A stretch of DNA of 64,000 bases, from assembly GCF_002874965.1 (NCBI RefSeq), contig NZ_CP025624.1, positions 3,100,001 through 3,164,000 of the forward strand. Reading direction: 5' to 3'. A model generated the notes under the pieces. It was given only the letters and a program-made list of their open reading frames with translations. It had not been told where the DNA came from and did no database searches. The stretch comes from Pseudomonas sp. NC02 (GTDB lineage: Bacteria > Pseudomonadota > Gammaproteobacteria > Pseudomonadales > Pseudomonadaceae). The position numbers were made by a program, and so were the translations under genes. This document shows positions 1-64,000 of this stretch, piece by piece (position 1 is the stretch's first letter; every line of letters begins with the position of its first letter).

Positions 1-49
1 GTGCATGACACACCTCCTGTGTGGCGGAGCGAACTGTCAGAATAGTCCG

Positions 50-72
50 GCTCCCGCGCATTGCACGGGAGC
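50..72. terminator. Hairpin downstream of chemoreceptor gene
   Basis: A 7-bp perfect stem (GCTCCCG/CGGGAGC) with a 9-nt loop lies 16 bp past the chemoreceptor stop codon. On the plus strand it is followed by a T-rich stretch, so it may end a transcript entering from the left edge, or serve both strands. The T-tract is not canonical. Confidence 0.4.
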
Positions 73-87
73 TTTCAGGCTATTTTT

Positions 88-2082
88 TCAACGCACCTTG
101 AAGCGACCCATCAATGCAATAACCCGGCCATTGGCATCCAGCAGGCTCTGGGTGTTGTGCTCCGTGGCGTGGCCGCTTTGCACCAGCTCTTCGACCATGT
201 GGCGGATGTGCACCATGCTGCGGTTGATTTCCTCGGTCACTGCGCTTTGCTGTTCGGCGGCGGTGGCGATCTGGGTGCTGAGGTTGTTGATATGGCTGAC
301 GGAGCCGGCCATCTCGTCCAATCCCGTGTTCACCCGGGCCGTGGCGTCAGCCGCAGACTGGCAGCTGGCCTGGGTGGCTTCCATGGCCGTCACCGAGGAA
401 CTCACGCCCGTGGTCAGGCGCGCCAGCATCTCATTGATCTGCGAGGTGCTGGCCTGGGTGCGGGCGGCGAGGGCGCGGACTTCGTCGGCCACCACCGCAA
501 AACCCCGGCCTTGTTCGCCGGCCCGGGCGGCTTCGATGGCCGCGTTGAGTGCCAGCAGGTTGGTCTGGCCCGCGATGGCGCCGATCACGCCGAGGGTTTC
601 GGTGATGCGGGCGGCATCCTGGCGCATGTTTTCCACGGTGTGGGTGGCGCTGGAGACCTCGCCGATCAACGCGCTGACGCTGCGGGAAGCTTCGCCGACC
701 ACCACCCGCGAACGGTCGGCGTGCTCGTTGGCGCGCTGGGTGAACGCAGCCGTTTCGGCGGCGTTCTCGGCCACGGTGTCGGCGGTGGAACTCATCTCGG
801 TGATGGCCGTGACGGTCTGGTCGGTTTCCGAGGCATGGCGGACCAGGATCTGGTTGGTCTGGGCCGACGTCTGCTGCAATTGCGCCAGGCTCGACGACAT
901 GGCGCCGGTGGCCAGGGTCACTTCTCCAATCATGTTTTGCAGGTAGACGATAAAGCGGTTCACCGAATGGCCAATCGCCCCCAGTTCATCCTCGGCGCGA
1001 ATGGTGATGCGCCGGGTCAGGTCGGCATCGCCGTTGGACAGTGCGTCGATATTGGTCTTCAGCGCGGTCATCCGGTGCACCAGCTGGCGGATGGCGTACA
1101 CCGCCAACAGCACCAACAGCAGGATCATCGGGATTTGCAGCATCGCCAACGTGCCCAGTACGTCATCACGTTGGGCGGTGATCAGCGAGGTCGGCAGCGC
1201 AGTGGCGAGGAACCACGGGGTGCCTTCGATCGGGCGCATGAAGAACGTGCTGGCCACGCCCTGGTTGTCGAACTCGCTGCGTTGCAGGGTTTGATCACGA
1301 TGAGCCAGGCCGGCGCTGACCTGGGCGGCAAAGGCCGAGGTGCCGACCAATTCGCTGATGTTCTTCAACACCACGGGGCCGCTGATGCGCGTGCTGTTGC
1401 TGATGATCTTGCCGTCGCCTTCGACGATCAGCATTTGCCCGCCGAGGTCTTTTTCCTTGCTGGCCACCAGGTCGTTGAAGAAGCCCAGGGTCACGTCGAT
1501 GGTGGCGACGCCATAGGCTGCGCCGTCACGCTGGATCGCCATCGCGCAGTTGGTGCGTGGCTCCTGGCTGGCGTCATCCTTGTAGGCCGCCGCCCAGGCG
1601 CACTGGCCGCGGGGCGAAGCGAGGCCGCCCTTGTACCAGCTCTGGTCGTAGTAGTTGGGGGCCGCGTCGCTGTTCCAGAAGGTGTTCACCGCCAGCTTGC
1701 CCGAGGCATCGCGGTGCCAGAAGGTGCTGTGCTTGTTGCGTCCCGGGGTGCGTTGGTTGGGCAGGGGCCAGATGCCGCCGCCAAACACTTTCAATTCGCC
1801 GTACTGGTCCACCAGGCCTGGCAGCACCTTGTCGATGGCGTCGCTGTCCAGCAGCGGGATGGTTTGGGTGATGCTGCGTTGCTGGGCCTGAACCTTGTTC
1901 AGTTCGCCCTGGATCTGCTCGGCCACTTCGGCAATGCGATTGAGGGCCACCTGTTCTTCGGTGTGGCGCAGCTTGGGGGCCACCAACTGTCCGATGCCCA
2001 CCACCGTCAAGACGAATAACAACAGGACGAACAGCACCAGGAACAGGGTGTAGCGGGCTTGGATAGAGCGCAATGAGGGCAT
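88..2082 (-). CDS. Methyl-accepting chemotaxis protein (dCache-type)
   Basis: Transmembrane chemoreceptor that senses a periplasmic ligand and controls CheA/CheW. The 664 residues show TM1 at about 12-31, a roughly 280-residue periplasmic region of dCache size, TM2 at about 311-335, a HAMP region up to about 390 and a long helical signalling domain. The signalling tip, the most conserved part of all MCPs, lies at about 500-540 and includes [19 protein letters not shown]. Length is typical for a two-Cache pseudomonad MCP. There is no C-terminal NWETF-like pentapeptide for CheR/CheB tethering. It is monocistronic and the ligand cannot be told from sequence. Confidence 0.95.
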
Positions 2083-2213
2083 GGGGTCGTCCTTACGAAG
2101 CGTTTATTGTGCGACGCGGCTTTGTTAGAGCTTCGAAGGGCTATCGGCTTGGGACGGGCGAGCTTGAGGCACTATCGTGCAAGAAAAACCAGGGCAGGGA
2201 TTCAAGGCGCGGA

Positions 2214-2227
2214 GCTGGCGAGCCAGC
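2214..2227. repeat. Intergenic inverted repeat
   Basis: GCTGGC-GA-GCCAGC forms a perfect 6-bp stem just beyond the aldo/keto reductase stop. It could be that gene's terminator or a degenerate REP-like element of the kind common in fluorescent pseudomonads. No T-tract follows directly. The rest of the 165-bp gap up to the chemoreceptor start shows nothing clear. Confidence 0.3.
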
Positions 2228-2247
2228 CCCGATCCGGCGTGGCAGGA

Positions 2248-3243
2248 TTATTTGTCCAGCATCTGCATGACCGCTTCCGGGTAGCGCAGCCCGGCTGTGG
2301 CGTTGGCCGGGAAGATGGCCTCCAGCGCCGCCAACTCGGTCGGGCTGAGCTTGACCTCCAATGCCGCGACGTTCTCTTCCAGGTACTTGCGTTGCTTGGT
2401 CCCCGGGATCGGGATCAGGTAATCCCCTTGCGCCAGCACCCAGGCCAACGCCAGTTGCCCGGCGGTCACGCCCTTGTCGGCGGCCAGGGCTTGTACCTGG
2501 TCCACCAGCAGCAGGTTCTTCGCAAAGTTCTCGCCCTGGAAACGCGGGCTGAAGCGGCGGTAATCATCCGCCGCAAAATCATCCGGGCTTTTCAGCGCGC
2601 CGGTCAGGAAGCCACGACCCAGTGGGCTGTAAGGCACAAATGCGATCCCCAGGCGTTCGCAGGCGGCGAGGCAACCGTTGTCCTCCTGATCACGGCTCCA
2701 CAGCGAATATTCGCTTTGCAGGGCGCTGATGGGATGCACTTTATGAGCGCGCTCGAGGGTGGCCGCCGACGCTTCACTCAGGCCCAGGTAACGCACCTTG
2801 CCTTGCTTGACCAACTCGGCCATGGCGCCGACGGTTTCTTCAATCGCCACTTCAGGGTCGATGCGGTGCTGGTAGTAGAGGTCCAGGGTTTCTACGCCGA
2901 GGCGTTTCAGGGTGCCGTCGATGGCGTCGCGAATGTACTCGGGACGGCCATTCACCCCACGCAGCGCGGGGTTTGCGGGGTCACGCACGATGCCGAACTT
3001 GCTGGCGAGGAACACCTGGTCGCGCTTGCCGGCGATGGCCTTGCCAATCAGTTCTTCGTTGGTATGGGGGCCGTACATGTCGGCGGTGTCCAGCAGGTTG
3101 ATCCCCAGTTCCAGGGCGCGGTGCAGAGTGGCGATGGCTTCGGTGGTATCGGTGCCGGTGGTGTAGAAATCGGTCATGCCCATGCAGCCGAGGCCGATGG
3201 CGGACACCTGGGGACCATTTTTACCGAGTTGACGTGTGTGCAT
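2248..3243 (-). CDS. Aldo/keto reductase
   Basis: NADPH-dependent oxidoreductase of the (beta/alpha)8 AKR superfamily, 331 residues, the usual length for the YajO/IolS-like subgroup. The tetrad is visible: D52 in LDTADMYG, Y57, K82 in ASKFG and H126 in YYQHRID. The NADPH-binding end is seen in IPIPGTK. I chose ATG 3243 because AGGAG sits about 9 bp upstream and the protein then begins [10 protein letters not shown], as in relatives; an upstream in-frame extension is unlikely. It is divergent from a LysR-type gene, its probable regulator. The substrate is unknown. Confidence 0.93.
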
Positions 3244-3322
3244 GGGTCCAGCTCCTGTGTGGGAAGGCCTCCATTGTTGCCCTCGACAAAAGCGGGATAA
3301 ACCGGCTAAAACCGCTATCACT

Positions 3323-3342
3323 ATTATGAAATTCTAAATAAT
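3323..3342. promoter_or_regulatory. Candidate LysR-type operator in divergent intergenic region
   Basis: An interrupted palindrome ATTAT-N10-ATAAT contains a T-N11-A core and lies in the 118-bp gap between the aldo/keto reductase and the divergent LysR gene, 20 bp before the LysR start. LysR-type proteins usually bind such sites to autoregulate and activate the divergent gene. This is inference from position and symmetry only. Confidence 0.4.
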
Positions 3343-3361
3343 CCCTGAAGGAAACCGGCCC

Positions 3362-4279
3362 GTGGACCGTTTTAATGCGATGCGAGTGTTCGTGCGGATT
3401 GTCGAACTGGGCGGGTTTGCCAAGGCGGCTGACAGCCTGCAACTGCCGCGTGCCTCGGTGACCATCCTGATCAAGCAACTGGAGGCGCACCTGGGGGTGC
3501 AACTGTTGCAGCGCACCACACGCCAGGTCAGCCCGACCCTGGACGGTGCCGCCTACTACCAGCGTTGCGTGAGCCTGCTGGCGGACCTTGAGGAAACCGA
3601 GGCGGTATTCTCCACCAGCCGACGAAACCCGCGCGGCACGTTGCGTATCGATATGCCGTCCGGGATCGGGCGTTTCCTGGTAATTCCGGCAATGCCCGAG
3701 TTCACCACGCGTTACCCGCAGATCGATCTGGAAATCGGCCTCAATGACCGCCCGGTGGACCTGATCCGCGAAGGCGTGGATTGCGTGTTGCGCGGCGGCC
3801 TGGCGCTGGACGAGTCGCTGGTGGCCCGGCCGCTGGCGATGATGGATCAGGTGACCTGCGCCAGCCCCGGCTACTTGCAGCAGTTCGGCGTGCCATCGAC
3901 GCTGGATGAGTTGGCCGGCCATCAAGTGGTGGAGTATTTCTCCAGCACCAGCGGCAAACGCTATGGCCTGGAGTTTCAGATCGGCAGCGACATCCGCTTG
4001 GTCGACCTGCCCAAGCAAGTGGCGGTCAACAGTGCCGATGGTTACCTGGCGGCCTGTGAGGCGGGTTACGGCCTGGTACAGACGCCGTACTACCACGCCG
4101 TTCGCCAGTTGGAAGCGGGCACGCTGGTGGAGGTGCTGGCGCATCAGCCGCCGCCCAGGTTACCGCTGACGGCGCTGTACCCGCCGCATCGCCAGCTGTC
4201 GCAACGGGTGCGGGTGTTTGTCGATTGGCTGGTGGAGTTGTGTGCCCGGCCGGGCAATGGGTTGCAGCGTCAACCTTGA
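3362..4279 (+). CDS. LysR-family transcriptional regulator
   Basis: DNA-binding regulator with an N-terminal winged helix (residues 1-60, beginning DRFNAMRVFVRIVELGGFAK and including ASVTILIKQLEAHLG) and a type 2 periplasmic-binding-like effector domain (about 90-295). 305 residues is standard. It resembles the large pseudomonad subgroup that controls neighbouring oxidoreductases. Translation starts at GTG 3362, preceded by GAAGGA about 10 bp upstream. It is divergent from the aldo/keto reductase and its 3' end overlaps the convergent AraC-type gene by 10 bp. Confidence 0.93.
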   Translation: MDRFNAMRVFVRIVELGGFAKAADSLQLPRASVTILIKQLEAHLGVQLLQRTTRQVSPTLDGAAYYQRCVSLLADLEETEAVFSTSRRNPRGTLRIDMPSGIGRFLVIPAMPEFTTRYPQIDLEIGLNDRPVDLIREGVDCVLRGGLALDESLVARPLAMMDQVTCASPGYLQQFGVPSTLDELAGHQVVEYFSSTSGKRYGLEFQIGSDIRLVDLPKQVAVNSADGYLAACEAGYGLVQTPYYHAVRQLEAGTLVEVLAHQPPPRLPLTALYPPHRQLSQRVRVFVDWLVELCARPGNGLQRQP

Positions 4280-5175
4280 GCCTTGCGGTAGGCGCCGGGC
4301 TGGAAGCCGGTGACCTTATGGAAGGCCCGGGTAAACGCCGCCACCGATTGATAACCCACGGCGAGGGACACGTCCGCTACGGTCTGGTCCTGCTTGAACA
4401 GTTGGCAGGCGTGGCGCACACGCATCATCAGCAGCACTTGCCCCGGCGACTGCCCGCACAGTTCATTGAAGCGCTTGAAGAACGCCGAGCGCGACAGGCC
4501 GGTGCAGGCGGCCATGCTTTCCAGGGTCCAGGGCTCGGCCGGGCGTGCGATCAACTGCTCCAGCAGGTTGGCAAATGCCGGTTGCCGAGCCAGCGCCGCG
4601 AGGCCGCCGAGGTCGGTGTTGTCCAGCACCTGTTGGCGCAGCACATACAGGAACAGCAGGTGGCACAGGCGCTCCAGCAGGGCGGGCGAGGGCGCCGGCG
4701 TGCGCTCGCATTCCTGCAGGATCAATTCGAACAGGTTGCGCGCGGCGGTCAGCGATGGATCACCGGCCCGCAGGATGATCCAGGCGGGCAGGGTGTCGAC
4801 AATCATCGCCGACAGCCCGGACTGGAAGTGAAAGAACCCGCATACCAGTCCCACGCCGTCACTGGCCTGGCTGTCCAGCGGCACCATTGGCTTGCGCGGG
4901 CATTCCTGGGCGCCGGTGGCGGTGCCATCGCTGGACAAGCGGTACGCCAGGTCCCGCAGCAGGAAGACTGCATCGCCGTTGTTCAATGGGTAAGGGGTCG
5001 AGTCGCCGTCGATGTGCATCCAGCACTGCCCTTGCACCACCAGATGAAAACTCGCGCTTGCCAGGCCATGGGTGCTGGCGTGCCAGTCGCCGCAGTAACG
5101 CCCGACGTGAAACAGGCTGGTGTTGAGTTCAAGGCTATCTAATAACCAATCGACGAGTGAACTGGACGAATTCAT
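4270..5175 (-). CDS. AraC-family transcriptional regulator with cupin sensor domain
   Basis: 301 residues: an N-terminal cupin-like AraC_binding domain (about 15-130, with HLVVQGQCWMHIDG and NNGDAVFLLR) and a C-terminal double helix-turn-helix (about 200-300, with GLSRSAFFKRFNELCGQSP and the second motif VADVSLAVGYQSVAAFTRAF). The layout fits the 'cupin domain, AraC' regulators that sit divergent to small oxidoreductases or AhpD-like genes, as here with the gene at 5278. It probably controls that gene. The effector is unknown. Confidence 0.92.
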   Translation of the reverse strand: MNSSSSLVDWLLDSLELNTSLFHVGRYCGDWHASTHGLASASFHLVVQGQCWMHIDGDSTPYPLNNGDAVFLLRDLAYRLSSDGTATGAQECPRKPMVPLDSQASDGVGLVCGFFHFQSGLSAMIVDTLPAWIILRAGDPSLTAARNLFELILQECERTPAPSPALLERLCHLLFLYVLRQQVLDNTDLGGLAALARQPAFANLLEQLIARPAEPWTLESMAACTGLSRSAFFKRFNELCGQSPGQVLLMMRVRHACQLFKQDQTVADVSLAVGYQSVAAFTRAFHKVTGFQPGAYRKAQG

Positions 5176-5277
5176 CTAACGGAAAGACTCTAGAGCAAGT
5201 AATCGCTACTTTAGACTATTGAGCGGATTTTTTATAACCAACAGACTTGGTACACGAATCCATGAGGAGACCACTCC

Positions 5278-5838
5278 ATGTCCCGCGTACCGATGCTAAC
5301 CCTGGAAACCGCTCCTGAGGCGGCCAAGCCCTTTCTGGAAAATGCCCTGAAGGGTTCCGGGTTCATCCCCAATCTGTTGGCGGTGCTGGCCAACGCCCCG
5401 GCAGCCCTGGAAACCTACATCACCGTGTCGGGCCTGAACGCCAAGTCTGACCTGAGCCTGGCCGACCGCGAAGTGGTGCAACTGATTGCCGCCACCAATC
5501 ACGGTTGCGATTTCTGCGTCGCCGGGCACACTGCCGTAGCGCGCAACAAGGCCAAGCTGCCGGAAGACGTGATCGACGCCCTGCGCCAGCGCGGTGAACT
5601 GCCCAACGAGCGTTATGAGACACTGGCAGCGTTCACCCGTGAAGTGATCGCCACCCGCGGTGATGTCAGCGACGCCGGCTACACCGCGTTCCGTGAGGCA
5701 GGCTACACCGACGGTCATGCCCTTGAGGTTATTCTGGGTGTGAGCCTGGCCACCCTGTGCAACTTCGCCAACGTGTTTGCCCGTACCCCGTTGAATCCGG
5801 AACTGGCGCAATACCGTTGGGAAAAACCGGCTAGCTGA
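5278..5838 (+). CDS. Carboxymuconolactone decarboxylase/AhpD-like protein
   Basis: All-helical AhpD-fold protein of 186 residues. The redox/proton-relay motif is present: C77-D-F-C80 followed by H84 in GCDFCVAGHT, typical of alkylhydroperoxidase-like carboxymuconolactone decarboxylase family members that act on peroxides or serve as thiol-dependent antioxidants. An upstream GGAG (about 9 bp from the ATG) fixes the start. It is divergent from the AraC regulator and lies 52 bp before the flavoprotein/ABC operon, so it may be its first gene or a separate unit. Substrate uncertain. Confidence 0.88.
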   Translation: MSRVPMLTLETAPEAAKPFLENALKGSGFIPNLLAVLANAPAALETYITVSGLNAKSDLSLADREVVQLIAATNHGCDFCVAGHTAVARNKAKLPEDVIDALRQRGELPNERYETLAAFTREVIATRGDVSDAGYTAFREAGYTDGHALEVILGVSLATLCNFANVFARTPLNPELAQYRWEKPAS

Positions 5839-5890
5839 AGGCGCGCAAGCGTTCGCGATGGTAAACATGCTGCAACAAGGAGAAACATGA

Positions 5891-6952
5891 ATGCTTGACC
5901 CAATCTTGAGCCGCTGGCTCGATGTTCAAGCGCAGGCCCTGGATGTGGGCAGTTGCGATCCGCAGGAAGTGCTGCCACGGCTGGCAGAGGCCAATGTATT
6001 ACGTATCGGTGTGCCCAAGGACCTCGGTGGCCTGGGCGGCGATGTCACCGGCGCGGTGGAAGCTATCGCCGATGTGGCGAGCCATTCCCTGGCGTCGGCA
6101 TTTGTATGCTGGGGCCAACGCTCGTTTATCGAATACCTGCTGCAAAGCCCGAACCAGCGCCTGCGCGAGCAACTGCTGCCGGACCTGCTGAGCGGCAAGC
6201 TGGCCGGGGCGACCGGGCTGTCCAACGCGATGAAGTTTTTGTCTGGCATCGAGTCGCTGCAAATCAGCGCCGAGCCGACCGACGACGGCTGGAACCTCAA
6301 TGGCCGCCTGCACTGGGTGACCAACCTGCGCAAGAACGGGTTTGTGGTGGCCGCCGCCATCGAGCATGCCCAGGGCGGCGCGCCGTTTATCCTGGCGATC
6401 CCGGACTCGGTGTCCGGCCTGCAACGTTCCCGCGACCTGGAACTGCTGGGCCTGCAATCGAGCAATACCGCAGCCCTCGGCTTTGAAGCCGTGGAGCTGA
6501 GCCGCGACTGGTTGTTGCATGAGGATGCACGCAAGTTCCTGCCGGCCGTGCGCCCGGCGTTTCTGGGCTTGCAATGCGGCATGTCCATCGGCCTGGCGCG
6601 GCGCTCGCTGGCGGAGGTGGCCAATCACCTGGGCTCCAGCCGCACCGTATTGCGTGAAGAGCTGGAAGTGTTGCGTACCTCCTTGGAACAGGCGGTCAAC
6701 GACCTGAAGAAAGGCCTGCTGGCCGGCCGCTTCGGCACTGAGCCGGTACCGTTGTTCCGCCTGCGCATCGCCCTCGCGGAAATCGCTGCCAGCGCTGTGC
6801 AACTGGAGCTGCAAGCCAGCGGCGGCAAGGCCTACCTGACGGCCCACGGCAGCGGTTTTGCCCGGCGCTGGCGCGAGTCGGCATTTGTGCCGATCGTGAC
6901 CCCGAGCCTGGTGCAGTTGCGCACCGAGTTGAACCGTCAGGCCAATCTATGA
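5891..6952 (+). CDS. Acyl-CoA dehydrogenase-family flavoprotein
   Basis: 353-residue protein of the acyl-CoA dehydrogenase fold: N-terminal helical domain (GVPKDLGGLGGD at about 38-50), middle beta domain (LHWVTNLRKNGFVVAAA) and C-terminal helices. It is shorter than a classical ACAD (about 380-390) and I do not see the catalytic glutamate region clearly, so an SfnB/DszC-like FMNH2-dependent monooxygenase or a thiol-ester enzyme is possible. AAGGAG lies 7 bp before ATG 5891; an ATG four bases earlier opens a frame of only three codons. The stop overlaps the next start (ATGA), so it is co-translated with the ABC importer, suggesting action on the imported, perhaps organosulfur, substrate. Confidence 0.82.
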   Translation: MLDPILSRWLDVQAQALDVGSCDPQEVLPRLAEANVLRIGVPKDLGGLGGDVTGAVEAIADVASHSLASAFVCWGQRSFIEYLLQSPNQRLREQLLPDLLSGKLAGATGLSNAMKFLSGIESLQISAEPTDDGWNLNGRLHWVTNLRKNGFVVAAAIEHAQGGAPFILAIPDSVSGLQRSRDLELLGLQSSNTAALGFEAVELSRDWLLHEDARKFLPAVRPAFLGLQCGMSIGLARRSLAEVANHLGSSRTVLREELEVLRTSLEQAVNDLKKGLLAGRFGTEPVPLFRLRIALAEIAASAVQLELQASGGKAYLTAHGSGFARRWRESAFVPIVTPSLVQLRTELNRQANL

Positions 6953-7752
6953 GCCAGGCGGTATTGCACGCCCAGGGAATTTGCCTGGGCTATGCGGGCA
7001 ATTCGGTGCTGGAAGGTTTCGACCTGCAATTGCAGCCCGGCGAAGTGGTGTCGATCCTCGGCCCCAGCGGCGTTGGCAAGTCCAGCCTGCTGCGGGTGCT
7101 CGCCGGTTTGCAAGCGCCCCAGGGCGGCAGCATCCGCCTGTTGGGCGAGCCGTTGAATGGCCCGCACCCGCGGGTGGCGGTGGCGTTCCAGGACCCCAGC
7201 CTGCTGCCGTGGCTGAGCCTAGAAAAGAACGTCGCCTTCGGCCTGGACTTTGCCCGCCAGCCGCACCTCAGCCCTGAAGAACGTCGCAGCCGGGTCGACC
7301 ATGCGATCCACGCCGTAGGCCTGGAACACGCCCGCCAGCAATTCCCGGCGGCGCTGTCCGGCGGCATGGCCCAGCGCACGGCGCTGGCGCGTTGCCTGGC
7401 ACGCCAGCCGCAGGTATTGCTGCTGGACGAGCCCTTCGGTGCCCTGGATGAAGTGACCCGTGCCGACATGCAGCACCTGCTGCTCAAGGTCAATCGCGAG
7501 CAAGGTTCGGCGGCGGTGCTGATCACCCACGATATCGACGAAGCGCTGCTGTTGTCCGACCGGATTCTGCTACTGGGTAACCGCCCGGCGCGGACCCTCG
7601 GCGAATGGCGCATCGACTTGCCGCAACCGCGGGAAGAACAGGTGGAAGCCATCGGCACCCTGCGCATCGAGATTCTCAAAACCCTACGGCGGGCGAGCCG
7701 CACTGACCCCCAACCCCCTGAACTGCTGGAGCCTTGCCATGTGTCTGGATGA
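6949..7752 (+). CDS. ABC importer ATP-binding protein (SsuB/TauB-type)
   Basis: 267-residue ATPase of the nitrate/sulfonate/taurine importer family. Walker A GPSGVGKSS is at about 41-49, the signature is LSGGMAQR, Walker B is VLLLDEPFGALDE and the switch histidine is in LITHDIDEAL. It powers uptake through the permease at 8935. The ATG overlaps the previous stop by 4 bp and its end overlaps the substrate-binding protein by 14 bp, showing a tightly coupled operon. The ligand class (aliphatic sulfonate, nitrate, pyrimidine or similar) cannot be settled from the ATPase. Confidence 0.95.
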   Translation: MSQAVLHAQGICLGYAGNSVLEGFDLQLQPGEVVSILGPSGVGKSSLLRVLAGLQAPQGGSIRLLGEPLNGPHPRVAVAFQDPSLLPWLSLEKNVAFGLDFARQPHLSPEERRSRVDHAIHAVGLEHARQQFPAALSGGMAQRTALARCLARQPQVLLLDEPFGALDEVTRADMQHLLLKVNREQGSAAVLITHDIDEALLLSDRILLLGNRPARTLGEWRIDLPQPREEQVEAIGTLRIEILKTLRRASRTDPQPPELLEPCHVSG

Positions 7753-8938
7753 CCTCACTCACTCGCGCCGTGACTTTCTCAAACTCTCGGCCGTGCTCAG
7801 TGCCGCCGGAGCCTTGCCATTGCTGAGCAGCTTGCAGGCCCGGGCGGCCAGTGAGCCGGACGCACCGGTACGCATCGGCTATTTGCCGATCACCGACGCC
7901 ACGCCGTTGCTGGTGGCCCACAACAATGGCCTGTTCGAGGCCGAAGGCATCAAGGCCGAGCGCCCGGTGCTGCTGCGCAGTTGGGCCCAGGTGATCGAGG
8001 CGTTCATTTCCGGGCAGGTCAACGTGATTCACCTGCTGTCGCCGATGACCGTATGGGCGCGGTATGGCAGCAAGGTCCCGGCCAAGGTCGTGGCCTGGAA
8101 CCATGTGGGTGGCTCGGGCTTGACCGTATCCCCAGGCATTACCGACGTGAAGCAACTGGGCGGCAAGTCGGTGGCGATTCCGTTCTGGTACTCGATTCAC
8201 AACGTGGTGGTGCAGCAGTTGTTCCGCGACAACGGCCTGACCCCGGTGGCCCGTGCCGCCGGCAGTGCGATTGCCGCCAACGAGGTCAACCTGATCGTGT
8301 TGCCGCCCTCGGACATGCCGCCGGCCCTGGCCAGCAAGCGCATCGACGGCTACATCGTCGCCGAGCCGTTCAACGCCCTGGCGGAAAACCTCAACGTGGG
8401 CCGGGTGCAGCGCTTTACCGGCGACGTGTGGCGCAACCATGCGTGCTGCGTGGTGTTCATGCACGAGCATGACCTGACCAACCGCCCGGAATGGTCGCAG
8501 AAGGTGGTGAATGCAATCGTCAAGGCCCAGGTCTGGACCCGTGACAACCGTGAAGAGGCGGTGAAGCTGCTGTCCAAGGACGGCGAGAACCGCTACACCC
8601 CGCATGCCGAACCAGTGCTGCGCAAAGTCCTGGCGCCGGCTGCCAGCGACCGTGCGGCTTACCTGGCTGACGGCGCGATCCAGCACGCCAACTGGGACGA
8701 GCACCGCATCGACTTCCAGCCGTATCCATTCCCCAGCTACACCGAGGAACTGGTACGCCGCCTGAAAGACACGCTGATCGAGGGCGACAAGAAATTCCTC
8801 GCCGACCTGGACCCCGCGTTTGTCGCCAAGGACCTGGTGGACGACCGCTTCGTGCGCAATGCAATCGCGGCGGTGGGCGGTATGAAGACCTTCGGCTTGC
8901 CTGAGGGCTTTGAGCGAAACGAGGAGATTGGCGTTTGA
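7739..8938 (+). CDS. ABC importer substrate-binding protein (NMT1/SsuA-like, Tat-exported)
   Basis: 399-residue periplasmic binding protein. The N-terminus carries a twin-arginine motif SRRDFLK (residues 9-15) before a hydrophobic stretch and an ARAA-type cleavage region near 35-38, so export in folded form by Tat is likely. The mature part begins VRIGYLPITDATPLLVAHNNG, characteristic of the NrtA/SsuA/TauA family. The C-terminal region is longer than in SsuA, closer to NrtA/CmpA-like proteins. It is encoded between its ATPase and permease, with overlaps on both sides. Ligand not determined. Confidence 0.92.
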   Translation: MCLDDLTHSRRDFLKLSAVLSAAGALPLLSSLQARAASEPDAPVRIGYLPITDATPLLVAHNNGLFEAEGIKAERPVLLRSWAQVIEAFISGQVNVIHLLSPMTVWARYGSKVPAKVVAWNHVGGSGLTVSPGITDVKQLGGKSVAIPFWYSIHNVVVQQLFRDNGLTPVARAAGSAIAANEVNLIVLPPSDMPPALASKRIDGYIVAEPFNALAENLNVGRVQRFTGDVWRNHACCVVFMHEHDLTNRPEWSQKVVNAIVKAQVWTRDNREEAVKLLSKDGENRYTPHAEPVLRKVLAPAASDRAAYLADGAIQHANWDEHRIDFQPYPFPSYTEELVRRLKDTLIEGDKKFLADLDPAFVAKDLVDDRFVRNAIAAVGGMKTFGLPEGFERNEEIGV

Positions 8939-9705
8939 ACAACGGCAAAACCTTGGGGTTGCCGGGCTGGTTGCTTGGCTTGAGCGGGTTGGCGGGGTTG
9001 TTGTTGCTCTGGTGGCTGGGGGTGAAGGTCTTTGGCAGCGCGGACGGTTTGTCTGCGCGGTTTTCGCTGTCGGCGACCCTCGCCAGCCTGTGGGAGTTGC
9101 TGGGCCGCAGCGAGCTGTACCTGAACATAGCCGTGAGCCTCAAGCGGATCTTCGTCGGGCTGTTCCTGGCATTGCTGATTGGTGTACCGCTGGGCTTGCT
9201 GGTGGGTAGTTCGCGCAAGCTGGAGGCGGCGACCACGCCGGCGTTCCAGTTTCTGCGGATGATCTCGCCGCTGTCGTGGATGCCCATCGTGGTGATGTTG
9301 ATGGGCGTGGGCGACCAGCCGATCTACTTCCTGCTGGCGTTCGCAGCGGTGTGGCCGATTCTGCTGAATACGGCGGCGGGTGTGCGTCAGCTCGATCCGC
9401 GCTGGTTGCAACTGAGCAAGAGCCTGAGCGCCACGCGCTGGGAAACCTTGCGCCGGGTGATTATTCCCGGGGTGATGGGGCACGTGCTGACCGGCGTGCG
9501 CCTGGCCATCGGGATCCTGTGGATCGTGCTGGTGCCGTGCGAGATGCTCGGGGTCAGTGCCGGGCTGGGTTATTACATCCTCGACACTCGCGACCGGCTG
9601 GCCTACTCGGAGCTGATGGCGATGGTGCTGCTGATCGGCTTGTTGGGGTTTGCCCTGGATGCGTTTGCGCGCTGGTTGCATCAGCGCTGGGTGCATGGAG
9701 GGTGA
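8935..9705 (+). CDS. ABC importer permease (SsuC/TauC-type)
   Basis: 256-residue inner-membrane permease with about six transmembrane segments and the EAA loop region near 180-205 (GVMGHVLTGVRLAIGI). It starts at TTG 8935, whose last two bases form part of the preceding TGA; GAGGAG sits about 9 bp upstream. It completes the importer with genes 6949 and 7739. A hairpin after the stop probably ends the operon. Confidence 0.92.
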   Translation: MNNGKTLGLPGWLLGLSGLAGLLLLWWLGVKVFGSADGLSARFSLSATLASLWELLGRSELYLNIAVSLKRIFVGLFLALLIGVPLGLLVGSSRKLEAATTPAFQFLRMISPLSWMPIVVMLMGVGDQPIYFLLAFAAVWPILLNTAAGVRQLDPRWLQLSKSLSATRWETLRRVIIPGVMGHVLTGVRLAIGILWIVLVPCEMLGVSAGLGYYILDTRDRLAYSELMAMVLLIGLLGFALDAFARWLHQRWVHGG

Positions 9706-9715
9706 ACACCTCATG

Positions 9716-9744
9716 CAAAGGCTCGGAGGCTTTCCGGGCCTTTG
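9716..9744. terminator. Hairpin between convergent genes
   Basis: CAAAGGC-t-CGGA / TCCG-g-GCCTTTG makes an 11-bp stem with one mismatch and a 5-nt loop. It lies between the permease stop and the convergent toxin-like gene's stop, so it can serve both. No strong T-tract is present on either strand. Confidence 0.6.
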
Positions 9745-9752
9745 CGATGTGC

Positions 9753-12700
9753 TCAGGGTTTCACGTAGATGCGCAGGTCGCCTGGAATATCGTTGGGCTG
9801 TAATGGCCGGTTCGGGTCTGGCGCAGGGTTTTTTGCTTTAAGCCCGATGCTGCTCTGGGTCATGTTCCTGTTGTCAAAAACCCCGATGCCGATGCTTTCC
9901 GTCAGTTCCGCCAAGCCCGGAACACCTTCGGAGGTGTTCATGTGCGCGCTTCCCACTAACGCGACCCACTTTTCGGTGCCCGAGTTTGCCTGGATGGTTT
10001 CCGCAGCGTAGTAGTTGAACTCCTTGAGCCGCTTTTCAGAGTTGACGCCAGTGCGGGTGCGATCACGGGATTTGTCGTGTCTATGTCGCGTCAGGTAATA
10101 GTGATCGAGGGGTAAAAGCTCTATTCCATTGTCTTCAAATTTTTTCTTGAGTTGCTCCAGTGTTGGATTCGTGCGGCGAGTGTTGCTGTTTCCGAGCATT
10201 CCGATTCCATCATCAGCGGGGCCACCGATGTAGTCGATATACCCTTCGAAATAGACTTTTTTGACACCCTGGCTTTTTAGCGTATCGACGTTGTCGAACA
10301 GCATTTTAAAGCTGGCCATCTGCGAGTGAGACTCTCCAAACACCACGCCGTTTGATGCTTTCAATGCCTCCGTGATCAGATCGGCTGCGGGGATCGGTAC
10401 GGGGATATCGGGGATTGTAGGGCGCGGCGGAAGGCCTCCATCCTTGATCGCCTCATAATAGTCCTCCATTTCCACCCGAAACTTATCCAGCGTTGCCTGG
10501 CGGGTGTCGAGCTTGAAATGGTCGACTTCGAGCCTTCCTTTCAAACTTTCCACGTATTGGCCCTCGGGTAACGGCTTCCTGATTCGAGGTGGGCGGTTGA
10601 CGGTGTTTGTCGGGTTAAACCGGTGAGTGCTCTTGCTCGAAGCGGCATAGGCGTTGGGGGAGGGCTCCAGCGTATCAGCGCTACTGAACGCTTGCAGGGG
10701 GCTGCCGTACGGCTGGTGCTTTTGTGCGTCGAAAGCGTACCACTTGCCCTTGATCTGCACCGCGCTGCCCTCGACCGTCTGCTCGCCCATCTGGAATGAG
10801 CCGGTAGCGGCTGCGTCATATCGAGTGCCGGCGGCGGCAAGCTCGCTGTTGCTCGCTGTACCCTTGAGCGTTTTCAAGCCCTGGGTGGCTGCGTTTGCGC
10901 CGTCGATGGCGAGTTTTACCGCGCCGACTACCAGGTCGCCAAGTCCGCTCAGCGGATTGAGTTCCGAGAGTGCGGTAACCCCGAAAATCTTGCTCAGCTT
11001 GAGGGCTTTGCTGGCCGCGCTGCTGGCAGTGCTCAGGGTTTTTCCGACCTTCGCGGCGACGCCTGCACCTGCCGTGAGAAAGCCGAACGCATCAAATGCC
11101 AGGTCGGAGAACCCATCTTTATAGTTGCCATTACTGAAGTTGACGATGGCCGACCTGAGCGGAACAAGGTCGAGAAAAAAGTTGCCGATGGTGCTGGCGA
11201 CCGTCCTTCTATGCTCATCCGGCGTACTTCCGGCCGCTTGTTGCCTGACGGATTCCAGATCGAGCCCCTCGACGATTGAATCCGCAAGGTACTCCGCCCG
11301 GAAATTCCTGAACAGGTTGGGATTGGATCCCTCGAGCGGGTTCTCTTGCTTTATATAGTCGCGCTTGGCATCGAAGGTGGAGAACTCTTCTATTCGGGTT
11401 ACTTCGTTGGCGATCTTCTGGTCCTGGCGCGTGATAACTGCGTTGCTGACTTTCCTGATGCTGCCTTTTTCGGTATCGAACTCATAGGTGGACGGCTTGT
11501 TCTGGTGTTTTGTGGTGACCAGTATTTTTTTGCTTGTATGGAAGAGGGTTTCTCCCGCGAATGGTGTCCAGCTGACTCTGTAGGATTTTTCTTTGTAGAA
11601 GTTCAGCTTTCCTAACCGCAAGTTTTCTTTGTCCTCCGGTGGAAGGTTGGCGAGGGCATTCAAGATGGAATATTTCTTGACGGTTTTATAGTCGCTTATG
11701 GTCTGGCTAATGGCTTTGTCAAAGGTGTCGGGGACTTTAAAGCCGGGGCCATGGGTAAAGGCGGCGAAGGCATCAAGGTCGACGCCATGCGTTCCAGGTT
11801 TGAGCTCCCAGTCTGATGCCGTTATTTTCTCGCCTTGCATGGTCAGGTCCAGCATGGAATAAGGGCCGCGAGTGGGGATCGTCTTGTTGGCGGTTTTGTT
11901 GGGCTTGAGCAACACCTTCTCTTCAAAGGGGACGCCTTCGCCAAATTTTTCCTTGAGCAGGTCCAGCGCCATCTGCTTGCGGCTGGGCATCGGGGTGTCA
12001 AGCAAGCCGGAGGCGTGTTTCAGCTTGCCCAATTGATAGTTGAACGCGTCCATGGCGGTATCAATGTCTGGTTTTTCGTAAAGCGTGTCGTCTTTCGCCT
12101 CAAGCACCCCATTGACCACGGCCCAGTCCAACAATGCCGCAGTTTGGGCAGCTTCGGGCGCGGGCCCACTTGAGTCGGCGGCGATCATCACTTTGGCAAA
12201 ACTCATGTTCGCTACGCTGCCAGGGGACCTGGCTTCGATGGCGGCCGCCGCGATGCACAGGTTGGCCCAGGCCAGGCTGCCGTAGACCACGCTGTCGGGA
12301 ATATCCTTGATCAGCAACTGCGGCGCCGCCCGCATCAACAGCAGATGCGTACCCAGCGAGGCGTTGGCAGGTGAGGTTTTGCCGGTATCACTCAAGTGCT
12401 CGCGCAGGCCGGCGACGATCGCCGAGGTGGGTTTGCCCCAATAGTGTTTATGTGACAGGTCGAATCCGGCCACTTTGTTGCGATGCGGTTGGGTGATGGA
12501 TTCCTGATCCAGATCGAGGTTGATGGCCGCCAGTACGTGATCATTCACACTGCTATCAGTCGGAATGCTCTCCAGTTTGGTCTGCAAGGCCTCTCCCAGC
12601 GCCTGGCCTCGGGGGGAACGGATAAGGGCTTCCAGCGTTTTGGCCGGATCGCTCGAGGCGTCGCTGGAGAGCGGCAGGTTACCGTTCAGAAACTCCAGGA

Positions 12701-13280
12701 GCCCCCGCTGCTGGCTTGCTTGCTGAACATCCGGAGGGCCAGCGGCATGTTCTCTGGCGGCGGTGAGCAGTTCGTTCTGCTGAGGTGTGCTCAAGGGCAG
12801 GGGCCAGGACAAGGCGCCGCCCAGATTTCCCCATGGATGGGGGTGGGAACGTGTCAGCGATGTGCGCGCCAGGGTCAGCAGCTCATCATGGGTGGTTGGC
12901 TCGGGCAGGCCCATAGCCTTGAGAAAGTTTGCAAGACTCACGGCGTTAGCACTATTTGGGGGGTAAGAAGAGTTGGGCGCGAGGTCGATCAGCGTGCTTC
13001 CCAGCGCAGATCGCACCACCAGAAACGGCGCGTTCGGTCCTGCCAACGTGGCGACATGAGTGAGCTGCTGCGCCAGTGCCTGCCAGTTTTTTCGGTCAGC
13101 CAGCGCGGTCTCCAAGGCTTTCGGGCCATTGGGGGGCGGTGTGTCAGCCGCGGGGTCCGGAATGTCCGTTGCGCTTTGCAATATTTCATCGGGGTATGAC
13201 GGTATATCGGGGAGTGGTATCGGAGGAGGGGGCGGTGGTGGGTATGCAGTGGAGGAAGGAACCGAGTTGCTGACTATCAT
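9753..13280 (-). CDS. Large toxin-like protein with Tiki/RRSP-like C-terminal domain
   Basis: About 1175 residues. It starts with a proline-rich stretch (about 12-27), followed by a long region resembling DUF6543/dermonecrotic-toxin N-terminal regions, including a hydrophobic helical segment near 700-740 (FFLDLVPLRSAIVNFS...). The last 200 residues look like the 'membrane-targeted effector' class related to the PMT C2 domain and the MARTX Ras/Rap1 peptidase RRSP (Tiki superfamily): GESH at 982-985, a glutamate at 1012 (YFEG) and GSAH ending at H1113. There is no classical signal peptide, so delivery would need a specialised route. I prefer ATG 13280 over GTG 13289 because AAAGGTG lies 6 bp before it. 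No obvious immunity gene adjoins. Target unknown. Confidence 0.75.
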   Translation of the reverse strand: MIVSNSVPSSTAYPPPPPPPIPLPDIPSYPDEILQSATDIPDPAADTPPPNGPKALETALADRKNWQALAQQLTHVATLAGPNAPFLVVRSALGSTLIDLAPNSSYPPNSANAVSLANFLKAMGLPEPTTHDELLTLARTSLTRSHPHPWGNLGGALSWPLPLSTPQQNELLTAAREHAAGPPDVQQASQQRGLLEFLNGNLPLSSDASSDPAKTLEALIRSPRGQALGEALQTKLESIPTDSSVNDHVLAAINLDLDQESITQPHRNKVAGFDLSHKHYWGKPTSAIVAGLREHLSDTGKTSPANASLGTHLLLMRAAPQLLIKDIPDSVVYGSLAWANLCIAAAAIEARSPGSVANMSFAKVMIAADSSGPAPEAAQTAALLDWAVVNGVLEAKDDTLYEKPDIDTAMDAFNYQLGKLKHASGLLDTPMPSRKQMALDLLKEKFGEGVPFEEKVLLKPNKTANKTIPTRGPYSMLDLTMQGEKITASDWELKPGTHGVDLDAFAAFTHGPGFKVPDTFDKAISQTISDYKTVKKYSILNALANLPPEDKENLRLGKLNFYKEKSYRVSWTPFAGETLFHTSKKILVTTKHQNKPSTYEFDTEKGSIRKVSNAVITRQDQKIANEVTRIEEFSTFDAKRDYIKQENPLEGSNPNLFRNFRAEYLADSIVEGLDLESVRQQAAGSTPDEHRRTVASTIGNFFLDLVPLRSAIVNFSNGNYKDGFSDLAFDAFGFLTAGAGVAAKVGKTLSTASSAASKALKLSKIFGVTALSELNPLSGLGDLVVGAVKLAIDGANAATQGLKTLKGTASNSELAAAGTRYDAAATGSFQMGEQTVEGSAVQIKGKWYAFDAQKHQPYGSPLQAFSSADTLEPSPNAYAASSKSTHRFNPTNTVNRPPRIRKPLPEGQYVESLKGRLEVDHFKLDTRQATLDKFRVEMEDYYEAIKDGGLPPRPTIPDIPVPIPAADLITEALKASNGVVFGESHSQMASFKMLFDNVDTLKSQGVKKVYFEGYIDYIGGPADDGIGMLGNSNTRRTNPTLEQLKKKFEDNGIELLPLDHYYLTRHRHDKSRDRTRTGVNSEKRLKEFNYYAAETIQANSGTEKWVALVGSAHMNTSEGVPGLAELTESIGIGVFDNRNMTQSSIGLKAKNPAPDPNRPLQPNDIPGDLRIYVKP

Positions 13281-13428
13281 CGTGAACACCTTTAGGCACG
13301 CTCATTCAGGAATGCGCCTTTCAGGAAAACCTCCCTGCTTCCTGGACGCTCTTGCTGAGTGTCGGAAGCAGGGGCAATGGCTCCGCCTGTAAAGTGTTCA
13401 AGATGTCAGAAAATGTACGGATGACCGA

Positions 13429-13566
13429 TCAGCGATGGTAATACCCCGGTCCGCCTTCGCTGTAGCGATGGTCATGCCAACCGCCGCCGCCGTGGGGGAA
13501 AATAATGCAGCCGCTCATGCTCAACATGATCAGCAAGGGAATCAGCAGTGTGATTCGACGAAGCAT
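13429..13566 (-). CDS. Small lipoprotein
   Basis: 45 residues: a positively charged start (MLRRI), a hydrophobic core and a lipobox LSMSGC, then a short Gly/His/Tyr-rich tail. It should be lipidated at the cysteine and tethered to a membrane. AGGA is 7 bp before ATG 13566; a longer in-frame extension upstream lacks a ribosome site. Small Gly/His-rich lipoproteins of this kind are common and uncharacterised in pseudomonads. Confidence 0.7.
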   Translation of the reverse strand: MLRRITLLIPLLIMLSMSGCIIFPHGGGGWHDHRYSEGGPGYYHR

Positions 13567-13739
13567 TTCAAAATCCTCTAGGGTGCTCTCAGGTTCAATC
13601 AGGCGTTGGGCAAGCCAAAGTTTTTCATCGCCTGTAACATGAGACCCCGCCGACCCCAATCCATCCCCGCTAACAGGTATGTGCTTGGTGTGGTAGTCGA
13701 TACAAAGTGGACACAATTTTTCAGCTTCAGGAACCCGTC

Positions 13740-13934
13740 ATGACCCAAAAGCAACGTTTGAAATACTCGATTCTGATCTCCCTGCTGGTGCTGGGGACGA
13801 TGTTTGGCCTGTCCTACTTGCAGAACAACGGGGTCATCAGCGAAAAGACGTTCCAGTACATCGCGATTGCGGTAGCGGTAACCGTGGTGGTGATCAACGG
13901 TGTGATGCGTCGCAAGGTCAAGCCTAACCTTTGA
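13740..13934 (+). CDS. Small two-helix membrane protein
   Basis: 64 residues, MTQKQRLKYS then a transmembrane helix (about 9-25), a short polar loop and a second helix (about 37-56), ending in a basic tail. AGGAACCC lies before ATG 13740; an upstream in-frame ATG at 13707 lacks such a site. No function can be assigned. It is convergent with, and 1 bp from, the Fur-fold regulator. Confidence 0.65.
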   Translation: MTQKQRLKYSILISLLVLGTMFGLSYLQNNGVISEKTFQYIAIAVAVTVVVINGVMRRKVKPNL

Positions 13935-13935
13935 G

Positions 13936-14313
13936 TCAGGCCCGGCCTTCCAGGACTTTGGCAGCCTGCTCGTGCAGGCTGTAGCTCTTGTCGGCGTTCA
14001 GGGTGATCACGCCTTCGGTGCACAGGCGCTTGAGCACCTCGCGCACGCTGAGAAACGACAACGGGATGCCCAGCTCCAGCAAATGGCTGTGCACGCCGCG
14101 CACGCCGAGTGTGCGCTGGTTGTCGGCGGCGGTCAGCAGGGCGTCGATGACCTTCAGCCGGATCAGGCTGGTGCGCAGGCCAAAGCATTTGAGCAAATGA
14201 CGAATACGCTGGTTGCCATGTTCCGGCGCCTTGCCGAACGCCTGGTTGCCGGTGGCAAAACCTCCGTCATGCATGGGTGAGTGTCCTTCCGTGGGCAGTT
14301 GCGAGTTGTACAT
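13936..14313 (-). CDS. Fur-fold regulator, 'Fe2+/Zn2+ uptake regulation' type
   Basis: 125 residues. After a loose N-terminal 35 residues it has a Fur-like winged helix (RIRHLLKCFGLRTSLIRLKV ... SFLSVREVLKRLCTEGVI). The C-terminal dimerisation/metal-binding domain with its His/Cys clusters is absent, so it is about 20-30 residues shorter than Fur or Zur and probably does not sense metal in the classical way. Pseudomonads carry a conserved family of this form. AAGGAG lies 7 bp before the ATG. It is divergent from pvdQ, with the candidate PvdS box between them. Confidence 0.75.
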   Translation of the reverse strand: MYNSQLPTEGHSPMHDGGFATGNQAFGKAPEHGNQRIRHLLKCFGLRTSLIRLKVIDALLTAADNQRTLGVRGVHSHLLELGIPLSFLSVREVLKRLCTEGVITLNADKSYSLHEQAAKVLEGRA

Positions 14314-14467
14314 GCAGAAACTCCTTATCAGAGCCTGATCAGGAAAATGATGGCGCTCTTAGTTAATAAGACGTACGAGCTGCACAAATCATGAAGCGGG
14401 GGATGTAGAAATTTTGTCGGTAACATCCTGGAGACATACCGACCTGTCCGAATAAACGCCTGCGGCT

Positions 14468-14493
14468 GCTAAAATTATTCCCGGTATTTACGT
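14468..14493 (+). promoter_or_regulatory. Candidate PvdS (iron-starvation) box for pvdQ
   Basis: GCTAAAA (14468-14474) is followed by exactly 16 bases and CGT (14491-14493), matching the known pattern TAAAT-N16/17-CGT recognised by the iron-starvation sigma factor PvdS in fluorescent pseudomonads. It lies 63 bp before the pvdQ start in the right orientation. One base differs from the consensus (TAAAA for TAAAT). Confidence 0.65.
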
Positions 14494-14556
14494 CTTAACT
14501 GAGGTGTTGGCGAAGCTGTCCCTCGTCGCGGTGTTTAATTTGGCTGTGGAGTCTGC

Positions 14557-16854
14557 GTGATTATTTCCAACGGGTTGTTCAGGGTGTGTGTGGCAGGGGC
14601 GTTGCTGGGGCTGAGTCTTTCGGCCACGGCGCGGGTGCAGGAGCAACAGGCCACCGCCGAGATCCGTCGCACCAGCTTTGGTGTCCCGCATATCCGGGCC
14701 AACGATGAGCGTGGGCTGGGGTTCGGCATCGGTTATGCCTATGCCCAGGACAACCTGTGCCTGCTGGCCAATGAGGTGGTAACGGTCAATGGCGAGCGTG
14801 CCAGGTACTTTGGTCCCGAGCAGGCGACCCTGGAAGGGCGTAACAACCTTGCCAACGACGTGTTCTTCACCTGGCTGAACACCCCCCAGGCCGTTGCGGC
14901 ATTCTGGAAGGCCCAGCCCCCGGCGATGCAGCAGCGCATTGAAGGGTATGTTGCCGGTTACAACCACTACTTCAAGGAGCGCACTGCCCAGGGTTTGCCG
15001 GCGCAGTGCCAGGCGGCCTGGGTACGGCCGATCACGGCCGAAGACCTGGTCAAGCTGACCCGCCGGCTGCTGGTGGAAGGTGGCGTCGGACAATTTGCCG
15101 AGGCCCTGGTGGGGGCCACGCCGCCCAACACCGTCGCCCAGGTGGACAGCAAGGCGTTTGAGTTCGCGGCGGCCAACCAGCAACGTTTCGCCCTGGACCG
15201 TGGCAGCAACGCGGTGGCGGTGGGGCGTGACCGTTCGTTCAACGGCCGCGGCATGCTGCTGGCCAACCCGCATTTTCCGTGGGTGGGCGGCATGCGTTTC
15301 TACGAGATGCACCTGACCATCCCCGGCCAGCTGGATGTGATGGGCGCTGCGTTGCCGGGCCTGCCGGTGATCAATATCGGCTTCAACCAGCACGTTGCGT
15401 GGACGCACACCGTTGATACGTCCAAGCACTTCACCCTGTATCGCCTGACTCTGGACCCCAAGGACCCGACTCGCTATTTGCTGGACGGCAAGTCCGTGCC
15501 CATGGATAAAACCACGATCAAGGTAGCGGTAAAAACTGCCGACGGCGGTACCCGGGAGCAGTCCCGCACGGTCTACAGCTCGCAGTTCGGCCCCATCGTG
15601 CAATGGCCGGGCAAACTCGACTGGGACGCCAAATATGCCTTCAGCCTGCGGGATGCCAACCTGGGCAACGACCGTGTGCTGCAACAGTGGTACGCGATGA
15701 ACCGCGCGGCGAACCTCAAGGAACTGCAAACCTCGGTACACACCCTGCAAGGTATCCCGTGGGTCAACACGGTGGCAGCGGATGACCAGGGTCAAAGCCT
15801 GTACATGAACCTGTCGGTGGTGCCGAACGTCAGCGCGAAAAAGCTCGCACAGTGCAGTGACCCACGGGTCGGGCTGCAATTCATCATGCTCGACGGCTCT
15901 CGCAGCGCCTGCGCCTGGGACGTGGACCCGCGTGCCGCCCAGGCCGGGATCTTCCCCGCCGAGCAACTGCCGCAACTGGAGCGCACCGACTACGTGCAGC
16001 ACTCCAATGACTCGGCCTGGCTGGTCAACCCCAAGGCACCCTTGACCGGGTTCTCGCCCGTTATCAGCCAGGACAAGATCGGCTTGGGCCCGCGTGCGCG
16101 CTTTGCCTTGCAACGCTTGCAGGAGCTCGACAAGCAACCGATCAAGGTCGCCGACCTGCAGAATATGGTCATGGACAACCAGGTGTATCTTGCCAGCCAG
16201 GTGATGCCGGACTTGCTGAAGTTCTGCGCGGGTGCCGATGCCAGCGTGAAATCGGTGTGCGACAGCCTGAAAAACTGGGACCAGCGCGCCAACCTCGACA
16301 GCGGCCTGGGCCTGGTGCACTTCATCAACCTGGCGGAGCAACTGGCGCAAGCGCCGGACGCGTGGAAGGTGGGTTTCGATCCGGCACAACCCCTGACCAC
16401 ACCACGTGGGCTGGCGGTCGATCGGGCAAACGTGGCCAAGGCACTGCATGAAGCGATGCTCGCGTCAGCCGCCGACGTGGCCAAGCGCGGGCTGACGGCG
16501 GACAGCCGCTGGGGTGATATTCAGGTCTCGGGCCAGACACCGATCCACGGCGGCCCGCAAGAGCTGGGCGTTTATAACGCCATGCAAAGCGTGCCTCGGG
16601 CCGATGGCAAGCGCGAGGTAGTCAGCGGCAGCAGTTACCTGCAGATCGTGACGTTCGACGAGAAGGGGCCCAATGCCGAAGGTGTGCTGGCATTCTCCTT
16701 GTCCAGCGACCCCGCGTCGAAATACTTCAAGGACCAGACCCAGGCGTTTTCCGAGAAAAAACTCAGCCCGCTGCCGTTTACCGAACAGCAGATCAAGGCG
16801 GACCCGCAGTATCAATTGCAGGTTATCCGTGACAAGGAAGAAGCCGGGCGGTAG
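14557..16854 (+). CDS. pvdQ: PvdQ acyl-homoserine lactone/pyoverdine precursor acylase
   Basis: Periplasmic Ntn-hydrolase of the penicillin acylase family, 765 residues. It matches P. aeruginosa PvdQ along its whole length from memory: FGVPHIRANDERGLGFGIGY near the N-terminus, MLLANPHFPWVGGMRFYEMH, GLPVINIGFNQHVAWTHTVD. The autocatalytic G216-S217 junction lies in LDRGSNAVAVG and S217 would be the N-terminal nucleophile of the beta chain. A signal peptide covers about 1-26. Known roles are removal of the fatty acid from acylated pyoverdine precursor and hydrolysis of long-chain acyl-homoserine lactones. GTG 14557 has GGAG 5 bp upstream. A PvdS-like box precedes it, tying expression to iron starvation. 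Confidence 0.96.
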   Translation: MIISNGLFRVCVAGALLGLSLSATARVQEQQATAEIRRTSFGVPHIRANDERGLGFGIGYAYAQDNLCLLANEVVTVNGERARYFGPEQATLEGRNNLANDVFFTWLNTPQAVAAFWKAQPPAMQQRIEGYVAGYNHYFKERTAQGLPAQCQAAWVRPITAEDLVKLTRRLLVEGGVGQFAEALVGATPPNTVAQVDSKAFEFAAANQQRFALDRGSNAVAVGRDRSFNGRGMLLANPHFPWVGGMRFYEMHLTIPGQLDVMGAALPGLPVINIGFNQHVAWTHTVDTSKHFTLYRLTLDPKDPTRYLLDGKSVPMDKTTIKVAVKTADGGTREQSRTVYSSQFGPIVQWPGKLDWDAKYAFSLRDANLGNDRVLQQWYAMNRAANLKELQTSVHTLQGIPWVNTVAADDQGQSLYMNLSVVPNVSAKKLAQCSDPRVGLQFIMLDGSRSACAWDVDPRAAQAGIFPAEQLPQLERTDYVQHSNDSAWLVNPKAPLTGFSPVISQDKIGLGPRARFALQRLQELDKQPIKVADLQNMVMDNQVYLASQVMPDLLKFCAGADASVKSVCDSLKNWDQRANLDSGLGLVHFINLAEQLAQAPDAWKVGFDPAQPLTTPRGLAVDRANVAKALHEAMLASAADVAKRGLTADSRWGDIQVSGQTPIHGGPQELGVYNAMQSVPRADGKREVVSGSSYLQIVTFDEKGPNAEGVLAFSLSSDPASKYFKDQTQAFSEKKLSPLPFTEQQIKADPQYQLQVIRDKEEAGR

Positions 16855-16909
16855 GGTAGCCCACCAGGAATGCCTGCCCCTTGAGAGAATATTTTTTGAA
16901 ATCAAGGGG

Positions 16910-16938
16910 TTGCAAGCCCTGGCAAATGAGTACATAAT
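16910..16938 (+). promoter_or_regulatory. Candidate promoter for tRNA-Cys
   Basis: TTGCAA (16910-16915), a 17-bp spacer and CATAAT (16933-16938) form a good sigma70 promoter about 130 bp before the tRNA. The long leader would be removed by tRNA processing. Confidence 0.5.
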
Positions 16939-17068
16939 TGCGCCCATCGAACGCACTGAAGCATTAAAAACTTCAATGTTTTCAATGAGATAGAGTAGAG
17001 GCAAGCTTCACATAGCCCACTCAAGTTTGTATGCGGTGAATGTCGGTTGTAGGGCATTGATCGTTTGA

Positions 17069-17142
17069 GGCCGAGTAGCAAAATGGTTATGCAGCGGATT
17101 GCAAATCCGCCTACGCCGGTTCGATTCCGACCTCGGCCTCCA
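17069..17142 (+). tRNA. tRNA-Cys(GCA)
   Basis: Complete cloverleaf: 7-bp acceptor stem GGCCGAG/CTCGGCC, anticodon loop TTGCAAA with anticodon GCA, T-loop GGTTCGATTCC, encoded CCA at the end. A strong terminator follows. The adjacent integrase remnant suggests that its 3' end was an integration target. Confidence 0.97.
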
Positions 17143-17151
17143 CTCTTAAAG

Positions 17152-17182
17152 CCCCGTAGATCAATGATCTACGGGGTTTTTT
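17152..17182 (+). terminator. Rho-independent terminator after tRNA-Cys
   Basis: Perfect 11-bp stem CCCCGTAGATC/GATCTACGGGG with an AAT loop and six T residues. A near copy occurs at 28376-28406. Confidence 0.9.
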
Positions 17183-17295
17183 ATTGCCTGCGATTTGAGA
17201 ACGTTTCCGCAACTTTTACAATCGTTTTCGCAACCCCCTGCACTTTGGGAGGCGTTGAGGGGGAGTCGCAACTGGTGGGGAGAGTTTGTGACGCG

Positions 17296-17817
17296 TTATT
17301 TCGTGGGCTTTACGATCTCACCCACGCGCTGACAGACCCGCTTGGTCATCTCTTCGGTGCTGTGGCCGAGCAGGCGGCTGGCATGTGTAAGCTCGATCTC
17401 GCTAGCGGCCTTTGGGCGGATGTCCTTGAACTGGAACTGGCGGATCAGCACGGCCAATGCAGGGTCACCGTCGGCGCCGGCTTTGACGGCTGCTTTTTCG
17501 CGGGCTTCATCCCAGCGGTTGCGCAGCATCTGCTGGCTCATTCGCAGGCCGGATGCGTTGGTGATCAACGTCGATGTTTTAATACCGTTCAGGGCCCTGC
17601 GTTCTAGGAGGTCGCTGATAAAAGCGCTCAGCCCAGATTGCACTCCGTCGTCTTCCAATCGCAGTCGAAGCTTCTTATCGGTTTTGCCTTGTGTCACCCC
17701 TAGGAATCCGCTGTTCAAATCTGTGGTGGCCACCTTGAGCACGTCGGCGGGGCGTTGGCCACTCAGGTAGGCCAGGTCCATGGCGTCCTTTAGTTCTTGG
17801 GCTGCCTCGGTATACAC
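17296..17817 (-). pseudogene. Truncated, inactivated phage tyrosine integrase
   Basis: The 173 residues correspond to the C-terminal catalytic half of a phage integrase, homologous to the intact one at 36993 (compare YLSGQRPADVLK, IRPKAASEI, RLLGHSTEEMT and the end KPTK). The N-terminal DNA-binding domains are missing. Where the tyrosine nucleophile is expected (RVYQRVGE-like context) the residue is cysteine, codon TGT against TAT, a single transition. Both defects should abolish recombination. It points toward tRNA-Cys like a phage attachment-site integrase and marks the left end of a decayed prophage. Confidence 0.85.
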
Positions 17818-17933
17818 GGCGTTTCACACGGTATCGCCGGCATAACACTCGGCCCACGATCGGGCGCCGGGCGCCGGTCAGAACAACCACGGCTGTCGCT
17901 GGATTCATCAGAATATCGACGGGCGCGGAGGTC

Positions 17934-18515
17934 ATGGGTGGTCTTGACAATAACTCTGCTGTGACCCCTCTGACGCTCAAGAATAGACTAGATGCCCTTT
18001 GGGTTTCGGCAACGACTGCTGTGGCTGGGGTACTGAAACTGTCTACGCAGGCTCAAGTGAACGCGGGCATCGACAACTCTACAGCCGTTACGCCGCAAAC
18101 TCTGGGTGTTCGGTTGGCAGCACTGATTGTAGGCGCAACAGAGGGGGTCGCAGGTATTATTAAAGTTGCGACCAATGATGTGATGGTTGGGTTAACTAAC
18201 AATTCAGACGCAGTTACCGTGGCGAAGTTAAGGCTAGGGTTCTCTTTGTTGGGAGCGGCCAATGGTTATATCGTACTCCCGGTTTGGATGGGAGGGCTCA
18301 TTTTTCAATGGGGTGAGACTGCTCACACTGGCTCTGACACCAAAATTACGAGTCTACCTATGGCCTTCCCTAATGGTGTAATGAAAGCTATAGGGGGGAC
18401 CTTTGCTAATGCGTCTGTCGGACCGCAAGGCATTATCAAAACTGTAAGTTTGAATCAGATTACAACGTATTCGTCGGGCGGGTATAACGTGTCTTGGTTT
18501 GTAGTTGGCTGGTAA
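17934..18515 (+). pseudogene. Tail-fibre C-terminal fragment (gp53-like)
   Basis: 193 residues beginning abruptly in a tail-fibre repeat (NNSAVTPLTLKNRLDALW and again STAVTPQTLGVRLAAL, NNSDAVTVAKLRLG) and ending in a gp53-like fibre tip (GYIVLPVWMGGLIFQWG ... YNVSWFVVGW). Such tips bind the host surface. The ATG at 17934 has an SD-like GGAGG only 2 bp before it and the repeat register starts mid-gene, so I read this as the surviving 3' part of a longer fibre gene joined to the integrase remnant by a deletion of most of the prophage. Confidence 0.75.
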
Positions 18516-18529
18516 TTTAGGAGGGGTGC

Positions 18530-18952
18530 ATGTCAAGACTATATAGCAAGTCCACCGGGAATCTTTATCTAGCGGGTGTGAATAAAGATATTCCCAATGA
18601 TGCAATAGAAATATCCGATGAGTTGGTTTTGTCAGTAATTGGGAATCCCGCACCAGGGGAAGTTCGTGCTCATGATGAAAATGGACTTCCTTTTCTCGTG
18701 GACGCTCCGCCGCCTACGGTAGAGCACCTCGCGTCTATCGAGCGTGCTTGGCGACTGGTTACTGACGGAATTATCAATCGGCACCGGGATGAGGTGGAGA
18801 GCGGCGAAGAAACCACGTTAACGATGGAGCAATACAGGGCGCTCCAGGGTTGCCGGCAGGGGTTGCGCAGTTGGCCAGAGACGCCAATTTTTCCTGACAG
18901 TACCGGTCGCCCCGTCGCGCCCACCTGGTTGATTGAGCAACTCAGCGAGTAA
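18530..18952 (+). CDS. Phage tail-fibre assembly chaperone
   Basis: 140 residues with the typical ending of tail-fibre assembly proteins: a helical segment (RAWRLVTDGIINRHRDEVE), then LRSWPETPIFPDSTGRPVAP. It helps fold and trimerise the fibre encoded just upstream. AGGAGGGG precedes ATG 18530. The frame is open, but with its fibre gene truncated it may no longer matter. Confidence 0.8.
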   Translation: MSRLYSKSTGNLYLAGVNKDIPNDAIEISDELVLSVIGNPAPGEVRAHDENGLPFLVDAPPPTVEHLASIERAWRLVTDGIINRHRDEVESGEETTLTMEQYRALQGCRQGLRSWPETPIFPDSTGRPVAPTWLIEQLSE

Positions 18953-18965
18953 GAGGCTTTTCGTT

Positions 18966-19082
18966 ATGCAAATTACAGAGCAGCAGCTACTGCTGATCCT
19001 CCCGAACGCCGGCCGCCAAGCCGGCGTTTATCAGCAGGCAGGCTTCCCGGCCACGATTAAGTGGCCTGTTGCACCAAGTTGA
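18966..19082 (+). pseudogene. Endolysin N-terminal fragment
   Basis: Opens MQITEQQLLLILPNAGRQAG, nearly the same as the start of the endolysin at 21683 (MPITAQQLLQILSSSGRQAG), then diverges and stops after 38 codons. It is a duplicated start of the lysis gene, probably produced when the AT-rich cassette entered or by recombination between related phages. Confidence 0.65.
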
Positions 19083-19090
19083 TCTTTTCA

Positions 19091-19410
19091 GAATGTCAGG
19101 CGGCCGCCATTGAGCGTAACTGGCGAGATGGCGGGCTTCCATTGAGTGATGGTGCGGTGGACCGGCACCCCGACCAGGTGGAAGCGGGCTCTACCACATA
19201 TCTGACGGCAAGGCGCTCCAGGCCCAGGCGCTGCGTGATTGGCCAGAGAGCGCACCGTTCCCGGACAACATAAAGCGTCCTAACGCCCCAGACTGGTTTA
19301 TCCCGCCGTCCAGCAAGCCAGCCGGTGCCGATAAGTACCGGAGCGCTTGTTTTGGCGTATGCTTCCTTCGCATCAAGAAATACCGGGTGCGGCGATCTGG
19401 TCTAGAATAA
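19091..19410 (+). pseudogene. Decayed second tail-fibre assembly gene
   Basis: Two frames together spell a fibre-chaperone C-terminus: IERNWRDGG ... RHPDQVEAGSTTYL in one frame and LQAQALRDWPESAPFPDNIK in another from about 19207. The frameshift and loss of the N-terminus show it is non-functional. Similarity to the ending of the gene at 18530 supports the reading. Confidence 0.6.
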
Positions 19411-19566
19411 ACCTGTTGCTGCAGGTTCTTATAGCTAAAGTGCATAGCTTTCGTATTTTATGTTCCTGTTTTTTGATTTTTGGGAGGGTGTAACTCGTAC
19501 CAATATATTAATGGCGCCGGAGATAATCTGACAGCTAAGGATGCACGAATTCACAAGGAGAGTTTT

Positions 19567-20856
19567 TTGATCATCACGCTAAGATCTAGAACATTTGAGT
19601 TTGTGTTGTTTTTATCTGGATATTTTTTCTATAGGTTTCAATATGGAAGTGAAAATGAATACATATCGTTTAATCTGGGTGTTTTGCAAATCGCAGTTTC
19701 TATTTATGCCATAGTTAGATATCCGGTTAGGAGAAGGGCGCTAATTTTTGTATTGTTTTCATCTTTTTTTCTTCTTTTCTTGCAAGTTGCATACTACTCT
19801 AATTTTGTAATACCCTGGTCCGGATTGCCAGGGGATGGGGCTGAATATCTTTATGCCGCTATAAGGCTTTGGGTTTATTTGTTTTTTGTTTGTATTTATG
19901 CGCTGACTATTGCCAGGGATGATCTTTATAAGTTTTGTGATGTATTTATTTTTCTCTCAAGGTTTTCTGTGGTAATTGCGGTCGCCTCTCTGTTTGTTTT
20001 TTATACAGCAGGTGTCTCACTTCTTCTAAATACATATTTTGCAGAGCACCTGATTAGACCGCAAGCATTCTTGTCCGAGCCGTCCTCATTTGCTCCGATT
20101 GCTGCGGTATTAATGATTGTTGGGTGGTTAAGAAAATCAAAGATTGATATTGCACTTTCTCTGATCGCTCTAAGCATTACATTCTCTCCTATTTCTATCC
20201 TGACAACTTTATTGGCGATTTTTTTGTACTCCTGTTTGTACGGGATAAAAAGTACGTCAGCTAAGATATTTATATTTGTTGTTGCTGTTGTTTCTATGTC
20301 GACGCTATTCATGATGGATTGCGCGAATCTTGTTGTAAGCCTTAATGGGTTCGAAAGAACTACTGGCAGGGTTTCGTGCGGAGTTCAAGTTATTTTCGAT
20401 AGCGGTCTTCGTGATCAGTTACAAGATTTATTTACAAATCAAAGACTTACATCTACATTTATGTCGATGGACCTTGCAAGGCAGTATGGCGGTATACTTC
20501 TTGGATTTGGGCTTAATTCATCATCTATTTTTATGCCGGCTTTGGTTGGGGAGGTTAGAGAGAACTCCTTGTGGATTTCGATGTTTTTGTTCTATGGAAT
20601 AATCGGAGTTTTAGTATTTCTCTCGCTTGTCGTTCTTGGAATGCTTAGGGCAAGAATGGTTAATAGGGAGTTTGTTGTTTTCTATTTGTCAGTACTTGTT
20701 GCCTCTACAATAAATTCTGCCGGTGGCTTTTATCTGTATTCGTTATTGTATTTCTCAGTAATAGTTATACTTTTCGGAAGGAAGTCAAGAGAGGTAGATG
20801 GATTTCATACCCAGCAAGAAGCGCATCAAGATGATTTGACTTCTTCTACAGAATAA
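19567..20856 (+). CDS. Polytopic membrane protein, O-antigen polymerase-like
   Basis: About 429 residues with roughly ten to twelve hydrophobic helices and a polar loop around 250-310, the topology of Wzy/O-antigen ligase family proteins. A motif RPQAFLSEPSSFAP near the middle recalls the large-loop region of polymerases. The sequence is markedly AT-rich with rare codons, unlike the flanks, so it was acquired. I chose TTG 19567 because AAGGAG lies 6 bp upstream; an upstream in-frame TTG lacks support. It is followed by a methyltransferase. Likely role: altering surface polysaccharide of the lysogen. Assignment rests on topology, not on identified catalytic residues. Confidence 0.6.
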   Translation: MIITLRSRTFEFVLFLSGYFFYRFQYGSENEYISFNLGVLQIAVSIYAIVRYPVRRRALIFVLFSSFFLLFLQVAYYSNFVIPWSGLPGDGAEYLYAAIRLWVYLFFVCIYALTIARDDLYKFCDVFIFLSRFSVVIAVASLFVFYTAGVSLLLNTYFAEHLIRPQAFLSEPSSFAPIAAVLMIVGWLRKSKIDIALSLIALSITFSPISILTTLLAIFLYSCLYGIKSTSAKIFIFVVAVVSMSTLFMMDCANLVVSLNGFERTTGRVSCGVQVIFDSGLRDQLQDLFTNQRLTSTFMSMDLARQYGGILLGFGLNSSSIFMPALVGEVRENSLWISMFLFYGIIGVLVFLSLVVLGMLRARMVNREFVVFYLSVLVASTINSAGGFYLYSLLYFSVIVILFGRKSREVDGFHTQQEAHQDDLTSSTE

Positions 20857-20872
20857 AAAGCGAGAGGGAATT

Positions 20873-21577
20873 ATGATAGGTGAAAATAAAGAAAATTATC
20901 TCTCCTGGAAGGGCTGGGATTGTGATTCCTTTGGTTCGCATAGCAAGTGGCACAGATCCTTTTTTAATTCTGAACTTAAGAGGACGGGCGTTTCAAATAT
21001 TGAAAGCGTTCTAGAGATTGGGTTTGGAAATGGAGAGTTCATGTCATTCGCTGTTGATTCCGGACTTGAAACTGTAGGGGTCGAGTTAAATGATGAGCTT
21101 GTGGGCATGGCTTCATCTATGGGGTATGAGTCATATTCTAGTTTGTCCGATATTCCAAGCGGTAAAAGATTTGATGTTGTCGCAATCTTCGATGTATTAG
21201 AGCATATCGATCAGGTTGAAATTCCTGGTTTTTTAGCCGAGGTAAAAAACAAGCTAAATCCTGGCGGTGCAATATTGGCTAGGTTCCCAAATGGCGATAG
21301 TCCTCTTGGCCGAATTCATCAGCACGGAGATGTTACGCATAAGACAACTATCGGTAGCGGGAAAATTAGATATTTTGCAGATTCTGTTGGTCTTAGTGTT
21401 AGATACTGCGGTGCTCCATCAATGCCAATATTTGGATCTCCTGCTAAATACGCGATTTACAATTTATTCGCGAGACCCATAAGATGGATCTTTGATAGAT
21501 TCTTTGGTTTTTTATATCTTCAAAGAGTAGACGTGACATTCTCTCCGAATTTAACAGTTGTTCTTGCCTTGGATTGA
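20873..21577 (+). CDS. Class I SAM-dependent methyltransferase
   Basis: 234 residues with motif I VLEIGFGNGEF (46-56), an acidic residue at the end of beta2 (VGVELND), and FDVVAIFDVLEHID. It resembles Methyltransf_11/UbiG-like enzymes found in polysaccharide clusters. A C-terminal extension with a hydrophobic patch could bind membrane or lipid-linked sugars. AT-rich like its neighbour, 16 bp downstream of it, and closed by a terminator at 21641, so the pair is a self-contained transcription unit inside a phage remnant. It probably methylates a glycan. Confidence 0.75.
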   Translation: MIGENKENYLSWKGWDCDSFGSHSKWHRSFFNSELKRTGVSNIESVLEIGFGNGEFMSFAVDSGLETVGVELNDELVGMASSMGYESYSSLSDIPSGKRFDVVAIFDVLEHIDQVEIPGFLAEVKNKLNPGGAILARFPNGDSPLGRIHQHGDVTHKTTIGSGKIRYFADSVGLSVRYCGAPSMPIFGSPAKYAIYNLFARPIRWIFDRFFGFLYLQRVDVTFSPNLTVVLALD

Positions 21578-21640
21578 TATACATAACATGGATTTGATCT
21601 CACTCAGCTGGATATTCAATAATTGATTGCCACCAAATAC

Positions 21641-21667
21641 AAGCCCGCCAATGAGCGGGCTTTTTTT
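21641..21667 (+). terminator. Terminator of the AT-rich cassette
   Basis: GCCCGC/GCGGGC stem (with flanking A-T pairs) and seven T residues, directly before the endolysin start at 21683. Confidence 0.88.
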
Positions 21668-21682
21668 CGCCTTGAGGAAAGC

Positions 21683-22214
21683 ATGCCGATTACGGCGCAG
21701 CAATTGCTGCAGATCCTCTCGAGCTCCGGCCGCCAAGCCGGCGTTTTTGTTCCTGTGCTGAATTCGGCCATGGCCAAGTACGGAATCGTCACTCGACTGC
21801 GCATTGCTGCGTTCATCGCCCAGGTCGGGCATGAGTCGGGCCGTTCCGCTGGCTGAAAGAGTTGTGGGGCCCCACAGCGCAGCAGGCAGGCTACGAACGG
21901 CGCACCGATTTGGGTAATACGGTGAATGGTGATGGCTTTAAGTACCGTGGCCGAGGCCTGATCCAGATCACCGGGCGGGCCAACTACAAGTCGTGTGACG
22001 ATGCCCTGGGCTTGGACCTGATCAATCAGCCCGAACTGCTCGAGCAGCCGCAATACGCCACGATGTCGGCGGCGTGGTTCTGGTCGACGCGGGGCTTAAT
22101 ACCCTGGCGGGTCAGGGCGACTTCGTGAAGATCACTCGCCGCATCAATGGCGGAATCAATGGACTGGAAGATCGCCAGGCGCTGTATGACAAAGCGCTGG
22201 AGGTGCTGGCATGA
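21683..22214 (+). pseudogene. GH19-type phage endolysin with two frameshifts
   Basis: The three frames in turn read as one chitinase-like (GH19) endolysin: MPITAQQLLQILSSSG ... FIAQVGHESG, then ELWGPTAQQAGYERRTDLGN ... YRGRGLIQITGR, then DFVKITRRINGGINGLED. One base is missing near 21842 after the HESG catalytic motif (which includes the expected Glu) and another shift falls near 22095. The product would end after 57 residues, so cell-wall cleavage is lost unless frameshifting occurs. Confidence 0.85.
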
Positions 22215-22546
22215 CGACCATGCAGAAGCTGGCAGGCTTGGCGTCGCTGATCCTGCTGGCCATGGCCGTTAGCGTCGGCGCTGCCTGGAAGGTGCAGGAC
22301 TGGCGGTTTGACGGGAAGCTGGCAAAGCAGGCGGGGCAATTCCAGACGGACCTTGACGCGATCGGCAATGCCGCTAGCGCCGAGGCCCGCGCCGAGCAGG
22401 ACAAGCGCCTGGCCATCGAGCAGCAACTGGCCGCCTCCAACCAACAACACACCAAGGAATTATCCGATGCTCAGCGCAATCAGGCTTTGCTGCGTGACCG
22501 CCAGCTACGGCGCCCCTGGCGCTTTAAGGAAAACCACCGAGCATGA
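22211..22546 (+). pseudogene. Rz-like i-spanin, truncated
   Basis: 111 residues: an N-terminal membrane anchor (LAGLASLILLAMAVSVGAAW) and a periplasmic coiled coil (LAIEQQLAASNQQHTKELSD), as in Rz spanins that fuse inner and outer membranes at lysis. After ALLRDR the sequence leaves the family (RQLRRPWRFKENHRA) and stops at the start of the next chromosomal gene, so the C-terminal outer-membrane part and the embedded Rz1 are lost. This marks the right end of the prophage remnant. Confidence 0.65.
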
Positions 22547-23694
22547 CTGCACGCACCTTGCGTATCTGGTTTCTGGTCCACAAATGGACCAGCCTGATCG
22601 CTACCGTTTTCCTGTTGTTGCTGTGCCTGACGGGGCTGCCACTGATCTTTCATGAAGAGATTGAGCACTACTTCGAGCCGCCGCCGCCCCTGCGCCCGCT
22701 GACCGCCGATACACCACCAATCGACTACGACACCGTCATTGCCAGTGCATTGGTGGCGCAGCCGGGGGAGGTCGTGCGTTTTGTCGGTTTCGATCCGGAA
22801 AGTCCGCTCGGTACGGTGTACACGGCAACGAGCATTATGCCGCCACCGATCGAGGGGCATTCGCAGTCGTTCGATACACGCACTGGCGAGTTATTTCCTG
22901 CGGTGCCGCCAGACGAAGGGTTCATGAACCTGATGTTGCGCCTGCATACCGATTTATTCATGGGGTTGCCCGGTTATCTGTTCCTAGGATTCATGGGGCT
23001 GCTGTTGGTCGCGGCGCTGGTGTCCGGCGTGGTGGTGTACACACCGTTCATGCGCAAGCTGGACTTCGCCACTGTGCGCAACGGGCGCAGTTCACGCTTG
23101 AAGTGGCTGGACCTGCATAACGTGCTCGGCATCGTCACCCTCGCCTGGGTGTTGGTGGTGGGGCTGACAGGCGTGATCAATACGCTGGCATTGCCCATTT
23201 TCGACTTTTGGCAGAGTGACCAGTTGGCGCAGATGACCGCGCCCTACAAGGATGCGCCGCCGCTGGAGCGTCTCGGGTCGTTGCAAAAAGCGCTGGATAC
23301 CGCGCGTAAGGCGGCGCCAGGCATGGAGCCCAGCTTCATCGCCTTTCCCGGTACTCAGTTCAGCAGCCAGCACCATTACGCAGTGTTCATGCGCGGCACC
23401 ACGCCGCTCACTGCGCGATTGCTCAAGCCGGCCCTGGTGGATGCGAGTACCGGCGAGCTGACCGACATGCGTGAGATGCCGTTGTACGTGAAAACCTTGC
23501 TGGTTTCGCAGCCGCTGCATTTTGGTGATTACGGTGGTGTGCCGCTGAAGATCATCTGGACGCTGCTCGATCTCATCAGCATCGTCATCCTCGGCAGTGG
23601 GCTCTACCTGTGGCTGAGCCGTCGCAAGGGACCGTTGCAAAAACGCTTGGATGAATTGCATGCCAGCGGGCCGGAAATGGGGGGCCGATCATGA
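22543..23694 (+). CDS. PepSY-associated transmembrane protein
   Basis: 383 residues with four transmembrane helices (about 15-35, 138-163, 186-212, 342-362) and periplasmic PepSY-type domains, as in PiuB/FoxB-like inner-membrane proteins linked to siderophore iron reduction. Conserved histidines occur at helix ends (LVHKW, LHTDLF, LDLHNV). ATG 22543 with AAGGA about 10 bp upstream overlaps the spanin remnant's stop. No TonB receptor is adjacent, because the left side was replaced by the prophage. The small gene that follows completes the unit. Confidence 0.82.
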   Translation: MTARTLRIWFLVHKWTSLIATVFLLLLCLTGLPLIFHEEIEHYFEPPPPLRPLTADTPPIDYDTVIASALVAQPGEVVRFVGFDPESPLGTVYTATSIMPPPIEGHSQSFDTRTGELFPAVPPDEGFMNLMLRLHTDLFMGLPGYLFLGFMGLLLVAALVSGVVVYTPFMRKLDFATVRNGRSSRLKWLDLHNVLGIVTLAWVLVVGLTGVINTLALPIFDFWQSDQLAQMTAPYKDAPPLERLGSLQKALDTARKAAPGMEPSFIAFPGTQFSSQHHYAVFMRGTTPLTARLLKPALVDASTGELTDMREMPLYVKTLLVSQPLHFGDYGGVPLKIIWTLLDLISIVILGSGLYLWLSRRKGPLQKRLDELHASGPEMGGRS

Positions 23695-23873
23695 GGCGCG
23701 GACTGTGGATGATCTTTCGCTGGCCGCTGTTGCTCTTTGTTCTAAGCCTGTTCGGATTGCTCTCGGCGCTGATCGGTGACGGCGTCTATGACCTGCTTTC
23801 ATGGCTCAGCCTGGGGGTGCCGTTGGGGCTGGTCGGGGTGGTTTGGCTGCGTTTGCGTTCAGCCAAACGATGA
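23691..23873 (+). CDS. Small membrane protein next to PepSY gene
   Basis: 60 residues with two hydrophobic segments (about 8-28 and 37-54) and a basic end. It starts inside the last codons of the PepSY gene (ATGA overlap), so it is translationally coupled and likely a partner subunit. Small proteins of this size commonly follow PepSY genes in pseudomonads. The 194 bp after it hold no recognisable feature. Confidence 0.7.
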   Translation: MRRGLWMIFRWPLLLFVLSLFGLLSALIGDGVYDLLSWLSLGVPLGLVGVVWLRLRSAKR

Positions 23874-24067
23874 TTGGCGCGATCCTCCGCGCCGTCATCA
23901 ACAGCGTCAGCTTCCACTCGGTTGCAGGTCGATTTTCTCCCAGCGGCAACTCACCCACGGAGTTCGCCAGGGCATTGGGCATGCTCAGCGCCGCGACGAA
24001 GTCGTGAATGCCGCTGTACTGGGAAAGTCTTCCGCACATGGCCAAGCCCTCAACCTGAAACCTGAGC

Positions 24068-24406
24068 TTAGACAATGGTTTTCGGGTGAGACATCAGTTC
24101 GTTCAGCACACTGCGCAGCCTCTCGGCCTCGCGCGTGCTGAGTCGATCTGAAGTGGTGAGGTTGGCGATCTGCTTCCTCATCGCTGCAGCTTCGGCACCG
24201 CGCAGCCTGAGGTATCCGGCAAACTCTTCGTTCTTTGCCTGTGCTTCTGTCAGCATCGCGACCAGGCCGAAGATATCCGCCCGGGCCTTGCGCAGTTGCA
24301 GGTTCAGTTCCTGGATCTCGTTCTCGAGCAGCCGGGCGTGTTGTTTGTGCATTTCGAGAGGCGTGGGGATGCCAAGCCACCCGCAGGTGTCTTCGTCGAT
24401 ATTCAT
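24068..24406 (-). CDS. Coiled-coil protein under a LexA box
   Basis: 112 residues, mostly one long charged helix (about 20-105, e.g. LLENEIQELNLQLRKARADI and AAMRKQIANL), with no membrane segment. I recognise no family. No Shine-Dalgarno lies before ATG 24406; the start rests on the fit of the frame. A perfect 16-bp LexA box begins 18 bp upstream, so the gene should be induced by DNA damage. It stands between the PepSY unit and the hydrolase, close to a dead prophage, of which it could be a survivor. Confidence 0.6.
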   Translation of the reverse strand: MNIDEDTCGWLGIPTPLEMHKQHARLLENEIQELNLQLRKARADIFGLVAMLTEAQAKNEEFAGYLRLRGAEAAAMRKQIANLTTSDRLSTREAERLRSVLNELMSHPKTIV

Positions 24407-24423
24407 AGGAGGTATTTCGAGCG

Positions 24424-24439
24424 CTGTATGTGTATACAG
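24424..24439 (-). promoter_or_regulatory. LexA (SOS) box
   Basis: CTGTATGTGTATACAG fits the gammaproteobacterial SOS consensus CTG-N10-CAG with the preferred TA-rich flanks. It lies directly before the coiled-coil gene starting at 24406 on the minus strand; nothing credible starts on the plus strand beyond it. Confidence 0.8.
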
Positions 24440-24490
24440 TATTCGAGATTGAGTGAAGTGGAATGCTTGAGGCGACGAACTGCAGGGTTA

Positions 24491-24507
24491 CCCGACGATC
24501 AGTCGGG
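24491..24507 (-). terminator. Hairpin after hydrolase gene
   Basis: CCCGAC/GTCGGG stem with a 5-nt loop, 21 bp past the hydrolase stop. The T-tract is weak. Confidence 0.4.
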
Positions 24508-24527
24508 CGCGGGCCTCCCACTCTTTA

Positions 24528-25496
24528 CTATTTACCGGCGGTGATACGCGCCATGAACTGACGCGTCAGGCTGGCGATCTGCTCGGTTTTTTCATCGAGC
24601 GCGAAATGCCCCGCGTCCAGAATATGAACCTCGGCCCCCGGCACATCATCCTTGTAGCGCATCGCCCCCGGCACAATGAACGACGGGTCGTATTTTCCCC
24701 ACATGACCAACATCGGCGGTTGGTTGTCTTTCAACCATTGCTGCCATTTTGGGTAAGAGGCTACGTTGTTCTGGTAGTCCAGCAACAACGCCGACTGTAT
24801 CGCCCGCTGGCCCGGACGGGATAAGGCGGCAAACTCGTCCTCCCAGGCATCAGGGTTGTAACGCTCGGGATGAGGGCTGGTGCCCAGATGACGCTGCTTC
24901 GTGCCTTCGTACCCCGTGAACCCATCGACTTGTTCGGGATGCTCGGCGGGAGCCTTCCAGTACTTGGCGATGTTCGCCCACTTGGCACCCAGGCCTTCGT
25001 CATAGGCATTGGCGTTCTGGATGATGATGCCGTGCAGTTTTTGCGGCGCGTTGAGGATCATCCGAAAGCCTACCGGGCCGCCGTAGTCCTGCATAAACAG
25101 GGTGTATTCATGGATCTGCAATTGCGTGAGCAGCTTGCTCATGGTGTCGGCCAGATGGTCAAACGTGTAGGTGTAGGTCGCGGGCGAGGGCGCGTCGCTT
25201 CTGCCGAACCCGGGGTAGTCGGGTGCGATCACGTGATACCGGTCAGCAAGCAGCGGGATCAGCGAATCCCACATGCGCGAGGACGAAGGGTAGCCATGGA
25301 GCAGCACCAGGGTCGGCGCGTCCCTGGGGCCGGCCTCGCGATAGAAAACCCTCACGCCGTCCACACTGGACCAATGATAGCCAGTGGACTCGGTGGTATA
25401 GGGGACGGACGGCACCGGTTCGCTGGCGTGTGCCGGTGCGGTCATCGAAAGAGTGGTCATAAGTGCTCCCAGCGTGCAAAAGGTGGCGATGTTCAT
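24528..25496 (-). CDS. Secreted alpha/beta hydrolase (haloalkane dehalogenase/epoxide hydrolase-like)
   Basis: 322 residues from ATG 25496: signal peptide (MNIATFCTLGALMTTLSM ... AHA) then an alpha/beta hydrolase fold. Oxyanion-loop HGYPSSS, the nucleophile elbow MQDYGGPVG with aspartate rather than serine, and the catalytic histidine in DAGHFALDE point to haloalkane dehalogenase or epoxide hydrolase relatives, not a lipase. An alternative in-frame ATG at 25523 would lengthen the N-region by nine residues. Divergent from a GlxA-type regulator that probably controls it. Substrate unknown. Confidence 0.87.
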   Translation of the reverse strand: MNIATFCTLGALMTTLSMTAPAHASEPVPSVPYTTESTGYHWSSVDGVRVFYREAGPRDAPTLVLLHGYPSSSRMWDSLIPLLADRYHVIAPDYPGFGRSDAPSPATYTYTFDHLADTMSKLLTQLQIHEYTLFMQDYGGPVGFRMILNAPQKLHGIIIQNANAYDEGLGAKWANIAKYWKAPAEHPEQVDGFTGYEGTKQRHLGTSPHPERYNPDAWEDEFAALSRPGQRAIQSALLLDYQNNVASYPKWQQWLKDNQPPMLVMWGKYDPSFIVPGAMRYKDDVPGAEVHILDAGHFALDEKTEQIASLTRQFMARITAGK

Positions 25497-25633
25497 TGAG
25501 GCCCTGAGCTCTGATTTGCGCATTTCCCGGTGAAATGCAGCTGCGATCAGAGTGAACGCATCCGGGAACTCACACCATTGGCCCAATGACCATTTTTCAT
25601 TAGAATCGGGCCAATCTCGATCAGGCCCGCCCT

Positions 25634-26590
25634 ATGAAAAAAAGTGTGAAAGTTGCAGTCATCGCTTTTAACGGCATCAGCCCCTTTCACCTTTCTGTGC
25701 CGTGCCTCGTATTTGGTAAAGATCGCCGAGTGGGGGATTCGCCCTGGTTTGAATTGGTGGTCTGCGCGGGCGAAGAGGGGGCGCTGGTTACCAACGCCGG
25801 TTTCGCGATCCACTGTGACCATGGTTTGGACCAGGTTGCAGGAGCTGACATCGTCATCATTCCCAGCTGGCGGGACGTCACCGAAAGGCCGCCGTGCGCA
25901 CTCCTCGAAACGCTTCAGGCAGCCCATGAACGGGGCGCGCTGGTGGTCGGCCTGTGCCTGGGGGCGTTCGTGCTTGCCCATGCGGGCCTGCTGTGCGACA
26001 AGCGGGCAACCACGCACTGGGCGTGGGCGGCGCATCTGGCGCGAGATTTCCCACGCATTGAAGTGGACCCCAAAGTGCTCTATGTCGAGGCGCAGCAAAT
26101 CCTGACCTCTGCAGGCGTGGCCGCAGGGCTCGATTGCTGTATTCATATCGTCAGGCGGATCTATGGGCGGGGGGTTGCCAACGCGTTGGCGCGTCAACTG
26201 CTGGTTTCCCCCCATCGCGACGGAGGCCAGGCCCAGTTCATCAGCCAGCCTGTTCCTCAAGGCGCAAGCGACCAGCGTCTCGGCCAGTTGCTGGACTGGC
26301 TTCGGGCAAACCTGGAACAACCGTTGTCAATCGATCAAGTGGCGACGAGGCTGGCGATGAGTCGACGCAGTTTCACCCGGCACTTCAAGCAACTGACCGG
26401 CTCGACGTTTGGCAAGTGGCTCACGAATGAGCGAATCAAGGCCGTCCAACTGCAACTTGAAACAACCGACCACAGCGTCGAGTCGATCGCTGACGCTTGC
26501 GGGTTTGGTACAAGCCTGTCGTTACGCCAGCACTTTTTCTCGATCGTGGGCGTGAGCCCCACAACCTACCGGAAGGCTTATCATCGATAG
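25634..26590 (+). CDS. GlxA-family AraC-type transcriptional regulator
   Basis: 318 residues: N-terminal DJ-1/PfpI-like domain (about 5-175, with GLCLGAFVLAHAGLL at the nucleophile elbow and TTHW) and C-terminal AraC helix-turn-helix (about 215-318, SIDQVATRLAMSRRSFTRHF and VESIADACGFGTSLSLRQHF). Such proteins sense small molecules and activate neighbouring genes. The 137-bp gap to the divergent hydrolase probably holds its site. Confidence 0.92.
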   Translation: MKKSVKVAVIAFNGISPFHLSVPCLVFGKDRRVGDSPWFELVVCAGEEGALVTNAGFAIHCDHGLDQVAGADIVIIPSWRDVTERPPCALLETLQAAHERGALVVGLCLGAFVLAHAGLLCDKRATTHWAWAAHLARDFPRIEVDPKVLYVEAQQILTSAGVAAGLDCCIHIVRRIYGRGVANALARQLLVSPHRDGGQAQFISQPVPQGASDQRLGQLLDWLRANLEQPLSIDQVATRLAMSRRSFTRHFKQLTGSTFGKWLTNERIKAVQLQLETTDHSVESIADACGFGTSLSLRQHFFSIVGVSPTTYRKAYHR

Positions 26591-26853
26591 GGAGCTACCT
26601 GTAATTTCCGGTTCCGATACCCGTTCGCTGACGTGCAGCGACGGAGCGAAAACTGGCCAGTGACTCCTGCGGGTACAAGGCCGAAAAGCTCTCCAGGCAA
26701 CCGCCTGCAAGTGAAAGCGATTTGGCCTCGGGCTGGCAGTTTCCTCCTGACTGACTAACCTTCTACGCAACGGCCATCCTTGTACAAGTGTCAAGGGTCC
26801 ACCTCAGGGACCTGAACCGGCGCGCTGGGTTGGCAAGTCATAAGGAGAGCTTC

Positions 26854-27390
26854 ATGAATGGACTTATCTCAAGAGTCTTACTGGCGTTGACAACACTGGC
26901 CTGGGTGTCCGGCTCCCAGGCCGCGACCACCGTCACCGGGCAAATCAGTGCGTCGCTGATATTGATCAATAGTTGCCTGGTCAACGGCGTGGGAGGCACC
27001 ACAGGCTTGAATTTCGGTGCGTTGAACTTTGGTACCGCCAACACCCTGTATACAGAGGCTGATGGGCAAGTGCTGGGCGGCGGCGGGGCGCCTTTGTCTA
27101 TTCAATGCTCGGCGGGTACTTCGCCGGTATTGACCATCACGTCCGGCGCCAATGATGGCAAATCCACCGGTGGAACGCGTGCCCTGGCAGACGGTGCCGG
27201 CCACTTTGCGCCCTATGACATCTACACCGACGCCGCCCACACGCAAATTCTTGCCAACAACGGCACTATCAATCTCACGGCCAGCACCGGGGTTGCGCAA
27301 GCCGTGAATATTTACGGTAAATCCCCAGGCAAGGTGGGTTTGCCGGCCGGCACTTATACCGACACGATTGCGGTCACGCTGACGTTTTGA
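26854..27390 (+). CDS. Orphan CsuA/B-like (spore coat U domain) pilin subunit
   Basis: 178 residues with a signal peptide (MNGLISRVLLALTTLAWVSGSQA) and a spore-coat-U/archaic chaperone-usher pilin fold: SLILINSCLVNG and a second cysteine in SIQCSAGTSP form the expected early disulfide, and the end TYTDTIAVTLTF is the donor/last strand. These are major subunits of Csu-type pili for adhesion and biofilm. AAGGAG precedes the ATG. No chaperone, usher or tip gene lies nearby, so it either uses machinery elsewhere or is a relic. The 263 bp upstream show no clear element. Confidence 0.82.
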   Translation: MNGLISRVLLALTTLAWVSGSQAATTVTGQISASLILINSCLVNGVGGTTGLNFGALNFGTANTLYTEADGQVLGGGGAPLSIQCSAGTSPVLTITSGANDGKSTGGTRALADGAGHFAPYDIYTDAAHTQILANNGTINLTASTGVAQAVNIYGKSPGKVGLPAGTYTDTIAVTLTF

Positions 27391-27811
27391 ATATGAGGTA
27401 TATCGCTTGCGGCAATCTTCGGATGCCAAGGGAAATAATTTATTTGCTGTTCCATTTTGAACTCCGTCTTCCATTTTTGAGCGGGAGACGGCATAGATTT
27501 ATTGATTTTTAAATTGATCTCTACCTGTATCGCATTCACACCCCTAAAGCCATCTACGGGATGACAGGAGTTGGATGATCAGGTGCATGCATCATGTTAA
27601 TATCGCCACCCCTCGTGACCGAGGGGCCTCTGGCGGGCAGGCTGGTCGAGAGAAAATCCCCTTGTTTCCTGAGATTTATAGCTTGATGTGCCATTTTTAA
27701 CGTCCATGGCATGATTTCGTGGGCGTTAATCAGCCGATATTCATTTTTCCATTTAAAGCTGCGCTTGCTATGGCAGCAGTTCAGAAACTATACGCCTCAA
27801 AAGGAAGAGTC
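27391..27811. other. AT-richer intergenic region with imperfect inverted repeat
   Basis: A 421-bp gap without a convincing gene. It contains TTAACGTCC (27697-27705) and GGGCGTTAA (27721-27729), an 8-of-9 inverted repeat that could be an operator or mRNA hairpin for the gene at 27812. Several short A/T runs occur. No tRNA or insertion sequence is visible. Confidence 0.35.
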
Positions 27812-28306
27812 ATGGCCGTACCACGCATTATTTTCCCAATAGCCATTGCTGTTGTCGTGCTCGGAGCCGGCACGCTGATCTATCAGGGCCTCAACGGCAC
27901 AAGCAGCTCGCTGAGCTGCGCAGATGATTTCTCGCAAGCCACGGTTATCGAGGGTGTTAAAGGTACAGTTGCCGGCGACACTACACTAGCCACCAGCCAG
28001 GCTGGTGAGTCTGGACATATTCCTTTTGCCAAGCCTTACCATTCGGTCTGGTGCAAATGGACTTCCCCAGAAGACGCAAGCTTCACATTTGATACCACAG
28101 GCTCAAAATTCGACACCGTGCTTGCCGTTTATAAAAGCACGAGCCTGAATTCGATGCCGGTGGCCGGCACGAACAATAACCAGTCGGAAAATGATGTAAC
28201 CAGTGCTGTGACTTTTTCAGCCAAGAAGGGTGAAACCTATTCGATTGCCGTCGATGGGTTTGAAGGTGCTTACGGTAAGTACATCCTCAACTGGGCCAAG
28301 AAATAA
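27812..28306 (+). CDS. Exported protein with pre-peptidase C-terminal-like domain
   Basis: 164 residues: an N-terminal membrane segment (about 7-25) and one beta-sandwich domain resembling bacterial pre-peptidase C-terminal (PPC) domains, with the pattern SVWCKWTSPEDASFTFDT, FDTVLAVYK and TYSIAVDGFEGAYGKY. PPC domains normally hang on secreted enzymes; here one stands alone, anchored by its N-terminus and facing the periplasm or outside. AAGGAAG precedes ATG 27812. A tRNA-type terminator follows. Function unknown. Confidence 0.7.
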   Translation: MAVPRIIFPIAIAVVVLGAGTLIYQGLNGTSSSLSCADDFSQATVIEGVKGTVAGDTTLATSQAGESGHIPFAKPYHSVWCKWTSPEDASFTFDTTGSKFDTVLAVYKSTSLNSMPVAGTNNNQSENDVTSAVTFSAKKGETYSIAVDGFEGAYGKYILNWAKK

Positions 28307-28375
28307 GCGAACATGGCAGCTGTCGGCGGCCATTGGCTAAGGTGAAGGGGGACGACAATCCTCCACACCAGAAAA

Positions 28376-28406
28376 CCCCGTAGATTAACGTCTACGGGGT
28401 TTTTTA
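28376..28406 (+). terminator. Terminator, near copy of the tRNA-Cys terminator
   Basis: CCCCGTAGA/TCTACGGGG stem with a 6-nt loop and TTTTTT. It is nearly identical to 17152-17182, including the bases that follow (TTATTG-CTGC). Confidence 0.88.
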
Positions 28407-28473
28407 TTGTCTGCCGGTAAGTACGATGGGCGAAAAAACCGCAATCGCGGGCCTTTTCGCAGGGCAGCCCGAC

Positions 28474-28854
28474 TTACTTGAACAAACCGCCAATTGCGTT
28501 GATCGCATCCGCAGCCTTGTTCACGTTTTGCTGGCGTTGAGGGTTAGTGTCCACTTGTGCCTGAGTGTTGTAGGTACTGTTGCTGCAGCTCTTGTTGGTT
28601 TGTGTCAGTGCTGCCTGGAACGCGGTCGCGCGCAACGTATCGCCCTTGGCATTGGCCGCATTGATATTGGTCTGCAGGTCGCGGATCTGTTGCTGGCAGG
28701 AGGCACTGTTGGCGTTGACGGTGTTGTTGCTGTTGCCGGCACCCCCCAAGGCAGATGACAGGGCACCGGTGAGGGCAGACAGGTCGGCGGCGTGGGCGGG
28801 CAAAGTGAACAGGCTGAACAGGGCGGCGGCTGGGGCGAGTTTGGAAAGACGCAT
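28474..28854 (-). CDS. Small secreted protein
   Basis: 126 residues with a clear signal peptide (MRLSKLAPAAALFSLFTLPAHAA). The mature part is rich in Asn, Gln, Ala and Ser with two cysteines (SCQQQI and SCSNST) that may form one disulfide, and a helical end. GAGG lies 6-7 bp before ATG 28854. I know no family; small exported proteins like this are common in fluorescent pseudomonads. Confidence 0.65.
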   Translation of the reverse strand: MRLSKLAPAAALFSLFTLPAHAADLSALTGALSSALGGAGNSNNTVNANSASCQQQIRDLQTNINAANAKGDTLRATAFQAALTQTNKSCSNSTYNTQAQVDTNPQRQQNVNKAADAINAIGGLFK

Positions 28855-29092
28855 GGCAAACCTCAATGTTTTATTGCCTGCGCATCTCCGGGGGCCCGAG
28901 CAGGCGCAGAACAATATCCGTATAGAGGTGAGCGCTCGGGTGGGGCGAAATATATTTGGTCAAATTTTGACCTTCAACCGTGAAACTCCATAAATGTGAG
29001 TTGTTTCACGTTGTTTTCTGGCATTGACGACGTATCAAGGTGAGGGCACGAGCCCGAGTGATGCGCGATGCAAGCTGAAACGCCTGGGTGCT

Positions 29093-29320
29093 TCACTTGG
29101 CGCAACAAACACCCGATAGCTTCACCAGCAGTGTCAGCGCGACGATTGCCCAGCCAAAGTTGAGTGCGACAAACATCCATTCCGGCGGATTTGTACCCAG
29201 GAAAATCGTCGAGGTAACCGTCAAGAAAACCATCAAAAGACCAATTGGGAGCCAGAACCAGAGGTGTTTCTGGCGCTGGCACACCTCTATGTGCAGCGGG
29301 CTATCTTCATGGAGCGTCAT
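29093..29320 (-). CDS. Small two-helix membrane protein
   Basis: 75 residues from ATG 29320: polar start with a histidine- and glutamate-rich segment, two transmembrane helices (about 22-41 and 49-66) and a C-terminal CCAK. A longer reading from 29413 is possible but adds residues without family character. No function assigned. Confidence 0.5.
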   Translation of the reverse strand: MTLHEDSPLHIEVCQRQKHLWFWLPIGLLMVFLTVTSTIFLGTNPPEWMFVALNFGWAIVALTLLVKLSGVCCAK

Positions 29321-29419
29321 GTGTTGTCGGCCTCGGTAACCTGCTGCTTCCCTGCCGATGTTCAGCTCAAGAGCGCTATCCTGAGCAATGAGTCCAGGTG
29401 ATGCAAGGCTCATTCGCCG

Positions 29420-30376
29420 TTAGTGTCCATCAATCAGGCGAAGTGCCAGTTCGGCACTGAAGGTGCCTGCCGCCGGGCCTTCATGACAATCGGTTTTCGT
29501 CGAAGACGCACCGTCCGAATTGCCCGGGAGTTTGATCCATAGGGCAACCAACCGTGGCGAAAGCACTTGCGGTGGCATGCCCAGCCTGCGCCCCACCGGG
29601 TTGCACCAGTCTCCAGGATTCGCACCATTGCCGTTGCGGCTGGTATCCACCGCCACGGCTTTTGTATAGGCGTATTCGCTTAACAACCTGGCATTGATGG
29701 CATCGCCATAACTGCGCACCTGGGCAAGGGTGTAGAAGTTGGCGATATTCAGGGCAAACCCCCGGATCTGTTTCACCCCGGCTGCATTCAACGCATCGGC
29801 CATGGCGCCTGGGGATTTCCAGCCTGGATTGCCAGCGTCCAGATAAACATCGGCATGGCGTGCGCGCTGGTTGAACCCCGATACGGCGTAATTGATTAGC
29901 CCCAGCCGCTCGGCGCGCTTGTCCTTGTCCAGGCACTGCAGGTCTGCCAGTGCGTCCGGCTCCAAGATAACCAGCGCCGGCTGGTCTCCAATGCCTTTGA
30001 TCAGTTGGTCTATCCAGCCCCGGTACTCCGCCGCTGCCGGTGCGCCACCCTTCGAGGCGCCACCGCTGCAGTCGCGGTGGGGCAGGTTATAGGCCACCAA
30101 AATCGGTGTTTTATCAGCGCTGGCGGCAGCGGTTACATAGCGATTGACGCGCTCGGCCAGCGTTCCTATGGCCTGGCTGGTGCCGGTCAGCCACAGGGCA
30201 CTGGGCACCTCGGCAATGGTTGAGCGGATGCTTGCAGTGGCAGGCGTATCGGGGTGCTGCTGGACCCACTGTGCGGCGGTGGACTGTGGGTTGACGTAGA
30301 ACCCATCACTCGCCTGGGCAGCAGGCAGCATCGACAGGCAGATAAAGCCGGCGGCAAGGGTGGCGATCTTTAGCAC
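29420..30376 (-). CDS. Glycoside hydrolase family 6 (endoglucanase/cellobiohydrolase)
   Basis: 318 residues with a signal peptide (1-22). Both GH6 signatures are present: VAYNLPHRDCS (residues 94-104, containing the conserved R-D-C) and LVILEPDALA (135-144) with D141 as the expected general acid. DTSRNGNG and the C-terminal LWIKLPGNSDGA region, where GH6 enzymes bind glucan, are also intact. GH6 enzymes invert beta-1,4-glucan bonds. There is no carbohydrate-binding module. It stands alone, not beside a bcs cellulose operon. GH6 is much commoner in actinobacteria and plant-associated bacteria. Confidence 0.9.
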   Translation of the reverse strand: MLKIATLAAGFICLSMLPAAQASDGFYVNPQSTAAQWVQQHPDTPATASIRSTIAEVPSALWLTGTSQAIGTLAERVNRYVTAAASADKTPILVAYNLPHRDCSGGASKGGAPAAAEYRGWIDQLIKGIGDQPALVILEPDALADLQCLDKDKRAERLGLINYAVSGFNQRARHADVYLDAGNPGWKSPGAMADALNAAGVKQIRGFALNIANFYTLAQVRSYGDAINARLLSEYAYTKAVAVDTSRNGNGANPGDWCNPVGRRLGMPPQVLSPRLVALWIKLPGNSDGASSTKTDCHEGPAAGTFSAELALRLIDGH

Positions 30377-30521
30377 GCTCTACACCAGTAAGAGGGGCGG
30401 GTGGCCAAGGTAAGTCGGCTCGCCGCTGACGTCACGTGAAGCTGCATGAAGCTTGCCGGCTAGCCGCGTAGACCGTGCCCATGGCATGCTCCCACGCTCA
30501 GCATCCAGTCAAGGAAGAACG

Positions 30522-31040
30522 ATGTCGACCTATGTAATCACCGTCCCTTGCTTTGCGCAGATGTTGCGCTCGCTCAAGGGGCTTTTGTCCAAAGGCGAGG
30601 CGCATGCCGGCGAGTTGGGCTATGACCCGCGAAACCTGCTGAGCGCGCGGCTGGCGCCCGACATGCACACCCTCGCAACGCAAATCCGGTTTGCGTGCAC
30701 CCAGGCCCAGGAATCGGTCCAGCGTCTCACCCATCAACCGCTGCCGGTTCTGAGCACACCCGCAACCCTGAGCGAGGCGCGTGGGTTGATCGAGCAAACC
30801 CTGCAAGCCCTCGCCTCGGCAGATCGCGAACTCATCGACAGCAGCGAGCGCGCTATCTCGATAGAACTTCCCGACGGTACTATTTTCGACATGACTGCCT
30901 ACGAATACGCGGTCAATTGGGCCATTCCACAGTTCTATTTTCACCTGATGACCGCCTATAACATCCTTCGCCATAACGGTGTGCCGCTCGGCAAGGCCGA
31001 TTACGTGCCGCATATGTTCGCCTTCGTGCGCACGCAATAG
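30522..31040 (+). CDS. DUF1993-family protein
   Basis: 172 residues, predominantly helical, with the DinB-like pattern of DUF1993 (LLSKGEAHA, APDMHTLATQIRFAC, and the C-terminal FYFHLMTAYNILRHNGVPLG). DinB-like four-helix proteins often bind metal or act as thiol transferases; no activity is established here. AAGGAAG precedes ATG 30522. Confidence 0.75.
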   Translation: MSTYVITVPCFAQMLRSLKGLLSKGEAHAGELGYDPRNLLSARLAPDMHTLATQIRFACTQAQESVQRLTHQPLPVLSTPATLSEARGLIEQTLQALASADRELIDSSERAISIELPDGTIFDMTAYEYAVNWAIPQFYFHLMTAYNILRHNGVPLGKADYVPHMFAFVRTQ

Positions 31041-31090
31041 GTAGCCACCCGAATGAATAGACCCCGCTCCTGCGCATAAGCGTATGGTGG

Positions 31091-31101
31091 GTGTTAAACA
31101 C
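31091..31101 (+). promoter_or_regulatory. Palindrome before XRE regulator
   Basis: GTGTT-A-AACAC, a perfect 5-bp inverted repeat 20 bp before the XRE-family gene, fits an autoregulatory operator. Inference from symmetry only. Confidence 0.35.
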
Positions 31102-31120
31102 GTTTATTGAGGTACCCGCC

Positions 31121-31444
31121 ATGGACGATAAACTCGGCACCCGCCTGAAAGAGGAACGCAAGATCCTGGGGCTCTCCCAACAGGAGTTTGGTGCGATTGG
31201 CGGTGTGGGTGCGAATGCTCAGGTGCACTACGAAAGTGGCGCGCGGGCGCCCAAGTCCGATTACCTGATTGCCATCCGGCATAAAGGCGTGGACGTGCTT
31301 TACGTGTTGACGGGGGAAAGGGCGGTTATCAACCAGGCCACCCTGAGTGACAAGGAGACGTTGATCATCAACCACTACCGCACGCTGGACGGGCTGGATC
31401 AGGATGCGATTGCGCAGATCACTTCCTCGTTGTCTGACAGCTAG
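31121..31444 (+). CDS. XRE-family helix-turn-helix regulator
   Basis: 107 residues with a Cro/CI-type helix-turn-helix at about 6-60 (LGTRLKEERKILGLSQQEFG ... GARAPKSDYLIAI) and a short helical C-terminus. The GVDVLYVLTGER segment is typical of small phage-derived repressors kept in pseudomonad chromosomes. GAGG lies about 10 bp before ATG 31121. Its targets are unknown. Confidence 0.85.
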   Translation: MDDKLGTRLKEERKILGLSQQEFGAIGGVGANAQVHYESGARAPKSDYLIAIRHKGVDVLYVLTGERAVINQATLSDKETLIINHYRTLDGLDQDAIAQITSSLSDS

Positions 31445-31458
31445 CAACGAGGAAGTCC
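31423..31458. terminator. 12-bp inverted repeat spanning the XRE stop codon
   Basis: ACTTCCTCGTTG and CAACGAGGAAGT form a perfect 12-bp stem with a 12-nt loop that contains the TAG stop. It lies between convergent genes and may act on both; neither side has a strong T-tract. Confidence 0.55.
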
Positions 31459-31478
31459 CGGATTTGCTTCGCGCCAGG

Positions 31479-32852
31479 CTAGAAGCTGTCGGTCGTCCTG
31501 AAGCTGCCGCCGCCTGTACTGCCTGACGTCGAAAAGCTGGCCGTGTTGTTATTGCTGCTTTCGACGGTGGCGACGCCAAGGACGACAGGGCTGATCGATG
31601 CGCTGACATAGCCTCGCGTCGCCCCTGCCGCTACCTGACTGCGGCGCACGATTTTAAGGCCCCGGCCAAGCACATCCACAACCTGGCCAAGGGTTGCACC
31701 CTGGGTCATGTAGCTCTCTACCAGACGCTCGAAGTCAGTCGACAGGTCAAAATAAACATCGCGGCCGGTAAACGCATCGTTGCGAACTTTGCGCTCCAGG
31801 TCTTTGGCACGCTGGTAGCTGTTCTGGTGTACCACGGCCTCTTCCTGGGTATCCGCCAGTTGCTGTACCACCGCTTTCAAGCGCAGGTTCAGGGTTTGCA
31901 GTTGCTCGACGATCAGGTCGTCGGCGTCGTCCGGGGTGTGGCTGGCCAGGTCGATCAATTCGCCGATGCTGCGGGTTTTCAACTGGTCAGTGAGCAACTG
32001 GCGTGCGCGCTGGTACTGCGGGTCTTCGTTGCGTGAGTAGCTGCCGAGTTTTTCCTGGATGGCATTGGCCTGGCGCTTGGCGTTGTCGACTACGCGTTGC
32101 AGGGTGTCGAGCTCGGGTTGAATTGAGGCCTGTCCCAACTGGTCACGTGCCTGAGCCAGTTGCGCATCGACGCTGGCACTCAAGGTGCTGATCAGGGCGA
32201 TGCGCTCGGCCTGCAAGGCCTCGTTTCGCTCACCAAGGGCGATCAGGCTCAGCTCGTTCTTGCGGTTGGCGAGGTAGTTCACCTTAGTCGCCAGCCAGTT
32301 GTCCATCCAGCGGTTCAGGCGGTTGCGCCGGTATTGGTCGGTGCCGAAGGCGTGTCCGCGCAGGTAGACGTAGACCAGGTTGGTATCAAAGGTCGGACGC
32401 TTCAGTGCGCACTCCTGGCGCAAGTCTTCATAACCGCTGACGTGTTCTCGGTGGGCGGCCTGGGCCAGGTCCAGTTGCTCGACCTGGCGGGCGTAGTCGG
32501 GGTTTTGTTCCAGGGATTGCCGGGCTTGCTGGTCGAGGGTTTCGGCTCGCGCTTGCAGTTTTTCCTTGCCCGCCAGCGCCTGGGCCACGGTCTGCTCAGC
32601 GTCGCGCAGTTGCTGGTGGAGCAGGTCCTGGGACTGTTGGCGCAGGTTCAGGGCAGCGGCGACTTGCTCGTTCTGCGTGTTGCCCTGGTCCAGGTGCAGG
32701 GCCGCGATTTTACCCAGGCGCTGGGTAATGTCCTGCTCCAGCGCCAGTTGCTCGCCGAGCAGTTCAGACAGGTGTTGCTCGGCCGTGCGAATCCTCAGCT
32801 CGGCGTTGCGGGAGTTACGTTCGGTGATGCCGATCAGGGTGTCAGGCGTCAT
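31479..32852 (-). CDS. Coiled-coil protein, third gene of an uncharacterised operon
   Basis: 457 residues, almost wholly helical with heptad-like stretches (about 15-150 and 200-360) and no signal or membrane segment. The last 30 residues are a low-complexity Ser/Gly/Asn tail (STGGGSFRTTDSF). I do not recognise a family. It starts 4 bp after the DUF6384-like gene, in a three-gene operon with 34044 and 32857. Its long coiled coils suggest a cytoplasmic scaffold or filament-forming partner of the membrane protein. Confidence 0.7.
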   Translation of the reverse strand: MTPDTLIGITERNSRNAELRIRTAEQHLSELLGEQLALEQDITQRLGKIAALHLDQGNTQNEQVAAALNLRQQSQDLLHQQLRDAEQTVAQALAGKEKLQARAETLDQQARQSLEQNPDYARQVEQLDLAQAAHREHVSGYEDLRQECALKRPTFDTNLVYVYLRGHAFGTDQYRRNRLNRWMDNWLATKVNYLANRKNELSLIALGERNEALQAERIALISTLSASVDAQLAQARDQLGQASIQPELDTLQRVVDNAKRQANAIQEKLGSYSRNEDPQYQRARQLLTDQLKTRSIGELIDLASHTPDDADDLIVEQLQTLNLRLKAVVQQLADTQEEAVVHQNSYQRAKDLERKVRNDAFTGRDVYFDLSTDFERLVESYMTQGATLGQVVDVLGRGLKIVRRSQVAAGATRGYVSASISPVVLGVATVESSNNNTASFSTSGSTGGGSFRTTDSF

Positions 32853-32856
32853 GTCT

Positions 32857-34047
32857 TCACCACTCCAATATCGTTTCGAGCGGGTCGGTGGTCCGTTGGC
32901 TCAAGTAGGTGACTTCCATCCTGCCGGCTGGCTTGCGGCCGACTACACGGTTGGTCAGGTGGCCGTCGTCGAGTTTGTCGGCCTTGACCTTCAGGTATTC
33001 GGCCTGCGGTACCCGCACAGCGAACTGGCTGGCCCACGCGCCGGTGCCGGTCTCACTGCTGACGGTGGGCAGTAGAACCGGTCTGTCCGACAGGTCGACG
33101 GCTTCGACAACCAAATACCAGCTCTTGCCCTGGGTCGAACCAGGATTGGAATTACACAGCGCCTTGTCGTAGCAGCGCTCGACACCGGACGGCGTGCCGG
33201 GCCGGTCGACAACCCGAATGGTCACCTCCTTGGGGATCAGTTCGGTGTTGGCACGCAGGGCCCTGAGTTGGCCGCCGGCTTTTTCGATCTCGAATTTCCC
33301 GATGAGGTCTTTGATCATGACCAGTTCGGCCTGCATGCCCCGCGTCGCTTTACTGTCGGCGGCGGGCAGGTGAATGTCGGCGACTTTGCGGGTCAACTCG
33401 TTGAGCTGGTCGGTCATCGGCTGGACTGCCTTGACCTTGGCTAAAAACGCCTCCAGCACGCCGATCTGCTCACTGGCGTAATCGACCCCGGAGGTATCGA
33501 CCATGGCCAGGGCATGTTCGGCCTTGGTATTCAGTCGGGGCAAGGCACTGAACAGGTCGCCGCCCTCAATATAGGCCGGGTCCTGTTGCACGGCGCTCAA
33601 GCGAGCCTTCAGGTGGGCTATGTCTGATTGTTTTTGTGCCGCGTTCGTCTCGACGGCGATCGCCGCTCTTTGAGCCTCTTGGATCTCGTGTCTGGCGACC
33701 ATCACCCGGCTGCATTGCACCACCAGGAAGGTGACCGCGATGAGCTGGATGACGAGTATGCCGCGATGCCGCCTGAGCAGTACTTTGCTCCAGAAGCGGT
33801 CAAGCGCACTCAGTTCCTGGGCCTCGAACACCAGGCGTTTGGAAAAGAATTCGCGCACGCCCTGATCGATCTGCGCTTCGGTAAATTGAATGCCGTTGTT
33901 CTGGTAATACTCGCGGATGCGCGCCGCCACTTCTGCGCGGCGTTGGGGCAGGCTCAAGTCCTTTTCCACCGCCATCTGCTGGTGGCGCAGTTGATCCACC
34001 AGCGCCATCGCGCCGAGTTGCTCGGAGAGAAGAATGTCGCTCATCAA
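32857..34047 (-). CDS. DUF6384-like membrane protein
   Basis: 396 residues. An N-terminal cytoplasmic helical region (about 1-95), one transmembrane helix (about 97-113, GILVIQLIAVTFLVVQC), then a coiled-coil segment (about 118-160) and a C-terminal domain of mixed beta structure (about 245-396) with two cysteines (RCYDKALCNS) likely bridged in the periplasm. The name DUF6384 is recalled from similar operons, not checked. The ATG overlaps the upstream stop (ATGA), showing coupling with 34044. Confidence 0.65.
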   Translation of the reverse strand: MMSDILLSEQLGAMALVDQLRHQQMAVEKDLSLPQRRAEVAARIREYYQNNGIQFTEAQIDQGVREFFSKRLVFEAQELSALDRFWSKVLLRRHRGILVIQLIAVTFLVVQCSRVMVARHEIQEAQRAAIAVETNAAQKQSDIAHLKARLSAVQQDPAYIEGGDLFSALPRLNTKAEHALAMVDTSGVDYASEQIGVLEAFLAKVKAVQPMTDQLNELTRKVADIHLPAADSKATRGMQAELVMIKDLIGKFEIEKAGGQLRALRANTELIPKEVTIRVVDRPGTPSGVERCYDKALCNSNPGSTQGKSWYLVVEAVDLSDRPVLLPTVSSETGTGAWASQFAVRVPQAEYLKVKADKLDDGHLTNRVVGRKPAGRMEVTYLSQRTTDPLETILEW

Positions 34048-35183
34048 GCGGCCTTGGTCAGCAATGCGGCGAACTTGCGTTTGGCCTCTTCGACGGCTTC
34101 GGCGATGTCACGGGACGCGTTGCTGGATTCAGCGCGGTAGGTTTCCGTCAGGCCGTGCATGTCAGTCTGGAAACTCAGGGTGGCGTCGGCCAGGGCGCGC
34201 ACCGAGTCGACCTTGATGGTGGAGCCATAGCTGGCCTTGACCGCCGCTTCCAATTGGGTGTTGCCGGTGCTGCCCAGGGCTTCAAGGCCCTTGCTGATGC
34301 CGTCGGTGGTGGCATTCAGCGTGTTGGTGGCTTCGGCCAGTCCACTGTTGCTGGTGAACGACACCGCGAGGCCGGTCAACACCACTTCGTTGGTAGAGAA
34401 GAACGAGACCATGCGTTGGTACTGGCGCTCCTTGATCACATGCACCTGGTTGATCCGGGCGAAGACCATTTCGGCCGTGTTGTAGCCGACCTTGAGGTCA
34501 TCGGCGATGTCCTTGACGATCTGGTAGCGCTTGTCTTCGTCCTGCAGCGCGCGTACCGCTTCGTCACGGCGCAATTCCAAGGCCGCGCGTTCGGCCGGCG
34601 CCAGGGTTTCGGCAGCCGTGACTTGGGCGTTGGCCTCGTTTAACGCCTGGGTACGCTGCTCCAGGACCTGGCCGGCCAGGGCGAGCACTTGTTGGGCATC
34701 GACCTCGGCCGCTTTCATGGCCATGCGAAAATCCAGGTAGGCCTCCAGAATCACCGTTTCCCGGGAGATCTGGTCATTGGCCGACTTGCACACCTGCAAG
34801 TAGTTTTCACGGATCTCGCTGAAGCGGCTGGGGATCGAGCCACGACGCAGGTTCATCCAGCTCAGCTTGAGCTTCTCCAGCGTATCCAGGCGCCCATCAT
34901 CCATCCAGCCCGCCATGGCCGCAGCGTCTTCGCGAATCGAGGTGAAGCTCTGGGTGATGTCCATGAAGCGCGTGGAGATATCCATGCCGGCGATCTGCTC
35001 GCGAACCACGCTGTTAAAGGTGGTCGACTGTTGCAGCACGGCAGCGATAGCGGTGACTTTGGCGGTGTCGTACTGGGCCACGCGGTCCAGCAATACCAGT
35101 ACCGGTGCGTCTGGAACCGGCTGCAGAAGATTGATGCCCAGGGTCCGCAGGCCCGTCAGCGCGCGGTCGAGGTAGTTGCTCAT
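34044..35183 (-). CDS. Helical cytoplasmic protein, first gene of operon ('cell surface protein'/TelA-like annotation)
   Basis: About 379 residues, all helical, with long coiled coils (about 175-240) and no signal peptide or membrane span. Related proteins are annotated 'cell surface protein' in pseudomonads, and the middle loosely resembles the TelA/toxic-anion-resistance family (LALAGQVLEQRTQALNEAN); this link is weak. AGGA lies 8 bp before ATG 35183. It heads the operon 34044-32857-31479. Confidence 0.65.
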   Translation of the reverse strand: MSNYLDRALTGLRTLGINLLQPVPDAPVLVLLDRVAQYDTAKVTAIAAVLQQSTTFNSVVREQIAGMDISTRFMDITQSFTSIREDAAAMAGWMDDGRLDTLEKLKLSWMNLRRGSIPSRFSEIRENYLQVCKSANDQISRETVILEAYLDFRMAMKAAEVDAQQVLALAGQVLEQRTQALNEANAQVTAAETLAPAERAALELRRDEAVRALQDEDKRYQIVKDIADDLKVGYNTAEMVFARINQVHVIKERQYQRMVSFFSTNEVVLTGLAVSFTSNSGLAEATNTLNATTDGISKGLEALGSTGNTQLEAAVKASYGSTIKVDSVRALADATLSFQTDMHGLTETYRAESSNASRDIAEAVEEAKRKFAALLTKAA

Positions 35184-35394
35184 CGAGTGTCCTTTCAGGA
35201 TGTGTTCAGCACAGTGTGCAGAGAAGGGCGCAAGTATACCGATCAATGAAGGCAAACCAATGGCAGTTTGGTTGGAGGGCGCTTGTTGGCAGGCCTGACG
35301 AAGTGTATGACCGTATCTACCGCTAGCTGTACGGGGCGCAGGCTGGCGCAACGTTCTACTGTCACGGCCACAGTACTCGTTCGGATGTCGCGCC

Positions 35395-36003
35395 ATGCTC
35401 ATGTCTTCAAGCCTGCTTTCAGCTTTCGCGCTGTTCGCCTTTGTGTCCTCAATCACCCCTGGTCCCAATAACACCATGTTGCTGGCGTCCGGGGTGAACT
35501 TCGGTTTTATTCGCTCGATCCCCCATGCACTGGGCATCAGCATTGGCTTCATGTTGTTGGTGATCGCCGTGGGCCTGGGCCTGGGAGAAGTGTTCAAGGC
35601 GTTGCCGTGGGCCTACACCGTATTGCGTTATGTGGGGGCGGCGTATTTGCTGTACCTCGCCTGGAAAATCGCAACGTCCAGCGCGATGTCCGATGACACC
35701 GATAACAAGCGCAAACCCATGACGTTTCTCGGCGCGGCGGCCTTCCAGTGGGTCAACCCCAAGGCCTGGGTCATGGCGCTGGGCGCGATCACCACCTACA
35801 CGCCTGCCGAGGGTTATGTCACCAACGTGCTGTTGATTGCTGCGGTGTTTGCCTTGGTAAACCTGCCCAGCGTTTGCGTATGGGCCGGCTGTGGCAGCGG
35901 CTTGCGCAATGTACTGCGCGAGCCACGCTGGTTGCGGGTGTTCAACTGGTCGATGGCGGGGCTGTTGGTGCTGTCGTTGTATCCGATGTTTTTTGCCGGC
36001 TGA
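35395..36003 (+). CDS. LysE/RhtB-family exporter
   Basis: 202 residues with six predicted transmembrane helices. The family hallmark PGPN occurs near the N-terminus (SSITPGPNNTMLLASGVNFG) and WVNPKAW in the middle. These proteins export amino acids or similar metabolites. Two in-frame ATGs (35395 and 35401) are equally possible. Unlinked to neighbours. Confidence 0.9.
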   Translation: MLMSSSLLSAFALFAFVSSITPGPNNTMLLASGVNFGFIRSIPHALGISIGFMLLVIAVGLGLGEVFKALPWAYTVLRYVGAAYLLYLAWKIATSSAMSDDTDNKRKPMTFLGAAAFQWVNPKAWVMALGAITTYTPAEGYVTNVLLIAAVFALVNLPSVCVWAGCGSGLRNVLREPRWLRVFNWSMAGLLVLSLYPMFFAG

Positions 36004-36048
36004 CACGCCTTCTGACCTCCAGCGGGTTGCGTCAGCAGGCCATGGAAC

Positions 36049-36132
36049 CTAGACCGGTGAGATGGTGGCCAGCAGACCAATTGCGATGGTCAGCGCAAGA
36101 AAACCGAACAGGAAAAATGCCATCTTAGCCAT
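36049..36132 (-). CDS. 27-residue hydrophobic peptide
   Basis: MAKMAFFLFGFLALTIAIGL followed by seven more residues: a single transmembrane helix with a basic start. A strong GGAGG lies 5 bp before ATG 36132, unusually good for a chance frame, so I believe it is translated. It converges with the LysE gene. It may be a small membrane-protein regulator; no family recognised. Confidence 0.5.
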   Translation of the reverse strand: MAKMAFFLFGFLALTIAIGLLATISPV

Positions 36133-36153
36133 AAGGCCTCCGAAATGAACGGG

Positions 36154-36175
36154 CCGGCAGGACGGTTCCTGCCGG
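36154..36175. repeat. Strong GC hairpin upstream of small ORF
   Basis: CCGGCAGGA/TCCTGCCGG, a perfect 9-bp stem with a CGGT loop. It has no T-tract and could be a REP-like element or a structured leader of the 27-codon gene. The rest of 36176-36498 shows nothing convincing. Confidence 0.5.
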
Positions 36176-36498
36176 GCTCCACGGGCGTGTCGGGAGTGGG
36201 TGTATTGTCAGGGCAGGGCGGTTTTCGATACAGGGGCAGATGCAGAAGAAAAAAGCGTATCAGATGGGCCGGGGCGCCGCAGGAGCAGGAAAGCCGGGGA
36301 TGATCATTTTGGGGTATCAGGGAATAAACAGCGGCTCAGTAACTTGTGGGCGGGACTGCTGAAGGAACTAACCTTTTGCGTGGAGTATCGTATCCACGAT
36401 TTTCGTGGGAGGTTGAAGGCGAACTGCGTCGTGCGTGGCTATTCTCAAGCGGCGCTGGGAGGGTTCCTTGAAGTGATTTCATCGGGGCGAGTAGGCAA

Positions 36499-36585
36499 AT
36501 GGGCAAGACATTGGCTGCGCTGTCGTTTTTGATGACCCTGGTTTGGGTTTCAGTGGTTATTGCGGTAATGACTTATTTTTCCTGA
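36499..36585 (+). CDS. 28-residue membrane peptide
   Basis: MGKTLAALSFLMTLVWVSVV then eight more residues: one transmembrane helix. The ribosome site (AGGC about 5 bp upstream) is weak. Offered as a possible small protein on hydrophobicity and codon fit alone. Confidence 0.3.
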   Translation: MGKTLAALSFLMTLVWVSVVIAVMTYFS

Positions 36586-36734
36586 TGCACGTGGGGCACG
36601 GGTGCGGCACCTGGTGAAGCGGTCGGTATCGCCATTGCCCACTCCCGCCTGCAAAATCTGTAGATGACTGATCTGGCGAGCTTTTTTGTTTGCAAGGGCG
36701 CCGCTTGATTGTTTGAAAAAGCCCGCACCCGACC

Positions 36735-36763
36735 TTGCATCGAGGGGGCTGGATCTATATATT
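36735..36763 (+). promoter_or_regulatory. Promoter for tRNA-Leu
   Basis: TTGCAT (36735-36740), a 17-bp spacer and TATATT (36758-36763), 63 bp before the tRNA. Confidence 0.6.
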
Positions 36764-36825
36764 CCCTAGCCTGCTGCAACGCTCAAGGGCTTTTAACGCT
36801 GCTTGGCCTGCTGCATAGCGCTACC

Positions 36826-36912
36826 GCCCGAATGGCGAAACTGGTAGACGCATGGGACTTAAAATCCCCCGCTCGTAAGGGCGTGCCGGTTCGATTCCGG
36901 CTTCGGGCACCA
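36826..36912 (+). tRNA. tRNA-Leu(TAA)
   Basis: 87-nt class II tRNA: acceptor GCCCGAA/TTCGGGC, D-arm with GGTAGACGC, anticodon loop CTTAAAA with anticodon TAA, a long variable arm and T-loop GGTTCGATTCC, encoded CCA. The prophage integrase ends 80 bp downstream and faces it, so this gene is the probable attachment site. Confidence 0.97.
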
Positions 36913-36992
36913 TAATATTCAAGGGTTTGCGGGGTTTTAGGACCTGGCTGGCTCTTTGTGTTTTTCCGCAATATTCTTCTCCTTTCCGCAAT

Positions 36993-38024
36993 TCACTTCG
37001 TCGGCGTAACTTTTTTGCCGATACGTTTGCGGATGTAGTTCTCTGTCATCACCACGGTTGTGTGCCCAAGCTGATCTCTGGCTTGCAGAATATCTCCGCT
37101 TGATTCCGCCTTATCGGTACCAGCCTTTGCGCGCAGGTCCCGCATCTGAAAGTCTGCCTTTTTTACGCCGGCAGCTTCTCTCGCAGCATCAAATCTCCCC
37201 CGTAACATACTGCTAGTCATAGGCTGCCCGTTGTCCATTACGATGAGTTTACTGGACCGGATTTTATGGCTGTCTTTCCTGGCCAGTATTCGGTCGATCA
37301 CAACCTTCAACTCCCCAACGATTTCAATTCGTCGCTTGGCCTTGGTTTTTCCCTGCTGCACAGCAAGGCGATCCTCCCTGATATCGCGCTCATCCATTTT
37401 TAGGGTGTCAGCGATACGCTGACCTGTCAGGTAGAACAGATCGAGCGCGTCTTTTAGCGGCTGGTCTGCGTGCAAATACACCATCGCGAGCATTTCATCT
37501 TCGACGTAGATGTCACGTCCGCTTTCCTTATTGCCTTTAACACCGGCGCAGGGATTGGCCAAGGACGTGTAGCCGCTGGTCCTGGCGAAGTTCCAGATCG
37601 AGCTGAGCAATGCTTTCTCGCGATTTGCACGAACAGGTGCGGTCTTTCCTCGATGTCTCAAGTACTGGGCAACGTGCTGGGGCTCAATAGCTTCCAGCGG
37701 GGCGGGTGGGTCATTGAAGAAGGCAAGTAGCTGCTTCAGCTCTCTGGCGTTGTCTTTCTGCGTCGCTGGCGCTTTAGTTGGAACAACTTCCAGCATGTAT
37801 TTTTCAGCGACATAGGCGAAAGTCAGTACATCCTGCGCCATGGCCTGGGATACACGGCTTTTTTCGAGCTTTGCATACTCCAAAATTGCCAGCCCGTAGT
37901 CCTTGCCCAATGGTATTTCTTTGCGTGGCGTCCCGCCTGTGTCGTAAAGGTAATACGTCGTGTCGCCACGCTTCCTTTCGCGTAACCGGGGAATGCTCCC
38001 AGGCCGGGTTGGTTTTCGTCCCAT
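36993..38024 (-). CDS. Prophage tyrosine integrase
   Basis: 343 residues. N-terminal arm-binding and SAM-like core domains (about 1-150), then a catalytic domain with R in LTGQRIADT, R-x-x-R-like MRDLRAKAGT, LGHTT and the tyrosine in MTENYIRKRIG near the C-terminus. All catalytic residues appear present, unlike the remnant at 17296, to which it is related (shared PTK ending). It catalyses integration and excision at tRNA-Leu. It is the last gene of the leftward prophage operon, directly after the DUF4224 gene. Confidence 0.95.
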   Translation of the reverse strand: MGRKPTRPGSIPRLRERKRGDTTYYLYDTGGTPRKEIPLGKDYGLAILEYAKLEKSRVSQAMAQDVLTFAYVAEKYMLEVVPTKAPATQKDNARELKQLLAFFNDPPAPLEAIEPQHVAQYLRHRGKTAPVRANREKALLSSIWNFARTSGYTSLANPCAGVKGNKESGRDIYVEDEMLAMVYLHADQPLKDALDLFYLTGQRIADTLKMDERDIREDRLAVQQGKTKAKRRIEIVGELKVVIDRILARKDSHKIRSSKLIVMDNGQPMTSSMLRGRFDAAREAAGVKKADFQMRDLRAKAGTDKAESSGDILQARDQLGHTTVVMTENYIRKRIGKKVTPTK

Positions 38025-38234
38025 CTACCCCACCAGCCGCGGTTGCCATTTCGGTTTTTCCATAACGCCGGCAGCCTCGCCAGTGATTGCCGATGCGATG
38101 ACGCAAGGCCACCCGCTGCGTTTGATGGTGTGGCGAATGCCGTTTCTTTTGAGAACTTGCACCTGGCCTGCTTTCGTTTTCGCGCCGGTAAGCGTGCAAA
38201 CCTCTTCATGCGACAGGAAGTGAATACCGTCCAT
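38025..38234 (-). CDS. DUF4224 protein, excisionase-position
   Basis: 69 residues with FLSHEEVCTLTGAKTKAGQV, the DUF4224 signature: a small winged-helix-like protein nearly always placed before phage integrases and thought to bind DNA, possibly as directionality factor. Its TAG stop directly abuts the integrase ATG. The start at ATG 38234 follows a GGGAGGT site. Confidence 0.82.
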   Translation of the reverse strand: MDGIHFLSHEEVCTLTGAKTKAGQVQVLKRNGIRHTIKRSGWPCVIASAITGEAAGVMEKPKWQPRLVG

Positions 38235-38236
38235 AA

Positions 38237-38458
38237 CTACCTCCCACCGGCCGCTGTGGGCCGGGCTGTCTTGATGATGTGAATGACCAGGCTGAAGGTG
38301 ATCAGCATCCAGCCGCAGGTGCCGGCGAAGGCGTAGAGGATGTCGGCCGTTTCGCCGTCGGCCAGAAGACGTGGGCCGAGCCAAAAGAACCAGCAGCCGC
38401 TGCCGACCAGGTACAGCAAAGCGCCCAGCAGGATCAGGGTGAGTTTGAATGCGAACAT
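38237..38458 (-). CDS. Small prophage membrane protein
   Basis: 73 residues with two transmembrane helices (about 4-29 and 40-63) and a basic tail. Ends 2 bp before the DUF4224 start, so it is in the leftward operon. Unknown function. Confidence 0.65.
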   Translation of the reverse strand: MFAFKLTLILLGALLYLVGSGCWFFWLGPRLLADGETADILYAFAGTCGWMLITFSLVIHIIKTARPTAAGGR

Positions 38459-38494
38459 GTGGTGTCCTCGCCGCGCTGGGCGGCAGAAGGTGGG

Positions 38495-38686
38495 TTACAG
38501 GTTTACGAACTGGCTGTTTGGTTCGAATGGCTTGCCATCAGGATCAGGCACCAGGGCCGGCACATTCTTTCGGATGAACTCATCAAAGCACTGCGGGCAA
38601 CTGATCGTGTTCGCAGTGCGAAGTTGGGTGTGCCCGGTGTATCCGCACACCGGGCACTTCATTGCCGTCGGAATAACGTAGGTCAT
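38495..38686 (-). CDS. Small zinc-ribbon protein
   Basis: 63 residues with two CxxC pairs (CPVCGYTGH and CPQC) spaced as a zinc ribbon. Start ATG 38686 has GAGG 8 bp upstream. Such proteins are common in leftward operons of pseudomonad phages and are unassigned. Confidence 0.68.
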   Translation of the reverse strand: MTYVIPTAMKCPVCGYTGHTQLRTANTISCPQCFDEFIRKNVPALVPDPDGKPFEPNSQFVNL

Positions 38687-38816
38687 AGGAATACCTCGCC
38701 CGCCGCTCACCGGCAGGCATGTAGGGGAATGGAGTAATGGCTCTTTGCTCGGGTTTCTCAACCCTTTGGATGGGTGTACAACAGGTGTTTAAGTCGTTGC
38801 GACTGTGGGAGGACGC

Positions 38817-39059
38817 GTGTCACATAATCTGGATGTGCCGATCGCTCATGAGTACCGAGGTCACACGGTATTCCTCAAGTTCGTCTGGAAAAGGCCGAAC
38901 GACCCGGTGCCTACATCCGCGACAATCATCGAGCCCGTGGACATACACGGTATGGGTGAAGTCGCAGCTGAGCTGGCAGGACCGTGGTCCGATTACCCGG
39001 CCGCCCTGGACGAAGCGATGTCGGTCGCAGAGCGCTGGGTTGATAGTCAGCTTCCTTGA
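38817..39059 (+). CDS. Small prophage protein (plus strand)
   Basis: 80 residues from GTG 38817, with GGAGG 4 bp upstream. The sequence is protein-like (HEYRGHTVFLKFVWKRP, then a C-terminal helix LDEAMSVAERWVDSQLP), resembling short conserved pseudomonad proteins. It opposes the leftward operon, so it is probably a cargo gene with its own promoter. No function assigned. Confidence 0.6.
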   Translation: MSHNLDVPIAHEYRGHTVFLKFVWKRPNDPVPTSATIIEPVDIHGMGEVAAELAGPWSDYPAALDEAMSVAERWVDSQLP

Positions 39060-39100
39060 TCCCGCCCGCCGCTCACCGGAAGGCATGTAGGGGATTGTGA

Positions 39101-39286
39101 TTACATCAAAGCCACCAGGCACGCCGCTGCGATTTGTCGCCGCAGCTCTTGGCGTTGTTGAAGGCTGATCATGCCGCGCTTGTAAAGGCGGTTAGTCCAT
39201 CTGTCGCATTCACGGAAAAAGCGATTCCTAGATTTGCGGCTGGCCACTGGTGCAATGGCGATAATTGCTTCTGCGAAGGCTCTCAT
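39101..39286 (-). CDS. Small basic prophage protein
   Basis: 61 residues, strongly basic and helical (SRKSRNRFFRECDRWTNRLY). GGAGAG lies 5 bp before ATG 39286. Unknown. Confidence 0.55.
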   Translation of the reverse strand: MRAFAEAIIAIAPVASRKSRNRFFRECDRWTNRLYKRGMISLQQRQELRRQIAAACLVALM

Positions 39287-39365
39287 GAGGCTCTCCTGGT
39301 TTGGTGAGCCTTGATGGTCGGCGCGTTGAACTGTCGGTTTCCCGACTATTTGCAGTTGAAATCGC

Positions 39366-39422
39366 TCATGGCCTTGGCCCCTTGTAGATGAACACGTAGG
39401 CGAACCAGAGGGTGGTGATCAT
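39366..39422 (-). CDS. 18-residue coupled peptide
   Basis: MITTLWFAYVFIYKGPRP: a single short hydrophobic segment. Its ATG overlaps the TGA of the 195-residue gene upstream, the usual sign of coupled translation. Too short to be sure. Confidence 0.3.
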   Translation of the reverse strand: MITTLWFAYVFIYKGPRP

Positions 39423-40006
39423 GGCGTCACCCGTGCGGCCGCGATTTCATCAAGGAGCGATTGCGGCAGAGATGCGGCGAACTCGCCTTCCGACCACGAT
39501 AGTGGCTCAGACTGACAAATCATCTCGTTGAGCAATTCGAACGCTGCCAGCAACTGTTCGTCGCGTATCTCGCCGTCCTCCGGCAGATCGTCGCAGAAGT
39601 GGTCGGCCGGATCGATTTGGCTGGGATAGTTCGGTTCACAGATGCAGAGCTGCAGGTCCGCCAGATCGATATCGCTGTCGATAAGGTAGTCTCGGAGGCT
39701 GTCTTCATCGAAGAAGTACTGGTCGCCATCGAAGATAACCAGCGGCTCCCCGGCCCAATCCTTGATAGGCATCGCAGCGAATTTAGCTTGGCGCCGAGCG
39801 TGGCGGCACGCATTGCAGGAACTGTTCACCTCGTAGATTGGGTGATCAGGGTTCACGTCGCAGCGGCGATGGGTGGCGCCGCAGTAGCGGGCAAGGTTCT
39901 CGTCGGCGCCGAAGAATCGCCCGTCGGCTGAAACCCAGCCTGTTACCGTTTTGAGGCTGGCTGCTTCTGGAGCATCGAACATGATGATTGGCTTTTGTGC
40001 AGTCAT
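39419..40006 (-). CDS. Hypothetical prophage protein with Cys/His cluster
   Basis: 195 residues. A cluster C-x6-C-x12-13-H/C...CNACRHARRQAK (about 42-75) suggests zinc binding; the rest is acidic (DSDIDLADLQLCICEPNYPS). AAGGA lies 8 bp before the ATG. Found widely in leftward regions of Pseudomonas prophages by memory; no role known. Confidence 0.65.
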   Translation of the reverse strand: MTAQKPIIMFDAPEAASLKTVTGWVSADGRFFGADENLARYCGATHRRCDVNPDHPIYEVNSSCNACRHARRQAKFAAMPIKDWAGEPLVIFDGDQYFFDEDSLRDYLIDSDIDLADLQLCICEPNYPSQIDPADHFCDDLPEDGEIRDEQLLAAFELLNEMICQSEPLSWSEGEFAASLPQSLLDEIAAARVTP

Positions 40007-40018
40007 GACTTCGTCCTT

Positions 40019-40032
40019 GCCGCTATAGCGGC
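40019..40032 (-). promoter_or_regulatory. 14-bp perfect palindrome
   Basis: GCCGCTATAGCGGC lies directly before the ribosome site of the 195-residue gene. It could bind a regulator or form a leader hairpin. The 40033-40444 gap has no recognisable gene; it must hold the promoter of the nuclease gene at 40445. Confidence 0.35.
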
Positions 40033-40444
40033 TGACTTTGAAGGGGGAGGGGGTTATTTAAAATCGGCCTAGACGAGACCGTGGGATGTGCTAGAAATGA
40101 CATGTCGCGCATGCATTTCAGATATTCGTTGTTGGGGTGCTGCGCGGCAGACGCTCTATTACTCCGTTGGAGCGGGACCTCCAGCTGTGGGCATTGATCG
40201 GTAGGCTGTCGCATTTAGCCGCGAGTTAAACAACTCCCTTCCTCTGGGCTACTAACTCAACGCCTTGGCCTGCCGGTCATCTCTTCTGATTCACTTCAAG
40301 CGGCCGCTGTTACCCGGTCATGGGTATTCACGAGCGCCAAAATGAAACGTTCATATGTTTCAATGTTCCCGTCAGCTCGCGGAGGAACCGCAGGGCTGAT
40401 TTTCTATTTCCCGATGTAATCGTTTCACCCAAAGGAGCTACACC

Positions 40445-41302
40445 ATGCAAGGAAGTATTAAGTTGAGAAATTTCGCGTTTCTGCTGATCCCGTTCGTTGC
40501 GGCCTGTACCACAACTGACCGAACCCGAGAGGGTGGGGCCCAGATTGAAAGCGCACCGCGCGTTCAGGCTGTTCAAGCAGTCCAATTCGATAACTGTTCA
40601 GTGGGGTGCCCAACAGGTGGCAGTCCGATGACGCTGAATCGCCAGTCGTACACGCTGAACAACAACGGTTCGACCAAGTTTGCGAACTGGGTCTCCTACA
40701 AAATCACGAAGGAAACTCCGGCAAGCGGGCGCCCGCGCAACTGGAAGACCGATCCGGATATTCCCGCCGGTGAAACGCTCGATCCGGTGGACTACAACGG
40801 TGCCAACGTTGCGCTCAAAGTTGACCGTGGCCACCAGGCCAACCTGGCTTCGATGGCAGGCGTTCCTGACTGGCAAACCCTCAACTATCTGTCGAACATC
40901 ACCCCGCAAAAGGCTGACCTCAACCAGGGGCCCTGGGCGCGACTTGAGGACCAAGAGCGCAACCTCAGCAAAGAGGCGGGCGTTGATCAGGTGTTCGTCG
41001 CTACCGGGCCGCTCTATGAGCATTTCGTCGGCACGCTGCCAGGCACAAACAAGGTGCACACGATCCCTAGCGGGTACTGGAAAATCATCTTCGTCGGCAG
41101 CTCGCCAGAGGGTGGTGTCTATGCCTCGTTCGTGATGAACCAGGAGACACCAAAGGGCGCCAATTTCTGCGACTACCAAGTGACCGTGAATCAGATTGAG
41201 GAGCGATCAGGCCTCACGTTCTGGAGCAATTTGCCTCAGGCCGTCCAGACAGCTTTGAAGTCGAAGCAAGGGCAATTGCCGGCGCGGATTGGCTGTAAGT
41301 AA
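40445..41302 (+). CDS. Lipoprotein DNA/RNA non-specific endonuclease
   Basis: 285 residues. Signal peptide with lipobox VAAC (C21) implies membrane anchoring, then a NUC1/Serratia nuclease-like beta-beta-alpha-metal domain: KVDRGHQANLASM (D127-R-G-H130, H130 being the general base) and NITPQKADLNQGPWARLE, which supplies the metal-binding Asn. It should degrade nucleic acid outside the cytoplasm. AAAGGAG precedes the ATG and a strong terminator follows, so it is an independent cargo gene opposing the phage operon. A role in blocking incoming phage DNA or in nutrient release is possible. Confidence 0.88.
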   Translation: MQGSIKLRNFAFLLIPFVAACTTTDRTREGGAQIESAPRVQAVQAVQFDNCSVGCPTGGSPMTLNRQSYTLNNNGSTKFANWVSYKITKETPASGRPRNWKTDPDIPAGETLDPVDYNGANVALKVDRGHQANLASMAGVPDWQTLNYLSNITPQKADLNQGPWARLEDQERNLSKEAGVDQVFVATGPLYEHFVGTLPGTNKVHTIPSGYWKIIFVGSSPEGGVYASFVMNQETPKGANFCDYQVTVNQIEERSGLTFWSNLPQAVQTALKSKQGQLPARIGCK

Positions 41303-41323
41303 ACACTGCAATCAAGCACACGA

Positions 41324-41351
41324 GGCTGCCGGATTCGGCGGCCTTTTTTTT
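41324..41351 (+). terminator. Terminator of nuclease gene
   Basis: GGCTGCCG/CGGCGGCC stem (one G-T pair), GATT loop and eight T residues. Confidence 0.88.
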
Positions 41352-41375
41352 GTACTAGGATTTTGTAGATCCGCT

Positions 41376-41954
41376 TCATGCGGCCATCTGCTGCTGTTCT
41401 TGGCGTAGCGCCTGCTGGACCACTTGGATGATCCGCTCAAGGTAGGTGTAATCGGGGATTGGCTCAGTAGCATCGTTGGTCAAGTGCCACCACTCATGCC
41501 CGAAAAGCTTGGTCATCAGTTCGCTGTGCGCTCCGTGGAGATGGTCGATTGATGGCGATTCGCGCAGATCTTCTGCCTCATCGAACCGCTCGCGGGTCTC
41601 GTCGGCGCCATAACAAAACTGGCGGCGCTCTTTCAGGACGAGGCGCTGCGCTTCCCTTGCAAGCGCTTCACCACTGAACTGCCGTGGCCTCATCGCCTGG
41701 TCGAAGTAGCCGATGATGTAGCCGGTGCTCAGCTTGCAGAAGAACTGCCTGATGCTCAGACCATCCCACATGCCGCCCCAGTAGGCCGTCCAGCTCTTGC
41801 CCCAGCAACTGACGGTGATCTTTCCCTTGCATGGGGCCAGGTCCTCGAGGAAGACGGTGATCGGGTCAAGGTTCGGCGCGCCGGTGATAACTAGCTTGGT
41901 GACTGTTGATCGCTCTACCTGCAGCGGCGCGGTCGTTTTGTTTTCTGTAGGCAT
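41376..41954 (-). CDS. Hypothetical prophage protein
   Basis: 192 residues from ATG 41954, preceded by AAGGA. Contains a conserved-looking core (KITVSCWGKSWTAYWGGMWD, then FGHEWWHLTNDATEP) seen in many pseudomonad phages; no fold or activity that I can name. Confidence 0.68.
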   Translation of the reverse strand: MPTENKTTAPLQVERSTVTKLVITGAPNLDPITVFLEDLAPCKGKITVSCWGKSWTAYWGGMWDGLSIRQFFCKLSTGYIIGYFDQAMRPRQFSGEALAREAQRLVLKERRQFCYGADETRERFDEAEDLRESPSIDHLHGAHSELMTKLFGHEWWHLTNDATEPIPDYTYLERIIQVVQQALRQEQQQMAA

Positions 41955-42039
41955 GGGGAGTCCTTGCCGGGCCATGGCTGGGCGGTGGAGGTTATTAAGA
42001 GATCAACTACAGTTCAGCGATCAGCCAAAGGAGATTGGT

Positions 42040-42291
42040 ATGAGCGTTACTGTCTGCGTTATATGTAGGGGCCGAGCTGAGGAGGGGTATCAGGTTGGAC
42101 ACTTTGTTGACTTCAAATGCCCGGACTGTGGGTTTTACTCAGTCAATCGTACGCTGCTTCGAGAGATGGAACGGTCGAAACAGCTGTTCAATGTTGAGCG
42201 TGCACGGCACTTTATTGCGGTCCATTCAAAATCAGGTAGTGTTGCGGCGATCGACCGGATCGAAGCAACATCTCACCAGTTGATAGCGTGA
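42040..42291 (+). CDS. Small zinc-ribbon protein (plus strand)
   Basis: 83 residues with CVICRGRAEEG and CPDCGFYSVN, a four-cysteine zinc ribbon, followed by a helix. AAAGGAG precedes the ATG. Independent cargo next to the SRA-HNH nuclease. Unknown function. Confidence 0.65.
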   Translation: MSVTVCVICRGRAEEGYQVGHFVDFKCPDCGFYSVNRTLLREMERSKQLFNVERARHFIAVHSKSGSVAAIDRIEATSHQLIA

Positions 42292-42340
42292 GTTATGCGC
42301 GGCCGGTGAGGCTGCGCGCCGCGCAGCAGGTACGAAATAA

Positions 42341-43471
42341 TTACAACTTCGGCTCAATTCTGGCCACGTAAGTTTTCAACTCTTCGTTCTTCACCTTACC
42401 GTGCAACCCGTGATGGATTTCGCGGTGGCAGGCGGGGCAGATGGCACCTATGTAACGTGGATGGTCTAGGCCTCCATCTGATAATCGATTTACGTGGTGC
42501 GGCTCTAGGTATGGTGAGCCGTTTGTCTTCATAAAAGGCGCCGCTTTCTTACAGCTCTCACAGTTCCCGGCTGCCCTCTTTAAAACGTAATTGGAGATAG
42601 TTCTGCTGCGACGATATACGGTTCTGCGTGCCGATCCGCTCTCTCCAGCAGATCCTGCTTCCGCAGCCGCTAGAGCGCGCCTTCTCGCCTCGGCAAGTGA
42701 CATAGTTGGATCTGGGGCTTCGTCTTCTCCTGAGAGCGTAGGGGAGTCGAGCTCGAGACCTACAGGGACAAGGTTGAACACAACTATTGCCCTGTCGTTA
42801 CCAAGCTTGTCAGGGCCTCGGCGCCATTCATGGCTCGCACAGGTGTATTCGCCGAGGTACTTCTGGCCTAAACTTTTGCCGAGTATCTCGAAAACGTGCA
42901 GTGCTTTCCCCTGCTTCGAGTGCTCGAGAATTGCCAGGTTTCCTTTAGTCAGAGTCATATCACCGAGCTGGCCTTCGCCTGTGTAGCTGAAAACCTGCTC
43001 CTCGCTATGAGAGTCGGTGTATCCGTACTGACCACCTGAGTCGCCGGTGAAAATGAATACCGCTGGGGCTTGAGCTGAGGGGGCAATTCCACTCTGGCGA
43101 CTGCCTCCGAACAAATCGTGAATCTCAGTTTGCCGGTCATAAACCTGACCCGCCACAAAGCGCAGCTCTGGATCAGTTGACCGTTGCAGTTCTACGATTG
43201 TGTATCCGTGCCGCTTCAAATATCCGTTTGTGGGCTGACCACCTGAGAACAGTCCTACCGGCGTTCCAGTGGCCAAAGAAACTATTTTTTTTGCAGGGTA
43301 TAAAGTGCTGTTCGCGCTGATTGCGTAGCGATGCGCTTGGTTTTCAGTCCAGCCCTTCCATTCGGGGGCGTGGCGAAATTTTTCATCGAACTGTTTTAGA
43401 GCTTGGTCCAGCTTTGCTTTTTTTACCGCGGGGATTTTCAAAGAAACGTCCTTGTGGGCAGCAGCATTCAT
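42341..43471 (-). CDS. SRA-HNH modification-dependent endonuclease (McrA-like, type IV)
   Basis: 376 residues in three parts. A head domain (about 10-95, with WTENQAHRYAISANSTLYPA and LFSGGQPTNGYLKRHGY) and an SRA-like domain (about 105-245, with RQTEIHDLFGGSRQSGI, SYTGEGQLGDMTLTKGN) match the head and SRA regions of ScoMcrA-type proteins that read methylated or phosphorothioated DNA. The C-terminal HNH (about 303-365) has NCESC, EPHHVNRLSDGG and ICPACHREIHHG. It should cut modified foreign DNA. The start is uncertain: ATG 43471 has a poor ribosome site and TTG 43510 would add 13 residues. Confidence 0.83.
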   Translation of the reverse strand: MNAAAHKDVSLKIPAVKKAKLDQALKQFDEKFRHAPEWKGWTENQAHRYAISANSTLYPAKKIVSLATGTPVGLFSGGQPTNGYLKRHGYTIVELQRSTDPELRFVAGQVYDRQTEIHDLFGGSRQSGIAPSAQAPAVFIFTGDSGGQYGYTDSHSEEQVFSYTGEGQLGDMTLTKGNLAILEHSKQGKALHVFEILGKSLGQKYLGEYTCASHEWRRGPDKLGNDRAIVVFNLVPVGLELDSPTLSGEDEAPDPTMSLAEARRRALAAAEAGSAGESGSARRTVYRRSRTISNYVLKRAAGNCESCKKAAPFMKTNGSPYLEPHHVNRLSDGGLDHPRYIGAICPACHREIHHGLHGKVKNEELKTYVARIEPKL

Positions 43472-43678
43472 CAGATAGTCAATGCTCGCTCGCCCAGGCG
43501 GATGACGCAATAGCGAAATGCTGGCTCAATCTCGGCGAACCAGGCGGCGCGCATGCCCAGCGGGTGCCAGGCCTGTGTCGCGGCCTCGATGGCGCTGCAC
43601 ACACTGCCCTAGGTGAGAAAATTTCTCCGGTCTGGCAGCATTGAGAATTCTCCAAAATAAAATCATGGATGTTTAGAA

Positions 43679-44398
43679 ATGTCAGAAGAAAAACCAGTTA
43701 ATCCTTTTAAGAAACGATTAAGAGCTTCGCCTGAAGCAAGGAAGAGGATGGCGGAGCATCAAGCGTTATCGGCAGTAGACGACTTGTCTGCATGGAAGTC
43801 GATTTATCAGCTTTCGATTGAGTTGCGGAACTTTGAAATATCCCAGTTGGTGCAAAGAAATAATTTTTTCATGATCTTTCAAGGTGTTTTGCTTGCAGGT
43901 ATATGTCAATCGGCAGGGCAAATTCCCGTGGTTAGTATGGTTATTTGTATAGTTGGTGCTCTAGTTGCTCTACTTCAGGCTGGCATGGCCGCCGGGGCGA
44001 AGTATTGGCAGGAACATTGGGAGCTGAACACGACTACCTCAGAAAGCGCCATGGTAGAGCTGCTGCAACGGCATCGTGTGATTCGATATATAATGTCTAG
44101 ACAGAAAATGTCTATCGATAAAGGTATAGAGAATAGACTTTTGAATCGTCAGGCCTTTGTTACCTTGTTCGGAGGGGATTCAAACAGGGAAAAAATTCGG
44201 GATGGGTTGAAAAAGAGCAGGCCAAAAGCTTTTCTGCTTAATGAGTTAATTATGATGAGATTCTCGACAAGCAGGATACCAATTTATGTCGGGATTGTGC
44301 TTGCTTTTGGGTGGGTTACTTTGTTTGTTTGCACTTTTCGAATTCCCGGTCTCGACCTGCACGTTTTGGAAAGCATAACTGGATTTAAGCAGAAATAG
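43679..44398 (+). CDS. Multi-pass membrane protein, RipA/SLATT-like
   Basis: 239 residues: a polar N-terminus, a helix with IELRNFEISQLVQRNN, two close transmembrane helices (about 62-80 and 84-105) followed by KYWQEHWE, a cytoplasmic part and a last helix (about 200-222). The helical hairpin plus basic/aromatic linker recalls 'RipA-family octameric membrane' and SLATT effector proteins. AT-rich relative to phage genes, so acquired. It lies back-to-back with the SRA-HNH gene. Family assignment is tentative. Confidence 0.5.
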   Translation: MSEEKPVNPFKKRLRASPEARKRMAEHQALSAVDDLSAWKSIYQLSIELRNFEISQLVQRNNFFMIFQGVLLAGICQSAGQIPVVSMVICIVGALVALLQAGMAAGAKYWQEHWELNTTTSESAMVELLQRHRVIRYIMSRQKMSIDKGIENRLLNRQAFVTLFGGDSNREKIRDGLKKSRPKAFLLNELIMMRFSTSRIPIYVGIVLAFGWVTLFVCTFRIPGLDLHVLESITGFKQK

Positions 44399-44428
44399 GC
44401 GTATAGCAGTTTAGTAGATGGGTTCGAA

Positions 44429-44827
44429 TCAGGCTGCCTGCTCTTGCTGCTCCAGAGGCTTCGGCGGCCACTCCGAAAAGCCCACCCGTGGAGCCTTCGT
44501 CTTCGGGTTGACTATCGTCTTGCCCTTGGCGTCCACCAACACGGCCTTGGCCCTGATCTGCATATCGCGGCACCTCAGCGTTGTGCGGGCCAGCTCAATG
44601 AACTGCTCGGCGAACTGCGGCGCATCGAACAGCGGCGAGAGCTGGCGAACCGTACCCCCCCCCATGATCTTTTCGGTGCGCTTGGCGACCAGCTTCAGCC
44701 ATTCAGCTTCCGGTATCGGCTCGACGCCGCCAGGAGCCTTCGGGTTCTTCCGGGTGCCGGCCGTTTTCTTGCGGGCCTCGGTCTTGGCGACATCGAGGGT
44801 CATTCCAAACACAGCGAAGGTGCTCAT
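44429..44827 (-). CDS. Hypothetical prophage protein
   Basis: 132 residues beginning MSTFAVFGMTLDVAK, a basic linker (ARKKTAGTRKNPKAP), then a helical region and a Pro-rich acidic end. It belongs to the leftward operon and is frequent in Pseudomonas prophages by memory. No function known. Confidence 0.68.
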   Translation of the reverse strand: MSTFAVFGMTLDVAKTEARKKTAGTRKNPKAPGGVEPIPEAEWLKLVAKRTEKIMGGGTVRQLSPLFDAPQFAEQFIELARTTLRCRDMQIRAKAVLVDAKGKTIVNPKTKAPRVGFSEWPPKPLEQQEQAA

Positions 44828-44922
44828 GGGTTATCTCCAAGCGTGCGCCTGCATCGTCGGCTGGCGTGATTCGTTAATTTGAGGTATTAAAATGAGGTTT
44901 TTTTCATGGAAAGGGGGGAGCA

Positions 44923-45822
44923 ATGGAGCATGGGCAATGCAAGTTGTGTGGTTCCGCTGGAGAGTTGAAACTTAGCCATTTCATACCGAAGTTCGTGGGG
45001 AAGTGGGTTAAAGAAACCTCCGCGACGGGATTTATACGATTTAACGGTGATATAAATAAAAGAGCGCAGGATATTGCAAAGGACTACTGGCTCTGTGGCG
45101 TTTGCGAGCAACTTTTTTCTGGCTGGGAACGTGAGTTCGCTAACAGGATATTTTACCCATTTGTAAAGGGTGAAGCTGATTCCGTTAGTTACGGTGATTG
45201 GCTTGCTAAATTCTGCGCGTCAATTAGCTGGCGCACTTTAAGTTACATGCGGCACTTAAATGTTAGAGGTGACACGGAGCAGAGCGAAAAGGAGGCGCTA
45301 GCACTTAACGGGCTTGCCAATTTTATATTGGGTAATTCAAAGAGCCCTGGCATCTATGAGCAGCACATTTTTCCATTGGAACCTATTGAAACTACGAACG
45401 CTGATGTCCCAGTCAATATAAATCGGTATTTTTTGAGAAATATGCATATGGATGTTCTCTCCAGTAGTGCTGGTGAGTTAATGATATATACAAAGATGCC
45501 AAAGTTTATAATTCTCGGGCTTGCCGGCCATTCCCAGTCAAAGCTGATGCGCGCAAGCAGAGTGTCAATCAAAGGAGGGAAAATTTCCCCTACTAGTTAT
45601 TTTTGGCCGGATGGTTTTGCTCAGTACTTATTTGAAAAGGCCAAAAAAGTCTCAGATTTATACAAAGGTATGGCACCCGCGCAGCACGGCATTATCGAGA
45701 GGGCACTTATGAAGAACCCAGATCGCGCCGCATCCTCAGGTACTATAAAAGCATTTCAGCATGATGTTGAAATGTTCGGACGCAAGGTTTTTCTGCCCGG
45801 CGATGGTACTAGCTCCGAATGA
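44923..45822 (+). CDS. Cys/His-rich accessory protein, HNH-like
   Basis: 299 residues. The N-terminus reads C-x2-C ... LSHFIPKF ... C-x2-C (CKLCGSAGELKLSHFIPKF and WLCGVCEQLFSGWE), the arrangement of an HNH-like zinc centre in which SH-IP replaces the usual DH-I-P/H motif. The remainder, about 200 residues, is of unknown fold. AT-rich with its own promoter on the opposite strand. The family is widespread beside defence genes, I believe, but uncharacterised. Whether the nuclease centre is active is uncertain. Confidence 0.55.
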   Translation: MEHGQCKLCGSAGELKLSHFIPKFVGKWVKETSATGFIRFNGDINKRAQDIAKDYWLCGVCEQLFSGWEREFANRIFYPFVKGEADSVSYGDWLAKFCASISWRTLSYMRHLNVRGDTEQSEKEALALNGLANFILGNSKSPGIYEQHIFPLEPIETTNADVPVNINRYFLRNMHMDVLSSSAGELMIYTKMPKFIILGLAGHSQSKLMRASRVSIKGGKISPTSYFWPDGFAQYLFEKAKKVSDLYKGMAPAQHGIIERALMKNPDRAASSGTIKAFQHDVEMFGRKVFLPGDGTSSE

Positions 45823-45940
45823 TATTCCCTGGTTTTTGAAAAAGTAAATTCATGCAGTGCCCAACACCATCAGCGATAGCAATTTGGTTTGATATGGGGT
45901 ATTACGGGTGACCGGCATGGAGCCGGATCAAGGAGAGGAA

Positions 45941-46159
45941 ATGAGCTACTTAAAAGATGTCTCAACAGGCTTAAAGCCGTTCAGCCCATTGACCACAGAA
46001 GACCTTTGTTTCGAATGTGGTGAGCTGATTACTGCTGGAGCGGTCCGATACGACGGATACGCCACTCCGGAAGAGCTTAAGTGCCTCTACCTTCATCCTA
46101 GCTGTGCGGCAATCGTTGGGCAGCGCTTGATTACAGACGGTTACCCCAACCGCCGCTGA
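45941..46159 (+). CDS. Small Cys/His protein
   Basis: 72 residues from ATG 45941 (AAGGAG upstream). Contains CFECGELITAG and a late H-x3-C (LHPSC), a possible treble-clef zinc site. Unknown function. Confidence 0.62.
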   Translation: MSYLKDVSTGLKPFSPLTTEDLCFECGELITAGAVRYDGYATPEELKCLYLHPSCAAIVGQRLITDGYPNRR

Positions 46160-46185
46160 TCATTTTTAAAAGAGTGTTAACCGCC

Positions 46186-46788
46186 TCAGGCTGTGATGCG
46201 CTCGCCAATCACCTTGGTGGTGAAGCTCACCGAATACTCGGTTGTCAACTCGAACAGGCCGTTGCAGGTGTCGCATTCCATGTTCTTGTCGCCGTAGTCC
46301 TCGGTTTCAATGTGGATCACGGTGGCGCAGTGCGGGCATTTGCATTTGTCCAGGTTGCGATAATCCCACTCGTCATAATCGGTCTCGGCGACCCTGGCCA
46401 GCGCTGCGGCTTTCGCAACGGCGTCTTCTGCGTCCTGGCAAGGTTTGCAGGTGAAGCCGTCAGGATGGCCCCACGGTGTTTCCGTGAGCTTCGAGCGGTG
46501 AGTGCTGCACAGGCGGCAAACATTATGTTTGTCGCAAACCGAGTAGCTGTACTTCTCACCGGTTCCGTTGCACTTGGCGCAACCAGAAACCCAGTACCAG
46601 GCGCCATCGATTCGCTCGGCGTACAGGCCGTTTTCCGGGGGGCGCAGGCTGACTTCAGGCAGGTCAGTAGTGGTACGGTGAAATCTGTGATGATCCGCCC
46701 CGTTCCACACGTTGAGGCTGCCGTTACGTTGGCGCTGGGTCCACTCACCCGGGATCTCCGGGATCAGGATCTTCGTGTTCTTGTCCAT
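46186..46788 (-). CDS. Zinc-finger prophage protein
   Basis: 200 residues with four CxxC clusters: CAKCNGTG, CRLC, CKPC and CPHC ... CDTCNG. The first and last resemble DnaJ-type zinc ribbons. Member of the leftward operon. No function known. Confidence 0.65.
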   Translation of the reverse strand: MDKNTKILIPEIPGEWTQRQRNGSLNVWNGADHHRFHRTTTDLPEVSLRPPENGLYAERIDGAWYWVSGCAKCNGTGEKYSYSVCDKHNVCRLCSTHRSKLTETPWGHPDGFTCKPCQDAEDAVAKAAALARVAETDYDEWDYRNLDKCKCPHCATVIHIETEDYGDKNMECDTCNGLFELTTEYSVSFTTKVIGERITA

Positions 46789-46897
46789 GGATTATCTCCT
46801 GTCAGGCGCCGCCCTCCGTTACCGGTGGTGGCAATTTGGTTTGGGGTAGGGTATTTAGTCGCGTCGGCAAGCGAACGAATTAACTCAGGGATAGGTA

Positions 46898-47422
46898 ATG
46901 CAAGCTCCTACAGACAATCTTTATAAATTCATGGCAATTGCAGGGTTAATCTGTTTTTTGTTTTTTTACTTCGATTACAGCAAAAGATACGTGTTGTTGA
47001 ACGAGAGCATCAACTCTGCTCGCATGGATACTGCTGTTATAAGCGCTAAAATCGAGGCGTATCGAGGGAAACAGTCCTATGTCCAGCAAAGAATTAAAGA
47101 GGCTGAGCGCGACAATCTAAGTCTTGAAGTTTATACGAGTATTCGAAAGTCTTGGGAGGATAACTTGCCAGGCCTTGACGAGCTTGTCTTGCTACAAGCG
47201 AAGAATGTGCAGAGCGTTGAAATAATTAAGGAGTCCCGAGCTGAGCTTGATTGGCTATTCCGGATCTATCTAGGTCTCGGGATGACTTCGCTTCTCCTAT
47301 GTTTGTACGGTATGTATCTTTGGTATTTCAGGACCCAAAGATTTTTAGATTTAAAGGAGAAAAATGTCGTTCCTCCACGTACGAAGTCTAAATTTCGTGA
47401 GACGTTGCCTAACAGAAAGTAA
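46898..47422 (+). CDS. Two-helix membrane protein with coiled coil
   Basis: 174 residues: TM1 (about 9-26), a helical, charged coiled-coil region (about 35-110), TM2 (about 120-142) and a basic C-terminal tail. Both ends would be cytoplasmic and the coiled coil periplasmic. AT-rich, plus strand, so another cargo gene. Unknown function. Confidence 0.55.
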   Translation: MQAPTDNLYKFMAIAGLICFLFFYFDYSKRYVLLNESINSARMDTAVISAKIEAYRGKQSYVQQRIKEAERDNLSLEVYTSIRKSWEDNLPGLDELVLLQAKNVQSVEIIKESRAELDWLFRIYLGLGMTSLLLCLYGMYLWYFRTQRFLDLKEKNVVPPRTKSKFRETLPNRK

Positions 47423-47498
47423 AATGGAGTGCGCCGGATAGTTGCAAGCTGTCAGCTCTCTATGTGTTGGTGATAGATATTGGGATTCCTCGATACTT

Positions 47499-47966
47499 TC
47501 ATTCGCTCATTTTTAGCGATTCAGCAAAGCCTGCATTTCGTAATTTGCGCGCCACGGTTTCGGATATCTCATAACCGTGGCGCTTAATTTCGAAGAGTGG
47601 CGATGACTTCTCGGCGCCAAGCGAGTGGGCATGTGCGATCAGTCGCCAGATGGTAGCCCGGTCCTTTGTTTCGCCCAGCTCGGCAGTGAACGTTGCCAAC
47701 CGGTCACGCATTCCCTGGCGGAAGTAGTGGCGGATGATGTCGGACGGCCCTTTGACTTTCGGCGGCGCCGCCGGCATATCCTCGGCCCGGCCATTCAGCA
47801 CCAGCAGCTGCACCGCCTCGCTGACTTCTTCGATCTCATGCCAGCGCATCAACTCGTCGAGCATCTGCCGGGTGCCGTACGGGACCGTGTGCCGCAATTC
47901 CTGCTCGCCCAGCTCCTGCCGCTTCTCGGCAAGCTTGGCCGTGCGTTCCTTCTGTTCGGCTGCCAT
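47499..47966 (-). CDS. Hypothetical prophage protein
   Basis: 155 residues, helical and highly charged (RTAKLAEKRQELGEQELRHT; IWRLIAHAHSLGAEK). Conserved in pseudomonad phage leftward operons; possibly nucleic-acid binding, but nothing specific can be seen. Confidence 0.65.
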   Translation of the reverse strand: MAAEQKERTAKLAEKRQELGEQELRHTVPYGTRQMLDELMRWHEIEEVSEAVQLLVLNGRAEDMPAAPPKVKGPSDIIRHYFRQGMRDRLATFTAELGETKDRATIWRLIAHAHSLGAEKSSPLFEIKRHGYEISETVARKLRNAGFAESLKMSE

Positions 47967-48035
47967 GGCCTACCTCTTCTATTCCGCTGGCCGGCAGTGC
48001 GAGCCAGGTTTGACGTTTGCGTTGCTGGGTGCGGG

Positions 48036-48629
48036 CTATGCGGCGCATCGAGTGGCCCTCCGGACCAGCTTTGGATAGTCGATCCCGTGCGCCGCGATGA
48101 TCCGCTCGAATGCCTTGCTGCCGATCGCCAGCTTCCCGCAGCACTGTCGGCGGGAAATCCCCAGTTCCTTGAAGGCCTTGATGCGCTCGGCGAACTTCGC
48201 GTCGCGCTCCTTATCGACCGTGTTGTGCACCAAGTTCCGGGCGCCGCCTCTCGTTGGCGCCTTGAACGTGATGTCGTACCGGGCGGCGTAGTTGTAGATG
48301 AGACGACGGCTGACACCGAGTGCAGCAGCTACTTCGGTTTGGGTGTGCGTAACGCCAAGCTGGCGTATCTGCTCAGCCAGCTTGAGTCGCTCCTGGGTGC
48401 GGATATCGTCTTTATCGAGCGGCAGGGGAGTTGCCTCAACCCGGCGCCGAACAAACGGCTTCGGCGCCGGCGGCATCTGGTTGCTGTAGGTGATTGGTTT
48501 GGGCTTGTAGCCGATGGGCGCCGCTTCTTCGATCTGGCCGCCGCCGGCCAGGAACTCGGCGACCTGGGCCGCGAGTTCATCCGAGGCCGGGCGTAGTGCC
48601 TCGACCAGGCTTAGGTGGTTGCTGATCAT
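48036..48629 (-). CDS. Prophage DNA-binding protein with helix-turn-helix
   Basis: 197 residues from ATG 48629 (GAGG upstream). The middle holds a helix-turn-helix (about 95-125: THTQTEVAAALGVSRRLIYN) and a second one follows (FKELGISRRQCCGKLAIGSK). Probably a phage regulator of the leftward operon. It starts 8 bp after the Gp157 stop. Confidence 0.7.
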   Translation of the reverse strand: MISNHLSLVEALRPASDELAAQVAEFLAGGGQIEEAAPIGYKPKPITYSNQMPPAPKPFVRRRVEATPLPLDKDDIRTQERLKLAEQIRQLGVTHTQTEVAAALGVSRRLIYNYAARYDITFKAPTRGGARNLVHNTVDKERDAKFAERIKAFKELGISRRQCCGKLAIGSKAFERIIAAHGIDYPKLVRRATRCAA

Positions 48630-48636
48630 GAAGGCC

Positions 48637-49200
48637 TCACTTGATGCGTATCGAGCTATCACCGCGCTCAAGGTGTGCCCATTTGGGCTCTTCGATCAGT
48701 TCGTGTTCGGCGTCCTCGCCAGCGGCCATTCGCTTACGCACCGCCTCGTTGTGATCGCGGATTTCCTTGAGCTTGGCGGCGATGGCCTTTTTGTCTGGCG
48801 TGATGCTTGATTTCACAGAGGTCAATTCGTCCGGAACTGCTTCTTCGTTATCAACGATCACCCGCTCACTGCCCATGGCCAATGTGATGGTGAACAAGGG
48901 GCGCTTGATCGATTTGATGTTGGCGGCTTCCATGTTGCGGCGCAGGTAGTCGCTGATCTGCGAGACGCTGTTGGATTTGACGCGCTTCAATTCGGCCAGG
49001 CGCTCAATTTCGTTTTCGATAGCAGTGACGTCGCTCTCGATATTCCGGCGCAGCATGACGATGTTGTCGGCCTTGATGTTGAAGTCGCCCTGGATCTCGT
49101 CCATGGCGTACTGCAGGGCCTCTTTCAAGCCCTCGTCGTCTGTATCGGCCATGGCCTGTAGTTCGGCGAGCTTACCGGTGAGTGCGTAGAGTTGAGTCAT
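48637..49200 (-). CDS. Siphovirus Gp157-family protein
   Basis: 187 residues with the Gp157 layout: an N-terminal long helical pair (ALQYAMDEIQGDFNIKADNI ... RLAELKRVKSNSVSQISDYL) and a beta-rich tail (LFTITLAMGSERVIVDNEEA, then VPDEL and the ending LERGDSSIRIK). Gp157 proteins accompany phage recombination genes, as here beside the annealing-protein candidate; a role in phage resistance in Streptococcus was proposed for the founding member. Confidence 0.85.
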   Translation of the reverse strand: MTQLYALTGKLAELQAMADTDDEGLKEALQYAMDEIQGDFNIKADNIVMLRRNIESDVTAIENEIERLAELKRVKSNSVSQISDYLRRNMEAANIKSIKRPLFTITLAMGSERVIVDNEEAVPDELTSVKSSITPDKKAIAAKLKEIRDHNEAVRKRMAAGEDAEHELIEEPKWAHLERGDSSIRIK

Positions 49201-49940
49201 GCTGCGGCCTCCGTGCCTTTCTCAAGCACAGCTTTGCGCTCCTCGAATGCTCGAGTGATTCGCGCGATGAAGGTGGGTTCGTTGCGACGAGTTGCCTCGC
49301 GGATGTATTTCACGTTCAGAAGCTTGAGTTCGTGAGTCGTGACGGCTTTGCAGATGGTTTCGACCGCTGAGGCAAGCCAGTCGACACGCTCTTGTTTTTG
49401 GCGAAGTATCTCGGCGTCCTTGTCCTCGGCTTTTTCAAGCTTAAACTCTTCGGTGATGGTGTCGACGTAGGTCGGATCGTCGAACATGCCCATGTAGATG
49501 TCGGCGGCGAACCCCAGGGGCTGCAGGCATTTACCGATGGCGTCCGTCAGCGATTTTTTTGCCGCGTCCCAGTCAGTAAGAATTTTTCCCTGCTGCAGGT
49601 AGATAAATGGCGTATGGCCGTAGTGCTGCACCGTGCATTTTTGCCCGGCGTTGCCCAGGTACCAAAGTTCGATTTTTACGGTGTGCAGCTTCGCGCAGAT
49701 CGTTGGTGCCTCCGGCCACTCTTTTGTGGGTGCCTGGAGCGGTGCACCCTCGTCGAATCGATCCTCCAGGACGCTCCAGCCCCAGCCCTCACCGCATGGT
49801 CCGAAAATTTCTGTTGCCTTGCGCATGAGGTAGGTTGGTCTGATCGCTGTGCCCTTAAAGCCACCTGCGCCAGTGTATTTTTTTGTAGCGTCAGGGTCGG
49901 TTGTGTTGACCTGATCCCAAATTCTCGTGTTCTCGGACAT
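49197..49940 (-). CDS. Putative phage single-strand annealing protein
   Basis: 247 residues starting IWDQVNTTDP, with GGFKGTAIRPTYLMRKATEI, FGPCGEGWGW and TDWDAAKKSLTDAIGKCLQP. The order (rank of beta strands, then a K-x-x-x-DAI-x-K helix and a G-F-x-A-D-I-Y-MG end) resembles DUF1071/Sak3-type annealing proteins. The neighbourhood (Gp157 downstream, overlap of 4 bp) fits a recombination module. It would pair complementary single strands during phage recombination. Assignment by pattern only. Confidence 0.55.
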   Translation of the reverse strand: MSENTRIWDQVNTTDPDATKKYTGAGGFKGTAIRPTYLMRKATEIFGPCGEGWGWSVLEDRFDEGAPLQAPTKEWPEAPTICAKLHTVKIELWYLGNAGQKCTVQHYGHTPFIYLQQGKILTDWDAAKKSLTDAIGKCLQPLGFAADIYMGMFDDPTYVDTITEEFKLEKAEDKDAEILRQKQERVDWLASAVETICKAVTTHELKLLNVKYIREATRRNEPTFIARITRAFEERKAVLEKGTEAAA

Positions 49941-51034
49941 TACTTATTCCTCCAGCCGTCAGCACGCTTGACCAGTTCCTTGAAGGAAGCTGCGGGCAGC
50001 CTGCTCAGGTATTTTTTGTTGTCGCGGTACCATTCTTCCAGGGCAGCTTTGGGTGTCTGGATGGCCACGACGTGGGCGACCTGCTGTTTGTATGAGGTCG
50101 AGTTGGCGACTTGCGAGTGGAATGTCCGGCTCACCACTACGGTGTTGGTCATTCCCTGCTTGACCAGGGTGTTCAGCTCTTCCTGGGATTGAACGGCAAT
50201 GGCGCCCGGGTGCTTCTGCTGGAACAACCTGTAGCAGGCCTCTCTCACAAGCTCGGTGCTGCCGTACTCGACGTATTCAACGTCGAGAATTCCTGCCTCG
50301 ATCTTCTCCGCCACTTCATCCAGGCGCCCGGTGTCGATCCAGGCGTTTTTGGATACCTGTTTCAAGTCCCAACCGCTGACCGTCTGGCGGTCACGCTCAA
50401 GCTGCAGGTATTCGGGGAGGATGTCGTAGCCGTAGGTCAGGTCGGTGTCGCAAACAAACAGCGTGCCGACGTAAAGCTTTCCGGGCCGGGAGGGCAGGAT
50501 GTGGCCGTACTTGGTGCCGATCACGTCGCTCATTGGTGGCTGCATGCGCAGGCACATGCTGCGGATTTCCGCTTCGTCATGATCGGTGAGGCCGGAGACG
50601 ACGAATTCAACACCCTGGTTCTGCCGGTGCGCAGGGGTCTCGTTGATGCATAACACTTCGGCGTCAAACTGGTCGCTGTGCCGGAACTCTGGTACCCATT
50701 GTTTGTTGCCGTTCAGCACCTTCACGTCGTAGCCATTCCGGGTCAGCACCAGCAGGGCGATTTTGTAGCCCTCGCCGAAGCTGCCGATGGCATCTGTGCG
50801 GTCAGACTTGGACGTGCTGCCCAGCACCAGCGTGCTCGCCTCGAGCCTTGCAAAGCGGCTGGTGATGAACAACTGGCCGTCAGCGAAGGCATATTCGAAA
50901 GGTGACTCACTATCCAGGGCGTTCTGCACCAGCTCCCGGATGGCCTCTTTCAGGCCCCAGTGACGGACGTAATCGCGGGACAAGGGAAGTTCATAGGATT
51001 TGGAACGGATGCGATCTGCAATTGCTGCGAGCAT
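49940..51034 (-). CDS. GHKL-fold ATPase of the prophage recombination block
   Basis: 364 residues. The ATP-binding Bergerat motifs are visible: N-box ELVQNALDS (34-42), and GSFGEGYK (84-91) as the glycine-rich lid, as in HSP90/MutL/histidine kinase relatives. No kinase His-dimerisation domain and no membrane span; the C-terminal 200 residues are unassigned. It overlaps the annealing-protein gene by one base. ATG 51034 follows GGGAG; ATG 51076, 3 bp after the small gene's stop, is an alternative. It could remodel DNA or proteins during recombination, but the function is unknown. Confidence 0.65.
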   Translation of the reverse strand: MLAAIADRIRSKSYELPLSRDYVRHWGLKEAIRELVQNALDSESPFEYAFADGQLFITSRFARLEASTLVLGSTSKSDRTDAIGSFGEGYKIALLVLTRNGYDVKVLNGNKQWVPEFRHSDQFDAEVLCINETPAHRQNQGVEFVVSGLTDHDEAEIRSMCLRMQPPMSDVIGTKYGHILPSRPGKLYVGTLFVCDTDLTYGYDILPEYLQLERDRQTVSGWDLKQVSKNAWIDTGRLDEVAEKIEAGILDVEYVEYGSTELVREACYRLFQQKHPGAIAVQSQEELNTLVKQGMTNTVVVSRTFHSQVANSTSYKQQVAHVVAIQTPKAALEEWYRDNKKYLSRLPAASFKELVKRADGWRNK

Positions 51035-51079
51035 GGCGATACTCCCGCGCCATCCTTGCGGGGCGCTGTGAGGCATTGG

Positions 51080-51196
51080 TTATTGAGTGATTTGATCAGC
51101 GAGGGCGCTTAGCAACATCAGGAAGGTGAAGAGGGCGAGGACCGGGAAAGAGCCGCGCCAGATCAGTAGGCGCCTGGTGCGCTGGCGGGTGGTCAC
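51080..51196 (-). CDS. 38-residue membrane peptide
   Basis: MTTRQRTRRLLIWRGSFPVL continuing into one transmembrane helix and a short tail. GTG 51196 overlaps the stop of the upstream gene (GTGA), so it is coupled. Basic start and single span suggest a small membrane effector or holin-like peptide; unknown. Confidence 0.5.
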   Translation of the reverse strand: MTTRQRTRRLLIWRGSFPVLALFTFLMLLSALADQITQ

Positions 51197-51387
51197 GGCC
51201 GAACCCTCACCGCAATTCGACCGCCCTTCATGGTTGCCGCCAGGCGCTTCGGCAAGGTTGCCACGGCACGGTCACGCGGTTGGCCGATCACTTCATTGAA
51301 GGGGAGGCCGAAGCCCAGCATGATCAGCTTGGACTCCACGTCGTCGAGCTGCTCGTCGATTAGCGATTTAACCGGTGCGGTGGTCAT
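51193..51387 (-). CDS. Hypothetical prophage protein
   Basis: 64 residues, helical N-terminus (LIDEQLDDVESKLIMLGF) and basic end. AAGGAGG precedes the ATG; overlaps both neighbours by a few bases. Confidence 0.65.
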   Translation of the reverse strand: MTTAPVKSLIDEQLDDVESKLIMLGFGLPFNEVIGQPRDRAVATLPKRLAATMKGGRIAVRVRP

Positions 51388-51575
51388 GCGTCCTCCTTGC
51401 GCTGCGTGGTGATCTTCAGCAGCCGCTGGCAGTAATGGTTGAATTCTTCGACGGTGATCGCGTCGCCGGTGAGCATGTTCGTGATCATCCGCACCACGAC
51501 GGCTTGGGCGCCTGGTTCGCTGCTGGGATGCTCCAGTGCCTCCAGCGCTTCATCGATCAGGATGTGCGGGCTCAT
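51384..51575 (-). CDS. Hypothetical prophage protein
   Basis: 63 residues, wholly helical and acidic (HILIDEALEALEHPSSEPG). Its stop overlaps the next start. No function seen. Confidence 0.62.
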   Translation of the reverse strand: MSPHILIDEALEALEHPSSEPGAQAVVVRMITNMLTGDAITVEEFNHYCQRLLKITTQRKEDA

Positions 51576-52009
51576 AGATCTGCATCCACATCGTCTTCGC
51601 GCTCTTCCCGTTCCGCCGCTACAGCGTCTTCGGCATACGGTCTCAAAAGCGCTACAGCGATCTTCTCGACCGCTTCAATGGGCCGTTGCTGGCCCAGCAG
51701 GTCGGCAGCGTGGGCCCGCGCATCGCTCTGGCTGCCGAGCATTGCCGACAGCAGCAGGCGGGCAAACGCGTCACGCTGATCCAGGCCGTCTATCTGGCGC
51801 TGGTTCAGATGGCCTTGCAGAACAGTGCAGAACCGGTCGAACGTCACAACCTGCGGCTGGCCGTAGCGCCGCTTCCACTTGATGTCGACGCCGCATACTA
51901 GGCGCTCTGCCGAATGCTCAAGCCAGTCGGTCACCTCGTTGCTATCGCTGACCTCTGGAGGCAACTGAGCGTCGTAACGCTCCTGGCAAATATTCAATGC
52001 TGCGTTCAT
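51572..52009 (-). CDS. Hypothetical prophage protein
   Basis: 145 residues from ATG 52009 with GGAGG 5 bp upstream. Helical; a central basic stretch (IKWKRRYGQPQVVTFDRFC) and a very acidic tail (EREEREDDVDADL). The acidic tail recalls DNA-mimic or protein-interaction ends. Unknown. Confidence 0.62.
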   Translation of the reverse strand: MNAALNICQERYDAQLPPEVSDSNEVTDWLEHSAERLVCGVDIKWKRRYGQPQVVTFDRFCTVLQGHLNQRQIDGLDQRDAFARLLLSAMLGSQSDARAHAADLLGQQRPIEAVEKIAVALLRPYAEDAVAAEREEREDDVDADL

Positions 52010-52224
52010 GGTCGCCTCCAAGGTGGCGGGTTGATCACCTGTATTCGTCAACACTCAAGCCTCCCGCTGGTTGCCGATGGGCGCGGGGGAGGAGTGCTGA
52101 CGTAATAGAGGTGGGGAAGGGAGACGCCTGTTTTTGCAGGGGCAGGCTCCCTGTTTCCTCGCTTTCCACAGTCGAGGGAAACCCATATGCTTCGATTTCC
52201 ACAGTTGAGATAAGGAAGATCGAT

Positions 52225-52515
52225 ATGCCGCATTTCATGGTGCGTGTAGAGCTGTTTGGCGCCGGCGCAGAAGAGTACGAGCGCCTGCATGCCAACATGG
52301 ACGCAATGGGTATTGAGCGAGAAGTAGTTTTCACTGGCGGCGTCAGACATCAGATGCCGGCTGGAACCTACTTTGGCTCGAGCGCTTTAGGCGCAACAGC
52401 TGTGCGAGATAAGGTGCAGCGATTCGCTAATCCACTTTCTCCACATAGAGAAGCAGCCATATTCGTGTGCGAGGCCAAAGATAATCAGTGGTCAGCCTTC
52501 CTCTATCCCGCCTGA
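52225..52515 (+). CDS. DUF2622/GhoS-like small protein
   Basis: 96 residues: MPHFMVRVELFGAGAEEYER, then MPAGTYFGSSALGA and AIFVCEAKDNQWSAFLYP. The alternation fits a ferredoxin-like fold of the DUF2622 family to which the type V antitoxin RNase GhoS belongs. No GhoT-like toxin peptide is evident next to it. AAGGAAG precedes the ATG. Assignment from memory of the family pattern. Confidence 0.5.
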   Translation: MPHFMVRVELFGAGAEEYERLHANMDAMGIEREVVFTGGVRHQMPAGTYFGSSALGATAVRDKVQRFANPLSPHREAAIFVCEAKDNQWSAFLYPA

Positions 52516-52671
52516 TACGAAGGCTGCCGTCTTACCCCAAGGAACCACGTCAACGGCGTGATAACGAGCAATTCCCAGTACTCGCTTAAAAGCGGCATTG
52601 AAGTCAGTGCCGCTCTTCTCGGCAAACTCTTTCACCAACGCTTCAACCTCTCCAGCCTGCTCGTCGTTCAT
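52492..52671 (-). CDS. Small prophage protein
   Basis: 59 residues from ATG 52671 with GGAGA upstream; helical (LVKEFAEKSGTDFNAAFKRV). Converges with and overlaps the GhoS-like gene by 24 bp. Unknown. Confidence 0.55.
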   Translation of the reverse strand: MNDEQAGEVEALVKEFAEKSGTDFNAAFKRVLGIARYHAVDVVPWGKTAAFVSGGIEEG

Positions 52672-52732
52672 CGCCTTTCTCCGGTTGTTTTCCCAATGCA
52701 CCCGTCACCAGGTGCATCAGTGAACGGGCCCG

Positions 52733-52987
52733 TCATGCTGCGAACAGATCTTGCTGATGCGGCTGCGGCATGCAGCGCTGGAGCCCGGCGCGGATGGCTG
52801 ATTCCAGCAGTTCGGCGTCTTGCTCAAGCTCAGGGAATTCCCCCGCAAATTCGCACACCGCGCTGCGCAGCCCGGCTGCCTCACGCTGCAGAGTTGGAAG
52901 CACGATGCTGATCATGTTGCCGATCGTGCGCAGATCCAGGCTGCAATCCCGGCAGAGCCGGATGTAGTCGAGCATGTACTTCGGCAT
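52733..52987 (-). CDS. First gene of leftward prophage operon
   Basis: 84 residues from ATG 52987 (AGGA upstream), helical with two cysteines near the N-terminus (RLCRDCSLD). It is the first sizeable frame after the leftward promoter at 53317-53345, the position of lambda N, but I see no arginine-rich motif, so antitermination cannot be claimed. The 330-bp leader before it holds only a 16-codon frame. Confidence 0.6.
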   Translation of the reverse strand: MPKYMLDYIRLCRDCSLDLRTIGNMISIVLPTLQREAAGLRSAVCEFAGEFPELEQDAELLESAIRAGLQRCMPQPHQQDLFAA

Positions 52988-53316
52988 TTTGGTGTCCTCC
53001 GTTGATTTCCAATGCCGCCTCATAGAAGCGGCATCAGTAAATCTTTGGGTGTTTCATCTCCACCACGCGCATCGCCCGATTCATATCTCTGGCCGACGTC
53101 ACACATTTCGTGAGCGGTGTTCTTCGCCGACCGGCTTGCGTGGTTTCGCGTACTCACATCTGGTGAGCACGGCCAGTTCCAGAGCTGGCGTGGAGATCGA
53201 ATTTATTGCTCGCGCTGTGCCCATTGCTGGGGATCGATCTGCGAGGTTCCCGTGCTGTTAAAGAGCGGTGGGCTGTGAGGCCCTTCGCAGTGGCTGTGTA
53301 TCGCTGCGATGGTGTT

Positions 53317-53345
53317 AATTTAGCCCCAAGCTAAAATATCGTCAA
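53317..53345 (-). promoter_or_regulatory. Leftward early promoter (PL-like)
   Basis: On the minus strand, TTGACG (53345-53340), a 17-bp spacer and TAAATT (53322-53317). The spacer and -10 are occupied by the first operator copy, so repressor binding would block RNA polymerase. Confidence 0.75.
53319..53335. promoter_or_regulatory. Prophage operator OL-a
   Basis: TTTAGC-CCCAA-GCTAAA: a perfect 6-bp inverted repeat with 5-bp spacer, one of six copies in the window. Confidence 0.85.
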
Positions 53346-53360
53346 TAGCTCAGAGCTAAA
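53344..53360. promoter_or_regulatory. Prophage operator OL-b
   Basis: AATAGC-TCAGA-GCTAAA: same pattern with two mismatches in the left arm. Centre lies 25 bp from OL-a. Confidence 0.75.
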
Positions 53361-53362
53361 TA

Positions 53363-53379
53363 TTTAGCGACAGGCGAAA
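53363..53379. promoter_or_regulatory. Prophage operator OL-c
   Basis: TTTAGC-GACAG-GCGAAA: one mismatch in the right arm. Centre lies 19 bp from OL-b. Confidence 0.75.
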
Positions 53380-53462
53380 TTATCGCGACCCGCCAGGTCT
53401 ATGACTGAGGTCCATAAGCGCTTTACGCGCCAGTTAGCAGTGAGCTATGATTTTTCCACTGG

Positions 53463-53478
53463 CTGTATGGATATACAG
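53463..53478 (+). promoter_or_regulatory. LexA (SOS) box
   Basis: CTGTATGGATATACAG matches CTG-N10-CAG with TA-rich arms. It lies 22 bp before the DUF1654-like gene. Confidence 0.85.
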
Positions 53479-53499
53479 CGTTCAGTCGGGGGAAATTTT

Positions 53500-53811
53500 A
53501 TGGCACAGAAGCAGGCGGCACTGGCAGCACAGCAGGAAATTAGTGGTATGGAGCGCCTTGCGCTACGCGTCTCATCGATGATCAATCACCCGGTCGCGCA
53601 GGCGCAGCGCTGGGTGACGATTCATCGTCTGGACACGGACGGGGATCGGGAGTGGGAAGAGGTGCTGAGCGTGATCGCTGACACCGACGAGCTTGAGTTG
53701 ACGCTCAATGACGACGGCAGCGTTACGGTGAGGTGGGAGCAGCAGGAGGTGGAGAAGGCAGGGAAGGGCGAGCCCACATTTGAGCCGGAAGAAGAGGTGG
53801 CGCCTTTTTAG
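53500..53811 (+). CDS. DUF1654-like SOS-regulated protein
   Basis: 103 residues from ATG 53500 (GGGGGA 6 bp upstream). The core GMERLALRVSSMINHPVAQ ... WVTIHRLDTDGDREWEEVL matches, by memory, the DUF1654 family confined largely to pseudomonads and their phages. The end is acidic. The LexA box just upstream makes it an SOS-induced gene, placed beside the prophage operators. An in-frame ATG at 53401 lies upstream of the box and is not used if the box is functional. It may act in DNA repair control or prophage induction. Confidence 0.75.
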   Translation: MAQKQAALAAQQEISGMERLALRVSSMINHPVAQAQRWVTIHRLDTDGDREWEEVLSVIADTDELELTLNDDGSVTVRWEQQEVEKAGKGEPTFEPEEEVAPF

Positions 53812-53823
53812 CGCGCAATAAAA

Positions 53824-53842
53824 AGCCCGCTTTGGGCGGGCT
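53824..53842. terminator. Bidirectional hairpin between convergent genes
   Basis: AGCCCGC/GCGGGCT stem with a TTTGG loop; A-rich on one side and T-containing on the other. Serves the DUF1654-like gene and the convergent coiled-coil gene. Confidence 0.65.
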
Positions 53843-53864
53843 TCAATTCAACGAGACTAAAGAT

Positions 53865-54488
53865 CTACGAGCCGGATAGTGTAAATACGTACCTCAGAGC
53901 GACTCCGAGCAATGCTGAAGCGATGGCTCCAATTACAATCGCTCCGCCCAAATACTTACCCATCGTAACCTTGATACCGTTGACATCCTCACCAACCTTC
54001 TTCGTATCTGCTTTGATGGAGCTTACGTCCTTTTCGATCCGGTCAAAACGCGATTCTGATATCTTTTCCAGCGCTTTATCGCGCTCTAACTGAGCCGCTA
54101 GAAAGCCTGAAAATCTTTCGGCTAGCGCTGCATCTCTCGCGATCTGTTCATTTCGAAACGATTCTTGTCTCAGGTCAAATTCACGTTTTAACTGCTCATC
54201 ACGCAAAGCAAGCTCTTTACGATATTCATCTGACCGCCTTTCGCCGTCCTTTTCCATGCGCTCTATGCGCTTATCCATCCGGTCTTCAATACTGGATAAG
54301 GTTGACCTTAGCTCGTCCCGCGTTATGTCGTTCATTTTCCGAGTATCACTCGTTACAGGTCTATTGTCATCAACAAGGTCTGCTGCCAGGGTGCTCGATT
54401 TTTGATTAATCCCCGGAAATCTAGTGCAGGCTTCGAAATGATTTTTCATATCATTCGCTGTTCCAAATTTGGTCGTTGCGCTACTCAT
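53865..54488 (-). CDS. Coiled-coil membrane-anchored protein, rexB-position
   Basis: 207 residues: an N-terminal variable part, a long charged coiled coil (about 55-165, MDKRIERMEKDGERRSDEYR and LKREFDLRQESFRNEQ) and a C-terminal transmembrane helix (about 182-203). A shorter start at residue 52 (MNDITRDELRS) is possible. It overlaps the zinc-ribbon gene by 8 bp and both follow the CI-like repressor in the same direction, so it should be made in the lysogen. A tail-anchored coiled coil could oligomerise or sense at the membrane. Function unknown. Confidence 0.65.
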   Translation of the reverse strand: MSSATTKFGTANDMKNHFEACTRFPGINQKSSTLAADLVDDNRPVTSDTRKMNDITRDELRSTLSSIEDRMDKRIERMEKDGERRSDEYRKELALRDEQLKREFDLRQESFRNEQIARDAALAERFSGFLAAQLERDKALEKISESRFDRIEKDVSSIKADTKKVGEDVNGIKVTMGKYLGGAIVIGAIASALLGVALRYVFTLSGS

Positions 54489-54846
54489 CGCTGGCTTCCA
54501 CAGCTGACGAGTTATCGTCGTCGATCAAATCTGAGTCAGGCCTTGGATTGTTTTCCACCCATTCGTGAACAGTTGAGGCCATGTGGGTGCGAAGATAGCC
54601 GCAACTGTTACAAAAATATCCAAAGGTGGACATGTAAAACATATCAGGTCGGTTTCGTACAGGCATACCTAGGCGAAGCGTTGGTCCGTCATCGTCAGGG
54701 CAAAGGATAGTCCAATCCTCTCCCTGACAAAGCGGGCAATTTTCATCCTTACCTGCTCCTTTTGCTACAAGGAATCTTGCAAAGTCCTTAGAATCAACAG
54801 CAAACATCGTGAGCCGCTTCGGCTTTGACTCGGGTGTATCGGTCAT
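54481..54846 (-). CDS. Zinc-ribbon protein, rexA-position
   Basis: 121 residues with CPLC (about 37-40) and CNSCGY (about 79-84) forming a zinc ribbon, and an acidic tail (DSDLIDDDNSS). The N-terminal DSKDFARFLVAKG resembles nothing I know. It starts 66 bp after the CI-like gene stop and overlaps the coiled-coil gene. Likely co-expressed with the repressor in lysogens. Confidence 0.65.
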   Translation of the reverse strand: MTDTPESKPKRLTMFAVDSKDFARFLVAKGAGKDENCPLCQGEDWTILCPDDDGPTLRLGMPVRNRPDMFYMSTFGYFCNSCGYLRTHMASTVHEWVENNPRPDSDLIDDDNSSAVEASDE

Positions 54847-54912
54847 TTATAGGCTCCCTGCATCATGCATTTTCAACCTGCCAGCCTCGTTGTCACGTGG
54901 TGAAATTGAGAC

Positions 54913-55749
54913 CTATACCGGTTGTCCGTTCCATACGTAAAGCACCCGGGCCAGGATATGGGTGTCATCCACCCGGATGTCTTCGGGGTCGTGGTGCTTG
55001 TTGTCCGAAATCATTTTGAAGCGATCCTTGCCTTTCTTTTGCAGGCGCTTCACGTACAACATTTCGTCGTGGGAGAAGAGGTAGATGCCGTCCCCGGTGA
55101 ACTCCCGGATCGTGATGTCGACCAGTAGCGGGTCTCGATCCTTGATGGTTGGAGCCATCGACTGACCCCACCCGGTGATCATCTTGAGGTGGAAGTGCTC
55201 TTTGAAGGTGACACCTAGATCACGCAGGTGCTTGGGGCTGACCCTTATGTCCTGGAGCATTTCCGGATATTCGTGCGGGATCTGCCCGCCACCCATCGCC
55301 GCGCGCACATCGTAGTGCGCAATCCACACCTCATCGCCGACCTGGCCAGGGCGAGAGAAGTCGACAGTTATGACGTTGCTCGACTCGTCAGCGGCCGCAA
55401 TAATCCTGTCACGAGCTGTGCTCGTTAAACCTTTGACCTTCGAAAGCATCTGCTTTATCTGGTCCGCCGCTGTCTGTGCGGATGTCTCGTCTGCGTGATC
55501 GCTCGAAGTCAGCTCTTCAGCTGGAGTTATCGACTCACCTGGCGATATGGAGTCAAACCAACCTCTGGGCAGCCCCTCGATCGCCTCGATTCTCCGCGCT
55601 ACATCGTCTCCCAAATTCTTCGCTGTCTTGTCCGACAAAATCTGGCTCAGGTGCGCAGGCGCCATTCCCCAGCGCTCGGCGCACGCGCCTTTTCGCTGGT
55701 TTCCTATGAGGCTGATCAGTTGCTTTTTACGAATCGCATAAATATCCAT
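54913..55749 (-). CDS. CI-like prophage repressor (HTH-S24 peptidase)
   Basis: 278 residues from ATG 55749. Helix-turn-helix at about 8-60 (RKKQLISLIGNQRKGACAER ... HLSQILSDKT), a linker, and an S24 LexA/CI-like peptidase domain with S197 in GQSMAPTIKDRD and K234 in LYVKRLQ, the Ser-Lys dyad for RecA-stimulated self-cleavage. The ordinary Ala-Gly cleavage site is not obvious; the AAMGGG segment (about 150-155) is the candidate. It should bind the six TTTAGC-N5-GCTAAA operators. A TTG at 55794 lies inside an operator and is less likely as start; the ATG has no clear ribosome site, as with leaderless lambda cI. Confidence 0.88.
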   Translation of the reverse strand: MDIYAIRKKQLISLIGNQRKGACAERWGMAPAHLSQILSDKTAKNLGDDVARRIEAIEGLPRGWFDSISPGESITPAEELTSSDHADETSAQTAADQIKQMLSKVKGLTSTARDRIIAAADESSNVITVDFSRPGQVGDEVWIAHYDVRAAMGGGQIPHEYPEMLQDIRVSPKHLRDLGVTFKEHFHLKMITGWGQSMAPTIKDRDPLLVDITIREFTGDGIYLFSHDEMLYVKRLQKKGKDRFKMISDNKHHDPEDIRVDDTHILARVLYVWNGQPV

Positions 55750-55768
55750 GCGGGCAAGAATGCCAGCG

Positions 55769-55785
55769 TTTAGCTCAATGCTAAA
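55769..55785. promoter_or_regulatory. Prophage operator OR-a
   Basis: TTTAGC-TCAAT-GCTAAA, a perfect copy. On the minus strand it sits between TTGAGC and TAAACG with a 16-bp spacer, a candidate repressor-maintenance promoter just before ATG 55749. Confidence 0.85.
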
Positions 55786-55801
55786 TGTGCTCAAAGCTAA
55801 A
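55785..55801. promoter_or_regulatory. Prophage operator OR-b
   Basis: ATGTGC-TCAAA-GCTAAA: right arm perfect, left arm degenerate. It abuts OR-a and is probably the weakest site. Confidence 0.6.
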
Positions 55802-55807
55802 TATTCC

Positions 55808-55836
55808 TTGCTACGATATTAGCCATAAGCTAAATT
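55808..55836 (+). promoter_or_regulatory. Cro promoter (PR-like) with operator OR-c
   Basis: TTGCTA (55808-55813), a 17-bp spacer and TAAATT (55831-55836). Operator OR-c, ATTAGC-CATAA-GCTAAA (55818-55834), fills the spacer and overlaps the -10, exactly as at the leftward promoter. Confidence 0.75.
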
Positions 55837-55861
55837 TCTCCCATGTTTAAGGAGAGATCCC

Positions 55862-56098
55862 ATGAATGACCATCTGCGTGACTGGCTCGCCAGCGCTTCA
55901 AACGAACGGCGCCAGTCAGTGGCTGCTGCTGCCAAGACGACGGTAGGGCACCTGTGGCAGCTGGCAGGCGGTCACCGAAAAGCCTCGGCCGACCTGGCAG
56001 AGCGCCTTCAGGACGCATCAGCTGGAGAGATCACCATCGCAGGTTTGCGACCGGATCTTCTCGACCTGGCGCACAAAGTCCTACGCGGCGCCGCCTGA
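55862..56098 (+). CDS. Cro-like/YdaS-type DNA-binding protein
   Basis: 78 residues with a helix-turn-helix of the Cro/YdaS kind (SVAAAAKTTVGHLWQLAGGH) and a helical end. AAGGAG precedes ATG 55862. First gene after the rightward promoter, divergent from the CI-like gene, so it should antagonise the repressor. Confidence 0.82.
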   Translation: MNDHLRDWLASASNERRQSVAAAAKTTVGHLWQLAGGHRKASADLAERLQDASAGEITIAGLRPDLLDLAHKVLRGAA

Positions 56099-56148
56099 CA
56101 TCCCTGTTCGCCGTTCCATTGAAGCCAGATTAGAAGAGAGCAGCCCCC

Positions 56149-56763
56149 ATGCAAACGTCCAGTTCCAGACACACCGTACAAACTCGTGATCAGGTGCTGG
56201 TCGCACACGCTGCAAACCAGATCGCACGCACCAGCCTGAGCCAGGACGACTTCGCCCAGGCACTGAGCCGCGAGCTGCATCTGTCCTGCCCAGAGAAGGC
56301 CGTCGCCAAAGAGGTGCCGGACTTTGCCGCGCTGACCTTGCAGAACGACGTGTCCGACTTTGTGAAGGCGACCGGCCGCTGGCTCAAGCGTGTTCAGCGC
56401 TGGTTGTCCGGTGATCAGGAAATGCCGTCCTGGCTGGAAGAGTCGTGGGTAAACGCCCTTGAGCCTGAATTCCGCGACCACTGCGTGAACGAACTGGCGA
56501 GCCGCCACGGGCTGACTGGCGCCCGCCAGATGACCAGTGACCAATGCGCGAACAAAAGCTTCGGCGCACTGATCCGCGCCCTGGGTGATGTGATCGACAC
56601 CGGCAGCGAAGTGTTTGACGACCAGGTGATGTGCGAACTGGATCTGCCGCACCTACCGGCATTCGCCAAGCAGTGCCGCCAGGTTGAAGCGAAGGCGGGG
56701 GAGCTGGGGCGCCGTGCCGAGCAGTTGCTCGCGGCGGCTCGTCCACTGAAATCCATAGCCTGA
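56149..56763 (+). CDS. CII-position phage regulator
   Basis: 204 residues, all helical. After a short polar start, HAANQIARTSLSQDDFAQAL resembles the N-terminal pattern of phage CII-type/YdaT-like regulators, and CANKSFGALIRALGDVIDTG with DLPHLPAFAKQCRQVEAKAG forms the C-terminal part. Position second in the rightward operon fits a CII-like decision factor. Evidence is mostly positional. Confidence 0.5.
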   Translation: MQTSSSRHTVQTRDQVLVAHAANQIARTSLSQDDFAQALSRELHLSCPEKAVAKEVPDFAALTLQNDVSDFVKATGRWLKRVQRWLSGDQEMPSWLEESWVNALEPEFRDHCVNELASRHGLTGARQMTSDQCANKSFGALIRALGDVIDTGSEVFDDQVMCELDLPHLPAFAKQCRQVEAKAGELGRRAEQLLAAARPLKSIA

Positions 56764-56778
56764 ATTACAGGCACAAAA

Positions 56779-56803
56779 AAGCCGACGTACGAGGTCGGCT
56801 TCT
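56779..56803 (+). terminator. Intra-operon terminator (tR1-like position)
   Basis: AAGCCGAC/GTCGGCTT stem followed by a short pyrimidine run, between the CII-position gene and the replication gene. Confidence 0.6.
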
Positions 56804-56828
56804 TCAACAGCTTTGAGCGAGAGAAATC

Positions 56829-57674
56829 ATGCCAAACATTGTTCCGATACACAACCCTCGGGGGTTCACCCGAATGGACAACCAGATGATGGATGGCTTG
56901 ATGGCCATCGATTTGTCGGCGCGCGAAATGAAGATAGTTCTGTACGTGGCAAAAGCCACCTTGAACTTCAGCACGGGCGCCCATCGCATCCCGGCGGTCG
57001 ATATCGCTAAGGCAACCCACATCCACCCTGACACCGTGTCGAAGGCTATATCCGGCCTGTTGCGCCGTCGCGTGCTGTATCGGGAAGGTGGTGCACGCGG
57101 TGACATCGGCGTTTGCGACCCAAAAGAGTGGATCTTTGTAGTAGAGCCGAAACAGACCATATCGTCTGATTCGGCTCAGGTGGTCCGAATCGGCTCAGCC
57201 GCGAAACAGACCAAAACCGACGACTCCCTTCTTTATACAAAGAAAGAACCCCTATTAACTCTTTCTACGAAAGAGATTAATCCGCCCCAAGAGCCGGCCG
57301 AACTTCCGAAGCCTGATCGCAAGACTCCGTTCGGCATGGCGCAGTTGTTGGCCGACAACCCTCACAACGTCCCTGAGCAACTGCTGGCCGACTGGCTGAC
57401 ACAGCGCAAAGCCAAGCGCGCCGCAGTGACCGCCACCGTCTGGGCGACCGTGAACACCGAGCTGGCCAAGTGCGCCGAGGCCGGGATCACCCCAGACGAC
57501 GCAATCACCGAAGCGCTGAATTCCGGCTGGCAGGGTTTCAAGGCTTCCTGGGTGATCAAGCGCCTGGCGGAATCCGCCCAGGTGCCGGCCCCTCAGTCTC
57601 GTCACACCGGTTTTGCTGACCGCAACTACACCGATGGCCTGATTCAGCGTGAGGACGGTTCCTATGCGATCTGA
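56829..57674 (+). CDS. Phage replication protein O-like
   Basis: 281 residues. The N-terminal winged helix matches phage O proteins (GFTRMDNQMMDGLMAIDLSA, REMKIVLYVAKATLNF, AKATHIHPDTVSKAISGL), which bind origin repeats. A low-complexity linker is followed by a C-terminal domain that would recruit the helicase loader (AVTATVWATVNTELAKCAE). A candidate origin lies in the linker-coding part. The start has GAGAGAAATC upstream. Confidence 0.87.
   Translation: MPNIVPIHNPRGFTRMDNQMMDGLMAIDLSAREMKIVLYVAKATLNFSTGAHRIPAVDIAKATHIHPDTVSKAISGLLRRRVLYREGGARGDIGVCDPKEWIFVVEPKQTISSDSAQVVRIGSAAKQTKTDDSLLYTKKEPLLTLSTKEINPPQEPAELPKPDRKTPFGMAQLLADNPHNVPEQLLADWLTQRKAKRAAVTATVWATVNTELAKCAEAGITPDDAITEALNSGWQGFKASWVIKRLAESAQVPAPQSRHTGFADRNYTDGLIQREDGSYAI
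57144..57290. other. Candidate phage replication origin within the O-like gene
   Basis: Repeated blocks: GCCGAAACAGACCA and GCGAAACAGACCA, and ATTCGGCTCAG and AATCGGCTCAG, over 57146-57213. The first and second form a 14-bp inverted repeat (57144-57157 and 57164-57177, one mismatch). Directly after lies an AT-rich stretch (about 57227-57290). Iterons plus an AT-rich unwinding region inside the O gene is the lambda ori layout. Confidence 0.55.
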
Positions 57675-58470
57675 GCCCGTCCAGCAAAGCCCAGAACTCC
57701 CGCCGGGCACCCACATCCAGCCCGCCGAGTGCGAGACCCACGGCCACTACGACCAGAAGATTTTCCCGGTGCTGGGCAAGGAGTTGAAGAGCGGTTGCCC
57801 TGAGTGCGGCCGGATCATTCGCGAAAAGGCTGAAGCTGCCGAGCTGGCCAACAAGGCGATGGAGTTGCGCATGTCCATGGAGCGCAAGCTCGGTGCCGCG
57901 CTGATCCCCAAACGCTTCGCCAGCAAGACTCTGGACGGCTACGTCGTCACCACCACGGAACAGCGAAAGGCGCTGAACACCTGCCGCCGGTATGCCGCCG
58001 AGTTCGCGCAGATCGCCGAATCGGGCCGCTGCTTGTTGCTGTTGGGCAAGCCCGGTACCGGCAAGACGCACCTGTCCGTGGCGATCGCCAACGAGATCAT
58101 GGCCAGGTCGAGCGCAACAGCGGTGTACCGCACTATCGGCGCTGTGCTGCAGGCCATCCGCGCGACCTACGACCAATCCAGCGACCAAAGCGAAAGACAG
58201 ATCCTGTCGAGTCTGATCAGTCCCTCGTTGCTCATCCTGGACGAGATCGGCGTCAGCAAGGAGAAGCCCAGCGACTTCGAGCTGACGACCTTGTTCGCAA
58301 TCATCAACGGCCGGTACGAAGAGCTGCGCCCGACGGTGATCGTTTCCAACCTGGATGGGCAGGCGCTGCCAGGAGCCATCGGCGAGCGCTGCATTGATCG
58401 GCTGCGGGAGGGCGGGGTGATCGTCATTCCGTTTGAGTGGGAATCGCAGCGCGGCAAGGAGGGATTTTGA
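57664..58470 (+). CDS. DnaC-like helicase loader (IstB/DnaC ATPase)
   Basis: 268 residues from ATG 57664, overlapping the O-like gene's stop. An N-terminal zinc ribbon (CETHGH then CPEC at 45-48) precedes a AAA+ domain with Walker A GKPGTGKTH (128-136), Walker B LLILDEIG (189-196) and sensor region TVIVSNLDGQ. It loads the host DnaB helicase at the phage origin together with the O-like protein. Confidence 0.92.
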   Translation: MRSEPVQQSPELPPGTHIQPAECETHGHYDQKIFPVLGKELKSGCPECGRIIREKAEAAELANKAMELRMSMERKLGAALIPKRFASKTLDGYVVTTTEQRKALNTCRRYAAEFAQIAESGRCLLLLGKPGTGKTHLSVAIANEIMARSSATAVYRTIGAVLQAIRATYDQSSDQSERQILSSLISPSLLILDEIGVSKEKPSDFELTTLFAIINGRYEELRPTVIVSNLDGQALPGAIGERCIDRLREGGVIVIPFEWESQRGKEGF

Positions 58471-58471
58471 A

Positions 58472-59251
58472 ATGACTGACTACACCGAACTGAAGCGGCT
58501 GGCCGAGGCCTGCATCGCTGCCGGCGAATACCTGCCGGGTGAAGCATGGGAAGAGGACCGTAGCTATTGCCAAGCAGAAGTGGCGTTTCTTGAGTTCGTG
58601 CCCGTGGCAACACCTGCCGCAGTCCAGGCGCTGATCGCCGAGAACGAGCGCCTGAAGACATTGCGGAGCGCAACCGAGCGTGATCTTGCGCAAGAGCTTG
58701 AGGTTTGGCGGAGCGGCCCGTCCTGCTGGAGTTGCGGCGATACCGGTGACGTGCATGACATGGTCGGCGAATGGCGCGGCCAATGCGATTGCAATGCAGC
58801 CAAGTTGATTGATGTTTCCAGCGAGCGCAAGCAGCTCAAGGCCGAGAACGAGGCGCTGAATACGGCCATTGAAGACCTTGAAAGGGGGCGCGTTGCGGGC
58901 TTCGAGGAATACGATTTCACCCGCCTCAAGGATCGCCGTGGAGACCAGAAGGTTTTCGAAATCACCATTGAAACCGAGTGCGGTTGTGACGTCGAAGAGG
59001 GCGAATACACCGTCCGAATTACGCATCTGCTGGGCAATTGGCTGGGCTCTGACGACTTTGGGTTAATCGCAGACGCTGTGGCCGAAGTAGTTGCGGATCT
59101 TGGCTTGCCGGAAGAGGGCTATACCACCTTCATCGCTTATGAGTCGGGCGAACGGCAGGACGTGTACTGCACCAAGTGGTTTGAGATTGCGACTGTCGCC
59201 TCGGTACTGGCCGAACCGGGCGCCGCCATGGGCAAGGGAGAGCAGTCATGA
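58472..59251 (+). CDS. Ead/Ea22-like phage protein
   Basis: 259 residues. N-terminus DYTELKRLAEACIAAGEYLP and VAVQ-ALIAENERL resemble Ead/Ea22-like proteins of lambdoid phages; a cysteine pair set (SCWSCGD ... CDCN) suggests zinc, and the C-terminal 110 residues are acidic. AAGGAGG lies 9 bp before ATG 58472. Role unknown. Confidence 0.6.
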   Translation: MTDYTELKRLAEACIAAGEYLPGEAWEEDRSYCQAEVAFLEFVPVATPAAVQALIAENERLKTLRSATERDLAQELEVWRSGPSCWSCGDTGDVHDMVGEWRGQCDCNAAKLIDVSSERKQLKAENEALNTAIEDLERGRVAGFEEYDFTRLKDRRGDQKVFEITIETECGCDVEEGEYTVRITHLLGNWLGSDDFGLIADAVAEVVADLGLPEEGYTTFIAYESGERQDVYCTKWFEIATVASVLAEPGAAMGKGEQS

Positions 59252-59724
59252 ACCCGATCATTACTCACCAAATGCAACCATGCCCTTACAGCTGCGTGTC
59301 GACCTGCATGGCAATGATTGTTGGTCGGCCGGCACAGGAAGTCATCGAAGAGATGCACAAGCCCTATCGCGACGGCGACCTGACCATGCGGCAGATGCTA
59401 GAGCGCCTCGGCGTTGAATACACGGCTTTCTTCAGCCTGGACTGCCCACCCCTGGCCGATGAGGGGGCTTATGTGTGCACGTCACCTTCGCTCAACATCG
59501 AAGGCGGCAACCACCAGATCCTGATCGAGGTCACCGACGAGGGCTACTTCGTGCTCGACCCGGTTCAGGGGCGCGAGGACCGCAAGTATTACGTGGCGCG
59601 CGGGAAGGGTGAGGGCAACCCGCTGGCGATCGACCTTGGCGGCTTCGTCGTCGATGCCTTTATCTCGCGCGACCATCTTTTGGCCCAGCGCACCGGCGAG
59701 ACTTTGACGGAGGCTGCAGCATGA
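59248..59724 (+). CDS. C39-like cysteine peptidase domain protein
   Basis: 158 residues. QPCPYSCVSTCMAM places a cysteine at the helix start as in papain-like C39 peptidases, the histidine occurs in GNHQILIEV and an aspartate in YFVLDPVQG, giving the expected Cys-His-Asp order. No transmembrane or ABC part is attached. The ATG overlaps both neighbours. Phage C39-like proteins of unknown target occur in the nin-type region of several pseudomonad phages, from memory. Confidence 0.7.
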   Translation: MNPIITHQMQPCPYSCVSTCMAMIVGRPAQEVIEEMHKPYRDGDLTMRQMLERLGVEYTAFFSLDCPPLADEGAYVCTSPSLNIEGGNHQILIEVTDEGYFVLDPVQGREDRKYYVARGKGEGNPLAIDLGGFVVDAFISRDHLLAQRTGETLTEAAA

Positions 59725-60236
59725 CTAAGCCCGCCAAGCCCCGTCCAATGCCTGTGTACCTGGTGCTGCGCCGCCTGGTCGATCCTGCTACGGGCAAGGA
59801 GGTTGCAGCGTTCGTGCCGTCCTCCGACGCCGACCGGTCAATCCTTCGTGAGCGGGATTTCCGGATCAACACGAAGATCCGCGCCGACCTCAAGCAGCCG
59901 CGCAATCCACGGTTTAACGGATTGGTCCACGGCCTGGGCCGGGTGCTGAGCCAGAACATCGACCGGTTCTCCGGCAAGCAGTCCCACGACGCGATCAAGG
60001 CACTGCAGTTGGAGTCGGGCGTGTACTGCGACGAGGAAGCGTTCGACATTCCGGGCCTGGGCCAGCTTACCCGCAAGACGCCCCGCAGCCTTTCCTACGA
60101 CTCGATGGGGGAGGAGACATTCCAAGACTTTTGGCGCCAGTGCTGCGCGTACCTGGTGCTGCACGACTGGCCGACGCTCACGGAAGAGCGACTGACCGAA
60201 ATGGCAGAGTTTGAAGCATTTAAGGAGGCTGCATGA
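59721..60236 (+). CDS. DUF1367-like phage protein
   Basis: 171 residues. IRADLKQPRNPRFNGLVHGL resembles the DUF1367 signature, in which a basic loop precedes the K/R-N-x-x-F/H motif; the second half is helical with an acidic end. It occupies the NinB-like position between the C39-like gene and NinG. Function not established. Confidence 0.55.
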   Translation: MTKPAKPRPMPVYLVLRRLVDPATGKEVAAFVPSSDADRSILRERDFRINTKIRADLKQPRNPRFNGLVHGLGRVLSQNIDRFSGKQSHDAIKALQLESGVYCDEEAFDIPGLGQLTRKTPRSLSYDSMGEETFQDFWRQCCAYLVLHDWPTLTEERLTEMAEFEAFKEAA

Positions 60237-60391
60237 AAAACGGAGAAGCAATTGTGATTCTCGCCGGTGGCACTGCCTGGGTTTGCGGAATCGCGCTCGC
60301 AAAGGGTTTCTGGATGACGGCCATAAGTGCTGTGCTGCCCCCCGTGGCCTGGGTGCTGCTGGCTGAGCATCTGATGGGGGCGGTCGCATGA
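60233..60391 (+). CDS. 52-residue phage membrane protein
   Basis: MKNGEAIVILAGGTAWVCGI then a second hydrophobic helix. Starts and ends by ATGA overlaps with its neighbours, strong evidence that it is translated. Two transmembrane segments; unknown function. Confidence 0.72.
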   Translation: MKNGEAIVILAGGTAWVCGIALAKGFWMTAISAVLPPVAWVLLAEHLMGAVA

Positions 60392-61023
60392 AGCGCACTC
60401 CGCTACTGCGCAAGACACCGCTCACGTCTGGTGGCCCACGCCGCCGGCGCTGCCCAGCGTGCCGAGTGATGTTCGTGCCTGCCCGTGCCGCGCAAACCGT
60501 ATGCGGGGAGATCGAGTGCGCAATTGCTTATGGGCAGTCGGAGAAAGGACGGGCGATCGCTGGTAAGGCGCTGGCCGAAGTAGGGCGCCGCGAGATCAAG
60601 GTCCGCAAGGAGAAGCTGAAGACAAGGGCCGACCACCTCCGCGAAGCCCAGGCCGCAGTGAACGAGTACGTCCGCCTGCGCGATGCGCACCTGCCTTGCA
60701 TCAGTTGCGACTCGACGCCGAACGACAACGATCTCATGACTGGCAGCCGGTGGGACGCTGGGCACTACCGATCTGTCGGTGCCTGTCCAGAGCTGCGCTT
60801 CGAGCCGCTGAACATCCACCGCCAGTGTGTGAAGTGCAACCGCAACCTTTCCGGCAACGCGGTGGAGTACCGAATCCGCCTGGTGCTGCGCATTGGTGCC
60901 GAGAAGGTGGCCTGGCTGGAAAGCCTGCACCCACCGTGCAAGTACACCGTGGAAGAGATCAAGGCCATCAAAGCCGAATACCGGGCAAAGAACATAGAAT
61001 TGAAGAAGGGGCAGGCAGCATGA
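60388..61023 (+). CDS. ninG: NinG/Rap recombination protein
   Basis: 211 residues with the NinG layout: basic start (MKRTPLLRKTPLTSGGPRRR), zinc cluster CPACRVMF ... CGEIEC, and the HNH-like core CISCDSTPNDNDL, WDAGHYRSVG, NIHRQCVKCN. NinG/Rap of lambda targets recombination to DNA branch points. Placed in the nin-type region, before the Q-position gene. Confidence 0.9.
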   Translation: MKRTPLLRKTPLTSGGPRRRRCPACRVMFVPARAAQTVCGEIECAIAYGQSEKGRAIAGKALAEVGRREIKVRKEKLKTRADHLREAQAAVNEYVRLRDAHLPCISCDSTPNDNDLMTGSRWDAGHYRSVGACPELRFEPLNIHRQCVKCNRNLSGNAVEYRIRLVLRIGAEKVAWLESLHPPCKYTVEEIKAIKAEYRAKNIELKKGQAA

Positions 61024-61697
61024 AACTGATCAACGCACGTCAAGCGTGGACTGATGCGCAGCACGAATCGAACGCCTCAATCAGTGCTGCGGCGGCTGAT
61101 CGGGCCAAGTCCGCAACCGTAGTCAGGAAGGAAAAGGCAGCGCTCCGAGAGATCATCTTCGCTGCCCAGGGCGATGATAAGGAAGAGCGCATCATGGCTG
61201 TGCGCCAGAAGATCAGCATTGCCGAAACGCGGCGCGCACCAATTGGCCGCTCCACACATCGTGCAGCTCACCTTCTCACCATGGGCAAGGTGCAGAAGGC
61301 AATCGAGTCGCTCCCGTTCCAGGTGCAGCAGCTTGGCCACTACCTCTACCACCCATGCATGACCGTCGTGCACATGCTCAACGCCGAAAAGCTGATTTGG
61401 GCTGATACGGACTTTGGCGCGCTCACCGACGCCAAGGCAGCGAAGGTTCATTGCCTCATCACCTGCGCCCTGCAGTCCTACAAGGTAGAGGTGAGCGGCG
61501 GTGACGCATGGGGCCCGGCTCGAGTGTCTGACGCCATGATGAAGCTGTATGGGATCACCATCGAACCCAAGCACTGGGACCGTGACTGGCTCGACATCTG
61601 GAGTTTCCTGCGAAAGGCCATAGAGGAAGTGGATATTAAGGCTCAGGAGCCTGTATGGCAGGTGATACACGCGGAAAACTCTGAGGATGCGGCATAA
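61020..61697 (+). CDS. Q-position phage protein (possible antiterminator)
   Basis: 225 residues from ATG 61020 (4-bp overlap with NinG). Mostly helical: MGKVQKAIESLPFQVQQLGH and DRDWLDIWSFLRKAIEEVD. Its place after NinG and directly before a terminator-bearing gap (61700-61853) is that of lambda Q, so it may be the late antiterminator. No zinc finger is visible. Confidence 0.5.
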   Translation: MKLINARQAWTDAQHESNASISAAAADRAKSATVVRKEKAALREIIFAAQGDDKEERIMAVRQKISIAETRRAPIGRSTHRAAHLLTMGKVQKAIESLPFQVQQLGHYLYHPCMTVVHMLNAEKLIWADTDFGALTDAKAAKVHCLITCALQSYKVEVSGGDAWGPARVSDAMMKLYGITIEPKHWDRDWLDIWSFLRKAIEEVDIKAQEPVWQVIHAENSEDAA

Positions 61698-61775
61698 AGT
61701 TGTTGCTATGGTGGGGAATTTGATGTACTTTTCCCACACTGCGCAACTTACATCCAGCGCACGACCACATCGAAG

Positions 61776-61798
61776 CCCGGCCACTGCGCCGGGTTTTT
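61776..61798 (+). terminator. Terminator in the late leader (tR'-like)
   Basis: CCCGGC/GCCGGG stem with a 6-nt loop and five T residues. A possible late promoter lies upstream: TTGCTA (about 61702-61707), 17 bp, TACTTT. Together they resemble the lambda PR'-tR' leader on which Q acts. Confidence 0.72.
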
Positions 61799-61853
61799 GC
61801 ATTCTGGTTTCAACTGAAGCATTCTTTGAGCTCAATGGAGCGAGACTTATCAG

Positions 61854-62123
61854 ATGAATCAGGAAATTGCACTCGAAGTAATAACGTTGCATGACGTTGT
61901 GAAGAAGCGGCTGGACAGCGAGCGTCCAGAGGGGATTCAAGTAGGCCTGCCTTTGTTTTCGAATAAATTATCGCCGAAGGATTTGGAGCAAATACGAGCC
62001 GATTTACACGCGAAGCTGAAGGCGGAGGCGGTGGTAGATGGTTTCGAACCTCTGGTTGCACTCGCCCGTCCTCAAGACGAGAACGAGGCGGGTAGCTTGA
62101 TCGTGACTTTTCAAAAGATCTGA
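61854..62123 (+). CDS. Hypothetical prophage protein
   Basis: 89 residues, helical (ITLHDVVKKRLDSERPEG; LSPKDLEQIRADLHAKL). The ribosome site is weak. Unknown. Confidence 0.55.
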   Translation: MNQEIALEVITLHDVVKKRLDSERPEGIQVGLPLFSNKLSPKDLEQIRADLHAKLKAEAVVDGFEPLVALARPQDENEAGSLIVTFQKI

Positions 62124-62172
62124 CCTGAAACTTTCCGGCTGGGGATACAGCCCGGCCACTTCGCTATTTTGA

Positions 62173-62198
62173 GCCTCGGCATTCGCCGGGGCTTTTTC
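62173..62198 (+). terminator. Terminator
   Basis: GCCTCGGC/GCCGGGGC stem (one G-T pair), ATTC loop and five T residues. Confidence 0.8.
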
Positions 62199-62253
62199 GT
62201 TTTCGGCTCCACCACACCCATCGCTCTGAGCTGGGAGTGCTGCTGGGGCTGAC

Positions 62254-62451
62254 CTATTTCAAAGCCTCCACTGCGGAGGTAATAGAGCGATCATCGAAGG
62301 CGCTTCCGTCTTGCTCTGATCGAACAATCCGCATGTTCTTAGGCGCGCTGACCCCTAGAGACACGGTGTCGCCTTCGACCTTGATCACCTTGATTTGGAT
62401 TTCTTCGCCGATGTATAGGCGTTTATTGGGCGTTTTGGCTATGACTAGCAA
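62254..62451 (-). CDS. Phage-borne CsrA/RsmA-family RNA-binding protein
   Basis: 65 residues starting MLVIAKTPNKRLYIGEEIQI, followed by KVIKVEGDTVSLGVSAPKNM. These match the five-stranded CsrA/RsmA dimer, with R44 at the position of the key RNA-binding arginine. CsrA proteins bind GGA motifs near ribosome sites. I chose TTG 62451 because AAAGGGA lies 6 bp upstream and the protein then starts like CsrA; a longer TTG reading adds unrelated residues. Opposite strand to the late genes, so it is a moron that can be expressed in the lysogen. Confidence 0.85.
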   Translation of the reverse strand: MLVIAKTPNKRLYIGEEIQIKVIKVEGDTVSLGVSAPKNMRIVRSEQDGSAFDDRSITSAVEALK

Positions 62452-62601
62452 TGGGTATCCCTTTTGATTGGCTCCTGTATCCGTGGGATTAATTGCATGA
62501 GTTCTGCGCAAAAAATGTAGGACTTGTCTGATTGTTCTGCCGAAAGGCCTTATTTAATCCTTCTCTCCTTGATCGGGAGAACAACAATACATGGAGTGAC
62601 G

Positions 62602-62973
62602 ATGGATCCTACTGACCTCGGACCAGGCACAGCTACCTGGCTGGGCGGTAGCGCCACCGTTGTACTGGGCGGCCTGCTTTGGCTGCGCCGCTTCCTTTCC
62701 AAGGATGCGACCGACCGGGCAATGGACAGCGCCGATATCGGCACGCTAAAGCGCCTGAACGAGTTGCTGAACCAAGAGCGCGCCGCCCGCAAAGAAGCCG
62801 AGGCCCGCGCCGATCAATTCGCGAAAGAGCGGAATGACCTTGCAGCCGCCGTTGGGCGCATGGAAGGCAAGATCGAAGCACTCACAAGCCAGGTCGCTCA
62901 ACTCACTGACCGCGTGACGCAACAGAGCGACGAGATCACTCGCCTGCGCACCAAGCTGGGAGGGATCGCCTGA
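62602..62973 (+). CDS. Membrane-anchored coiled-coil phage protein
   Basis: 123 residues from ATG 62602 (GGAG upstream). N-terminal transmembrane helix (about 12-28), then coiled coil (LNELLNQERAARKEAEARAD; GKIEALTSQVAQLTDRVTQQ). It overlaps the next gene by the ATG. Position suggests a holin or lysis-associated role, unproved. Confidence 0.65.
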   Translation: MDPTDLGPGTATWLGGSATVVLGGLLWLRRFLSKDATDRAMDSADIGTLKRLNELLNQERAARKEAEARADQFAKERNDLAAAVGRMEGKIEALTSQVAQLTDRVTQQSDEITRLRTKLGGIA

Positions 62974-63290
62974 TGGACAGATGCGCACTGGAATTTATCG
63001 CACGCCGCTGGTGGCGCCGGGCCGAAGTCTGGGCGATTGCCGTCGTGCTGGTTGGTGGTGGTGCCGTCCTGGGTTACCAGGCCGCCTACTGGTCGCTCGC
63101 CGAGAGCCAAAGCAATCAGGTCAAGGGCATCCGCGAGGCGTACGACACCGCGATGACTGAGCGTGATAAACGCCTGGAAGAGTTGACTCGCAAGACCGGT
63201 ACCGCCGCCGACAAAGCCACGAAGGCTGCAACGACAGCGGCCCAGGCTGCCGACAAAGCGGACGAAGCCCTCAATCGGGTATCGCAGTAA
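62973..63290 (+). CDS. Membrane-anchored coiled-coil phage protein
   Basis: 105 residues: a basic start (RRWWRRAEV), a transmembrane helix (about 19-41) and an alanine/lysine-rich helix (AADKATKAATTAAQAADKAD). Coupled to the previous gene. With it, possibly part of the lysis/membrane module. Confidence 0.65.
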   Translation: MDRCALEFIARRWWRRAEVWAIAVVLVGGGAVLGYQAAYWSLAESQSNQVKGIREAYDTAMTERDKRLEELTRKTGTAADKATKAATTAAQAADKADEALNRVSQ

Positions 63291-63329
63291 TCCGCGCCAC
63301 GTTTTCGTAACTCACAATTTGTGGCGCAG

Positions 63330-63788
63330 TCATGAGCTGGCCCAGGCTGACGCGGCCGAGATGCCCATTTGCGCCCCGATGCCGAGTGCCTTTTCTGTTA
63401 GGGATTTAACAGAGCTCAAGACGCCATCTCTTGCGGCGTCTTGAAGCTGAGTGCCGATGCTGGCCCCATTCAAGCTATTTGGCGTTTTAAGCACCTCTAA
63501 GCCCTTCGCCGAAAGCACGCACCCTTTGAAAATACCAGCGAGCTCATCAATACCATCTTGCTTTTCAGACCATATGTAGCCGGCCTGGATTAGCCACGAC
63601 ATTGTAAATTTGAAAATATCAAGTTGGTGAAAGTAGTGCTTATCCCATGCCTCGAACTTAGGATCCAATGCTGATGTGTCTTCAGACACCATCGGCTCGA
63701 CGATGATACGCATCGGAAAGCTGTGATACAGCTTGGCCAGTATGAGCCCTACCGCATTGTCGAATTCGTCGATGTTAGATTCTGCCAT
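63330..63788 (-). CDS. Accessory protein of unknown function
   Basis: 152 residues. Helical with a winged-helix-like middle (FKFTMSWLIQAGYIWSEKQD, CVLSAKGLEVLKTP) and a glycine/alanine-rich end. Opposite strand to the late genes and less GC-rich; probably another moron. No function seen. Confidence 0.6.
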   Translation of the reverse strand: MAESNIDEFDNAVGLILAKLYHSFPMRIIVEPMVSEDTSALDPKFEAWDKHYFHQLDIFKFTMSWLIQAGYIWSEKQDGIDELAGIFKGCVLSAKGLEVLKTPNSLNGASIGTQLQDAARDGVLSSVKSLTEKALGIGAQMGISAASAWASS

Positions 63789-63850
63789 GCAACCCCCAGT
63801 AGGCTGGATGATTGTTAGAGTTGTGCCGCAGGTGAGAGCGGCACTAGGGC

Positions 63851-64000
63851 TTACTGGTTGAGTGCCTCTTCGATCTTGTCTGCATAGGCGCTGAGATTTT
63901 CCAGTTCGCCCTCTAAACCGCCGCTTTTCTGCACGCTAGCGAGTATCAACTCCAGCGCGCTGGCAACCGCCGCTGCACGGCGAATAGATTTGCGATCTGT
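63851..64000 (-). CDS. Partial gene at window edge
   Basis: The last 49 codons of a minus-strand gene that begins beyond the window: TDRKSIRRAAAVASALELIL, ending EALNQ. Helical. It lies upstream of 63330 in the same direction and may form an operon with it. Confidence 0.55.
   Translation of the reverse strand, partial: TDRKSIRRAAAVASALELILASVQKSGGLEGELENLSAYADKIEEALNQ

Follow-up and report, generated by a model that had tools for sequence, protein, structure and literature searches.

A candidate repressor-linked exclusion gene pair with partner-matched tails and a conserved intragenic promoter motif in Pseudomonas prophages

Downstream of the CI-like repressor gene in a prophage of Pseudomonas sp. 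NC02 lie two overlapping genes, one for a small zinc-ribbon protein (ZR) and one for a coiled-coil-type protein with a single predicted C-terminal membrane helix (CC). We regard this pair as a strong candidate for a defence system against other viruses; what can be read from the sequences is the gene order, the family, the location in a cargo slot, the linkage between partner and tail, and the conservation of a promoter motif at the DNA level. The last two are new here: CC genes are mosaics in which the N-terminal tail is linked to the small partner, and a promoter motif is conserved inside the gene. A literature search recognized no description of the ZR-CC pair or of its internal promoter motif.

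Organization of the immunity region

The DNA analysed here, called the window below, is a stretch of 64,000 nucleotides that covers bases 3,100,001–3,164,000 of a 6.9-Mb single-contig genome. Its immunity region carries on the minus strand a row of genes in the order CI, ZR and CC, followed by a terminator-like hairpin, while a plus-strand DUF1654 gene converges on this row (Table 1). CI and ZR are separated by 66 nt, and ZR and CC overlap by 8 nt, in agreement with the initial annotation, which had described both genes as following CI in the same direction and overlapping each other. The longest open reading frame for CI has a TTG start at 55794, which falls within an OR-type operator. Rightward from OR there are a Cro-like gene and a CII-like gene, both assigned by family search, and then two more genes in the usual replication position, judged by location alone.

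Table 1. Features of the immunity region (positions in the window)
Feature	Position	Strand	Remarks
CI-like repressor	54913..55749	-	S24 peptidase domain (Pfam E 2.6e-18)
ZR, zinc-ribbon partner	54481..54846	-	121 aa; PHROG 4293 match
CC	53865..54488	-	207 aa; N-terminal tail, coiled-coil-type stalk, one predicted C-terminal membrane helix
CC variable tail	54336..54488	-	Residues 1–51; predicted helix 11–22; tends to go with partner type
-35-like hexamer of intragenic promoter motif	54365..54370	-	ATGACA
-10-like hexamer of intragenic promoter motif	54342..54347	-	GATACT; 17-nt spacer
Predicted short CC	53865..54335	-	156 aa; internal ATG at 54333–54335, 6 nt past the -10
Predicted C-terminal membrane helix of CC	53889..53957	-	About residues 178–200
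Terminator-like hairpin	53823..53843	-	Closes the CI-ZR-CC gene row
OL-type triplet of repressor-operator-like palindromes	53319..53379	n/a	
OR-type triplet of repressor-operator-like palindromes	55769..55834	n/a	
DUF1654 gene	53401..53811	+	PHROG 2707; Pfam E 4.9e-25; converging; far border of cargo slot

Two triplets of one 17-bp palindrome mark the predicted OL and OR. The sites are TTTAGCNNNNAGCTAAA-like, three in each triplet, and one of those at OR has 3 mismatches. A scan of the whole window for TTTAGCNNNNAGCTAAA on both strands, allowing up to 3 mismatches, gave 23 matches as against a mean of 9.9 in shuffled sequences, and 1 of 100 shuffles had as many.

The 63-nt stretch around the hairpin has a minimum free energy of -22.2 kcal/mol (z -3.05), and a T-rich run comes next on the minus strand; the output of the consensus terminator scan contained neither this hairpin nor any terminator-like site between CI and ZR. 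The initial annotation had the pair end at a hairpin before the leftward operators. There is a hairpin in that place, but the DUF1654 gene lies between it and the OL-type operators. A promoter-like site was found ahead of ZR (54896–54869) in the general promoter scan of the window, and no common promoter was seen by eye across the upstream regions of 29 zinc-type partner genes. Elsewhere in the window, a phage-type integrase gene (36996–38024) adjoins a tRNA-Leu gene, and this region (36826–38024) is likely to be the attachment side of the prophage.

ZR, CC and their relatives

The cysteines of ZR form the motif CPLC...CNSCG, of which C37, C40 and C79 are invariant and C82 is retained in at least 90% of 31 aligned relatives, so that the family has the two conserved cysteine pairs expected of a zinc ribbon. 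For CC, AlphaFold2 predicted a short helix (residues 11–22), a low-confidence stretch, and then a single helix (57–206) that takes in the hydrophobic C-terminal part (pLDDT 82.5, pTM 0.35). CC has one hydrophobic stretch, which is C-terminal and has its hydropathy peak at residues 176–180. Both products thus fit their first descriptions, as a zinc-ribbon protein and as a coiled-coil protein with a C-terminal membrane helix.

In searches of Pfam, PHROGs, NCBIfam and PADLOC, the sole accepted match for ZR was PHROG 4293, a family without assigned function that is matched at 1e-3 by 30 of the 31 aligned ZR-family proteins, and CC had no accepted match. At 1e-8 neither protein matched a known PADLOC defence family; ZR had no match up to E 10, and CC had weak coiled-coil-like matches, the best being LeoB (E 1.7e-4), along with RTasPolA, ZorA and DruC. 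Against the sequences of solved structures, ZR had weak matches to zinc ribbons and to other proteins (best E 0.15), and CC had weak ones that were mostly to coiled coils (best E 0.043); fold searches returned no match at E 0.001 or better for ZR (PDB and the viral library) or for CC (the viral library). Zinc ribbons from RNA polymerase subunits, from TFIIS and from NrdR are among these weak hits of ZR by sequence and fold.

Both open reading frames are under purifying selection and therefore behave as real genes. Comparison of loci L013 and L014 gave omega values of 0.14 for ZR and 0.05 for CC, and comparisons of the window with L011 and L012 gave pS of 0.75–0.87 against pN of 0.14–0.24. Single-sequence searches found 115 proteins that match CC and 8 that match ZR, the latter number rising to 25 with a ZR profile. 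All the relatives for which an organism is named come from Pseudomonas. Among 199 genomes of the genus Pseudomonas, including that of NC02, ZR had a match in three and CC in five. A tblastn search of 50,697 phage records with ZR, CC and two relatives of each as queries gave no match at E 0.01.

A small partner gene overlaps or adjoins CC upstream in 36 of 39 distinct CC genes; the exceptions are L028, where CC is at a contig end, and L009 and L115, where no credible partner was called. The partners, about 80–150 aa in size as called, are mostly zinc ribbons of several subtypes. Zinc-type partners account for 28 of 35, a share that may be too high because the partner picker favoured open reading frames with two CxxC motifs. 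Partners that lack the cysteines are of several kinds (L026/L030/L337; L025/L039/L211; L215/L279/L329) or single (e.g. L033, L188, L008 and L331), and no catalytic family was recognized among the partners searched. Judged by eye, L104 again resembles a partner of the L026 kind combined with another stalk. Coiled-coil-type proteins with a C-terminal membrane helix also occur beyond the CC family in the slot described below (L104:7069–7760, L041:6994–7651 and L055:8196–8615), and in L104 and L041 the gene comes after a small overlapping partner.

A cargo slot between CI and DUF1654

Loci fetched with CC, ZR, CI and CII as queries were reduced to 93 non-redundant CI loci, of which 72 have an opposite-strand DUF1654 gene within 6 kb and were taken as closed slots. 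Since the queries themselves included CC and ZR, the proportion of these slots that hold CC is no estimate of frequency. The initial annotation had proposed a survey of what occupies this place in related prophages, and the 72 slots, whose genes were called by a simple custom script and not by a standard gene finder, proved to hold widely different cargo (97 clusters) that includes known and candidate defence families. Four of them are empty, at 38–39 bp, and one slot of 538 bp has no called gene; ZR-CC accordingly belongs to the replaceable cargo between CI and DUF1654.

We took 79 cargo representatives, encoded on the CI strand and no shorter than 60 aa, with the ZR and CC clusters excluded, and compared them with 79 genes of matched length from other parts of these loci. 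At 1e-8 the cargo set matched 105 PADLOC models and the controls two, by one gene each. When 20 hand-picked cargo proteins were scanned singly against PADLOC, 11 had a match (7 of 10 and 4 of 10) and 9 had none; defence matches thus occur in at least 11 of 79 cargo representatives as against at most 2 of 79 controls. The matched models, some of which are candidates themselves, include HEC-04 (5e-219), beta (4e-156), PDC-M32A (1.5e-158), RmrA (9e-100) and PDC-S42 (8e-103). Pfam, with which only the cargo was scanned, added a HipA-like kinase, IrrE-type peptidases, DUF4411, YafO toxin, HSDR_N and AAA families. By the PADLOC and Pfam matches, the slot is a cargo site with many defence-type genes, which gives circumstantial support to a defence role for ZR-CC. 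Such a role would in turn mark the slot as a site in Pseudomonas prophages where further defences might be sought.

Several other regularities were seen in these slots. A 20-member cargo family (cluster 0) of about 63–130 aa, with the sequence '...LMKMCVLLEAQQQKLRGYADEVK...', starts within a few nucleotides of the CI stop in many slots (e.g. L055, L063, L066 and L105). A very similar leader (about GTGC.GGCTCAATTAYGGGAGGGAT...ATG) is found ahead of different genes in 16 sequences picked by protein motif (L041, L050, L053, L060, L066, L071, L106, L021, L203, L204, L114, L118, L124, L142, L144 and L149), as if a ribosome-binding-site leader had been re-used across genes; several of these genes lie at slot ends and encode small proteins of exported or membrane type. 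By eye, L013, L014, L021, L024, L029 and L037 have a common TTTGGCGCGGCGGGATGCT-like stretch between CI and the partner, which is perhaps the left border of the slot.

Mosaic structure of partner, tail and stalk

CC splits at M-N-D-I-T-R-E-E into a tail, which is 33–102 residues long as called in 35 loci, and the stalk with the membrane anchor that follow it. Sequence comparison suggests that the small partner tends to travel with the tail, and that stalk and anchor are swapped separately. In 46 dereplicated loci, the locus with the nearest partner was within the three closest tails in 29 cases and within the three closest stalks in 9; the discordant loci numbered 21 in favour of the tail versus 1 in favour of the stalk (sign test P 5e-6; as the sequences are related, this and the P values below overstate independence). 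Two smaller sets gave 21 versus 8 of 37 and 22 versus 8 of 35 by the same top-three measure. L028, which has no partner on its contig, and near-duplicates were left out of the linkage sets, as were L009 and L115 from the 35- and 46-locus sets and from the Mantel tests.

The same tendency is seen in 19 swap pairs, in which the partners are alike and the stalks are unlike: their median tail similarity is 0.29, compared with 0.10 in 436 pairs unlike in both. Examples are L034-L013 (partner similarity 0.58, tail 0.42, stalk 0.13), L037-L027 (0.72, 0.40 and 0.16, respectively) and L335-L106 (0.65, 0.24 and 0.15). Five of the 19 have tails at about background similarity (0.06–0.12), namely L337-L026, L337-L030, L340-L049, L034-L020 and L330-L013. 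Conversely, 34 pairs have a common stalk (>0.7) and dissimilar partners (<0.15), some of them both zinc ribbons. Mantel correlation with the partner was 0.35 for the tail (P 0.0002), 0.32 for the first 33 residues of the stalk (P 0.002), 0.25 for the next 33 (P 0.0002), 0.06 for the last 60 and 0.10 for the whole stalk. The length-matched stalk segments, used as a control, thus go partly against a linkage specific to the tail, and it is by the nearest-neighbour and swap measures alone that tail and stalk are told apart. The simplest reading is that the tail would be the docking site for the cognate partner. These natural partner-tail swaps would offer a set for asking how such systems recognize infection.

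A promoter motif inside the CC gene

At the junction of tail and stalk, 6 nt ahead of an internal ATG, CC genes contain a sigma-70-type motif, TGACA-N18-ATACT. The copy in the window is ATGACA-17-GATACT (54370–54342, minus strand); it was also picked up by the general promoter scan, which is weak evidence alone (4 sites found versus 2.1 expected). In a gapless alignment of 36 dereplicated CC genes out of 38, anchored on the internal ATG, the bases of TGACA at -34 to -30 are conserved in 29, 35, 35, 35 and 33 of the 36, and those of ATACT at -11 to -7 in 36, 34, 33, 32 and 35; variation is far greater in the 17-nt spacer and in most of the six positions that lead up to the ATG. Codon choice follows the motif. 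The Thr codon in the -10 element is ACT in 30 of 30 cases, compared with 22% in the remainder of these genes (P 3e-20), and the D/N/H/Y codon that precedes it has T as its third base in 34 of 35, compared with 49% (P 4e-10). The full motif is present in 27 of the 36 genes, and 2000 synonymous-codon shuffles gave a mean of 0.8 and a maximum of 6. The putative promoter motif is conserved at the DNA level across unlike tails.

The motif together with the ATG occurs once in the NC02 genome and in 42 of 205 loci (2.13 Mb, overlapping copies counted), always inside a CC gene. In 398 genomes of the genus Pseudomonas it was found in 15, at 13 places in CC-type genes, several with stalks barely related to the query, and at two unrelated places. 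A reversed control pattern was about as frequent (18 matches versus 15 true ones in the same genomes), so the number of matches is at chance level, and what tells is the location of 13 of the 15 at one junction. Among the matches listed (at least 120) from a scan of viral contigs, those in L211, L215 and L279 lie in CC genes, unlike the others that were read. In genomes from beyond the genus, the pattern matched 6 of 114 besides that of NC02.

These data suggest that the CC gene conceals a promoter. As its -10 element ends 6 nt before the ATG, the transcript is predicted to begin at or next to the AUG, yielding a leaderless mRNA for a tail-less CC. A conserved motif of this type is unusual in its own right, as it lies within a coding region at a domain junction and predicts a leaderless start. 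Its location at the site of tail/stalk exchange would also suit a block of homology for the recombination behind this exchange, or a site for a regulator involved in it, and such a role would be compatible with any of the functions discussed below. We consider it a minor possibility, since both the hexamer sequences and their spacing fit sigma-70, and homology alone should have kept the spacer too, which, like most of the 6 nt before the ATG, is far less conserved than the hexamers.

Proposed function and alternatives

We see an about even chance that prophages use ZR-CC as a two-protein module for phage exclusion, linked to the repressor, in which the partner acts on the membrane stalk via the tail. 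The repressor transcript would provide the lysogen with CI, ZR and the full-length CC. ZR, small and cytosolic, would act as a sensor or regulator and bind or occupy the N-terminal tail of CC, and CC would be an oligomeric rod with its C-terminus anchored in the inner membrane, the stalks assembling there and the membrane part being the common effector. Upon infection by another phage, the ZR-tail complex would be altered and CC would damage or de-energize the membrane, so that the infection is stopped. In this scheme, we infer ZR-tail binding, CC oligomerization, promoter activity, membrane damage and exclusion.

The layout is compatible with transcription of the pair together with CI in the lysogen. 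The pair may not be simply co-transcribed with CI, because the conserved promoter-like motif inside CC should also yield a tail-less membrane protein. The inner promoter would add CC subunits that ZR can neither hold nor signal through, setting the ratio of signalling to silent subunits. These tail-less subunits could raise the threshold or shield the phage's own lytic growth, comparable to the RexA:RexB ratio discussed in the accessible text of PMC12894663. We tentatively put forward, as possible, a general architecture in which interchangeable small sensors with their own tails are mounted on a common stalk and a promoter at the plug point produces a leaderless mRNA for a sensor-blind stalk. 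If true, this would be a novel architecture of prophage immunity, with the sensor-blind stalk as a built-in threshold for, or self-protection against, the membrane effector. An exclusion function would enlarge the small group of two-protein systems of the Rex-like type, which numbers five in the accessible text of PMC12894663, by a family that has gone unrecognized.

The main rival explanation reverses these roles. As in the model for Butters gp30/gp31 summarized in the accessible text of PMC12894663, the variable small partner might be a cytosolic toxin or antiviral effector that CC merely tethers to the membrane by its tail until infection sets it free. The partner is indeed the exchangeable part, of unlike kinds, on a generic anchor, but partners are small (~80–150 aa) and those searched revealed no catalytic family, and we consider reversed roles unlikely.

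It is quite unlikely that the pair is of the toxin-antitoxin or holin/antiholin type and serves to maintain the prophage or to time lysis, with the tail-less CC as its second product. The overlap of the two small genes, the coiled coil of the membrane protein and the conservation of a second start would all be at home in such a pair (holins can have dual starts), and CC has a sub-threshold match to PHROG 1193, 'hemolysin' (E 0.047). Against this stand the location beside CI and the variation of the slot cargo between prophages, which indicates that the pair is dispensable. A lysogeny-switch regulator or host-fitness gene without an exclusion role, with ZR as a membrane-tethered zinc-ribbon transcription-type factor as its weak matches to RNA polymerase subunit, TFIIS and NrdR zinc ribbons might suggest, is very unlikely, because 4 of 72 slots are empty and most hold other genes, so that the switch works without ZR-CC.

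Comparison with known systems

The exclusion module proposed for ZR-CC was first suggested by analogy with lambda rexA-rexB. The likeness in layout stands: in both cases, two genes directly downstream of cI and on the same strand, between OR and OL, encode a cytosolic (for ZR, cytosolic-type) protein and a membrane protein, and the defence-rich slot fits the analogy. The likeness in logic is incomplete, as CC has one predicted C-terminal anchor whereas RexB has four predicted helices, so that CC is not a polytopic second product, and as the pair comes from a mosaic family whose partners can be swapped. No relation between the proteins was detected, in line with the initial annotation, which saw no resemblance of either product to RexA or RexB: hhalign gave 0.2% probability for the ZR alignment versus lambda RexA and 1.4% for the CC alignment versus lambda RexB, each a comparison of low sensitivity to a single Rex sequence. 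The partner-matched tail and the promoter motif inside the membrane-protein gene itself also distinguish ZR-CC from lambda Rex. Lambda does have a promoter-like site, TTGCTA-18-TATACT, inside the 3' end of rexA and upstream of rexB, which we take to be the lit promoter; the promoter scan of lambda found 2 sites versus 3.6 expected by chance.

XhlA-type coiled-coil membrane proteins share with CC a coiled coil followed by a C-terminal membrane helix; however, the 'hemolysin' match of CC is too weak to count, and CC is located beside CI.

A parallel in the host genus is RexABpp (PP_5643/PP_5644) of the P. putida prophage P1, which the accessible text of PMC12894663 describes as a RexAB-type defence pair downstream of a CI-like gene. 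According to the same text, deleting either gene sensitizes the cell, activation damages membranes, and the RexA:RexB ratio matters. As described there, RexABpp differs from ZR-CC in that RexApp binds DNA and is related to RexA, four membrane helices are predicted for RexBpp, and two genes intervene after the CI-like gene. A layout reminiscent of RexABpp, with a protein of ~350 aa followed by a four-helix membrane protein, was seen in L073 (6957–8612) and in the L109 slot; the ~350-aa protein of L073 had no PDB sequence match and an hhalign probability of 0.7% versus lambda RexA (five-sequence alignment, Neff 1.1).

Sbash gp30/gp31, CarolAnn gp44/gp43 and Butters gp30/gp31, which we compared by their descriptions in the accessible text of PMC12894663, are likewise prophage-encoded two-protein Rex-like systems, but they belong to phages of Mycobacterium and Gordonia. 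Taken together, the Rex-like reading of ZR-CC is partly supported: it holds in the sense that the pair would work like Rex, not that it is a member of the Rex family.
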